From positions 1-40,581 of the forward strand of contig JARGFW010000020.1 of NCBI GenBank assembly GCA_029211085.1: a DNA stretch of 40,581 bases. The letters are read 5' to 3'. Positions 1-40,581 of this stretch are shown here, piece after piece. Position numbers and translations under genes: made by a program. Each line of letters starts with the position of its first letter. Within the stretch, counting starts at the first letter, position 1. The notes under the pieces are model-generated. The model was not told the origin of the DNA. It saw nothing but the letters and a program-made list of their open reading frames with translations, and made no database searches. The DNA comes from Deferrisomatales bacterium. GTDB taxonomy: Bacteria; Desulfobacterota; Deferrisomatia; Deferrisomatales; JARGFW01.

Positions 1-86
1 TATTGGTTCCGCTGCCGTTTGCTGCTACCGTCCCCGGCGACACGGTTTCGGCCCCCACCCGCTTTCGCCACGGAACCCTCCGGCCC

Positions 87-1076
87 ATGCTCTTCATCCC
101 GTTCCTGCACGCCTGCCGCGACGTCCTGCGAACCTCCGCCCGGGTGTGCGCCAGCCTGTTCAAGATCATGATCCCGGTGTTAATCGGGGTGAAGATCGCC
201 GTGGAACTGGGGATGATCGCCTTCCTGGCCGCGCCCCTGGCCCCGGTCATGGCGTTGGTGGGGTTGCCCCCGGAGATGGGTCTGGTGTGGGCCACGGCCA
301 TGGTCAACACCATCTACGGGGCGTTGGTGGTATTCGGGGGGGTGGCGGCGGCCACACCGCTCACGGGTGCCCAGGCCACCGCCCTCGGAGTGATGGTGCT
401 GGTGGCCCACGCCCTGCCCATCGAGATCGGCATCGCCCGGGCTGCCGGGCTGCGGCCGCTGCCGATGATCCTGTTGCGGGTGTGCGGGGCGATCGCTCTG
501 GGCGCGGCCATCTCCGCCGGCTACGGGGCGTTGGGGCTCGGGCAGCAACCGGCCCTGGTGCTGTGGCAGTCTCCCCGGGTGGCGGACCCCACCCTGGCCA
601 GGTGGGCGGTGGGCGAGCTGCGCAACCTGGGGTTGGTGGTGGTGTCGGTCACCCTGTTGATCTCCCTGCTGCGCATCCTGGAGGCGCTGCGGGTGACCCA
701 CGGCATGCACTGGCTACTGGCACCGGTGTTCCGGCTCATCGGGGTCAGCCGCAAGGCGTCGAGCCTCACCATCATCGGCCTGACCATGGGAATCTCGTAC
801 GGTGGCGGGTTGATCATCGGCGAGGCTCGCTCCGGGCGCCTGCCCGGCCGGGAGATCTTCTTCAGCCTGGCGTTCCTGGGGTTGTGCCACTCCCTGTTCG
901 AGGATTCCCTGCTGCTGGTGCTGATCGGCGGCAGCCTGCCCGGCCTGGTGCTGGGACGGCTGCTGTTCGCGGTGGCGGTGGTGGCGATGCTGGTGCGCCT
1001 CACCGCCAGGTTGTCCGAGGAGCGCTTCGCCTGGCTGCTGCTCAAGCCGGCCAAGCAACCCGGGGCGAAGGGGTAA
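87..1076 (+). CDS. Nucleoside-recognition (gate) domain membrane protein
   Basis: A very hydrophobic protein of about 329 residues with roughly eight membrane segments. It matches the general pattern of the nucleoside-recognition/gate family (SpmA/SpmB-like and FeoB-gate-like proteins): two halves, each with helices around a Gly-rich turn, for example ISYGGGLIIGEA near residue 230 and the acidic CHSLFEDS stretch after it. The substrate is not known for this family branch, so a transport role is inference only. The reading frame is open from base 3, but the first 28 codons are Pro/Arg-rich and do not look like protein. The ATG at 87 opens directly into hydrophobic sequence and is the chosen start, although no clear ribosome binding site precedes it. 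The gene stands alone, followed by 177 bp without a gene. Confidence 0.7.
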   Translation: MLFIPFLHACRDVLRTSARVCASLFKIMIPVLIGVKIAVELGMIAFLAAPLAPVMALVGLPPEMGLVWATAMVNTIYGALVVFGGVAAATPLTGAQATALGVMVLVAHALPIEIGIARAAGLRPLPMILLRVCGAIALGAAISAGYGALGLGQQPALVLWQSPRVADPTLARWAVGELRNLGLVVVSVTLLISLLRILEALRVTHGMHWLLAPVFRLIGVSRKASSLTIIGLTMGISYGGGLIIGEARSGRLPGREIFFSLAFLGLCHSLFEDSLLLVLIGGSLPGLVLGRLLFAVAVVAMLVRLTARLSEERFAWLLLKPAKQPGAKG

Positions 1077-1253
1077 GGGCTTGGCCCGCGGGTTGCAACG
1101 GGTTCCAGCCATTCCCGCGCGCCCCCCGGCTGGAGCCGATCTTGGATCGCCGCCCGACTGCGGGTGTCCGGTCGGAGGCACCAGGGGGAGGCGCCGTTGC
1201 CCCCCGGGCGAGGCGGGAGAGCGACCCATCGTTAGCGAGGAGGAACCCGGCCC

Positions 1254-1514
1254 ATGGGAAGCAGACTGCAGGCAGAGAAATCTCGGGAGAGTTGGGAGTT
1301 CGAGGACGCGGTGATCCTGGACGACACCACCGCCACCTACGCCGCCGCGTTCGCCACGGTGTGCGCGGGGCTGGGCGGCGCCCGGGCCGCGCCCGGAGAC
1401 GAGGACCTGGCCCTGCGCCTGGCCCAGCAGATGCGAACTGCCGCCGCCGCATTTTGGACCGGACAACCCTTGGACGACGAGGTGTGGCTGCCTGACGACC
1501 CCAGGGAACAGTGA
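1254..1514 (+). CDS. Hypothetical protein, 86 residues
   Basis: The ATG at 1254 follows a strong purine-rich ribosome binding site (GAGGAGG, about 10 nt upstream), which makes translation credible. The product is acidic and Ala-rich, has no cysteine motif beyond a single Cys and no membrane segment, and ends in an acidic tail rich in Asp and Pro. I do not recognise a family. It lies 73 bp upstream of another small protein gene on the same strand and may be cotranscribed with it. Confidence 0.5.
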   Translation: MGSRLQAEKSRESWEFEDAVILDDTTATYAAAFATVCAGLGGARAAPGDEDLALRLAQQMRTAAAAFWTGQPLDDEVWLPDDPREQ

Positions 1515-1586
1515 TTCCCCGCCCGGGCTTGACCTCGGCCCGCCTGGGGCCGTAAAGGGAGACAGGACCCCACCCGGACTCCCGCG

Positions 1587-1775
1587 ATGAGCGATCGAAC
1601 CGTCAACTGTCTGCAGTGCGCGTATTTTTTCGTTACCTGGGAAGCGGCCCGCCCCCGCGGCTGCCGAGCCCTGGGCTTCAAGTGCCGCGAGGTGCCTTCC
1701 CAGGCGGTGCGCACCGCCTCCGGGGAGGAGTGCCGGTACTTCCGGCGGCGCGACCGAAACCGAGACCGGGGCTAG
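1587..1775 (+). CDS. Small conserved cysteine protein, 62 residues
   Basis: A short protein with the pattern CLQCAYFFVTW near the start, then CRALGFKC and a final EECRYF, giving five cysteines in about 42 residues. From family memory this pattern (CxxCxxFxxTW, then RGCxAxGFKxxxxPS, then GxxCxxF) is a conserved small protein in Desulfobacterota and related bacteria. It is sometimes labelled in databases as a uracil-DNA glycosylase fragment, a label I would not trust at this length. The cysteine spacing suggests a small metal-binding or zinc-ribbon-like fold. It lies 23 bp upstream of the receiver-PATAN-J-TPR gene and is likely in the same transcript. Its function is unknown. Confidence 0.65.
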   Translation: MSDRTVNCLQCAYFFVTWEAARPRGCRALGFKCREVPSQAVRTASGEECRYFRRRDRNRDRG

Positions 1776-1798
1776 AGCTCTTCCCAGGGGGTGGTGCA

Positions 1799-3664
1799 AT
1801 GACCAAACACGTGCTGGTTGCGGACTGCGATCCCATCACTCGCCAGGCCCTGGCGGCGTTGCTGCCGAGCCTGGGGGCCGAGGCCCTGTTCGCGGACAAC
1901 GACGAGATGGCGGTGCGCCGTTTCCTCGAAAACGGCCCGCAGCTGGTGTGGATCGACGTGCTGTTGCCACGCCACGGCGGGCTGCCCCTGCTGCGCCGGC
2001 TGCGAACCCTGCGCGACGGCGCGGGGGTGGCGGTGCTGGTGACCGGGTCGGTGGCCCAGGACAAGGCGTTCCGCAAGGAGGCGGTGGCGGAACTGGGGGC
2101 CCTGGCCTACTGCAAGAAGCCCCTCACCCTGGAAACCCTGCGCACCCGCCTGACCCAGGCCCTAGCCGCCGGCGACGCGCCGGCCCCGGTGGCCAACCCG
2201 TTTGCCGCCCCGCTGCCGGAACAGGGAGGCGAGCTGGCCGAGGCCCCGTCTCCACGCCTGCTCCACCGTCTGGCCCAGCGCCGGGTCACCGGTTGTCTCA
2301 CCGTGACCCGGCAGCGCCAGCGCAAGGTGCTGTACCTGCGGGACGGCGCCGTCACCTTCGCCCTCTCCAACCAGCTGCGCGAAACCCTCAGCAGCCACCT
2401 GGTGGCCCGCGGGCGCATCGACGCGGCCACGGTGCAGGCAGGGGTGGAGGAGATGCGTCGCGCGGGCACGCGCCTGGGGGAGTTCCTCATCGCCAACGGG
2501 GTGCTCGCCGCCGACGAGGTGTTCGCCGCGATCCGCGACAACGTGCGCGAGAAGGTGCTGGACCTGTTCCGCTGGCAAGAGGGTCGGTTCCAGGTGACCC
2601 CGTACCGGGAACCCCCCGCGCCCCTTCCCGGGCCCGAGTTCCCCCTGCCCGGGGTGGTGTGGGCCGGGGTCCGCGAGGTGTTGTCCCTGCGGGCCGTCGG
2701 CGAGGAACTGGCCCCCCTGGGCGGGTTGGTGCTCGGGGCGTGCCCCGGTGCCGCCGATCCGCCATCGGACCTGGGCCTGGGCGGCGACGAGCTGCGGCTG
2801 CTGCGCACCCTGCGCCGCGGCCTGGGGGGTACCCTGGAAGAACTCCTGGGGCAGGTGGATGAGGAGCCCGGGCGCCGCCTGCTCTACTACCTGCTGCTGC
2901 AGGGCTACTTCACCCTGGGGGGCGATGCCGGCGCCGCGGGGGCTGGCCAGGACACAGCGGACCCGCGCCTGCGCGATGCCCGGGAGCGACTACGCAGGCT
3001 GCGGCAGGGCAACCACTTCCAGGTCCTCCAGGTGCCCCTGGACGTCGATGACCGGACGGTGCGCGAGGCGTACCGCAGCCGCGCCAAGGCCGTGCATCCC
3101 GACACCCTGGGGCCCGGTGATCCGGCGGAACTCCACCGCTTGTTTGGCGACTCGTTCCAGGTGATCCGCGCCGCCTACGACGGGTTGAAGACCCCCGAGC
3201 TGCGCCAGCAGCACCTGCGCCACTTGCACGGGGCTGCACCGGAAGATCCGCTGGAGGAGGGCAGCGCGGTGCTGCAGGCCGAGGTGCACTACCAGGAGGG
3301 CCAACAACTGCTCAAGCGGCGCGACTGGAACCGGGCCGCCGAGCTGTTGGGCAAGGCCTGGGAACTGAATCCCACCGAGGGGGAGTACGCCCTGGGTCTG
3401 GGGGTGGCCCGAGCCCGCCAGAGCGGCGCCGGCCGGCCAGACCTGGAGCGTGACGCCGAGGGTCTGTTGCGGCAGGCCCACGAGATGCTGCCGGGCTCGG
3501 GAGAGCCAACGTACCACCTGGGTCGTCTGGCCCTGCAGCGCGGCGACCCGGAGACCGCAGCCGGGTTCCTGCGCCAAGCCCTGGGGCGAGATCCCAACCA
3601 TCTGGCGGCCCAACGCGAGCTGCGGGTGCTGCGCATGCGCGGCGCCGGTCGTTCGCGGCGCTGA
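1799..3664 (+). CDS. Response regulator receiver-PATAN (DUF4388)-DnaJ-TPR fusion protein
   Basis: A 621-residue cytoplasmic protein with four modules. Residues 1-120 form a receiver domain, with the likely phospho-acceptor Asp53 in VWIDVLLPRHGG and the conserved Lys-Pro near residue 107 (YCKKPLTL). Residues about 140-295 resemble the DUF4388/PATAN domain found in Desulfobacterota and myxobacterial signalling proteins. Residues about 404-478 form a J domain with the intact HPD tripeptide (His433-Asp435), so it could stimulate an Hsp70 ATPase. Residues about 500-615 are TPR-like helical repeats. The ATG at 1799 follows a G-rich ribosome binding site and starts exactly at the receiver domain; the longer upstream frame overlaps the previous small gene. 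The domain order suggests a phosphorylation-controlled co-chaperone or scaffold. The partner kinase is not in the window. Confidence 0.85.
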   Translation: MTKHVLVADCDPITRQALAALLPSLGAEALFADNDEMAVRRFLENGPQLVWIDVLLPRHGGLPLLRRLRTLRDGAGVAVLVTGSVAQDKAFRKEAVAELGALAYCKKPLTLETLRTRLTQALAAGDAPAPVANPFAAPLPEQGGELAEAPSPRLLHRLAQRRVTGCLTVTRQRQRKVLYLRDGAVTFALSNQLRETLSSHLVARGRIDAATVQAGVEEMRRAGTRLGEFLIANGVLAADEVFAAIRDNVREKVLDLFRWQEGRFQVTPYREPPAPLPGPEFPLPGVVWAGVREVLSLRAVGEELAPLGGLVLGACPGAADPPSDLGLGGDELRLLRTLRRGLGGTLEELLGQVDEEPGRRLLYYLLLQGYFTLGGDAGAAGAGQDTADPRLRDARERLRRLRQGNHFQVLQVPLDVDDRTVREAYRSRAKAVHPDTLGPGDPAELHRLFGDSFQVIRAAYDGLKTPELRQQHLRHLHGAAPEDPLEEGSAVLQAEVHYQEGQQLLKRRDWNRAAELLGKAWELNPTEGEYALGLGVARARQSGAGRPDLERDAEGLLRQAHEMLPGSGEPTYHLGRLALQRGDPETAAGFLRQALGRDPNHLAAQRELRVLRMRGAGRSRR

Positions 3665-3915
3665 TCGGCAAAGCCCCCGCACCTTCCTGCCCGCCGGGGC
3701 TGGGCACCGCCCACGGGTCCCTGGTACCCATGCCCCTGCCGGATCGCTTCTCCGGATCCGCCCTGCGCAACGGCGCCGTGTTCGCGCCAGCCGGTCCGTG
3801 CCGTCACCGCACCCACGTCACGGACCACCTGTTCCCGTTTCCCGCCGTGTGGACGCGGGATGTGGCACGAGGCGGAGGGTCCTCTGGAAGCCGGCCTGCT
3901 ACCCCATGTGGGCGC
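3665..3915. other. Intergenic region without a recognisable gene
   Basis: This stretch separates the receiver-J-TPR gene (forward) from the decayed porB remnant (reverse). It is GC-rich with short inverted repeats, such as GCCGG at about 3893 pairing with CCGGC at about 3919, but no hairpin followed by a T tract and no credible open frame. It probably consists of decayed DNA belonging to the same deletion event as the porB remnant. Confidence 0.5.
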
Positions 3916-4169
3916 CTACCGGCCAGGAGCCTCGTCGCGCCGCTCGATCTCTGCCCAGTTGCGGTCCACCTCAGTCTGGGTGGCGTCGATCTGTTCCCGC
4001 GAGAGGTGCCGGCAACGCCCCTGAGACGAGAGGTAGCGCTCCACCGGGAGGCCCTTCGAGCGGTAGGTCATCCGGTGTCGGGTGCCCCCGAGAACCTCGG
4101 AGAGGGGAAAGACGTTGGTCTCGACGGCCAGGATCGCCGCCCGAGGGGCCGCGTTCTCGGCCTCTCCTT
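3916..4169 (-). pseudogene. Truncated C-terminal remnant of 2-oxoacid:ferredoxin oxidoreductase beta subunit (porB-like)
   Basis: Read on the minus strand, about 80 codons encode ILAVETNVFPLSEV, then PVERYLSSQGRCRHLSREQI and a final charged helix ending at a TAG at 3916-3918. This matches the C-terminus of PorB-type beta subunits, whose usual form is AVETGxxPLxE, then KPVxEYLxLQGRFxHLTEED. The rest of a normal beta subunit of about 280-310 residues, including the thiamine-diphosphate site and the cluster cysteines, is missing. The homology stops right at the 3' end of the metallo-beta-lactamase gene, and there is no start codon or ribosome binding site of its own. It is best read as a leftover of a pyruvate- or ketoisovalerate:ferredoxin oxidoreductase operon. 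The family call comes from motif recognition, not from a search. Confidence 0.7.
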
Positions 4170-4172
4170 GGC

Positions 4173-5072
4173 TCAGTCCAGTCCGCCGTAGATCAGCCCC
4201 ACCCACTGGTCACCGGTGAACAGGCCCTTGCCCCATCGGGGTTCAAGATCTGCCAGGGGTTGAGCCGCCACCGCGGCCGCCGCGTGCAGGCCTTGCGCCT
4301 TCAGGTTGCCCAGGCGCGCGTATGCCGTGGCCAACATGTCCCGGTAGGCCTGCAGTTGGGCCCTGTCTCCCAAAGGGCCGTGGCCGGGGATCAGTTTGGT
4401 GTTCCCGTCGGTCAGGGCCAGGACCGCGTCCGCCGCCGCGATCATCCCTTGCAGCGAGCCGCCGTGGTCCACGTCGATGAACGGGTAGAAGCCGTTGAAC
4501 AGGACGTCCCCTGTGTGGATCACGTTGGCCTTCTCGAAGTGGATCACGCTGTCCCCGTCTGTGTGGGCACGGGGCGCGTGGAAGACGTGCAGGGTGTCGC
4601 CGTTGAGGTGGAAGGTGAGGTCGGTGGAAAACGTCACCACCGGCAGGGCGTCCTTCGGCAGGGGCGGCGTCACCATGTTGAAGGCCGCGATCACCGTTTC
4701 CACCGTCAGCCGTTCCCGCACCTTGTCGTGGGAGAAGATCAGCGCTCCCGCCTTGCCCAGGTTCTCATTACCCCCCGTGTGGTCGGCGTGGTAGTGGGTG
4801 TTGATCAGGAACCGCGGCGTGTCCCCTCCCGCCGCCCGGATCGCCGCCAGGTGCTTTTCGGTCAGCGGCGCGAACTGGTCGTCGATCAGGAACGTGCCGT
4901 CCTCGCCGATGAACAGGCCGATGTTGCCGCCCTGACCCGTCAGCATGAAGATCCCGTTCCGCACCGGGACCGTCTCGATGTTCACGGTGTCTGCGGCCAC
5001 CGCAGGGATGGCTCCCCACAGGCCTAGCAACCCGACCAGCAACCCTGCAATCCGTGCTTTCGTAATCGTCAT
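4173..5072 (-). CDS. Exported metallo-beta-lactamase-fold hydrolase
   Basis: A 299-residue protein with a cleavable signal peptide: a hydrophobic stretch at residues 9-25 followed by AVAAD near residue 27. The MBL metal-binding motif THYHADHTGG gives His93, His95, Asp97 and His98. Later metal ligands are the His in HAPRAHTDGDSV, the Asp in HTGDVLF and the His in IPGHGPLG. This variant resembles the periplasmic cyclase/SoxH-like MBL proteins rather than true beta-lactamases. The substrate is unknown; antibiotic hydrolysis should not be assumed. The start is secured by AAAGGAG, 7-8 nt before the ATG. The gene is divergent from the HD-GYP gene, and its 3' end abuts the porB remnant. Confidence 0.85.
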   Translation of the reverse strand: MTITKARIAGLLVGLLGLWGAIPAVAADTVNIETVPVRNGIFMLTGQGGNIGLFIGEDGTFLIDDQFAPLTEKHLAAIRAAGGDTPRFLINTHYHADHTGGNENLGKAGALIFSHDKVRERLTVETVIAAFNMVTPPLPKDALPVVTFSTDLTFHLNGDTLHVFHAPRAHTDGDSVIHFEKANVIHTGDVLFNGFYPFIDVDHGGSLQGMIAAADAVLALTDGNTKLIPGHGPLGDRAQLQAYRDMLATAYARLGNLKAQGLHAAAAVAAQPLADLEPRWGKGLFTGDQWVGLIYGGLD

Positions 5073-5122
5073 GGCTCCACTCCTTTCGTCGAGTCCCCTC
5101 TACGGATCGTTGATGTGACAAA

Positions 5123-5142
5123 GGCCGGGATCGCTCCCGGCC
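5123..5142. other. Hairpin in the divergent leader region
   Basis: GGCCGGGA at 5123-5130 and TCCCGGCC at 5135-5142 form a perfect 8-bp stem with a TCGC loop. It lies 50 bp upstream of the metallo-beta-lactamase start on the minus strand. The flanking bases on that side are TTTGTC, too few T residues for a convincing terminator. It may be a leader hairpin or an operator dyad. Confidence 0.4.
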
Positions 5143-5298
5143 GTATTCTGGTGTCGCACTGCCCCTGGCTGCCCTGCACTCTGCCGGCGGGTCCCTATGG
5201 TGGAACATAAGGGGCGCAAGGGGGATGGGCAAGGCGCTTCCCGGCCCCGGGCAGCGTCCTTCCACCGGGCACGCATCTCCGTGTGGCTTCCGGGGTGC

Positions 5299-5326
5299 TT
5301 GCGCCCAGAGCCGGTCTCACTATGCT
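5299..5326 (+). promoter_or_regulatory. Candidate sigma-70-type promoter for the GAF/HD-GYP gene
   Basis: TTGCGC (5299-5304) and TATGCT (5321-5326) are separated by 16 bp and lie about 85 bp upstream of the HD-GYP start. The remainder of the 338-bp divergent interval (5073-5410) holds the hairpin described at 5123 and no further gene. The -35 box is only a partial match, so this is a candidate by pattern alone. Confidence 0.35.
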
Positions 5327-5410
5327 GGTTTCCCGTTGGGGTTTCCTGTTCCGAGAGAGCTTCGGTGCCGATTCCAGCGGGGTGCCGAGAACGCGAAGGG
5401 AGAGAGGCAG

Positions 5411-6616
5411 ATGGTAGATCGACGGGTACCGGAGGGGGCCGCGGCGGGTGCGGGCGCCGAGCCTCGGGTCGCCTACGTGGCCGACCCCTTGGCAGCCCTC
5501 GCCGAAAACCAGGACCTGGGCCAGTTTCTGGCGGCGATCCAAGCGGCTGTGGGAAACCACTGCGACTGCATCGATCGCATCTCGGTGGCCCTCTACGACG
5601 CAGACACCGACACCCTCAAGACCTTCCTGGCCAGCAGTGGGGGCGACGCGCCGCTGCAGCACTACGAGGCGGACCTCGCCGCGGCGCCGTCCCTGCGGGA
5701 AACCATCCTCTCCCGGCGCCCGCGGGTCGTCAACGACCTGTCCGTGTTCGCCGACGGCACCCGGGAGCACACCCGGCGCATCCGCGACCAGGGCTACGGG
5801 GCGAGTTGCACCTTCCCCCTCTTCCTGGGGGAACGGGTTCTGGGGTGCGCGTTCTTCGACAGCTACCGGAAGGGTTGCTTCGGGGAACACGTCGTCCGGG
5901 TGCTGAGCCTCTTCTCCCACCTGATCGCCCGGGTGGTGGGCAGCGAGTGGATCGCCGCCCGCACCTTGCGGGCGGCCCTGAAGACCGCCAACGAAATGGT
6001 CCACCACAAGGACCCGGAGACCGGCAACCACCTGGAGCGGATGAGCCGGTTCTCGCGGCTCATCGCCCAGGACCTGTCGCGATCGGGGGCACATGCGTTG
6101 GATGACGAGTTCGTCGAGTCCCTGTTCCTGTTCTCCCCCCTCCACGACGTTGGCAAGATCGGTATTCCGGACGCGGTCCTGCTCAAACCGGCGAAGCTCG
6201 AGGGGCCGGAGTGGGAGGTAATGAAGAGCCATGCGCACCTGGGAAGGGTGATGGTGGACGCCATCATCGGCAACTTCGGCCTGGAGTCCACCGGATCGGT
6301 CGACCTGCTGCGCCACATCGCCGAACACCACCACGAGACGGTGGACGGAGCCGGCTATCCCCACGGCCTCGTCGGGGAGGAGATCCCGCTCGCGGCGCGG
6401 GTGGTGGCCGTGGCCGACGTGTTCGACGCCCTCACCAGCCGGCGTCCCTACAAAGAGCCCTGGACCAATGACGACGCCTTCCGACAGCTGCGACGCCTGG
6501 CGCGGGACAAGCTGGACGCCACCTGCGTGGAGGCCCTGATCCACAACCGACCGGCCGTGGAGGCCATCCAGCGGCAGTTCCGGGAGGAAGAGGAAGCCGT
6601 CGCCGCAGGGACCTGA
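5411..6616 (+). CDS. GAF domain/HD-GYP phosphodiesterase
   Basis: A 401-residue protein. An N-terminal GAF-like sensor (residues about 30-185) is followed by an HD-GYP domain. The HD pair is in HDVGKIGIPD, and the signature appears as HHHETVDGAGYP followed by IPLAARVVAVADVFDALTS. HD-GYP proteins with this motif set hydrolyse cyclic di-GMP (or cGAMP) using a di- or tri-metal centre. All canonical ligands seem present, so enzymatic activity is likely. The ATG at 5411 follows GGGAGAGAG; the 62 codons upstream in the same frame are Pro/Arg-rich and are not counted. The next gene encodes a small cytochrome behind a structured leader, so a c-di-GMP link to electron transfer is possible but unproven. 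Confidence 0.85.
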   Translation: MVDRRVPEGAAAGAGAEPRVAYVADPLAALAENQDLGQFLAAIQAAVGNHCDCIDRISVALYDADTDTLKTFLASSGGDAPLQHYEADLAAAPSLRETILSRRPRVVNDLSVFADGTREHTRRIRDQGYGASCTFPLFLGERVLGCAFFDSYRKGCFGEHVVRVLSLFSHLIARVVGSEWIAARTLRAALKTANEMVHHKDPETGNHLERMSRFSRLIAQDLSRSGAHALDDEFVESLFLFSPLHDVGKIGIPDAVLLKPAKLEGPEWEVMKSHAHLGRVMVDAIIGNFGLESTGSVDLLRHIAEHHHETVDGAGYPHGLVGEEIPLAARVVAVADVFDALTSRRPYKEPWTNDDAFRQLRRLARDKLDATCVEALIHNRPAVEAIQRQFREEEEAVAAGT

Positions 6617-6857
6617 GCCGCGGGGAACCGGAGGGGGACGACACAGGCCACAGGGAAACCAGCGTCAGGGTGGGAACCCCGGTCGCGGGACCGGGGACGG
6701 GCTCGTCTTTTTCCATCTTGATGGCGCAAGGCGTCGGGCTGGCGACAGGGTTCACCCGAACCACAGTGCGGGGCCGCCCCGCCGGTTCGCCGGCCCAGGG
6801 CGGGACACGTTGCGGTTTCGTACCGTCCGGCGCCCAACCGGGCAGGAGACATCTCCG
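6617..6857 (+). other. Hairpin-rich leader of the diheme cytochrome gene, candidate structured RNA
   Basis: These 241 bases carry a run of compact stem-loops on the plus strand. An 8-bp CCCCGGTC/GACCGGGG stem with a 4-nt loop lies at 6677-6696. GACGA at 6637-6641 can pair with TCGTC at 6704-6708, directly followed by a T5 run. Next come CCAT-CTTG-ATGG at 6713-6724, a GGTTC-ACCC-GAACC stem near 6750 and CCGG-TTCG-CCGG near 6781. The ribosome binding site GGAGA lies about 10 nt before the cytochrome ATG. I compared it by eye with GEMM c-di-GMP and cGAMP riboswitches, which often precede cytochromes in related bacteria. It lacks the conserved ACGCAAAGCC-type core, so I do not assign a class. Confidence 0.4.
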
Positions 6858-7097
6858 ATGCACTCTGTACGCAAGAAGAGCGTGCGCCTCCTCGCAGTCG
6901 GTGTGGTGCTGGTCGCTGCACTGACCCTGGTCAGCCGCAGCACCCAGCCCCCGGTGCAGCCCTTCGACCCGGCCCATCGTGGCCTCGCCGGAAACCCGGA
7001 CTGCGCACCGTGTCACGCCGCGGACGCGGCGGCCCCCCTGGGTCCGCGGCACCCGCCCAAGGACGACTGCCTCCACTGCCACCCCCCGGCGGGATAG
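6858..7097 (+). CDS. Small diheme c-type cytochrome
   Basis: A 79-residue protein with a positively charged N-terminus, one hydrophobic segment (residues about 9-25) acting as signal or membrane anchor, and two CxxCH haem-c sites: CAPCH at residues 49-53 and CLHCH at residues 71-75. Haem attachment would occur outside the cytoplasmic membrane. Such minimal diheme proteins act as electron shuttles or as parts of larger cytochrome complexes, but no partner gene is in the window. The ATG at 6858 follows GGAGA; an upstream in-frame start at 6810 would add 16 Arg-rich residues before the signal and is less likely. The long structured leader suggests regulation at the RNA level. Confidence 0.8.
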   Translation: MHSVRKKSVRLLAVGVVLVAALTLVSRSTQPPVQPFDPAHRGLAGNPDCAPCHAADAAAPLGPRHPPKDDCLHCHPPAG

Positions 7098-7210
7098 CAA
7101 AAGGACGGAGGGGACGCAGCGCAGTCGAGAAGTCATGGTTGTAGGGGTGGCGAAAACACCGGAGGGACCTTCGCCCCGACCGACAACCTTGCGACGGAGG
7201 GGACCGGCCC

Positions 7211-7708
7211 GTGGCCAGCCCGATGCAGGAACTGCTGCAAGCGGCGGACAGGATCGAGGCGTTGGCGGCGGGTGCGGTGGAGCGCTGGGGTGCGACCCGG
7301 GAAGCGCTCGCCGAAAACCGGCCCGGGCCCGGTGAGTGGTCGGCCAAGGAGGTGGTGGGGCACTTGATCGACTCGGCTTCGAACAACCACCAGCGGTTCG
7401 TCCGGCTGCAGCTGGTCGATGGTTTGGACTTTCCTGACTACGGGGCCGACAACGAGGCCTGGGTGCGGCTGCAGCGCTACCGGGAGAGGCCGTGGCCGGA
7501 GTTGCTGGCGCTGTGGCGGGGGTTCAATGGGCACCTCGCCCACGTTATGCGCAGCGTCGACCCGGATTGTCTGGAAAACCTCTGGGTCATCGACACAGAC
7601 CGGTCGATCTCTCTGCGCGCGATGATGGTCGACTACGTCGGGCACCTGGAACTGCATGTCAGACAGATCGAGGTGGCCATGATGACTGCCCAAGGGCAAT
7701 TGGATTGA
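7211..7708 (+). CDS. DinB-like four-helix-bundle protein
   Basis: A 165-residue protein resembling the DinB/DUF664 superfamily of putative metal-dependent enzymes. It has GEWSAKEVVGHLIDSASNNH near residues 41-60, the typical position of the first metal-binding His, and DYVGHLELHVRQI near the end with two further His residues. Members act as thiol-dependent S-transferases or have no known function; the substrate here cannot be told. The GTG at 7211 follows GGAGGGG; an in-frame ATG lies four codons on. An imperfect inverted repeat (GGTTGT at 7137 with ACAACC at 7183, and GGCGAA with TTCGCC inside) precedes it and may be a leader hairpin. Confidence 0.75.
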   Translation: MASPMQELLQAADRIEALAAGAVERWGATREALAENRPGPGEWSAKEVVGHLIDSASNNHQRFVRLQLVDGLDFPDYGADNEAWVRLQRYRERPWPELLALWRGFNGHLAHVMRSVDPDCLENLWVIDTDRSISLRAMMVDYVGHLELHVRQIEVAMMTAQGQLD

Positions 7709-7807
7709 CCGAAACGGCGGGCATCAAGGGGCTATGCGCTTGAAACCCCGACACCGCTGACTCCGGCAGGCACTTCCGCAGCGTTGGGGGCACCATTGGA
7801 GAAACCG

Positions 7808-8812
7808 ATGAGACGAACCGATCACGTCCGAGTTTTGGTGCAGACCGGCGACGCCTTCGACATCGAAGGCGATGTTCTCGCGCTGAAGTACGAACAGGAC
7901 CCTGTAGGGATCGAGCGGTCTCTATTGGCTCGTTTGAAGCACGGCGGAATCGATGCCGAGCCCGCGGTGCCGGTGCCCGGCGCGGCGCTCCTGCTCAAAA
8001 CCGCCGGGGCAACCAGGGCCCCCGTTTCTCTGTTGATCGGAGTTCGTCCTGTCGGCCTGTTCGGCTATCAGGATGTCCGTGAGTTCACCCGTGCCGTACT
8101 CGTGGCGCTTGCCGGCACCCTTCCGAACGCCCGCCATCTTCTTCTGACGATCCACGGAGCCGGCGGGGGACTCGATGAACATGAAGCATTGGAGTCCGGC
8201 GTGGCGGGGCTGGTGGAGGCAATACAATCCGGCGAGTGCTCGCCGGGCCTGCGCAAGGTCACCGTCGTCGAGAAGGAGGCAGTGCGAGCGACCCTGTTCA
8301 AACGGGCACTGGACCACGTGCTGCCGGACGGCGCCATTCCGAGGCCGGGGGCGACCACCGGGGCGCAGGGAGCCATCAGGCAACCTGCCGCGCACCTTCG
8401 CTCGGTGGGGTACGACTCCGCGAGTAAGCCGAACATCTTTGTCGCCATGCCGTTTCGGCAAGACATGGAAGACCTGTATCACTACGGCATCCAAGGTGCC
8501 GTGCGGGCGGCCGGCTTCGTGTGCGAGCGTTCGGACTTGTCGACATTCACCGGCGAGGTCATGTCGTGGATCAAGCAACGTATCGAGACGGCCAGTCTGG
8601 TGATCGCCGATCTTACCCACGCCAATCCGAACGTCTACCTCGAGGTCGGCTACGCTTGGGGTCGTGGCCGTCCGACGGTACTGTTGGTTCAGGATGAAGC
8701 CGCGCTCCAGTTCGATGTTAGGGGGCAGCGCTGTTTGACCTACTCCAAGATCAAGGATTTGGAGGAGAAGCTGACCGCCGACCTCAAAACGCTGCGCGAA
8801 GGGCCGGCGTAG
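7808..8812 (+). CDS. Macro-like domain fused to a nucleoside deoxyribosyltransferase/TIR-like domain
   Basis: A 334-residue two-domain protein. Residues about 8-170 resemble a macro-domain fold of the leucine-aminopeptidase N-terminal type: GDAFDIEGDVLAL at the start, the Gly-rich loop IHGAGGGLDEHEA (116-128) and LRKVTVVEKE (149-158). Residues about 207-330 resemble the nucleoside 2-deoxyribosyltransferase/TIR-like fold, with NIFVAMPF (209-216) and NPNVYLEVGYA (273-283), where Glu279 would be the catalytic glutamate. Related domains cleave N-glycosidic bonds of nucleotides or NAD and occur as effectors in antiphage systems. The ATG at 7808 follows GGAG at 6-7 nt. Codon use is less GC-biased than in the neighbours, suggesting transfer. 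No partner gene is adjacent; function is inferred. Confidence 0.6.
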   Translation: MRRTDHVRVLVQTGDAFDIEGDVLALKYEQDPVGIERSLLARLKHGGIDAEPAVPVPGAALLLKTAGATRAPVSLLIGVRPVGLFGYQDVREFTRAVLVALAGTLPNARHLLLTIHGAGGGLDEHEALESGVAGLVEAIQSGECSPGLRKVTVVEKEAVRATLFKRALDHVLPDGAIPRPGATTGAQGAIRQPAAHLRSVGYDSASKPNIFVAMPFRQDMEDLYHYGIQGAVRAAGFVCERSDLSTFTGEVMSWIKQRIETASLVIADLTHANPNVYLEVGYAWGRGRPTVLLVQDEAALQFDVRGQRCLTYSKIKDLEEKLTADLKTLREGPA

Positions 8813-9027
8813 CCCGGTGGTCAGGGCCTACGTGGCATCGTCATTTTAGCGGATTGGCGGTCATGGGTGCCCGCGGTGATGTGGCATTTCGAGCTGTCGA
8901 TGGGGACGCCCCGTGAGACTGACAGAAGGGGTGGCTCGTTTCCGGACGGGTACGAAGTGGCCGGTACCGCAGAGCGGCATGGATTGCCTCCCAAGATGTG
9001 ACGCCCTCCGCTGCCCTCCGGCCGGAC

Positions 9028-10422
9028 TCACCCCCCGGCGGGGGCGACACCGAGTTCGATCACCCGCATCCCCATCCACTTGCCGCCCCGAAAGCGCAAC
9101 GTCGCGGCCGCGGTGAGGGCGATCACGTACAGGGTGAAACAGGTCCAGGGCCCGTACAGGCCCGCTCCGAGATGCTCCACCAGCAGGTAGGACGGCAGCG
9201 CCAGCACCAGCAGAGAGCAGCTCCCCAGGGTCCACATGACGAAGTGGGTGTCCCCGGCCCCCTTGAGGGCGCCCAGGAACATCATCGAGGGGGCGTCGAT
9301 CAGGCAGATGACGGCCACGAAGCGCAGCAGTACGCGCCCCTGCTCCACCACGGGACCGAACGCCTCGAGGGGCAGGTCCCGGGTGCGGAACAGGGCGAGC
9401 AGGGCGTCGGGAACCAGCACGAACGTCAGGGCGCCCAGGGCCATGACCGCGATCCCCAGCCGGACCGCGCTGCCGGTTGCCCGGGCGCCGTTTTCCGGGC
9501 GGCCGGCGCCGATGGACTGGCCCACCAGCATGCTGGTGGCCACCGACAGGCCGATCAGGGGCAGGAACACCAGGAGCTCGATGGAGATCACGATGTTGGT
9601 GGCGGCCAGCTCGGTTTTTCCCAGACGGCCCACCAGGAACACGAACAGGGCGATCCCGAAGATATCCAGGAAGAACTGCACGCCGCCCGGCAGCCCGTAG
9701 CGCATCAGCCGTCCGAACAGCTCCGGATCGTACCGCCACCCCGTGAGAACCCCGTAAATTCGGGAGTTGTCACGGGAAAACACCACGGCCACCAACAGCA
9801 GGGCGGTGACCGTGGATCCCGTCACGGTGGCGATCCCGGCGCCCACGATGCCCAGCTCCGGAAAGCCCCAGACGCCGTTGATCAGGGCGTAGTCCAGGGG
9901 GATGTTCATCGCCGCCCCGGCCATGTTGGCCAGCATCACCGGCCAGGTCAGCCCGCGGCCGGAGTAGAAGCACGACAGGCACACCCCCAACAGAGCGATG
10001 CCGGCCCCGCCGGTGAGGACGCGGAAGTAGGCGACTTCCAACGCCTGCACCGCGGGCTCGTGGCCGCCCAGGGCAAACAGCGGTTCGGCCACGAGCACCA
10101 GACCGCCCAGCAGCACCGCGGCGCCGGCGCAGAAGTACAGCCCCTGCCACAGCGCGGGGCCGACCCGCTCCGGCGCGGCGGCCCCGGTGTACTGGGCCAC
10201 GAACACCCCCACGTACTCGGCCACCCCCATGAAAAACGAGAGGAACAGGAACGCGGCGATCCCGGCGGGCAGGGAGGCGGCGATCGCGTCCAGGGAGTAA
10301 TTGCCCAGAAAGATCCGGTCGGTGAACTGCATCACCGTGTGGGACATCATGCTGAACACCAGCGGCAGGCCCACCGCGAGCAGCTCCCGGTACCCGCCGG
10401 GGCCCCGCCATCGCTCCACCAT
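9028..10422 (-). CDS. MATE-family multidrug/cation efflux transporter
   Basis: A 464-residue integral membrane protein with about twelve transmembrane helices in two homologous halves. The first helix carries the family-typical VGLPLVFSMMSHTVMQFTDR pattern, and GAGDTHFVMW lies late in the second half. MATE proteins export drugs, organic cations or metabolites using H+ or Na+. The start at 10422 removes 61 Pro/Arg-rich upstream codons that overlap the divergent EamA transporter gene and puts the first helix about 14 residues from the N-terminus. A GAGG lies upstream. The 215 bp between this gene and the macro/TIR-like gene contain no recognisable gene or terminator. Confidence 0.88.
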   Translation of the reverse strand: MVERWRGPGGYRELLAVGLPLVFSMMSHTVMQFTDRIFLGNYSLDAIAASLPAGIAAFLFLSFFMGVAEYVGVFVAQYTGAAAPERVGPALWQGLYFCAGAAVLLGGLVLVAEPLFALGGHEPAVQALEVAYFRVLTGGAGIALLGVCLSCFYSGRGLTWPVMLANMAGAAMNIPLDYALINGVWGFPELGIVGAGIATVTGSTVTALLLVAVVFSRDNSRIYGVLTGWRYDPELFGRLMRYGLPGGVQFFLDIFGIALFVFLVGRLGKTELAATNIVISIELLVFLPLIGLSVATSMLVGQSIGAGRPENGARATGSAVRLGIAVMALGALTFVLVPDALLALFRTRDLPLEAFGPVVEQGRVLLRFVAVICLIDAPSMMFLGALKGAGDTHFVMWTLGSCSLLVLALPSYLLVEHLGAGLYGPWTCFTLYVIALTAAATLRFRGGKWMGMRVIELGVAPAGG

Positions 10423-10646
10423 CCATTGCCTCGTCTTCGGGGGGTGGCCCGGAGGATCCGGGTCAGGTTCGGCCAGGATACCGCAGGGAGCCGAGCGGGG
10501 GGGGCGAATTTGGCACAGAACCGGAACGGCCCGGTCTCGACGGGTTGTCGTTCGGCGTTGCCCGGAGGTTGTGGGGCCGGCATGATGGCGGCCTGCCGCG
10601 CCCATGTGAATCCCGCCGTCGTCCGACGGCCCTCGGGAGTTCCCCC

Positions 10647-11531
10647 GTGACCCGATCCCCGAAGGTCCCCGCCTGGCGGGTGGATTTTGCCCTTGCGGCC
10701 GTGGTCTGCATCTGGTCGCTGAACTTCGTGCTGTTGAAGGCGGTGCTGCCCCGGTTCGATCCCCTGGCCCTGGCGGCGACCCGGTTCGTCTGCGTGGGAG
10801 TGCTGTTCGAACTGCTCCTGCGCCGCCGGGGTGCGCCCGAAGCCATGGCGCGGGAGGACCGTGGGGCCTTCGTCGCCTCGGCCCTGCTCGGCTACACCCT
10901 CTACCAGGGGGCGTTCATCCTGGCGCTCCACCACTCGACGGTGTTCTCCACGGCGCTGATGATCAACACGGGGCCGGTGTGGGCCGGGGTGGCCCTGTGG
11001 CTCACCGGGGCCGAGCGGGTGGGGGCCCGGCGGTGGCGAGGGTTTCTGCTCGCGTTGGCAGGCCTCCTGGTCTACGTGGGGCCCCAGGTGCTGGCGGGCA
11101 CCACCGCGGGCACGGGGGACCTGCTGGCCCTGGGGGCGGCGGTAAGCTGGGCCCTCTACGGCATCCGCAACAAGCGGCTCCTCGAGCGCTACTCTGCGCT
11201 CTACGTCACCACCCGCACCTTCCAGATCGGGGCGCTGCTGTTCCTGCCGTTTGCGGTGCCGGCGGTGCTGCGGCAGCACTGGGCCGGGGTGGGCCTCGGC
11301 GGGTGGGGGGCGGTGGCCTTCTCGGTGGTGTTTCCCATTACCCTGGCGGTGACCCTGTGGAACTGGGCCATCGGCCAGCAGGGGGTGGGCCGCACGGCGG
11401 TGTACCAGTACCTGGTGCCGGTGGTGAGCGGAGTCTTGAGCTGGCTGGTGCTGGCCGAGGGGTTCGGGTCCCGGAAGCTGGCGGGAGGGGTCTTGATCCT
11501 GCTGGGAGTCGCCCTGAGCCGGGGGCGGTAG
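10647..11531 (+). CDS. EamA/DMT-family transporter
   Basis: A 294-residue membrane protein with about ten helices in two EamA repeats, starting with DFALAAVVCIWSLNFVLLK and ending in a hydrophobic helix plus a short basic tail. Other typical family stretches are ALHHSTVFSTALMINTGPVW, at the end of the first half, and AVYQYLVPVVSG in the second. DMT proteins move amino acids, nucleotide derivatives or other metabolites; the substrate cannot be predicted. The GTG at 10647 directly precedes the first helix with GGGAG upstream. The upstream in-frame codons back to 10545 are Arg/Pro-rich and overlap the longer reading of the divergent MATE gene, so they are excluded. The 224 bp between the two starts are the shared promoter region. 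Confidence 0.85.
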   Translation: MTRSPKVPAWRVDFALAAVVCIWSLNFVLLKAVLPRFDPLALAATRFVCVGVLFELLLRRRGAPEAMAREDRGAFVASALLGYTLYQGAFILALHHSTVFSTALMINTGPVWAGVALWLTGAERVGARRWRGFLLALAGLLVYVGPQVLAGTTAGTGDLLALGAAVSWALYGIRNKRLLERYSALYVTTRTFQIGALLFLPFAVPAVLRQHWAGVGLGGWGAVAFSVVFPITLAVTLWNWAIGQQGVGRTAVYQYLVPVVSGVLSWLVLAEGFGSRKLAGGVLILLGVALSRGR

Positions 11532-11558
11532 GCCCCAGGACTCCAGCCGACCGGGCCG

Positions 11559-11828
11559 TTACACCGCGATGCGGCGCTTGAGGCAGTAGGTGCGAAGGAC
11601 CCGCAGCCCCTGGTTGGCGCGCAGGATCTTGCGGTGCCGGGCCTGCACCGCCGGCAGGTCGTCGGCCGACGGAACCTCGCTGCGCAGGTCACGCAGGGTG
11701 AGCTCGAGGGCCTGTTTGAGGGTGGCCAGATCGCCGGGCAGGTAGCCGCGCAACGGCACCGGGCTGAGGAGCACGTAGCCCTCCGCGATGTCGCGAGCGT
11801 ACTTGCGGGGATTGCCGGTTGGGGGCAT
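11559..11828 (-). CDS. Hypothetical protein, 89 residues
   Basis: A small basic protein without membrane segments or cysteine pairs. The middle (LPGDLATLKQALELTLRDLRSE) is likely helical, and the end is rich in Arg and Lys. No family is recognised. GGAG lies 5 nt before the ATG. The gene sits 64 bp downstream of the helicase gene on the same strand and may be cotranscribed with it; a 7-bp tandem repeat lies between the two. The convergent EamA gene ends 27 bp beyond its stop. Confidence 0.55.
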   Translation of the reverse strand: MPPTGNPRKYARDIAEGYVLLSPVPLRGYLPGDLATLKQALELTLRDLRSEVPSADDLPAVQARHRKILRANQGLRVLRTYCLKRRIAV

Positions 11829-11837
11829 GGGGACTCC

Positions 11838-11862
11838 GTGAGGCGTGAGGCGTGAGGCGTGA
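11838..11862. repeat. Short tandem repeat, 7-bp unit
   Basis: Three perfect copies of GTGAGGC (11838-11858) plus a partial fourth copy lie between the helicase stop and the start of the 89-residue protein. Read on the minus strand the unit is GCCTCAC. Short tandem repeats of this kind are prone to slippage and often differ in copy number between strains. Confidence 0.75.
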
Positions 11863-11892
11863 AGAAGACTCCGGGCTCAAGACCCCGAACCG

Positions 11893-14106
11893 CTACGCAT
11901 CCAGGGCGATCTCCAGGCCGGCCATGGCGGCGATGAACTTGCGGGTGCCGCTGTCGGCGAACCGTACGGTGACCTTGGCGCGCTGGCCGTGGCCGTCCAC
12001 CTGCACCACCGAGCCGACCCCGTAGGTGGGGTGGCGCACCAGCATGCCGGGCCGGAAGCTGGCCTCGCCGGGTTCCGGGGCGAAGTAGCGGCCCTCGGCC
12101 GGTGCAGCCGGGGGCAGGTCGGCCTCCGCAGTGCAAACCGGTTCCGCTGCGACCGGTGTGGGGACCACGGCCACCCCCGGGTGCACCTGGGAGGGCAGCT
12201 CTCGCAGGAAGCGGCTGGGAGGCCGCAGGTACCCCTCGGCGCCGTACACCCGGCGGATGTGGGCCCGGGTGAGGTAGAGGCGGTCCATGGCCCGGGTCAT
12301 GCCCACGTAGCACAGGCGCCGCTCCTCCTCCAGCCCGGCGGGGCGGTCGGAGCTCATGTGGTGGGGGAACACTCCCTCCTCCATGCCGGTGAGGAACACC
12401 GCGGGGTACTCCAGTCCCTTGGCGGCGTGCAGGGTCATCAGCGTAACCGCATCGGCGCGCTCCTCGGCCTGATCCTGGTCGCTGACCAGGGCGGCCCGGT
12501 CCAGGAAATCCCGGATCCCCCCTTGCTCGGTCTGCTCGAACGCCTCGGCGGCGTTGAGGAGCTCTTCCAGGTTCTCCAGGCGGGTCTCCGCCTGCTCGCC
12601 CCCCTCGGCTCCCAGGGCTGCGGCGTAGCCGGATTCCCGCAAGATGTTCCCCAGCAGGTCGCGCAGGGGGGCGGTGCCCACGGCTTCCCTCCAACCGTCC
12701 AGGAGGGCCATGAACCCGGCCACCGCCCGGGCCGCCCGGGTGGCCAGCAGCCCTTCGTCCAGGGCCGCCCCCACGGCTTCCCAAAGGCCCTTGCCGCGTT
12801 TCGTGGCCACCCCCAGCAGCCGTTCCACGCTGGTCTTGCCGATGCCCCGGGGTGGGGAATTGACCACCCGCAGGAACGCCACCGGGTCATCGGGGTTGAG
12901 CACCAGGCGCAGGTAGGCCAGGGCGTCCTTGACCTCCTTGCGGTCGTAGAAGCGCTGGCCGCCGTACACCACGTAGGGGATGCGGCGGCGCAGCAAGGCC
13001 TCCTCGAACGAGCGGGACTGGGCGTGCATGCGGTAGAGCACGGCGCAGCTGGCGTAAGGGGTGCCGTTGCGGTGCAGCCGCTGCAGTTCGGCCACCACCC
13101 AGTGGGCCTCCTCCTCTTCGGTGGGGGCTTCGCGCACGGTTACCGGGGCGCCGCCGTCCCGCGCGGTCCACAGCGTCTTCGGGTGGCGGGAGCGGTTGCG
13201 GGACACCACGGCGGAGGCGGCCTCCAGGATCGCCGCGGTGCTGCGGTAGTTCTGCTCCAGTTTCACGGTGGTGGCACCGGGGAAGTCTTCCGCGAAGCCG
13301 AGGATGTTGCGGACGTCGGCGCCGCGCCAGCTGTAGATGGACTGGTCGTCGTCCCCCACCGCGCACAGGTTGCCGTGGGTGCTGGCCAGCTCCCGGGCCA
13401 GGCGGTACTGCACCCGGTTGGTGTCCTGGTACTCGTCGATCAACAGGTGCCGGAAACGGTTGCGGTAGTCGGCGGCGATTCCCGGGTGGGTGGCGAACAG
13501 GTTCAGGGTCTCCAGTAGCAGGTCGCTGAAGTCCAGGGCCCGAGCCGCCCGCAGGTGCTGGTCGTAGCGCAGGAAGAACTCGGGGATCACGTCGGCCAGG
13601 GGGCTGTGGGCGGGCAGATCGATGTCGTCCGGCCCCAGCCCCTCGTCCTTGGCCCGGCTCACCCGGTGCAGCAACGCGGCGGCCTTGAAGCGCTTGCTGT
13701 CCAGGCCCATCTCCTGCACCACCGCCGCCGCCACCTTCTTCTGGTCGTCGCTGTCGTAGATGCTGAACTCCCGGCCTACCGGCAGCAGCTCCCCGTGGCG
13801 GCGCAGGATGCGCAGACACACCCCGTGGAAGGTGCCCACCCAGGCGTCCAGGCTGCCTTGGCCGAGCAGTTCGGCCACCCGGCGCGCCATCTCCCGGGCC
13901 GCCCGGTTGGTGAAGGTGACCGAGAGGATGGCCCACGGTGGCACGCCCAGGTGCTGCACCAGGTAGGCGATGCGGTAGGTGAGCACCCGGGTCTTGCCGC
14001 TGCCGGCGCCGGCGAGGATCAGCAGGGGGCCGTCGCCGTGGCTCACCGCCTGCCACTGGGGCGGGTTGAGCTGCCCGCGCAGGACGTCCAGGTCCAGTCC
14101 GGTCAC
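11893..14106 (-). CDS. UvrD/PcrA-type superfamily 1A DNA helicase
   Basis: A 737-residue ATP-dependent 3'-5' helicase. Motif I is LILAGAGSGKT near residue 35, motif II is DEYQDTN, motif III is DDDQSIYSWRGA, motif IV is LEQNYRS, and motifs V and VI are TLMTLHAAKGLEYPAVF and RRLCYVGMTRA. The C-terminal PcrA-like Tudor domain (FRPGMLVRHPTYGVGSV) binds RNA polymerase in PcrA/UvrD and supports a repair or transcription-coupled role. A TTG at 14115 overlaps the stop of the ClC gene, but it lies directly on the ribosome binding site GGAGGG. The GTG at 14106 is 9 nt downstream of that site and is the better start. The two genes are probably translationally coupled. Confidence 0.92.
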   Translation of the reverse strand: MTGLDLDVLRGQLNPPQWQAVSHGDGPLLILAGAGSGKTRVLTYRIAYLVQHLGVPPWAILSVTFTNRAAREMARRVAELLGQGSLDAWVGTFHGVCLRILRRHGELLPVGREFSIYDSDDQKKVAAAVVQEMGLDSKRFKAAALLHRVSRAKDEGLGPDDIDLPAHSPLADVIPEFFLRYDQHLRAARALDFSDLLLETLNLFATHPGIAADYRNRFRHLLIDEYQDTNRVQYRLARELASTHGNLCAVGDDDQSIYSWRGADVRNILGFAEDFPGATTVKLEQNYRSTAAILEAASAVVSRNRSRHPKTLWTARDGGAPVTVREAPTEEEEAHWVVAELQRLHRNGTPYASCAVLYRMHAQSRSFEEALLRRRIPYVVYGGQRFYDRKEVKDALAYLRLVLNPDDPVAFLRVVNSPPRGIGKTSVERLLGVATKRGKGLWEAVGAALDEGLLATRAARAVAGFMALLDGWREAVGTAPLRDLLGNILRESGYAAALGAEGGEQAETRLENLEELLNAAEAFEQTEQGGIRDFLDRAALVSDQDQAEERADAVTLMTLHAAKGLEYPAVFLTGMEEGVFPHHMSSDRPAGLEEERRLCYVGMTRAMDRLYLTRAHIRRVYGAEGYLRPPSRFLRELPSQVHPGVAVVPTPVAAEPVCTAEADLPPAAPAEGRYFAPEPGEASFRPGMLVRHPTYGVGSVVQVDGHGQRAKVTVRFADSGTRKFIAAMAGLEIALDA

Positions 14107-14111
14107 CGTGT

Positions 14112-15908
14112 TCAACCCTCCGGGGTCCGCAGGGAGCGGTCGATCAAGGCCTTGTTGTAGGCCGACAGGATGTCCTGTCGTGACAGCATACCGAGGATCT
14201 CCCGGGGGTCGTCACGGCTCACCACCGGCAGGTGCTCGATGTTGCGGTAGCCGATGCGCCCCAGGGCGTCGTGGACGGTGTCGTCGGGGAACACGGTGAT
14301 CACCTCGTGGGTGCCCAGCTCCCCGGCCACCACCAGGTCGGCCAGCCCCTCCTCGTAGGCCACCTCGCGGAAGTCCTGCAGACTGATGATGCCCGAGAGC
14401 TTGCCGGCGCCGTCCACCAGTGGAAAGGTGACGTGGCGGGACATGGGGATCGCCCGCAGCATCACCCCCAAGGGGGTGGACTCGGGAAAGCTCTCCACCT
14501 GGCGGTTCATCAGGGCTCCCACCTGGATGGACTTGAGCACGTTGGTCTCGCGCCCTTCCTCCAGGTGGATGCCGCGCCGGGCCAGTTCCAGGTGGTCGAT
14601 GGAGTGGGGCTGCAGCCAGCGCGACACGCTGTAGCCGACGACGCAGGCGAACATGATCGGCACGATGACGGTGTACTCCCCGGTCATCTCGAAGATCAGG
14701 AAGATCGCGGTCATCGGCGCGTGGGTGGCGGCGGCCAGGAAGCCGCCCATGCCCACCAGGGCGTAGGAACCCGGCCCGGCGGCGAACCCGGGGAACAGTA
14801 CATCCATCGCCCAGCCGTAGGCGCCGCCCAGCATCGCGCCGATCACCAGGCTGGGGGCGAACACCCCGCCGGCGTTGCCGGAGCCCAGGGTGAACCCGGT
14901 GGCGTAGATCTTGGCCAGGGCCACCAGAACCAGGGCCCAGCCGGTGAGCTGCCCAGCGAGGGCGAGCTCCACGTGGCGGTAGCCGTCGCCCAGCACCTGG
15001 GGAAAGGCAATGGCCAGCGCGCCGGTGAGGGCGGCCCCCACCACCGGTTTGACCCATTCCGGGGCGCCCCAGGCCTGGAAGCGGTCGCCGATGCCGTAGA
15101 AGCTGCGGATGAAGTGCACCGCCACCAGCCCCACCAGGATGCCCAGGGGCACGTACAGCAGCGCCTCCCAGGGAGTGCGCAGCAGGTAGTGGGGCACGTG
15201 GAACGCGGGGCGGTTGCCCTCCACCGCCCGGGTCACCATCGCCCCCAGGCCCGAGCTGATCACCACCGGCACGAAGCTGGTGGTGACGAACGAACGGCAC
15301 AGCACCAGCTCGTGAGCGAAGAACACCCCGGCGATCGGGGCGTTGAAGGTGCCGCCGATGCCCGCGGCCACGCCGCACGCCACCAGGGTACGCAGGCGGT
15401 CCTGGCCCACGTTCAAGGCCTGTCCCACCAGTGAGCCGATGGCGCCGCCGATCTGGGCGATCGGACCCTCGGTGCCGGCCGAGCCGCCGGTGCCGATGGT
15501 GATCGCGGAGGCCACCGACTTCACCACCACCGTGCGGGCCCGGAACACCGCGCCCTTGAGGTTCACGGCCTCCAGGAACTTGGGCAGGCCGTAGCCCCGC
15601 ACCTCCCCGGGGAACAGCGCGGCCAGGGGGATCAGCAGCACCGCGCCCGCCACCGGCAACAGGGGCAGCAACAACAGCCACGGCCAGCCCCGCTCCAGGT
15701 GCAGCCACTCGCCGCCTCCCTCGAACACCACGTGGTGCACCAGCTCGATCATGCGCCGGTAGAGGAGGTTGCCGAAGCCCCCCAACAGGCCCACCACGAT
15801 CGCCATGCCCAGGAGCGCGGTGGGCTCGCTGGGCCGCAGTCCCTCGAGCAGGGAGCGCAGGCGGATGGCGACGGGATGGTCGAGAATGGGGTGGCGGGAC
15901 TGGGGCAC
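14112..15908 (-). CDS. ClC-family chloride channel/antiporter with C-terminal CBS pair
   Basis: A 598-residue membrane protein. The transport core carries the ClC selectivity stretches GGSAGTEGPIAQIGG, containing the gating glutamate, and GSGNAGGVFAPSLVIGAMLGG, which corresponds to the GxFxP loop. The last 150 residues (about 450-598) form two CBS domains that usually bind adenine nucleotides and gate transport (VGALMNRQVESFPESTPL and VITVFPDDTVHDALGRI). The GTG at 15908 is the first start in the frame; no clear ribosome binding site precedes it, so the exact start is uncertain. The stop overlaps the beginning of the helicase gene. Confidence 0.9.
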   Translation of the reverse strand: MPQSRHPILDHPVAIRLRSLLEGLRPSEPTALLGMAIVVGLLGGFGNLLYRRMIELVHHVVFEGGGEWLHLERGWPWLLLLPLLPVAGAVLLIPLAALFPGEVRGYGLPKFLEAVNLKGAVFRARTVVVKSVASAITIGTGGSAGTEGPIAQIGGAIGSLVGQALNVGQDRLRTLVACGVAAGIGGTFNAPIAGVFFAHELVLCRSFVTTSFVPVVISSGLGAMVTRAVEGNRPAFHVPHYLLRTPWEALLYVPLGILVGLVAVHFIRSFYGIGDRFQAWGAPEWVKPVVGAALTGALAIAFPQVLGDGYRHVELALAGQLTGWALVLVALAKIYATGFTLGSGNAGGVFAPSLVIGAMLGGAYGWAMDVLFPGFAAGPGSYALVGMGGFLAAATHAPMTAIFLIFEMTGEYTVIVPIMFACVVGYSVSRWLQPHSIDHLELARRGIHLEEGRETNVLKSIQVGALMNRQVESFPESTPLGVMLRAIPMSRHVTFPLVDGAGKLSGIISLQDFREVAYEEGLADLVVAGELGTHEVITVFPDDTVHDALGRIGYRNIEHLPVVSRDDPREILGMLSRQDILSAYNKALIDRSLRTPEG

Positions 15909-16404
15909 GGTGGGCTCGAAGCTGGTGGGGTCGCGCGGGGACGCGGGGCGAGCCAGTGTGCCACAGGGGGGGCCACGGTGCGAGGGCTCATTGCCCGGGG
16001 CGGCCGAGGCTGCGCACCAGTCTGTGGATAAACTGTAGAAAACGCGGAAACCGCTTGGACTGACGGAGGGTTGAGACGCGTCATGGCGGCCGGCGCATGG
16101 TCACTTGAGAATCCTTAAAAACCGCGGGTTTTCTCTCGTATTGGCCCAGAATTCCAAGGCTCCAGAAGCGTTTAGGTGTGGTCTCGTGGTTTGTCCACAG
16201 GGGCCGGAACCCGTCGGCGTCGGCAGGTCCTCATCGCTGCCGTCCCGAGGGCGGCTGCACCTGCCCCGGAGGAAGGGCGCCGCATACGGCCCCGGGAACG
16301 CACCGCGGTGCGCAACCCGCTCCGCCGGCACTGGCAAAGCTGCGAATCAAATGGTATCCCTGTGTGGCCGCCGGGAAGCCTCTGTGCAGGAAAGGGAAAC
16401 GACC
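15909..16404. other. Divergent intergenic region with a quasi-palindrome and DnaA-box-like sites
   Basis: About 500 bp without a gene between the ClC channel and the acyl-CoA dehydrogenase. It contains TGTGGATAA (16023-16031), the exact complement of the DnaA box TTATCCACA, and TTGTCCACA (16191-16199), one mismatch from the box and in the opposite orientation. The part in between is more AT-rich than the surroundings and includes the dyad AAAACC-GCG-GGTTTT at about 16116-16130. It must hold the promoters of both flanking genes, but I see no strong -35/-10 pair. Confidence 0.45.
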
Positions 16405-18048
16405 ATGGACTCCGCCAGCCATTTGTTCACGCTGCACCGCGACGCGGTCCTCGATCCCACGGCGTTCGCCGAACTCCCCGAGGTGGCCCTGTCACCCGCG
16501 GGGGAGCAGGCGCTGGCGGCGTTCCGGGATATCCTGGCCGGGCACCCTCCGGAACAGTTGGAGAAGCGGGGGCACGTGCCCAAGGCCGTGCTGCGGTTGC
16601 TGGGGAAGCAGGGGCTGTTCGGCCTCACCATTCCTGTGGAGCATGGAGGGCTGGGCCTGCCGTTCTCCGAGTACCTGCGGGTGGTCGCCGAGATGGCCAA
16701 GAGCGACCTGTCCCTGGCCATGGCGAGCCTGGCCCATCTCTCCATCGGCCTGCAGGGCATCGTGCTGTTCGGCACCCCGGAGCAGCAGCAGCGGTGGCTG
16801 CCGGCGGCGGCCCGGGGCAGCACGGTCTTCGCCTACGCCCTCACCGAGCCGGCCACCGGCTCGGACGCCCAGCACATCGCGACCCGGGCGCGGCTCTCCG
16901 AGGACGGCGCCCACTACCTGCTGGACGGTCAGAAGACCTACATCACCAACGCCAACTACGCCGACGGGTTCACAGTGTTCGCCCAACTCGACGGCGGTTC
17001 GGGGATGGTGGCCCTGGTGGTGGAGCGGGACAGCGAGGGGCTCACGGTAGGCCCCGACATGCCGAAGATGGGCTTGAAGGCGAGTTCCACGGCGTTCTTG
17101 CGTTTCGACGGGGTGCGGGTGCCCGTGGCCAACCGGCTGGGGGAGCCCGGCGAAGGCTTCCGGGTGGCCATGGCGATTCTCAACTACGGGCGCCTGGCCG
17201 TGTGCGCAGCCGGGGTGGGGTTGATGGAACAGTCCTTGGTCGATATGGCCCGCCGGGCCAAACAGCGCCAGCAGTTCGGGGTGGCGATCGGCACGTTCGA
17301 GCTGATCCAGGAAAAGCTGGCCGCGGCCCGGGTGGACGGCTTCATCGCGGGGAGCATGGTGGATTTCGCGGCCCGCCAGCTGGAGCGCGATGCCACGGCC
17401 AACGTGGCCATGGAGACCAGCCACTGCAAGCTGTTCGCCACTAACCGCGCCTGGCACACCCTGTACGAGGCGATGCAGGTGGCCGGCGGCTCCGGGTACC
17501 TGGCGACGAACCCCTACGAAAAGCGCATGCGTGACTACCGGGTGGCGACGATCTTCGAGGGCACCAGCGAGATCCACTCGATCTACCCTGCCGGATTCCT
17601 GTTGCGCGCGTTCGCCGGGGCGCTGCCGCGGGGCGGTGCTGCCCGGGTCCGGGCCCTGCTGGGCGGCGCCCTGCGCCGCCTGCGCTGGGCCGATGCCGGC
17701 GGCGGGCCCGTCGAGCGGCGGGCGCACCGCACCGCTCGCCGTTGCGCCAGGGCCGCGCGGTTCCTGGGCCATCTGGCCCTGGCCGTGCATGGCGAGGAGG
17801 TGGGGCGCCGGGAGTTCGTGCTGCGCCGCATCACCTGGCTGAGCACCTACGCCTACGGCCTGCTCGCAGCCGAGGCCCGGGTGCGAGCCCTGGTCAAGGC
17901 GCGGGGCCCGGAAGGCGCTGCCGCGGAGCGCGAGCTGGTGGAGGCGTTCCGCGACGAGGCCCGCAGCGCGCTGTGGCAGCTGTGGCGGCCCTGGAACAGT
18001 GCCCGGGAGAAGCGGGTAGGGCGCATCGTCTCCCGACTGCAGGGGTGA
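16405..18048 (+). CDS. Acyl-CoA dehydrogenase with C-terminal extension
   Basis: A 547-residue FAD enzyme that oxidises acyl-CoA to 2-enoyl-CoA. It has the substrate/FAD signature YALTEPATGSDAQ, the segment GQKTYITNANYADGFTVF, RQQFGVAIGTFELIQ, and IFEGTSEI with the likely catalytic base Glu385. Simple short-chain enzymes have about 380 residues; the extra 150 at the C-terminus resemble the helical extension of VLCAD/ACAD9-type long-chain enzymes. The ATG at 16405 follows GGAAAGGGAA. Upstream in-frame codons back to 16105 are not protein-like. The stop overlaps the start of the next gene in a GTGA arrangement, which suggests translational coupling with a glycosyltransferase of unrelated function. 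Confidence 0.88.
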   Translation: MDSASHLFTLHRDAVLDPTAFAELPEVALSPAGEQALAAFRDILAGHPPEQLEKRGHVPKAVLRLLGKQGLFGLTIPVEHGGLGLPFSEYLRVVAEMAKSDLSLAMASLAHLSIGLQGIVLFGTPEQQQRWLPAAARGSTVFAYALTEPATGSDAQHIATRARLSEDGAHYLLDGQKTYITNANYADGFTVFAQLDGGSGMVALVVERDSEGLTVGPDMPKMGLKASSTAFLRFDGVRVPVANRLGEPGEGFRVAMAILNYGRLAVCAAGVGLMEQSLVDMARRAKQRQQFGVAIGTFELIQEKLAAARVDGFIAGSMVDFAARQLERDATANVAMETSHCKLFATNRAWHTLYEAMQVAGGSGYLATNPYEKRMRDYRVATIFEGTSEIHSIYPAGFLLRAFAGALPRGGAARVRALLGGALRRLRWADAGGGPVERRAHRTARRCARAARFLGHLALAVHGEEVGRREFVLRRITWLSTYAYGLLAAEARVRALVKARGPEGAAAERELVEAFRDEARSALWQLWRPWNSAREKRVGRIVSRLQG

Positions 18049-19019
18049 GCCCCTCCCCCGCCCTTGCCTACCACGCCGGAGGGTTGGGGGACTTCGTGCT
18101 CTCCCTGCCCGCCCTGCAGCGCCTGGCCGCCGCCCACTCCGAGACGGCGTGGCACTACTGGGGACCTCGGGAGCGCCTGGCCCTGCTGCCCGGGTGGTCA
18201 CCGGCGCCGCCCCAGGTGCTGCGTGGGGAGGGTTCCCTGTGGGGGGACCGCCCGGCGGTGGCCGCCGTGCGCTGGCTGGCCGGAGCAGACCCGGTGGTGG
18301 CGTTCGCCGCGGTGCCGCCGCCATGGCTGCCGGTGCTACCCCGGGGCCTGCATATCCAAACGTTTCCGGGATCTCCCGAGGCTGCGGTGGAGTGGGTACC
18401 GCGGTTTCAGGCGGGCCAACTCGACAGCGCCGGTGTGCCCAGGATGGCGCAGCCGGGGCTGCCCCACTGGCGGCGCCAAGTGTTGCCCTTGCACCCCGGA
18501 GGTTGGCTGGTGGTCCACCCCGGCAGCGGCGATCGGGCCAAGAACCTCCCCCTCGCCACCTGGCGCCGCGCCGCGGAAGCCCTGGGCCGGGACCTCGGCC
18601 TGCCCCCCCTGCTCTTGGAAGGGCCGGTGGAACAGGAGCGGGGTGCGACAGGCGCGGGGTGGCCGGCGGAGCGCTGTGCCTGTTCCAACCTGGAGGACCT
18701 GCTCAGCGCCCTGTCCCGGGCCTCCCTGCTGCTCGGCAACGACAGCGGCGTGGCGCACCTGGCGGGGCTGCTCGGAATCCCGACGGTGGTCGCGTTCGGT
18801 CCCTCGACCCCCGCCCGGTGGCGCCCCCTGGGGCCCCGGGTGGCGGTAGTCCGTTCCCCCCGTGGTTGTGCCCCGTGCTGCGTTGCTCCACCCATCTCCT
18901 GTGACCACCCCGCCTGCCTCGCCGAGATCACCGCCGCTGCGCTGATCGCGGCCGCCCGGCGCTTGCTCGACGTGGCACCGAATCCCGAGGGTCAAGAAAC
19001 CCGTGCGGGCCGCCGATGA
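18045..19019 (+). CDS. Glycosyltransferase family 9 (ADP-heptose:LPS heptosyltransferase-like)
   Basis: A 324-residue GT-B fold enzyme. The N-terminal acceptor loop appears as YHAGGLGDFVLSLPALQRL. The sugar-nucleotide site appears as VVHPGSGDRAKNLPLATW and LLLGNDSGVAHLAGLLGIPTV followed by FGPSTPARWRPLG. A Cys-rich patch near the end (GCAPCC, then SCDHPACL) is also common in this family. It probably adds heptose or another sugar to the lipopolysaccharide core on the cytoplasmic face of the inner membrane. It starts at the GTG overlapping the stop of the acyl-CoA dehydrogenase, and its last codons overlap the possible GTG start of the first HDOD gene. Confidence 0.85.
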   Translation: MSPSPALAYHAGGLGDFVLSLPALQRLAAAHSETAWHYWGPRERLALLPGWSPAPPQVLRGEGSLWGDRPAVAAVRWLAGADPVVAFAAVPPPWLPVLPRGLHIQTFPGSPEAAVEWVPRFQAGQLDSAGVPRMAQPGLPHWRRQVLPLHPGGWLVVHPGSGDRAKNLPLATWRRAAEALGRDLGLPPLLLEGPVEQERGATGAGWPAERCACSNLEDLLSALSRASLLLGNDSGVAHLAGLLGIPTVVAFGPSTPARWRPLGPRVAVVRSPRGCAPCCVAPPISCDHPACLAEITAAALIAAARRLLDVAPNPEGQETRAGRR

Positions 19020-19887
19020 GAGGGGACGAGCCCCCGGCTCGCAGGGCGTCGATATCGCGCCCACCGAGCCGCCACCCGCGACCGCCAGGGACATGCCAGC
19101 TTCTGTCGTCGAGCGCATTGCGAAACTGGTCAAGGACCTCCCCGCCCTGCCGGCGGTGGCCCAGAAGGCCATGGCTCTGCTCGGAGATCCCGCCACCGAG
19201 CCAGAGGAGTTGCAGAACGTGTTGTCCCGGGACGCGGCCCTCGCGCTGAAGGTGCTGCGCCTGGCCAACTCGGCCTACTACCGCCGGGGCCGGGAGATCA
19301 CCACCCTGTCGGCAGCGGTGGTGGTGCTTGGGTTCAAGACGATTCACACCTGCGTGCTCAGCTCCGCCGTGCACCGGGTGATCTCCGCTGCCGGAAGTGC
19401 GGCGGAGCGCCTGTGGGAGCACTCTTTCGCCGCCGGTGCGGCGTGCCGTGAGCTGGCCCGAGTGGCCCGGCTGACGGTGCTGGAGCGGGAAGAGGCGTTC
19501 CTGGCCGGGTTGTTTCACGATGTGGGGAAAGGGGTGATCGCCGCCAAGTTCCCGGGGGTCTACGCGGCGCCCCTGGGCTTGGCCGGGGAGGTGGAGCAGT
19601 TGGGTTTCCACCACGGCCACCTGGGCCACGTGCTGCTCAGCCTGTGGGAGATCCCCGAGACCCTGCGGCTGGCGGTGGCGGGCCACCACGACCCGGATAC
19701 GGACGGTTTCGGGCGCCTCACCGCTGGTGGCGATTGGCTGGCGTGGCAGGTGGCGCCCGGGGTGGGGGCCGAGCCGCCTCCAGAACCCGTCGCCCTGCTG
19801 GCGGAGTTGGAACTGGGGGCGGAACAACGGGAACAACTGCGGGAGACCGTGAGGGGTTTCCTCGCCGAGGAGAAGAACCAGGCATGA
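19003..19887 (+). CDS. HDOD domain protein (first of three)
   Basis: Up to 294 residues, nearly all one HDOD domain: LPALPAVAQKAMALL at the start, ALALKVLRLANSAYY, AVVVLGFKTIHTCVLSS, and an intact HD motif in FLAGLFHDVGKGVI. A later His pair (AGHHDPD) occupies the position seen in true HD hydrolases. HDOD proteins act in c-di-GMP, chemotaxis or stress signalling, and most have no proven enzyme activity. The GTG at 19003 has GAGGG 11 nt upstream and overlaps the glycosyltransferase. An ATG at 19093 is an alternative that trims a low-complexity N-terminus. Its stop overlaps the next HDOD gene in an ATGA, so the pair is translationally coupled. Confidence 0.85.
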   Translation: MRAADERGRAPGSQGVDIAPTEPPPATARDMPASVVERIAKLVKDLPALPAVAQKAMALLGDPATEPEELQNVLSRDAALALKVLRLANSAYYRRGREITTLSAAVVVLGFKTIHTCVLSSAVHRVISAAGSAAERLWEHSFAAGAACRELARVARLTVLEREEAFLAGLFHDVGKGVIAAKFPGVYAAPLGLAGEVEQLGFHHGHLGHVLLSLWEIPETLRLAVAGHHDPDTDGFGRLTAGGDWLAWQVAPGVGAEPPPEPVALLAELELGAEQREQLRETVRGFLAEEKNQA

Positions 19888-21359
19888 CCCCGCGCACCAA
19901 AGAACAGCGTTTCGCGTTCCTAGACACCATCCGCGAGCTGCCCAGTCTGCCCCAGGTGATCGTGGGCATCTCCCGGGTGGCGGCGAACCCGGGTGCCGGT
20001 GCCCAGCAACTGGCGGAGGTGATCCTCAAAGACCAGGCGCTCACCATGAAGGTGTTGCGCATCGGCAACTCCGCCCAGTACGCGGTGTGCTCCCAGCGCG
20101 TCACCACGGTGAGCCGGGCGGTGGTGATGCTGGGGTTCGAGTCGGTGCGGGCCCTGGCCCTGGGCCTGGGGGCGTTCAACCTGCTCTCTTCCCTGGAAAA
20201 AGGTGGCCACCTCCACGAGGACTTCTGGAAGAACAGCATGGCCGTGGCGGTGGCGTGCCAGGAACTGGCGGGGCTGGTGGGGATCCGCACCGTGGAAGAA
20301 GCGTTCGTCGCCGGTCTGCTGCATGACGTAGGCAAGCTGATTCTCACCGAGGTCGATGTGGATAAGGCCCAACAGGTGTACGGGGCCGGGCTCGAGGGTA
20401 CCGCTCTGCTGCGGGCTGAGACCGAGGCGTTTGGTGTCGACCACGCCGAGGTTGCCGGCGAGTTGGCCCGGCGCTGGGAGCTGCCCCCGGTGCTGCAGAG
20501 GGCCATGGAACACCATCATCGGCCGTTTTCCAAGGTGCCCGAGGATCCCGGGGAGAGGCTGGCGTTTCTGGTGGGGGTGGCCAAGACCCTCACCGGCCCC
20601 CTGCGCCAGGAGAGCTGCGAGCCCCGGGCCCTGGCGGCCCAGGTGGCGCGGCTGGTGCGCAAGCCGGTGGGCACGGTGCTCGGGGAGATACGCAACCTGC
20701 CGGACAAGATCCGCGAGTACGCCGGGTTCTTCGAGATCCAGCTGGACGATCTCAAGGAGTACACCCTGTGGCTGGAGGAAGAGCACCAGCGCCTGTTCGA
20801 GGCGACCGTGGACCGCGAAGGCGGCCGTCGCGAAGAGGAGCGGCGCCAGGCCGAGCTGGCCACCATGCGGGATATCCACGGGTTGATCCTGGAGGGGGCG
20901 GACGGAGAGGCCGTGGGGCGCCGGGTGCTGCGCGGCGCCCGTGCGGCGGCGGGCTCCCGGCGCTGTGTGCTGGCCCTGGTGAACCCTGATCGCACCGAGT
21001 TGCGGGCCACCTGGGGGGACGGCGACGTGACGCCCCAGTTCCTGGGGAGGTTCCGCTTCCCCCTGCGGGAGAAGGGCATACTGGCCAGCACCGTTGCCGG
21101 CGGCGAGCCGGTCAACGTGTTCGACACGGCCCTGCCGTTCTTCTCCCGGCTCCTCGGGGAGCGGGAGGCGGCGGTTCTCGATGTGGCCTCCTTCGCCGCG
21201 TTTCCCCTGCGCCGGGGGGGTACGGTGGTGGGGGTGCTGTACGGGGATCGGGACCCGGGAGACGAGCCGTTTTCCGACGCCGAGGCGGAAACCCTGGGCT
21301 CCCTGGCCGACCTGCTCAGCCTCGCCCTGGGCCGTGGCGGCGAACCGGGGGAAGCCTGA
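19884..21359 (+). CDS. HDOD domain protein with C-terminal GAF domain (second of three)
   Basis: A 491-residue signalling protein. The HDOD domain covers residues about 15-280 (LPSLPQVIVGI, ALTMKVLRIGNSAQY, and HD in FVAGLLHDVGKLI). A charged, probably coiled-coil linker follows (residues about 285-345), then a GAF domain at about 349-487 (SRRCVLALVNPDRTELRATW, then FPLRRGGTVVGVLYGDR and FSDAEAETLGSLADLLSLAL). The GAF domain probably senses a small ligand or redox state and the HDOD domain transmits the signal. The ATG at 19884 overlaps the stop of the preceding HDOD gene (ATGA). The order HDOD-HDOD/GAF-unknown-HDOD suggests one signalling operon. Confidence 0.87.
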   Translation: MTPRTKEQRFAFLDTIRELPSLPQVIVGISRVAANPGAGAQQLAEVILKDQALTMKVLRIGNSAQYAVCSQRVTTVSRAVVMLGFESVRALALGLGAFNLLSSLEKGGHLHEDFWKNSMAVAVACQELAGLVGIRTVEEAFVAGLLHDVGKLILTEVDVDKAQQVYGAGLEGTALLRAETEAFGVDHAEVAGELARRWELPPVLQRAMEHHHRPFSKVPEDPGERLAFLVGVAKTLTGPLRQESCEPRALAAQVARLVRKPVGTVLGEIRNLPDKIREYAGFFEIQLDDLKEYTLWLEEEHQRLFEATVDREGGRREEERRQAELATMRDIHGLILEGADGEAVGRRVLRGARAAAGSRRCVLALVNPDRTELRATWGDGDVTPQFLGRFRFPLREKGILASTVAGGEPVNVFDTALPFFSRLLGEREAAVLDVASFAAFPLRRGGTVVGVLYGDRDPGDEPFSDAEAETLGSLADLLSLALGRGGEPGEA

Positions 21360-21409
21360 GAGCCAAGAGGCCGGCGAACGAACCTGCTGGGGGGTTGCGA
21401 TGACGAGAC

Positions 21410-22042
21410 ATGGACGAACGGACCGCAGAGCCGGGGGGCTATCGCTCGGTTCACCACCGCACCCTGCACGCCCTGTGCGAGCGGCTGAGGCGGGTGGCAC
21501 CACGGGTGGTGGCACCGGTGCACCTGTTCGACATCCCCCCCCAGGTGATGCGGGGACTGTTCTCGGTGGCCCTGGTTACCGACGAAGGGGAACTGCATCG
21601 CTGCGTGTTGCCGTACCGGGACGTGAGGTCCCTCGCCGCCGAGCGAAGCCGGCTGGCCCACCTGCTGTTGTGGGGGGAGCTGGCCCAGGCCGAAGGGCGC
21701 ATCGAGATCGGGGCCAACACCGGGAGCCTGCTGCGTTACTTTCTGCCCAACGCCGCCGACGGCGGCGGCCTGGCGCGGCGCCACCAAGACCGCAGCCACG
21801 CCGATTGGCAGGCTGCGGCCGAGCGCGCGGTCGGCGCGCGGCAGGTGTGGCAGGTGCGGGCCGACGACGGTGCAGCGGTGGGGGGGATCACCGTCGCTGG
21901 GGTGCACTACCTGGTGCGCCTGCACCACGATGGGGCACAGTGGCTGGAGGCTGCGCAGCGCCGGCTGGGCTGCCGCATCGTCGGCACGGTGCCGGCGGGC
22001 GGCCCCCTGGCCCGCGATGTGTTGGGGGAGTGGATGGGGTGA
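21410..22042 (+). CDS. Hypothetical protein in the HDOD cluster, 210 residues
   Basis: A soluble protein I do not recognise. It has alternating beta-like and helical stretches (LFSVALVTDEGELHRCVLPYRD, then a long Leu/Ala/Glu-rich helix LAHLLLWGELAQAEGRIEIG), two histidine-rich turns (RRHQDRSHADW and RLHHDGAQW) and a C-terminal ITVAGVHYLVRL strand region. There is no signal peptide, no membrane segment and no cysteine pair. It lies 50 bp after the HDOD-GAF gene and 64 bp before the third HDOD gene on the same strand, so it is probably part of that signalling operon. Codon use is like its neighbours. Length and context are the only guides to its role. Confidence 0.65.
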   Translation: MDERTAEPGGYRSVHHRTLHALCERLRRVAPRVVAPVHLFDIPPQVMRGLFSVALVTDEGELHRCVLPYRDVRSLAAERSRLAHLLLWGELAQAEGRIEIGANTGSLLRYFLPNAADGGGLARRHQDRSHADWQAAAERAVGARQVWQVRADDGAAVGGITVAGVHYLVRLHHDGAQWLEAAQRRLGCRIVGTVPAGGPLARDVLGEWMG

Positions 22043-22106
22043 AGGGCTGACAAGCCGTGGGACGGGGTCGCACGGTCCCCGACACGGGTGCGAGCGGAGG
22101 TGCAAG

Positions 22107-23111
22107 ATGCTGGGATGGCTGCGGTCGATATTCGGTGCCAAGAAACCCGCCGCGCAGGACTACCCGCTGGTCCGGGAGGTTCCGGGCAAACGGCCGGCCG
22201 CTGCGCGGACGCCGGTGCCCCCGGTGCCGGCCCAGGCGCTGGTCCAGGCCGAAACCCTGGTGGAGGCAGAGCACGGCGCGTTCCTCGGCGAACTGGTGAC
22301 GCCCCGCCCGGAGGTCAACCTGCAGGCACTGGCTCCTGAAGACCGCCTGTTCGTCTCCGGGGTGCTGAAGAAGGTGCGCGAGAAGCGACTCGATGTGCCG
22401 GTGCTGCCCCAGGCAGCGATGCAGATATCCAAGCTCCTCGCCGACCCCAACAGCGACGCCCGCGGCTTCGCCAAGGTGTTGGAAGCCGACCCGGCGTTGA
22501 GTGTGGACGTGCTGCGCATCGCCAACTCCGCCTTCTACGGCTTCTCCCAAAAGACCGCCAGCGTCAAGGACGCGGTGATCCGCATCGGCCTCACCCAGCT
22601 GCGCGGGCTGATCATCGTTACCCATCTGCAGGGCAAGATCATGCAGGGCAGTGCGTTTCGCCGCGAGTCCGAGTGGGTGGTCGACCTGTCCATGGCGGTG
22701 GCCCAACTCGCCCAGTCCCTGGCCCAACCCCTGGGCCTCGGCAAGGACGAGGCGTTCACCCGCGGGGTGCTCTCCCACGTGGAGTACTTCGTCATCATGG
22801 GCGCCGTCGCCGACATCTCCCGCGAGCACCAGAAGCGCTTGCATCCCACCCGCGGTGCGCTGCTCGACACCATCCAGCTGTGCGGGGAGAACGTGCGCCG
22901 CCTGGCCGGGCAGCAGTGGCAGCTCGGCACCCTCATGGACGGGGACTCCGCCGACGGTGGCACGGGCCAGCAGTACCGGCAGCTGCGCGCAGCCCTGGTC
23001 GCCGACTGGTGGCTGGGGGGCCGGCCGGCGGTGGACGGGGTGGAGGATGCTACCCTGGCCAGGGCCCTGGGCGCGCTGCGCAAGACTCGGGGGGATCGCC
23101 CCGAAGCGTAG
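22107..23111 (+). CDS. HDOD domain protein lacking the HD pair (third of three)
   Basis: A 334-residue protein. Residues 1-80 are a Pro/Ala/Val-rich, probably disordered N-terminus. The HDOD domain follows: [34 protein letters not shown], and [20 protein letters not shown]. At the position where the two other HDOD proteins have HDVGK, this one reads SHVEYF, so the metal-binding pair is lost and the domain can only act as a binding or scaffold module. The ATG at 22107 has GGAGG 7 nt upstream, and the reading frame before it is not protein-like. It is followed at about 200 bp by the chemoreceptor gene, with which it may cooperate. Confidence 0.83.
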
Positions 23112-23308
23112 ACCCGCAACCGTACCACCCGCTTTTTCTCCCGGACCCCGCCCCAACCGACGCCCCGGCCACGCCCCGGGGCGGGATCTCCCGCGCCTCG
23201 CCGCAGTGTCCCGAAAATCAACAGCAGATGACTCAAGAACAGAATCGTTCTACCCGATCAGTGCGTGGTGAGTCCGTCTCCGTCGCTCCCATCCGAGGTG
23301 CATCGCCC

Positions 23309-25606
23309 ATGACTGTCGCCAAACGCATCAATCTCCTGCTGGTCGCCGGTGTGGTTGCCGCCGGCGCCATCGCCACCGGCGTCTCGGTCCTTTCCCTGCG
23401 CAGCGCCGGCGACCGCGAGGCCGCGCGCGTGCGCCAACAGTTGATGTTTGCCAAGCAGGAGAAGCTGCGAGACCTGGTGCGTAACGCCCACCGGGCGGTG
23501 GAGGAGATCTACCAGAACGCCCAGGACCCGGAGCGGGTGGCCGACACCTACCGCCCCCTGTTGAAGGGCGCGGTGGATGTGGCCTTCTCGGCAATCGAGA
23601 CGGTGTACGCCGACGCCTCCCTGGGTGAAGAGGAGAAGCGGGCCCGCGCCATGGCGGTGGTCAAGGGTCTGCGCTACGGGCCGGAGGGAAAGGACTACTT
23701 CTGGATCAACGACACCCGGCCGTTCATGGTGATGCACCCCTACAAGCCCGCGCTGGACGGCACCGACCTGTCGGAGTTCAAGGACCCCAACGGCAAGTTC
23801 CTGTTCGTGGAGTTCGTGCGGGCGTGCAAGGACACCGGCGAGGGGTTCGTGGACTACCTGTGGCCCAAGTACGGCGCCGACCTGCCGGTGCCGAAGTTGT
23901 CCTATGTGCGCCTGTTCAAACCCTGGGGATGGGTCGTCGGCTCAGGGGTCTATCTGGAGGCCGCCGAGGCCAAGGCCCAGGAGGACGCGAAGAAGTTGGT
24001 GGCCAGCTTCCGCTACGGGCCGGAGGGAAAGGACTACTTCTGGATCAACGACAGCCGGCCCTACATGGTGATGCATCCCTACAAGCCGGCCCTGGACGGC
24101 ACGGACCTGTCGGGGTTCAAAGACCCAAACGGCAAGTTGCTGTTCGTGGAGTTCGCGCGGGTGTGTCAGGCCGACGGGGAGGGTCTCGTGGACTACCTGT
24201 GGCCCAAGTACGGCCAGGACGAGCCGGTGGCCAAGTTGTCGTTCGTCAGGCGTTTCGAGCCCTGGGACTGGATCATCGGCACGGGGGTGTACGTGGACGA
24301 CGTGGACGCGGCGGTGGCCACGAAGCGGGCGGAGATCGAAACCACGGTCAACCAGCAGGTGTGGATGCAGCTGGCCAGCGGGGGCGGCGTCACCGTAGTG
24401 GTGGCGCTGTTGGCTGCCCTGTTTACGCGCCGTTCCTTCCGCCCCCTGCACGGAGTGATCAGGGCCCTGCGCGACATCGCCGCGGGCGAAGGCGACCTGA
24501 CCAAACGCCTGCCCCTGCCCTACGCCGACTGCTCCAAGGAGAAAGACTGCGGCCTCGAGCAGTGCCGGTCCTTCGGCCGGCAGGAGGCGTGCTGGAGCAC
24601 CGTGGGTTCGATGCAGGTCGTTGCCGAACTGGTACAGTGCCCGGGAGTGCTGTCGGGGAAGATGACGGACTGCGCCCTGTGCCCTGTGTTTCAGCGTGTG
24701 GAGACCGACGAGTTCCGCGTGTTGTCCAACTGGTTCAACATCTTCGCCGACAAGCTCCGCTACACGATCGACGTGGTGAAACAGACCATGGAGGTGTCCG
24801 GGACGCTGGCGGAGGAACTATCCTCCTCCACCAGCCAGATCGCGTCCAGCAACCGCCAGATCTCGGACCAGACCCGCACGGTGGCCTCGGCGGCCGAGGA
24901 GATGACCGCTACGGTCACCGAGGTGGCGTCCCTCACCGCCATGGTGAGCGCGTCCGCCGGCGAGTCGCGCATGGCGGCCAGCGACGGCGCCGAGGTGATC
25001 CATCAGGTAGTCGCCGCCCTCCATGAAATCGACGCGGAGGTGGGGCGGGCCGGGGAGACGGTGCGCGCCCTGGGGCAACAGTCCAACGAGATCGGCGAGA
25101 TCGTTCGCCTCATCGAGGACATCGCCGACCAGACCAACCTGCTGGCCTTGAACGCGGCCATCGAGGCCGCCCGGGCCGGGGACGCCGGGCGCGGCTTCGC
25201 CGTGGTCGCCGACGAGGTGCGCAAGCTGGCGGAGAAGACGGTCAAGGCGACCCAGGAGATCTCGAGCACGGTGGGCACCATCCGCAGCGGCGCCGAGGCG
25301 GCGGTGGAAGCCATGGGCCGGGGCACCGGGGTGGTGGAAAAGGGGCGCAATCTGGGTAATCGGGCCGGTGACGCCATGGTGGGCATCCAGGACCGGGTGG
25401 GCAGCGCAGCCGATCAGATCGGGCAGATCGCCAGCGCCACCGAGCAGCTGCGTGCCACCGTGACGGATATCGCCCAGAACATGGACCACATCGCCCGGGA
25501 GATCGAGCAGAACAGCGAGGCCACCGACTGCGTGGCCGGCAACGCCCGGACGTTGGCCGAGAAATCCGAACTGGTCCAGGCGCTCTCCGGGCGTTTTCGC
25601 ACCTGA
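23309..25606 (+). CDS. Methyl-accepting chemotaxis protein with duplicated Cache domain and Cys-rich linker
   Basis: A 765-residue transmembrane receptor. A first membrane segment lies at about 8-30. Two near-identical single-Cache modules follow at about 122-218 and 235-331, each with [29 protein letters not shown] and [10 protein letters not shown] second membrane segment is at about 357-373, followed by a HAMP-like region. A linker then carries seven cysteines (408, 414, 419, 428, 444, 455, 458). The signalling domain has the conserved hairpin [20 protein letters not shown] near residue 606. Cache modules of this type bind small carboxylates or similar ligands outside the membrane; the Cys linker may hold a metal or redox centre. 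The ATG at 23309 follows GAGGTG; an earlier ATG at 23228 is possible. Confidence 0.92.
23672..24300 (+). repeat. Intragenic tandem duplication of the Cache module, 339-bp period
   Basis: Copy one begins at 23672 and copy two at 24011. The first 42 bases of each copy are identical at the DNA level, and the encoded modules of about 97 residues agree at roughly four positions in five. The period of 339 bp equals 113 codons, so the frame is kept. DNA-level identity at synonymous positions indicates a recent duplication or gene conversion. Confidence 0.85.
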
Positions 25607-25717
25607 GCCAACGCCGGTCCGAGGCAGGGGCGGGTGGCCGCGCAGTCGGTGCCGGCGGAGTCTTTCCCCTCGGGGAGCCGTCCCGCCTCCTCCCCGCTGG
25701 GTGGGCGCCGCGGAACC

Positions 25718-26971
25718 TCACAGCTGGCCAAACGCCCGCACCGAGAACCCCCCGAAACTGCCCCGGCTGACCTCTTTGGAGATCAGCAGCTCCAGCACCA
25801 GGGAGGGGCCGAACCGATAGCGCCCCCTGAGGTGGGCTTTGTCCACGTAGCCCCGCTCCCGGTGGTCCGCGAGGGTGGGGGGCTCCAGACCCAGAACAGC
25901 ACTATCCCGCTGCATCCGAAACACGTTGCCCACGTACCCCAGGCGCAGTTCTAGGGCCTTCCCGTGGCGGTAGATGCCCTCGGTTCCGCCCAGAGTGTTA
26001 CGGGCACGGTACCCCCCGTCTACATCCCCTGCGGCGAAGAACCGGTCGCGCTGCCAGGCGTAGCCCCCCAGCAGGGCCCCGCCCCAGGCGCCGGGCGCGA
26101 ACTCCAGGGTGCCGTCCACGCGCCACCAGTCGCGCTCCAGGGACCGGGCTCGGGCGCCCGCGTCATCCTCGACCCGTTCCTGGGAGATGAAGTGGCTGGT
26201 GAGTGTCGCGTGTACGGGACCCCGCCGCCACAGAGCCCCGGCGTGGCCATGCTGGAGGCGTCCCGCCGTGGCCCGGATGACGCTGCCTTCGGGACGGTCC
26301 TCGGCGGCATAGGACGTGCCGAGGTTGAGGGATCCGTAGGTCCGCCATGCGCCGCCGCTGGTGGAGCCGTCGATCAGCAGGCGCAGGGGGTGGCGTGTGA
26401 AATGCACTCCGGAGTCGGTCTTCTGGTTGAAGGCGTAGCGATCATCGCGCACCAATACGGCCAGTTGGTTGCGTCCTCCCGCCGGGCCCAGGGAGCCGCC
26501 GAACCCGACCGCGGCGGACTGTTTCTGCGGGGTGGGCCAGCCGCTCGCCATCAGGCCGCACCCAGGGGTTGGCCACCACAGGAGATCGAAGCGCTCCTCT
26601 CGAAGGTCAAATAGGGTGTCGGCCCAACGCCGCTGGTCGTAGCGCAGTTGCAGCGGCGCGCTGGGCCGCAGGTTGAGGGCCAGGTCCAGGTTCTGGAGCA
26701 GCTGCCGGGAACTGATGGAACCGTACGCAGCCAGCAGTCCGGAGCGCTGGTAGCGCCCGGCTGCCCACGCGGCCGCCCAGGCCGGGTCTGCCGCGTACTG
26801 GGTTCGGTGGACCTCCAGCAGTTCGGAGAATTGCCCCCGGCCTACCCTGTCCGCGAACCCGTCGGGATCTGCCGCGAACAGGGGCTCGGGCACCGACGAC
26901 GCCGGCGCCCGGGCGGTGAGCAGTGCCAGGGCGAGAACGGAGGTGGAGAGGTGTCGCCACAGTGGGTGCAC
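25718..26971 (-). CDS. Predicted exported outer-membrane beta-barrel protein
   Basis: About 417 residues with an N-terminal signal sequence (HLSTSVLALALLTARAPAS) and a short helical N-terminal part. It then has many alternating amphipathic strands rich in Tyr, Trp, Arg and Gly (for example AWRTYGSLNLGTSYA and KALELRLGYVGNVFR), as in outer-membrane barrels. No named family is recognised. An ATG at 27010 is the longest start, but the GTG at 26971 has a G-rich ribosome binding site about 8 nt upstream and sits closer to the signal peptide, so it is preferred. It converges with the chemoreceptor gene across 111 bp and is divergent from the TIKI-like gene. Confidence 0.6.
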   Translation of the reverse strand: MHPLWRHLSTSVLALALLTARAPASSVPEPLFAADPDGFADRVGRGQFSELLEVHRTQYAADPAWAAAWAAGRYQRSGLLAAYGSISSRQLLQNLDLALNLRPSAPLQLRYDQRRWADTLFDLREERFDLLWWPTPGCGLMASGWPTPQKQSAAVGFGGSLGPAGGRNQLAVLVRDDRYAFNQKTDSGVHFTRHPLRLLIDGSTSGGAWRTYGSLNLGTSYAAEDRPEGSVIRATAGRLQHGHAGALWRRGPVHATLTSHFISQERVEDDAGARARSLERDWWRVDGTLEFAPGAWGGALLGGYAWQRDRFFAAGDVDGGYRARNTLGGTEGIYRHGKALELRLGYVGNVFRMQRDSAVLGLEPPTLADHRERGYVDKAHLRGRYRFGPSLVLELLISKEVSRGSFGGFSVRAFGQL

Positions 26972-27116
26972 GATCGAGTCCCCCCGGGTCGGGGTTCTAG
27001 ATGGCACCATGCAACCTAGTCGGCCCGGGGAGCAACTTCAAGCGGATGCCCGAACGGGACGAAAAGTGTGAATGTAGAGCCGCGGCGCTGGACGTGCCCC
27101 CACACGGAAGTGACCC

Positions 27117-27878
27117 ATGTTGTTCCTGCGGTGCCGGGAGATCGGCGCCTGGATCTTCCTCCTTGCCGCTGCGACCGGCGCCGTTGCCAGCCCAGACGGG
27201 GAGGCCACCGCGGTGCGGCAGCGCTTCTCTGCCGCTCCGGTGTGGCTGGTGGGGGAACGGCACCGGGTGGCTGCCGGACATGATCTGTTCGGCGCGCTGG
27301 TGGCCCAGACCCTGAAGGCCGGGGAGCGGGTACAGGTGGGGTTGGAACTCCCCGCGGACCGGCAGCCCGCCCTGGACGCGGTTCTGGCGGGCGGGGCGGG
27401 GGTGGTGGCCCCGGTGGTGATCGACTGTCCGTCATACCGGGGTCTGCTGACCCGGCTGGGCGAGCTGACGGCGGAGTACCCGGGGCGATTGGTGGTGCGG
27501 GCCATCGACGCCCCATCGGGCCCCAGCCAAGAACGGGATCGCCACATGGCCGAAGCCCTGGGCCGCATGCAAGCCGGTGGGCAGCGGGTGCTGGCCCTAG
27601 TGGGCAATCTGCACGCTCTGAAAGCGGCGCCGGGACGGGAGGGGGCCGTGCCGACGCGGCTGGCGGCCCGCCTGGAAGCCGCCGGGGTGCAGGTGGCCAG
27701 CCTGCTGCAACTCGGCCCCGGCCGAGCGCCCCCCGGGCAACGCTCCGAGGTGTTGGTGGCCACGGCGGGCCCTGCCACCGCCGCCCTGCGGGGCCTAGCC
27801 AGGTTGGTCGAGGGGTCCGGGGCCTTCGACGCTCGGCTGCCGGGGCGCGCTGCCGATGCGGTGATCCTGCGGCCGTAG
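27117..27878 (+). CDS. Exported TIKI/EreA/ChaN-like protein
   Basis: A 253-residue protein with a signal sequence (residues about 8-25, ending AVASPD). The fold motifs are those of the TIKI/erythromycin-esterase/ChaN superfamily: GERH at 46-49, a glutamate at 77 in VQVGLELP, RDRHMAEAL with His143, and GNLHALK with His166. In this superfamily these conserved Glu and His residues bind metal or haem. ChaN is linked to iron uptake, TIKI is a protease and Ere hydrolyses macrolides. Which applies here cannot be told from the sequence; the call is to superfamily level only. The ATG at 27117 follows GGAAG. The gene ends 26 bp before a strong bidirectional terminator. Confidence 0.6.
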   Translation: MLFLRCREIGAWIFLLAAATGAVASPDGEATAVRQRFSAAPVWLVGERHRVAAGHDLFGALVAQTLKAGERVQVGLELPADRQPALDAVLAGGAGVVAPVVIDCPSYRGLLTRLGELTAEYPGRLVVRAIDAPSGPSQERDRHMAEALGRMQAGGQRVLALVGNLHALKAAPGREGAVPTRLAARLEAAGVQVASLLQLGPGRAPPGQRSEVLVATAGPATAALRGLARLVEGSGAFDARLPGRAADAVILRP

Positions 27879-27904
27879 GCGCGCTGGAGTGGGGAAGCCC
27901 ATGC

Positions 27905-27937
27905 AAAGAGGCGCCTGGTTCGACCAGGCGCCTCTTT
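27905..27937. terminator. Bidirectional intrinsic terminator
   Basis: AAAGAGGCGCCTGGT and its exact complement form a perfect 15-bp stem with a TCG loop. Because the stem begins with AAA and ends with TTT, it can terminate both strands. It lies between the convergent TIKI-like and PpiD-like genes. Confidence 0.9.
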
Positions 27938-27964
27938 GGGTGATGCTTCGCGTTGGGAAACGGC

Positions 27965-29854
27965 CTACAGCAGCATGCCCTCGTTGATCACCAGGTCGGC
28001 ACGCTGCCGCAGTTCCTTGAGGAAGTCCTGGTAATGCTCGTTCTGCTTGCCGGGCAGCAGCTCGTTCCGCAGGCTCTCGCGTTTGCCCTCCAGGCCGGAG
28101 AGGTCCGTTTCGGTGCGGGCGTGCAGGCAGAGCACGTAGGGCACGCCGTTGACCACCTGGGCCTCCGGGGCCACCTGGCCCACTTCGGTCAAGGCGAAGG
28201 CCGCCTCCTTCAGTTCCGGTGCCCAACCGATCTTGGGCACTGCGCCACCCTTCTTGGCAAACCCTTCGGTGGTTTCCACGGTCAGGTTGGCGGTTGCCGC
28301 ATCCCAGCCCTCGGCGCCCGCTGCGGCGATGAGTGCCTTCGCCCGTTCGGCCGCCAACCGCATCGCTTCGGCCTTGCGATAGGCGGTCACCACGGCGTCG
28401 CGCACCTGGTCGAGTGCCGGGATCGCCGCGGGGTGGTACTCCGCCACGGCGAGTAGGTAGGTGCCCGCGGAGGTTTCCAGCAGTTCTCCAGCCCGATCGG
28501 GGCCGAGCCCGAACAGCACGGTGACGAACTCGGCCGCCTGTTCCACTCCTTCCACGGGTTCCCCGGCCCGCAACGGCCCGGTGGTGCGGTAGTTCTCGCG
28601 GGTCGCCAGTTCCTCCCAGGTGGTGGTGTGGTCCTCCAGATCCATCAGTATGTTGTCGGCGGCAGCATAGGCCTCCTCCAGTGCTTTACGGCGGCGGATC
28701 TCTGCGTCGAGCTGGGCGCGCACTGCTTCGAGCTCCGCCGGCTGGGCTTCGCGGCGCTCCTCCACCCGTATCAGGTGGTAGCCGAAGGAGGTCTTCACCG
28801 GCTCGCTCACGGCGTCGGGCTCGAGTGCGAACGCCGCCTGCTCGAACTCTGGCACCATGCGGCCGCGCTCGAAGAAGCCCAGGTCACCACCGCTGTCCTT
28901 GCTGCCGGGATCGTTGGAGAGTTCCCTGGCCAGGGCCGCGAAATCAGCGCCGCCCAGCAGGCGGTTGCGGACCGACTCGGCCTGGAGGCGCACCTTCTCC
29001 TCCTGCTCTGGGGTGCTCCCGGCGGCCACCTGGAACAGGATGTGCCGGGCGTGCACCGCCTCACTCACTGCAAACTCGCTGGCGCGCCAACGGAACTCCT
29101 CTTCGATCGCCTGCTCGGGAACCTCCACCGCAGCCAGGTAGGGTTCGGGCGCCACCAGCAGGTAGCGGGCGGCACGAGTCTCGGGCGTGCGGAACGACTC
29201 GGCTTCGGCGCTGAAGTAGTCCGCCAGCTCGGCGTCGGCGACCTCCACCTGGGGTTCGAACGCAGCCGGGCGCAGTGCTACGAACGCCAGTTCAATCTTG
29301 GTGTTGCGGTCGCGGTACTCCTGTTCCACCTCGGCATCGGACACCGCCGCCTCGCCACGGATCGCCTGATCCACCTTGCCGAGAAGCAGTTCCTGGCGCT
29401 TCATGCCCTCGTACTCCAAGGGAGTGAGGCGATTCGCGTCGAGCAACTGCAAATAAAGACGCTTGTCGAACGCGCCGTTTCTCTGGAACGCCTCAGCGCC
29501 CTGGATCGCCGCCTGTAACTCGGTGTCGGTCATCTTGATGCCGCGGTAGCCGGCCTCCTGGAGGAGGAGGGTCTGGTCCACCAACTGGTCCAGGGCCCGG
29601 CGCCCCAGGTCTAACTGGCGGGCACGCTCCGGGGTGAAGGCCTCCTTCAGGGCGTCCTGGTACACCTTCACCAGGCCGTTGTAGGTGCGCTGGTAGGCCC
29701 GGTACTCGATGGCCTCACCGTTGACCTTGGCCACGGTGGAAGGCTTCTCGGACTGCATGCTCCAGCCGAAGAAGAAGATGAACACCAGGATGACCAGACC
29801 GAGAAGGGCCTGGATGTAGGGGTGGCGGACGTTTCTGCGGATCAGTTCGAGCAT
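27965..29854 (-). CDS. PpiD-like membrane-anchored peptidyl-prolyl isomerase/SurA-N chaperone
   Basis: A 629-residue protein with a single N-terminal membrane anchor (residues about 12-32) that follows [15 protein letters not shown]. Next is a SurA-N-like chaperone region with [14 protein letters not shown] parvulin domain sits at about 265-362, with [30 protein letters not shown] and SFGYHLIRV. The rest is a second helical chaperone region. PpiD proteins sit in the inner membrane near the Sec translocon and help outer-membrane and exported proteins fold. The ATG at 29854 has AAGGAA 8 nt upstream; a start 14 codons earlier is unlikely. The divergent neighbour encodes an outer-membrane barrel, which fits this role. 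Confidence 0.85.
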
Positions 29855-30078
29855 GGCACGGTTCCTTGGTGCGCAAAGGAGACGGTGGGACTCCACGGGG
29901 GCGAAGGGCGCGTACGCTACACCAGAAAACCGGGGCGAAGCAAGACGGGGACCGGCGCGGTCCGGGACAGGGCCTTGGAGCCGCTGGACAGATGTGGTAA
30001 ACGATCCGCCTGTGTGGCGGCGAACTCTGGATGCCGCCCAGGCGTGCCCAGGGGTCGTGACGAGGAGAAGGGAAGCTC

Positions 30079-30762
30079 ATGAACGGAACCGTCAAGGGGT
30101 TGGCGACGGCGACAATCGCCACCGCGCTGCTTTGGACCGGGAGTGCACCGGCAGCCCAGACCGGAGCCCTGGCGACCATTCTGGGACGGGGCGGTTTTGC
30201 GGTGTCGGCCAGCACGGGGTACGCGGAACGCGACGTGGAGGACGGGGTCGACGCCAAGGCGGCCAACCGGCGCCTGACGTTCCGCGCCCAGTTCGGGGTG
30301 GCGCAGACGCTGGACCTGTACGCCTTGCTCGGGTTCGCAGACCTGGAGATCGACCATGCCGGGTTCAGCGGCACCCTGGGCGAAAACCTGGGCCTGGGTG
30401 TCCGCTATTCGCTGCTGGAGTTTGCAGACAGCGACGCCCGCCTGGTCCTGGACCTGCAGGGGGAGTACATCCGCAGCAGTGATGGCGCGGATTGCGTCCG
30501 TCAACAGACCTACCATGTGGCTACCTATCTGATGAAGGAGTTCGGCGCGGCGGGGCGTACCGGTTATTTCTACCCGTACGGGGGCATCCGCGTCTCCTAC
30601 ACGCGGTACGAGGGCTCGGGCCTCGACGACTTCACCAGCAAAGATTTTGTAGGGGTTTTCGGCGGGGCCGACTATTTCGTCAATCCCAACGTGTTCTTCT
30701 CGGGCGAGGTGCACGTGTTCGACGAGACCAGCCTGTACCTGGGGGTGGGCTACCGCTTCTGA
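30079..30762 (+). CDS. Outer-membrane beta-barrel protein
   Basis: A 227-residue protein with a signal peptide (LATATIATALLWTGSAPAAQ) and about eight to ten predicted amphipathic strands (for example LDLYALLGFADLEI and LGLGVRYSLLEFAD). It ends in the classic aromatic insertion signal YLGVGYRF. The size and pattern resemble OmpW/OmpA-like small barrels, but I cannot name a family. The ATG follows GAGGAGAAGGGAA. The gene stands alone, and the 595 bp after it belong to the regulatory region of the carbon-fixation genes. No terminator hairpin is obvious directly behind the stop. Confidence 0.72.
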   Translation: MNGTVKGLATATIATALLWTGSAPAAQTGALATILGRGGFAVSASTGYAERDVEDGVDAKAANRRLTFRAQFGVAQTLDLYALLGFADLEIDHAGFSGTLGENLGLGVRYSLLEFADSDARLVLDLQGEYIRSSDGADCVRQQTYHVATYLMKEFGAAGRTGYFYPYGGIRVSYTRYEGSGLDDFTSKDFVGVFGGADYFVNPNVFFSGEVHVFDETSLYLGVGYRF

Positions 30763-30821
30763 CGCTGTACATCACAGCTGCTACCCTCCGTTGGGGCCGC
30801 AGCCGGTTTCACCACAAGATG

Positions 30822-30946
30822 TTGTGCAATGGTCGAACGCGGCATGTTTTGCGGTGCGTTCTTGCACACGGCAGGGAGCGGATTTCCTGGCGTGCAGCCT
30901 GCACAAACGGCCCGGGGAGGGGGTCGCCGCGGGGCGCACAATGTGC
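30822..30946 (+). promoter_or_regulatory. Cluster of three GTGC-type inverted repeats upstream of the fhs promoter
   Basis: TGTGCAA (30823-30829) faces TTGCACA (30862-30868). GTGCAG-C-CTGCAC (30892-30904) is a perfect 6-1-6 dyad, and GCACA-A-TGTGC (30936-30946) is a perfect 5-1-5 dyad. All share GTGC/GCAC half sites and lie 35-160 bp upstream of a good promoter, as expected for operators of a dimeric regulator. The regulator is not identified. Confidence 0.5.
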
Positions 30947-30979
30947 CCGATTTCTCAATATTCGCCGGGCAAATTCCCC

Positions 30980-31009
30980 TTGACACCCAAAAAGAGCCGC
31001 TTGTATGCT
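30980..31009 (+). promoter_or_regulatory. Sigma-70-type promoter of the fhs/acetyl-CoA pathway locus
   Basis: TTGACA (30980-30985) matches the -35 consensus perfectly. TATGCT (31004-31009) matches four of six -10 positions, with an 18-bp spacer. The predicted transcript starts near 31016 and has a leader of about 340 nt before the fhs ATG. It is the best promoter match I noticed in the window. Confidence 0.65.
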
Positions 31010-31015
31010 TTGCCT

Positions 31016-31357
31016 GCTTTGCTGGCTGGGGTCAAAAAGGCCCCGCCGCGTCAGTATAAGCCATTGTAATTATTTGATTTTTTGTTTTCCTGGTTGGGTC
31101 CCTCCGGACGCTGCACTGCGACGGTGCGGGAGGCTGCCCGGGGTTCGGGATACGGCGAGGAGTTTTCATCTGCGTTCCACACCTGCTGTGGCGCGCCCAC
31201 GACTCCTGCTCGCTCCGTACGCGCCAAAACCTACACTGCCGGCTGTCCCCGTGGGCGTTGCCGCGCTCCGGCCGGCGCCCGTTTCAGGACTGAGGCTGCG
31301 CGCTGGTGCGCGCGTGAACCCCTACTGGCTATTGAGCCAACCGGAGGGAGGGTAAGA
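31016..31357 (+). other. Long untranslated leader of fhs
   Basis: About 340 nt separate the predicted transcription start from the fhs ATG. The first 75 nt include an AT-rich stretch (31061-31090), unusual in this genome. Later parts form stems: GCGCGC-TGGT-GCGCGC near 31300, and TGGCT-ATTG-AGCCA around 31326-31339, which ends just before the ribosome binding site GGAGGGAGGG. The length and stems would allow riboswitch or attenuation control. I compared it with the THF and cobalamin riboswitch cores and found neither. Confidence 0.4.
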
Positions 31358-33091
31358 ATGCCGAAATTGCCGCCGAGAGATGTACCGTCCGACCTGGAGA
31401 TCGCCCAGGCCCACAAGATGCAGCACATCAAGGAGATCGCCGCGAAGGGCGGCCTGCTGGAGTCCGAGCTCGAGTACTACGGAAACTATAAGGCGAAGGT
31501 CAACTTCAACGCCGTGCTGACGCGCTTGAAGGACAAGCCCAACGGCAAGCTGATCGACGTCACTGCTTGCACCCCCACTCCCCTGGGCGAGGGCAAGACG
31601 GTTACCTCCATCGGCCTCTACGAGGGGCTGAACCGCATCGGCAAGAACGCCATGCTCGCCCTGCGCGAGCCCAGCCTGGGCCCGGTTTTCGGCATCAAGG
31701 GCGGCGCCGCCGGCGGCGGCTACTCCCAGATCGTGCCGATGGAAGACCTGAACCTGCACTTCACCGGCGACATCCACGCCGTCTCCATCACCCACAACCT
31801 TTGCTCCGCGGCGCTCGACACCAGCCTGATGCACGGCAACCCGCTGAACATCGACCCCCTAACCATCCAGTGGAACCGCGTTGTGGACCTCAACGACCGC
31901 TGCCTGCGCGAGATCGTGGTGGGCCTGGGCGGCAAGCTGAACGGCGTGCCGCGCCAGACCGGCTTCGACATCGCGGTGGCCTCCGAGGTGATGGCGATCC
32001 TGGCCCTGGCCACGGACCTGGCGGACCTGCGTGCGCGCATGGGCCGCATCCTGCTGGCCTACACCTACGACGGCAAACCGGTGACCACCGAAGATCTTCA
32101 GGTGGCCGGGGCGATGACCGTGCTGATGAAGGACGCGCTGAAGCCCACCCTGATCCAGTCCCTGGAGGGCAACCCGGCCCTGATCCACGCCGGCCCGTTC
32201 GCCAACATCGCCCACGGCAACAACTCCATCATCGCCGACAAGGTGGCCATGAAGCTCGGCGACTACACCGTGACCGAGTCCGGTTTCGCCGCGGACATGG
32301 GCGCCGAGAAGTTCATGAACATCACCTGCCGCTACGGCGGGTTCAGCCCCGACTGCGTGGTGGTCACCTGCACCGTGCGCGCGCTGAAGATGCACGGCAT
32401 GCCTTGGGCTGAGATCTCCAAGTACACCCCCAAGGAACTGGCCAAGTTCCTGATGGACCCGCACCCCAAGTACCTGGCCAAGGGCATCGAGAACCTGGAG
32501 GCCCACATCGAAAACATGAAGAAGTTCGGCGTGCCGGTGGTGAACACCATCAACCGCTTCGCCTTCGACCGCGACGAAGAGGTCAACACGATCAAGAAGC
32601 GCGCCGAGGCTTGCGGCGCCAGCGCTTCGGTGCCGATCGAAGTGTGGATGCACGGAGGCGCTGGCGCTGAAGAGGCTGCCCAGGCCGTGGTGGACGCCTG
32701 TGAGGAACCCAAGAACTTCAAGTTCCTGTATCCGGACGAGGCCTCCATCAAGGAGAAGATCGAAGCCATCGCGATCAACATCTACGGTGCTGACGGGGTT
32801 GACTACATGCCCGAGGCCGAGGCCAAGATCGCCCAGTTCACCAAGCTCGGCTACGACAAACTGCCGATCTGCATGGCCAAGACGCACCTCAGCCTGAGCC
32901 ACGATCTGACCCTGAAGGGTCGCCCGAAGGGCTTCCGGGTGCCGATCCGCGACATCCGCGCCAGCCTGGGTGCCGGCTTCCTCTACCCCCTGTTGGGCAT
33001 CATGCGCACCATGCCCGGCCTGTCTGCCGATCCGGCCTACCGGTATGTCGATATCGATACCGACACCGGCCGCATCAAGGGGCTTTTCTAG
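31358..33091 (+). CDS. fhs: Formate--tetrahydrofolate ligase
   Basis: A 577-residue cytoplasmic enzyme that joins formate to tetrahydrofolate with ATP, the activation step of the methyl branch of the Wood-Ljungdahl pathway. The nucleotide-binding stretch is TPTPLGEGKTVTSIGLYEGL near residue 75. Further family stretches are LREPSLGPVFGIKGGAAGGGYSQ, NLHFTGDIHAV, GPFANIAHGNNSIIADK and the C-terminal GRIKGLF. It is slightly longer than the usual 555-560 residues, and the conserved VATVRALK motif reads VVTCTVRALKMHGM, so it belongs to a divergent branch. The ATG at 31358 has the very strong site GGAGGGAGGG. It is the first gene of the carbon-fixation cluster; a terminator follows its stop. Confidence 0.93.
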   Translation: MPKLPPRDVPSDLEIAQAHKMQHIKEIAAKGGLLESELEYYGNYKAKVNFNAVLTRLKDKPNGKLIDVTACTPTPLGEGKTVTSIGLYEGLNRIGKNAMLALREPSLGPVFGIKGGAAGGGYSQIVPMEDLNLHFTGDIHAVSITHNLCSAALDTSLMHGNPLNIDPLTIQWNRVVDLNDRCLREIVVGLGGKLNGVPRQTGFDIAVASEVMAILALATDLADLRARMGRILLAYTYDGKPVTTEDLQVAGAMTVLMKDALKPTLIQSLEGNPALIHAGPFANIAHGNNSIIADKVAMKLGDYTVTESGFAADMGAEKFMNITCRYGGFSPDCVVVTCTVRALKMHGMPWAEISKYTPKELAKFLMDPHPKYLAKGIENLEAHIENMKKFGVPVVNTINRFAFDRDEEVNTIKKRAEACGASASVPIEVWMHGGAGAEEAAQAVVDACEEPKNFKFLYPDEASIKEKIEAIAINIYGADGVDYMPEAEAKIAQFTKLGYDKLPICMAKTHLSLSHDLTLKGRPKGFRVPIRDIRASLGAGFLYPLLGIMRTMPGLSADPAYRYVDIDTDTGRIKGLF

Positions 33092-33116
33092 CGTTGATCC
33101 ACTTCCGTTGAAGTTT

Positions 33117-33154
33117 GGCGAGGAGGGCTGCGGCCCTCCTCGCCTCCCTTTTTT
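33117..33154 (+). terminator. Intrinsic terminator or attenuator between fhs and the RACo gene
   Basis: GGCGAGGAGGGC (33117-33128) and GCCCTCCTCGCC (33133-33144) form a perfect 12-bp stem with a TGCG loop. The bases TCCC and then T6 follow (33149-33154). It starts 25 bp after the fhs stop. The start codon of the next gene is only 14 nt past the T run, so the hairpin is also the leader of the downstream genes. Confidence 0.88.
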
Positions 33155-33168
33155 GCTCGGGAGTTCCC

Positions 33169-35127
33169 TTGCCTGAGAAGCGCTACACCGTTCGTTTCGA
33201 ACCCGATGACGTGTCCATCGACGTCTATCGCGAGGCAGAGAACCTACTCCGCGTCGCGATGGTCGCCGGCGTGCACGTCAACGCCTCCTGTGGCGGGGCC
33301 GGAACCTGTGGTAAGTGCAAGGTAAAGATCCTGGAGGGAGAGTTTCGTACCAAACCGACGGCGAAGCTGTCCGATGCCGAGACGAAACAGGGGTACTGCC
33401 TCGCCTGCCAGACCGAGATTCTCGGCGACCTGATCGTCGAGGTGCCGGTCGAGTCCCGCTACGAGAAGGGCGTGCTGGCGCGCCAGTTGAACCGGGTGGC
33501 GCCGGAGCATGTGCTGGCCCCCGCGCGCCTCGGCGCGGAGTTCGCGGCGCTGCGGTCGGACCCGGCCGTCGTCAAGTACTTTGCCGCGTTGACGCCGCCG
33601 TCCGAGGACAACAACGGCTCTGACATGGGGCGCCTGGGGCAGTTTCTGAAACAGGAGTACGGCGTGGAGCAGGTGACCACCGATTTCGCCGTCATGCGTG
33701 AACTGTCACAGGTGCTGCGCGCGGGAACGTGGCAGGTGACCGCGACGGTGGTGGACGACATCCGTGCCGGAAGGCGCATGACCCACGTGGGGCCCGGCGA
33801 CACCCGGGGCCGCACCTACTGCCTGGCCATCGACATCGGCACCACCACCATCCACGGCTCGCTCCTGGACGTGAACAGCGGGGAAGAAGTGGCCCACGCT
33901 GGCGACTACAACTCCCAAATCTCCATGGGGGAGGACGTCATCAGCCGCATCGTCCATTCCCAGAAGGCGGGTGGACTGGAGGCGCTCCAGAAGCGCGTGG
34001 TCAAGACCATGAACGGGGTGATTGCCGAGCTGCTGGACAAGGCCGAGGTGGCCCCCGGGGAGGTCAGCCACGCCGTGTTCGCGGGCAACACCACCATGAC
34101 CCAGCTGTTCCTGGGACTGAACCCCAAGTACATCCGCGAGGCGCCCTACGTCCCTACGGCGAACTTCTTCCCGCCATTCAAGCTGGCCGACCTCGGCCTC
34201 GCGGTACCCCCCCAGGTGACCGGCTTCGTTGCGCCGTGCGTCGCGTCCTACGTGGGGGGGGACATCACCGCCGGGGTGTTGGCCACGGGCATCCATCTCA
34301 GCCCGTTGCTCACCCTGTTCATGGATGTGGGCACCAACGGCGAGATCGTCATCGGCAACCAGGACTGGATGGTCTCGGCGTCTGCCTCTGCCGGACCGGC
34401 GTTCGAGGGCGGGGGCGTGAAGTTCGGCATGCGCGCCACTTACGGCGCCATCGAGCAGATCCGCGTGAACCCCGAGAACTTCGAACCGATGATCCTCACC
34501 ATCGGCCAGACGGCTCCCAAGGGCATCTGTGGTTCGGGCATGATCGATGTGCTGGCCGAGTTCGCGCTGGCCGGCGTCATCTCCCAAAACGGCAAGATCA
34601 ACCAGGATCTGGCGGCGGTGACCAACCGGGTGCGGGCGGGCGAGACGGGCTGGGAGTACGTGCTGTGCTGGAAGGACCAGACCCAGCTGGACCAGGATCT
34701 GGTGATCTGCGAGCCGGACATCGACAACCTGATCCGTACCAAGGGTTCGATCTACGCGGCCTGCTCGGTGCTGCTCAAGAGCGTGGGGCTGCAGTTCACC
34801 GACCTAGAGCGCATCATCCTCGCCGGCGGGTTCGGCCACTACATCGACGTGGAGAAGGCCATGGCCATCGGCCTGCTCCCGGAGGTCGCGCCGGAGATCG
34901 TAACCTACGGCGGTAATACCAGCCTCACCGGGTCCAAGCTGGCGGCCCTGTTCCGGGACAAGATGGAAGAGATGGAGGCGGTGGCCACCATGATCACCAA
35001 CATCGAGCTGAGTGCCTCCCATATCTTCATGGACGAGTACGTTGCCGCCCTGTTCCTGCCACACACCCGGATGGAAGAGTTCCCCCTCCAGCGGGAGCGC
35101 TTGAAGGCCATGGGCGCGATCCACTAG
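33169..35127 (+). CDS. ASKHA-type ferredoxin, reductive activator of the corrinoid iron-sulfur protein (RACo)
   Basis: A 652-residue protein. The N-terminal [2Fe-2S] ferredoxin domain has Cys41, Cys47, Cys50 and Cys80 (CGGAGTCGKC and YCLACQ). A linker and middle region follow, then a C-terminal ASKHA ATPase region (DUF4445) with AIDIGTTTIHGSLLD, the phosphate loops AGNTTMTQLFLGL and MDVGTNGEIVIGN, CGSGMIDVLAEF and ILAGGFGHYIDVEKA. RACo proteins use ATP to return the inactive Co(II) corrinoid of AcsCD to Co(I). The reading frame is open upstream, but the TTG at 33169, with GGGAG before it, is where family homology starts; the TTG and the upstream terminator predict low expression, as suits a repair enzyme. 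cooC follows at 18 bp. Confidence 0.9.
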   Translation: MPEKRYTVRFEPDDVSIDVYREAENLLRVAMVAGVHVNASCGGAGTCGKCKVKILEGEFRTKPTAKLSDAETKQGYCLACQTEILGDLIVEVPVESRYEKGVLARQLNRVAPEHVLAPARLGAEFAALRSDPAVVKYFAALTPPSEDNNGSDMGRLGQFLKQEYGVEQVTTDFAVMRELSQVLRAGTWQVTATVVDDIRAGRRMTHVGPGDTRGRTYCLAIDIGTTTIHGSLLDVNSGEEVAHAGDYNSQISMGEDVISRIVHSQKAGGLEALQKRVVKTMNGVIAELLDKAEVAPGEVSHAVFAGNTTMTQLFLGLNPKYIREAPYVPTANFFPPFKLADLGLAVPPQVTGFVAPCVASYVGGDITAGVLATGIHLSPLLTLFMDVGTNGEIVIGNQDWMVSASASAGPAFEGGGVKFGMRATYGAIEQIRVNPENFEPMILTIGQTAPKGICGSGMIDVLAEFALAGVISQNGKINQDLAAVTNRVRAGETGWEYVLCWKDQTQLDQDLVICEPDIDNLIRTKGSIYAACSVLLKSVGLQFTDLERIILAGGFGHYIDVEKAMAIGLLPEVAPEIVTYGGNTSLTGSKLAALFRDKMEEMEAVATMITNIELSASHIFMDEYVAALFLPHTRMEEFPLQRERLKAMGAIH

Positions 35128-35145
35128 GAAGGGACGAGAGAGAAC

Positions 35146-35910
35146 ATGGGTGTGCATATCGCGGTAGCGGGCAAGGGCGGCACCGGCAAGACCACGGTGG
35201 CAGGGCTGATGGTGCGGTACCTGGTGGGGTTGGGCCGGGGTCGCGTGCTGGCGGTGGACGCCGACGCCAACATGAACCTCAACGAGGTGCTCGGTCTGGA
35301 CGTGCACCAAACCATCGGTGAGATTCGCGAGGGTATGGGCACCAGCGTGCCGGCCGGCATGACCAAGGATGCTTTCATCAACTACAAGACCCAGGAGTGC
35401 CTGATCGAGTCGGACGGGTACGACCTGATCGTGATGGGGCGGCCCGAGGGGCCCGGGTGCTACTGCTACGCCAACACCCTGTGCAAGAAGTACGTGGACG
35501 AGATCGCCGACAACTACGCCTTCGTGGTGGTGGACAACGAGGCCGGCATGGAACACCTGTCGCGCCGCACCACCCACAACATGGATCTCATGTTCACGGT
35601 CACCGACTCCTCGACGCGCGGGATCCGGGCCGCCAAGCGCATCGAGCAGCTGGTCGCGGAGATCAAGCTCGACATCGGTACCACGGCCCTCATCGTCAAT
35701 CGGCTCGACGGAGAACTGGAGCCGCCAACCAAGCAGGAGATCGACCGGCTGGGACTGACCCTGGCGGGTGTCGTTCCCAGCGACCCCAATGTGTACACCT
35801 ACGACCTGGAGGGGAAGCCGACGTTTCAGCTTCCAGAAGACTCGCCCGCCTCCGTGGCCGTGGGTTCGATCTTGAAGCGTTACCTGTCGAGGGAGGATCT
35901 GGCCGGTTAA
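35146..35910 (+). CDS. cooC: CooC-type nickel-insertion ATPase for CO dehydrogenase
   Basis: A 254-residue MinD/SIMIBI-class ATPase with the deviant Walker A AGKGGTGKTT (residues 8-17), switch region VVDNEAGMEHLSRR and the CxC metal-binding pair Cys105/Cys107 in GPGCYCYANTLC. CooC dimers bind nickel through such a CxC and load it into the C-cluster of CO dehydrogenase. AcsF, the homologue that matures acetyl-CoA synthase, is similar, and sequence alone hardly separates the two. The position upstream of the CO dehydrogenase gene fits either role. The ATG at 35146 is preceded by GGGACGAGAGAG. It lies 18 bp after the RACo gene and 60 bp before acsD, all on one strand. Confidence 0.9.
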   Translation: MGVHIAVAGKGGTGKTTVAGLMVRYLVGLGRGRVLAVDADANMNLNEVLGLDVHQTIGEIREGMGTSVPAGMTKDAFINYKTQECLIESDGYDLIVMGRPEGPGCYCYANTLCKKYVDEIADNYAFVVVDNEAGMEHLSRRTTHNMDLMFTVTDSSTRGIRAAKRIEQLVAEIKLDIGTTALIVNRLDGELEPPTKQEIDRLGLTLAGVVPSDPNVYTYDLEGKPTFQLPEDSPASVAVGSILKRYLSREDLAG

Positions 35911-35970
35911 CGGCCGCGTACTTCAACCAGTCCACGGCACGATCTGCCAAGGGACGAAAGGAGTGTGAAG

Positions 35971-36921
35971 ATGGCGTTTGAGTTCCCAAAGGAGAAGTAC
36001 ACCGGGAAGATCATCGAAGTGACCATCGGCACGGGCGACAAGGCGGTGAAGCTGGGCGCCGAGACCGCCATGCCGTTGTGCAACTTCGAGGGTGAGTTCC
36101 CCAACAAGCCGATCGTCGCCATGGAGGTGTACGACAAGCTCGAGACGACCGAGCACTGGTCGGAAGAAGCCAAGGCCCCGTTCGCCGACGTGTTGGGCGA
36201 CCCCATCGCCTGGGCCAAGAAGTGCATCGCCGAGTACGGCGCCGAGGCGATCTGCCTGCAGCTCGCCAGCACCGACCCCAACGGCATGGACACCGGCGCC
36301 GCCGAAGCCGCGGCCCTCGCCAAGAAGATGGCCGAAGCGATCAGCGTGCCCCTGATCGTGTGGGGCTGTGAGAACGGCGAGAAGGACGCCGAGGTGTTGT
36401 CGAAGGTGGCCGAGGTGTGTGACGGCCTGAACCTGGTCATCGGTCCCGCGGTGGAGGACAACTACAAGAAGATCGGCGGCGCGGCCATCGGCTACGGCCA
36501 CACCGTGGTGGCCCAGACCCCGATCGACGTCAACATGGCCAAGCAGCTCAACATCCTGCTCAACAACCTGGGCGTGCCCATGCACAAGATCCTCATGGAT
36601 CCCTCCACCGGCGCCCTGGGCTACGGCATCGAGTACTGCTACACGGTGATGGAGCGTGACCGCCTCACCGCCCTGAAGCAGGGCGACGAGAAGATGCAGT
36701 CGCCGCTGATCTGCGACATCGGCAAGTACTGCTGGAAGACCAAGGAAGCCACCATCCCCGAGAGCCTCGAGCCGACCTTCGGCAGCGCCCAGACCCGCGG
36801 CGTGCTGTGGGAAACCGTGACCGCCACGGATCTATTGGTGGCCGGCGCCGACTGTCTGATCCTGCGCCACCCCGAGTCGGTGAAGGTTCTCAAGAAAGTC
36901 ATCGATGACGTGTCGGCCTAG
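35971..36921 (+). CDS. acsD: Corrinoid iron-sulfur protein small subunit (acetyl-CoA synthase delta)
   Basis: A 316-residue TIM-barrel protein of the CFeSP small-subunit/CdhD family. It begins FPKEKYTGKIIEVTIGTGDKAVKLGGE-like (here with LGAETAMPLC), followed by ICLQLASTDPNG, IVWGCENGEKDAEVL and LMDPSTGALGYGIEY. With AcsC it carries the methyl group on a cobalamin from methyl-THF to acetyl-CoA synthase. The ATG at 35971 is 7 nt from GGAG; a GTG two codons upstream lies too close to that site. AcsC, its large-subunit partner, is not in the window and is expected downstream of acsB or elsewhere. The gene is 37 bp upstream of the CO dehydrogenase gene. Confidence 0.92.
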   Translation: MAFEFPKEKYTGKIIEVTIGTGDKAVKLGAETAMPLCNFEGEFPNKPIVAMEVYDKLETTEHWSEEAKAPFADVLGDPIAWAKKCIAEYGAEAICLQLASTDPNGMDTGAAEAAALAKKMAEAISVPLIVWGCENGEKDAEVLSKVAEVCDGLNLVIGPAVEDNYKKIGGAAIGYGHTVVAQTPIDVNMAKQLNILLNNLGVPMHKILMDPSTGALGYGIEYCYTVMERDRLTALKQGDEKMQSPLICDIGKYCWKTKEATIPESLEPTFGSAQTRGVLWETVTATDLLVAGADCLILRHPESVKVLKKVIDDVSA

Positions 36922-36958
36922 GGCCTGCACGAGTCAAACCTGAGGGAGGTACAACGTT

Positions 36959-38908
36959 ATGGCAAAGTTGCGTGAGATCCAGGACATCACCGTCTGTGAG
37001 TCCACCACCGAGATGCTGACCAAAGGCCGCAAGGACGGGGTGAGCACCGCGTTCGACCGGGCCGACGACATGAAGCCCTGCCCCATCGGCGCGCAGAACG
37101 CCTGCTGCAAACACTGCTTCATGGGCCCCTGCCGCCTGTCCAGCAAAGCCCCCTACGAGAAGGTGGGCGTGTGCGGGGCCAACATCGACACCTTCCAGGC
37201 CCGTGGCTTCGCCCGCGCCGTGGCCGCCGGCACCGCCGCCCACTCCGACCACGGTCGTGAGATGGCCGAGCTGTTCTACAGCGTGGCCAAAGGCGAGAAC
37301 CCGGACTTCGAGATCAAGGACGAGGCGAAGCTGGTCGCGTTCGCCAAGCACTTCGGCATCGAGACCGCAGACCGCGCCGTGAAGGACATCGCGGTGGAGC
37401 TGGGCGAAGCCTGCCTGGCCGAGTTCAGCCAGCAGCACGGCCACCTCAAGATGCTGGAGCGAGCGCCCAAGAAGCGCTTCGACCTGTGGAAGGATCTGGG
37501 CATCCTGCCCCGCGGCGTGGACCGCGAGGTGGTCGAGATCATGCACCGCACCACCATGGGCGTGGACCAGGAGTACCGCAACATCGTGCTGGGCGCCGCG
37601 CGCTGCGCCCTGGCCGACGGCTGGGGTGGCTCGATGATCTCCACGGGCCTCAGCGACATCATGTTCGGCACCCCGTCGCCGATCCGCTCCACCGTGGACC
37701 TGGGCGTGATCGACGCCAAGCAGGTCAACGTCATCGTCAACGGCCACGAGCCGCAGCTGCTGGACATGATGATGCGCCTGGCGGAAGACCCGGCGATGGT
37801 CGCCAAGGCCAAGGCCCAGGGCGCCGAGGGCATCAACCTCATCGGCATGTGCTGCTCCGGCAACGAGATGCTGGTCCGCAAGGGCGTGCCCCACGCCGGC
37901 AACTTCATGATGTGCGACTCGGCCATCATCACCGGCGCGGTGGACGCGCTGATGGTGGACGTGCAGTGCATCCAGGCCGGGCTCGTCGACACCGCCAAGT
38001 GCTACCACACCAAGTTCATCACCACCAACTACCGCTGTCACGTCGACGGCGCCGTGCACGTGGAGTTCCACGGCGAAAAGGGCGCTCGTGAGTCCGGCGA
38101 GAAGCTGATGCAGATCGCCATCGACAACTTCAAGAATCGCGGCGACAAGATCACCATCCCCGGTAAGACCGAGCGCCTGGTCGGCGGGTTCAGCCACGAG
38201 GCCATCAACTACATGCTGGGCGGCTCGTTCCGGGCCAGCTACACACCGCTCAACGACAACATCATCAACGGCCGCATCCGCGGCGTTGCCGGCGTGGTGG
38301 GCTGCAACAACCCGCGCCAAAAGCACGACTGGGTGCACATCGAGCTGGTCAAGGAGCTGCTGAAGAACGACGTGCTGGTGGTGCAGACCGGCTGCTCCGC
38401 CCTGGCCCTGGCCAAGGCCGGCTTCATGCAGCCGGAAGCCGCCGCCAAGTACTGCGGACCCGGCCTGCGCGAGGTGTGCGAGACTGTCGGCATCCCGCCG
38501 GTGCTCCACTCCGGTTCCTGCGTGGACAACAGCCGCATCCTCGAGGCCCTGTCGGCCATGGTCGCCGCCGGCGGCCTGGGGGACGACGTCTCCGACCTGC
38601 CGGTGGCGGGTGCCGCCCCCGAGTACATGAGCGAGAAGGCCATCGCCATCGGCCACTACGTGGTGGCAAGCGGCGTGTACACGGTGTTCGGGGTCACCTT
38701 CCCCTTCGTCGAGGGCACCAAGTTCGCCGAGTACCTGTTCGGCGGCATGGAGAAGGACCTGGGTGCCACCTGGGCCTACGAGCCCGACCCGTACAAGATG
38801 GCCAAGCTGATGATCGACCACATCAACAAGAAGCGCGAGGCCCTGGGGATCATGGAGAAGAAGGAACGCGTCCTCTTCGACATGGAAGCCCGCCGGGAAC
38901 TCGGTTAA
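36959..38908 (+). CDS. acsA: Nickel-iron CO dehydrogenase catalytic subunit
   Basis: A 649-residue CooS/AcsA-type enzyme interconverting CO2 and CO. The N-terminal cluster cysteines are all present: Cys41 and Cys49 (D-cluster, shared between subunits), and Cys50, Cys53, Cys58 and Cys72 (B-cluster). C-cluster surroundings include His263 in NGHEPQ, NLIGMCCSGNEML, MMVDVQCIQ-like sequence (MVDVQCIQAG), QTGCSALALAKAGF and HSGSCVDNSR. Length and order match the bacterial CODH of the CODH/ACS complex. A strong site GAGGGAGGT precedes the ATG; the same 11 bases precede acsB, which begins 21 bp after this stop, so equal expression of both subunits is expected. The symbol cooS is also used. Confidence 0.95.
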   Translation: MAKLREIQDITVCESTTEMLTKGRKDGVSTAFDRADDMKPCPIGAQNACCKHCFMGPCRLSSKAPYEKVGVCGANIDTFQARGFARAVAAGTAAHSDHGREMAELFYSVAKGENPDFEIKDEAKLVAFAKHFGIETADRAVKDIAVELGEACLAEFSQQHGHLKMLERAPKKRFDLWKDLGILPRGVDREVVEIMHRTTMGVDQEYRNIVLGAARCALADGWGGSMISTGLSDIMFGTPSPIRSTVDLGVIDAKQVNVIVNGHEPQLLDMMMRLAEDPAMVAKAKAQGAEGINLIGMCCSGNEMLVRKGVPHAGNFMMCDSAIITGAVDALMVDVQCIQAGLVDTAKCYHTKFITTNYRCHVDGAVHVEFHGEKGARESGEKLMQIAIDNFKNRGDKITIPGKTERLVGGFSHEAINYMLGGSFRASYTPLNDNIINGRIRGVAGVVGCNNPRQKHDWVHIELVKELLKNDVLVVQTGCSALALAKAGFMQPEAAAKYCGPGLREVCETVGIPPVLHSGSCVDNSRILEALSAMVAAGGLGDDVSDLPVAGAAPEYMSEKAIAIGHYVVASGVYTVFGVTFPFVEGTKFAEYLFGGMEKDLGATWAYEPDPYKMAKLMIDHINKKREALGIMEKKERVLFDMEARRELG

Positions 38909-38929
38909 CTTGAGGGAGGTATAGAGAAA

Positions 38930-40581
38930 ATGTCTAAAATCATCGCATCTGCCGCGATCCGGGGCGCGCACGTCATCTACGGCCGCGTCGAGAAGAAGGT
39001 CAACGACGCCATCGCCAAGTTCGGCGCCGACAAGGTGGTCAAGCTGCCCAACACCGGCTACTTCCTGCCGGTGATCTACGCCAACCTGGGCATGAAGGTA
39101 GAGACCCTGGGCGACATGAAGCCGGTGCTCGCCAAGTGCAAAGCGCTGCTGCCCCCCCAGGTCAGCGACGACCTGTGGGTGCCGTACCTGGGCCACACCC
39201 TGGATGCCGGCATGCAGACCCTGTTCTGCTACGACATGGAAGAGGCGCTGAAGTACCTGGAGGACCCGATCCCCTACGTGCTGGGTGAGGACCCCTCCGA
39301 GGACAACATCTGGCTGGGCGCCGCCGACGACGTGATCATGCGCAAGCGCGGCGTGGAGTTCGTGGACGGCTCCGCCCCGGGTTTCGCCGCCGTGGTGGGT
39401 TCCGCCCCGGACAGCGCCACCGCAGCCAAGATCGCCAAGGAACTGCAGGAGAAGGGCATCTACGTGTTCATGGCGGCCGAGCACAACGGCACCACCTTCG
39501 CCGAGCAGTTGGTGGCCGAGGGGGTGCAGGTCGGCTGGCCGACGCGCCTGGTGCCGTTTGGGCGGGACGTCTCCGCCGCGATCCACGCGGTGGGCTTCGC
39601 CACCCGCGCCGCCATGGCCTTCGGCGGCGTACAGCCGGGGGATTTTGCCGGCACCCTGAAGTACAACAAGAACCGCGTGTTCGCGTTCGTGCTGGCGTTG
39701 GGCACGGTCACCGACGAGTGGTACGCAGCCGCTGCGGGCGTCATCAACTACGGCTTCCCGACCATCGCCGACAGCGACATCCCGGAGATCCTGCCCACCG
39801 GCGTGTGCACCTACGAGCATGTGGTCTCCAACATCGCCCACGACGAGATCGTGGCCAAGGCCATCGAAGTGCGCGGCCTGAAGATCCAGATCACCAAGAT
39901 CGATATCCCGGTCTCCCACTCCCCGGCGTTCGAGGGCGAGCGCATCGGCAAGGACGCGATGCACGTTGAGCTGGCCGGCCCCAAGAGCGAGGGCTTCGAG
40001 TTCTGCCAGATGAAGGAACTCGACGAAGTAGTGGACGGCAAGTTCGAGGTGATCGGCCCCGACCTGGCCGACATGGAAGAGGGGGGCCGTTACCCCCTGG
40101 CCATCTGGGTCGAGGTCGCCGGGCGCAACATGCAGCCGGACTTCGAGCCGATCCTCGAGCGCCAGATCCACCATCTGCTCAACGGCGCGGAGGGTGTGCT
40201 GCACATCGGCCAGCGCGACATCGTGTGGATGCGCATCTCGAAAAAGGCGTTCGCCGCCGGCTTCAGCCTCAAGCACTTCGGAACCATCCTGCACGCCAAG
40301 TTCCAGAACCACTTCGGTGCGATCCTGGACAAGGTGCAGGTGAAGATCTACACCGACCCGGCCAAGGTAAAGGAACTCATGGCCGTGGCGCGCGCCACCT
40401 ACAAGGAGCGCGAGGAGCGCCTGGGGTCGATGACCGACGAGAGCATCGACACCTACTACAGCTGCACCCTGTGCCAGTCCTTCGCGCCGGACCACGTGTG
40501 CGTGATCACCCCGGAGCGTCCCGGGCTGTGCGGCGCCTACAACTGGCTCGACGGCAAGGCGGCGTTCGAGATCACCCCCAC
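38930..40581 (+). CDS. acsB: Acetyl-CoA synthase catalytic subunit (3' end outside the window)
   Basis: The frame is open from the ATG at 38930 to the window end, giving 550 residues of an enzyme that usually has about 730. It starts MSKIIASAAIRGAHVIYGRVEKKV and contains the whole N-terminal CODH-binding domain, so it is the bacterial AcsB type rather than the shorter archaeal CdhC. The A-cluster cysteines Cys512, Cys515, Cys524 and Cys534 are visible in YYSCTLCQSF, HVCVITPERPGLCGAYNW; the last pair (CGC motif) lies beyond the window. AcsB makes acetyl-CoA from CO, a methyl group and CoA. The gene is partial only because the window ends. Confidence 0.94.
   Translation, partial: MSKIIASAAIRGAHVIYGRVEKKVNDAIAKFGADKVVKLPNTGYFLPVIYANLGMKVETLGDMKPVLAKCKALLPPQVSDDLWVPYLGHTLDAGMQTLFCYDMEEALKYLEDPIPYVLGEDPSEDNIWLGAADDVIMRKRGVEFVDGSAPGFAAVVGSAPDSATAAKIAKELQEKGIYVFMAAEHNGTTFAEQLVAEGVQVGWPTRLVPFGRDVSAAIHAVGFATRAAMAFGGVQPGDFAGTLKYNKNRVFAFVLALGTVTDEWYAAAAGVINYGFPTIADSDIPEILPTGVCTYEHVVSNIAHDEIVAKAIEVRGLKIQITKIDIPVSHSPAFEGERIGKDAMHVELAGPKSEGFEFCQMKELDEVVDGKFEVIGPDLADMEEGGRYPLAIWVEVAGRNMQPDFEPILERQIHHLLNGAEGVLHIGQRDIVWMRISKKAFAAGFSLKHFGTILHAKFQNHFGAILDKVQVKIYTDPAKVKELMAVARATYKEREERLGSMTDESIDTYYSCTLCQSFAPDHVCVITPERPGLCGAYNWLDGKAAFEITP

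Follow-up and report, generated by a model that had tools for sequence, protein, structure and literature searches.

Two kinds of regulator of the type IV pilus (T4P) motor in cyanobacteria are the closest described systems to the protein analysed here. PATAN response regulators such as PixG and PixE have, like our protein, a response regulator and a PATAN domain in one chain (PMC12288463, PMC9239167), and PATAN regulators are reported to bind PilB1 (PMC12288463); in the accessible parts of these papers no J-domain or TPR is mentioned for PixG or PixE, unlike our protein, and binding to a PilB-type pilus motor, reported for them, is only predicted for ours. The second kind is a J-domain protein with TPR, DnaJ3, which works with DnaK1 and GrpE in Nostoc and Synechocystis, and the accessible text describes binding of DnaK1, with DnaJ3 and GrpE, to PilB (PMC12288463, PMC9239167). 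That text mentions no REC or PATAN domain in the DnaJ3 system, again unlike our protein, and the likeness between DnaJ3 and our J-TPR half is one of module content. M. xanthus strains deleted for sglK, a homologue of DnaK, are impaired in social motility (PMC8265645, accessible part), and a DnaJ/PilZ gene, mxan_6013, is named in a suppressor table in the portion available of PMC6211767. SopA was set aside, its two conserved regions being described in the available text as without similarity to characterised proteins (PMC11580455), and the text available of a Geobacter paper (PMC3495685) contained nothing relevant. No paper joining these modules was found in the literature searched, with domain databases and subscription journals outside its scope; the parts are known, and the REC-PATAN-J-TPR chain is a new variant relative to that literature. 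In E. coli, the J-domain protein DjlA is linked to two-component signalling through the Rcs phosphorelay; it is a membrane J-protein acting on the phosphorelay, and the modules are not in one chain, unlike those of our protein. In one cyanobacterial genome (Limnothrix), the best match was a protein with a J-domain and pentapeptide-like repeats, its type being judged from sequence.

The window, that is, the whole 40,581-nucleotide stretch of Deferrisomatales DNA analysed, encodes a protein in which receiver, PATAN, J-domain and TPR are joined in a single chain (Table 1). The modules follow one another as Response_reg, DUF4388 (which we take to be another name for PATAN), DnaJ and TPR, with every match above its Pfam cut-off, including TPR_19 (36.4 bits, cut-off 25) and TPR_2 (31.7 bits, cut-off 27) in the repeat region, so that the module order and the intact HPD given in the preliminary description were both confirmed. 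The GC content by codon position of the open frame is 0.81/0.49/0.88. The AlphaFold model of the 621-residue protein has a mean pLDDT of 88.4 and a pTM of 0.49, indicating that individual domains are reliable but that their mutual placement is not. In the model the J-domain has the four-helix J fold (406-410, 418-432, 443-463 and 466-476), with the HPD in the loop between helices II and III, and the linker received no confident fold assignment, its matches reaching Z of about 5 at most. The four-module architecture is not a chance assembly, because it is repeated in a 45% identical paralogue (C133:3868-5769) of the same assembly and its profile is matched over most or all of its length in ten of the 11 other genomes of the order.

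Table 1. Features of the REC-PATAN-J-TPR gene and of the short frame upstream of it (window coordinates)
Feature	Position	Strand	Residues and basis
Cys-rich short ORF	1587..1775	+	ends 23 bases upstream of the ATG
REC-PATAN-linker-J-TPR protein	1799..3664	+	ATG start, 621 aa; translation, Pfam, AlphaFold model
Receiver domain, incomplete pocket	1811..2152	+	5-118; Pfam Response_reg 43.1 bits (cut-off 30.2)
Cys10, second acidic residue lost	1826..1828	+	aligned to Asp10 of RR468
Asp53, phospho-acceptor position, present	1955..1957	+	alignment to RR468
Gly83, switch residue lost	2045..2047	+	aligned to Thr83 of RR468
DUF4388/PATAN domain	2228..2620	+	144-274; Pfam 63.8 bits (cut-off 25)
PATAN helical insert	2378..2560	+	~194-254; fold resembles MshE, PilF-GSPIIB and PilB N-domains (weak scores)
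Linker, mostly helical	2639..2923	+	281-375; AlphaFold models
J-domain	3011..3211	+	405-471; Pfam DnaJ 37.0 bits (cut-off 27.8)
HPD tripeptide	3095..3103	+	433-435; translation and alignment
TPR repeats	3278..3616	+	494-606; Pfam and model helices

The distribution of the architecture was analysed with two profiles. A profile of the complete protein (A1, two rows) matched over most or all of its length in the ten same-order genomes mentioned above and in one genome of another family (G032); the sole exception within the order (G008) is 81% complete, and the copies of G001 and G011 are cut by contig ends. A core profile of PATAN-J-TPR without the receiver (A4, E<=1e-25) matched 51 of the 395 genomes of the phylum, in 42 of which the match covered the J-TPR half, the other nine matching the PATAN-linker half only. 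From these loci 57 open frames were extracted and six duplicates dropped, which left 51 proteins from 38 of the 42 genomes (G188, G211, G292 and G366 were left out of the extraction). A receiver profile built from close relatives detected this domain in 26 of the 51 proteins, from 21 genomes, and none in the other 25, indicating that the J-domain is not tied to the receiver. The combination, which had been thought rare, is thus not very rare in its own phylum. In wider scans of genome contigs, no full-length relative was found among the matches listed, the second of these scans matching the receiver or the J-domain only, and a viral scan and a plasmid search gave no relative.

Within this family the HPD is kept in 38 of the 51 core proteins and in 18 of the 26 that bear a receiver, and the acceptor Asp in all 25 receivers whose region is present; neither is lost in most orthologues. 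The 13 changed tripeptides comprise five f3 copies, three HPP, KPP or RPP, two HPE and three GPE, and parsimony on a quick tree, computed without the J columns and with many open forks, requires at least four changes for the HPD and at least four for the receiver. The combination recurs in relatives, but nearly half of the family has no detected receiver. The HPD has changed repeatedly, so that DnaK recruitment seems dispensable in some lineages. Such a pattern could arise if the J-domain had a mainly structural or docking role in a protein that served as a scaffold, with DnaK not a working partner, because the other modules stay when the HPD is changed and, in family f3, five of six copies have no HPD while the four of those with the receiver region keep Asp53. 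We consider this unlikely, since the HPD is the majority state across deep branches and is present even in the fast-evolving window copy, a pattern difficult to account for unless the contact with DnaK is under selection. Two gene arrangements were also observed: in family f15 two core genes adjoin each other (L184 and L185), one with HPD and the next with RPP or KPP; and at L205:6266-10209 the gene for a core protein in which no receiver was detected has a 4-base overlap with another gene, whose product matches receiver and DUF4388, possibly a two-gene version of the REC-PATAN-J-TPR system.

The strongest positional clue came from glnE, which precedes the gene on its own strand at 13 of the 34 loci examined, namely five of the same order (L059-L063, families f2 and f4) and eight of families f85, f62 and f100 (L193-L200); the flanks of several of the other 21 loci are short. 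The distance between the genes is -4, -34, 801 and 145 nt in four of the same-order loci and 24, 24, 91, -4, 3, -1, 10 and 62 nt in the other eight, whereas the value of -2890 for L059 is artefactual, its open frame being over-long, and would become an overlap of about 4 nt with the alignment's start; in eight of the 13 the genes overlap or lie within 24 bases. The proteins encoded at these loci have the same four modules as the window copy in the same order and, in all 13, the acidic pair, the Asp, the Ser/Thr, the Lys and the HPD, in contrast to the window copy, which has neither a complete receiver pocket nor close glnE linkage. Among receiver-bearing copies unlinked to glnE, the HPD is kept in five of 13.

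These data raise the possibility that the ancestral role was in nitrogen control, the protein acting with GlnE on glutamine synthetase adenylylation as a chaperone or regulator of this large enzyme. In this regard, no GlnE match above the cut-off was found in G000, which carries two copies of the protein, in the five f3 genomes searched or in G008, and f3 is the family in which the HPD is mostly absent. The gene nevertheless persists without glnE in G000 and in f3; in other families it adjoins radA- and rsmB-like genes or an aminotransferase class IV gene, and the linkage may be no more than inherited gene order, so we judge such a role quite unlikely. G000 is 96.9% complete and gave no GlnE match, though five f2 and f4 genomes of the same order have glnE beside their copy.

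The preliminary description had paired the HPD with an intact phospho-acceptor Asp and predicted phosphorylation-dependent recruitment of Hsp70. The receiver fold is clear in the model (VIA Z 20.7, rmsd 1.3 Å over 121 residues to 5ep0), and the receiver entries among the VIA matches listed (50) all have Z above 19. Asp9 and Asp53 match RR468 (3dge_C) in an ungapped alignment, and the conserved Lys (Lys107) is also present. In receivers, the second acidic residue is metal-binding and the Thr/Ser position is the switch residue; in the window copy they are replaced by Cys10 and Gly83, which makes its pocket incomplete, so that, although the acceptor Asp was rightly recognised, the complete phosphorylation site is not preserved. 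In the family, the acidic pair at the end of strand 1 is kept in 19 of 25 receivers, the switch Ser/Thr in 24 of 26 and the conserved Lys in all 26, and the C133 paralogue retains both residues that the window copy has lost, its pocket being complete. Furthermore, the receiver of the window copy scores 33.6 bits against RR468 by phmmer versus 49.8 for that of the paralogue. Its residues make the window copy look less like a clear-cut phosphorylation switch than like a divergent relative of a better-preserved family. That phosphorylation of Asp53 switches J-domain recruitment of DnaK in the window copy itself would be consistent with the presence of Asp9, Asp53, Lys107 and HPD in it, with the frequent retention of HPD beside receivers and with the complete pockets of the glnE-linked copies; given the two substitutions, the weaker similarity to RR468 and the number of core proteins in which no receiver was detected, this is an unlikely explanation. 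The better candidates for phosphorylation-dependent recruitment of Hsp70 would be the C133 paralogue and the copies linked to glnE, the window copy being less plausible in such a role.

The history of the window copy appears to differ from that of its paralogue. In the assembly, of 5.78 Mb in 470 contigs, DnaJ domains occur at eight places and DUF4388 at five. The C133 copy shares neighbours with the copies of G006, G004, G001, G003 and G010 and with one of the two G005 copies, and the window copy shares none in the components listed, except frames antisense to the gene itself. In addition, it has the longest end branch (0.93) of its seven-row group in the quick tree and is less like L059-L063 than the C133 copy is in 25 of 25 module comparisons. 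Altogether, the window copy reads as a relocated, faster-evolving duplicate. The same features, together with the loss of two receiver residues, could be taken as signs of a duplicate in decay that no longer has any part in signalling, but we find this very unlikely because the frame is open over 621 codons with coding base composition and keeps the HPD and all modules. The downstream gene (5225-6616), with GAF and HD domains, was rejected as a conserved partner, as only three of 38 other relatives match at E<=1e-40, over the HD half. Contamination, 8.46% for the assembly, is likewise not favoured as the source of the window, because the contig's formate-THF ligase shares 80-90% identity with those of ten same-order genomes, which places the contig in this lineage (identity is 46-58% with matching genomes from other families); the contig might still derive from another species of that order.

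A link to the pilus motor was suggested by the helical insert of the PATAN domain. The PATAN-linker piece modelled alone has a pLDDT of 93.6, and its insert superposes on the N-domain of MshE (5htl_B) with 0.8 Å over 52 columns (Foldseek probability 1.00, E 0.95), whereas the nine rows with the lowest Foldseek E-values belong to unrelated proteins with probabilities of 0.07 or less. N-domains of MshE and PilF fill the first six VIA rows (Z 5.6-6.4, with 5htl_B at 6.4), PilB N-domains reach Z 4.5 and fumarase helices Z of about 4, all these values being below the level called safe for the fold-comparison tool. The MshE motif family NF053729 of NCBIfam also matches residues 200-244 with 22.9 bits, below its cut-off of 38, and even such a weak match makes chance less likely as the explanation of an MshE-like fold. 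Solved MshE and PilF N-domain structures bind c-di-GMP. Binding of this nucleotide by the PATAN insert is not claimed here, as the resemblance in sequence and fold is weak.

The gene also co-occurs with pilus genes. PilM_2, which matches the own assembly with 286.9 bits, is found at E<=1e-15 in 41 of the 42 genomes whose core match covers J-TPR versus 275 of the 353 others (Fisher p 9e-4, with counts transcribed by hand and kinship among genomes ignored); over all core-matching genomes the figures are 50 of 51 versus 266 of 344 (p 1.2e-4), but the count on 42 genomes is preferred because the remaining nine match the PATAN-linker half only. PilM-bearing genomes are the rule in this sample of the phylum (316 of 395 at the same threshold), which makes the co-occurrence weak evidence. 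The core-bearing genome G096, 89% complete, has a PilM match of only 1.6e-4. The neighbouring genes scanned with Pfam matched no pilus-machine family, and PilZ-domain genes adjoin two of the copies (L195 and L067). These points, and a gene linkage that is strongest for glnE, speak against a pilus target.

The HPD of the J-domain as a contact for DnaK, the cyanobacterial links to PilB, the fold of the PATAN insert and the co-occurrence with PilM_2 make a pilus-motor adaptor the most likely reading, which we favour tentatively: a co-chaperone adaptor, with a PATAN response regulator as its base, that would recruit DnaK to a target, probably the type IV pilus motor. The PATAN domain, with its PilB-N/MshE-like insert, and the TPR would choose the target, most likely a cytoplasmic PilB-type ATPase, and the J-domain, its HPD being intact, would call the housekeeping DnaK to remodel or reset it. 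The assembly contains one full-length DnaK match (891.7 bits), the three further matches to the HSP70 profile all being partial and weak. The recruitment of DnaK would be gated by phosphorylation of the Asp in those relatives whose receiver is complete; in the window copy, as its receiver pocket is incomplete, such gating has probably become weaker or given way to a fixed state. All the binding steps, as well as the stimulation of DnaK, the pilus target and any gating, are predicted.

The same elements suggest a more specific and, in our view, doubtful proposal, according to which the REC-PATAN-J-TPR protein would be a one-chain merger of two pilus-motor regulators that are separate in cyanobacteria, the PATAN response regulator and the TPR-containing DnaJ that works with DnaK, so that a two-component signal would steer Hsp70 onto the T4P extension motor and the PATAN insert would dock through its resemblance to the motor's own N-terminal domain. 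If this were true, two-component signalling would have a direct path to the action of a chaperone on a defined machine, and one molecule would explain why PATAN regulators and DnaK systems both appear in pilus control. The family itself, with receivers absent or degraded and at least four changes of the HPD, offers natural variants for testing the need for each module.

Two minor observations concern the surroundings of the gene. The short Cys-rich frame upstream, which has no Pfam match, is possibly co-transcribed with it, and related frames were found in 17 of 59 genomes, its own included. Further along the window, at 31082-35910, genes for the formate-THF ligase, a RACo-type protein and a CbiA/AAA protein stand in a row, an arrangement suggestive of Wood-Ljungdahl metabolism.
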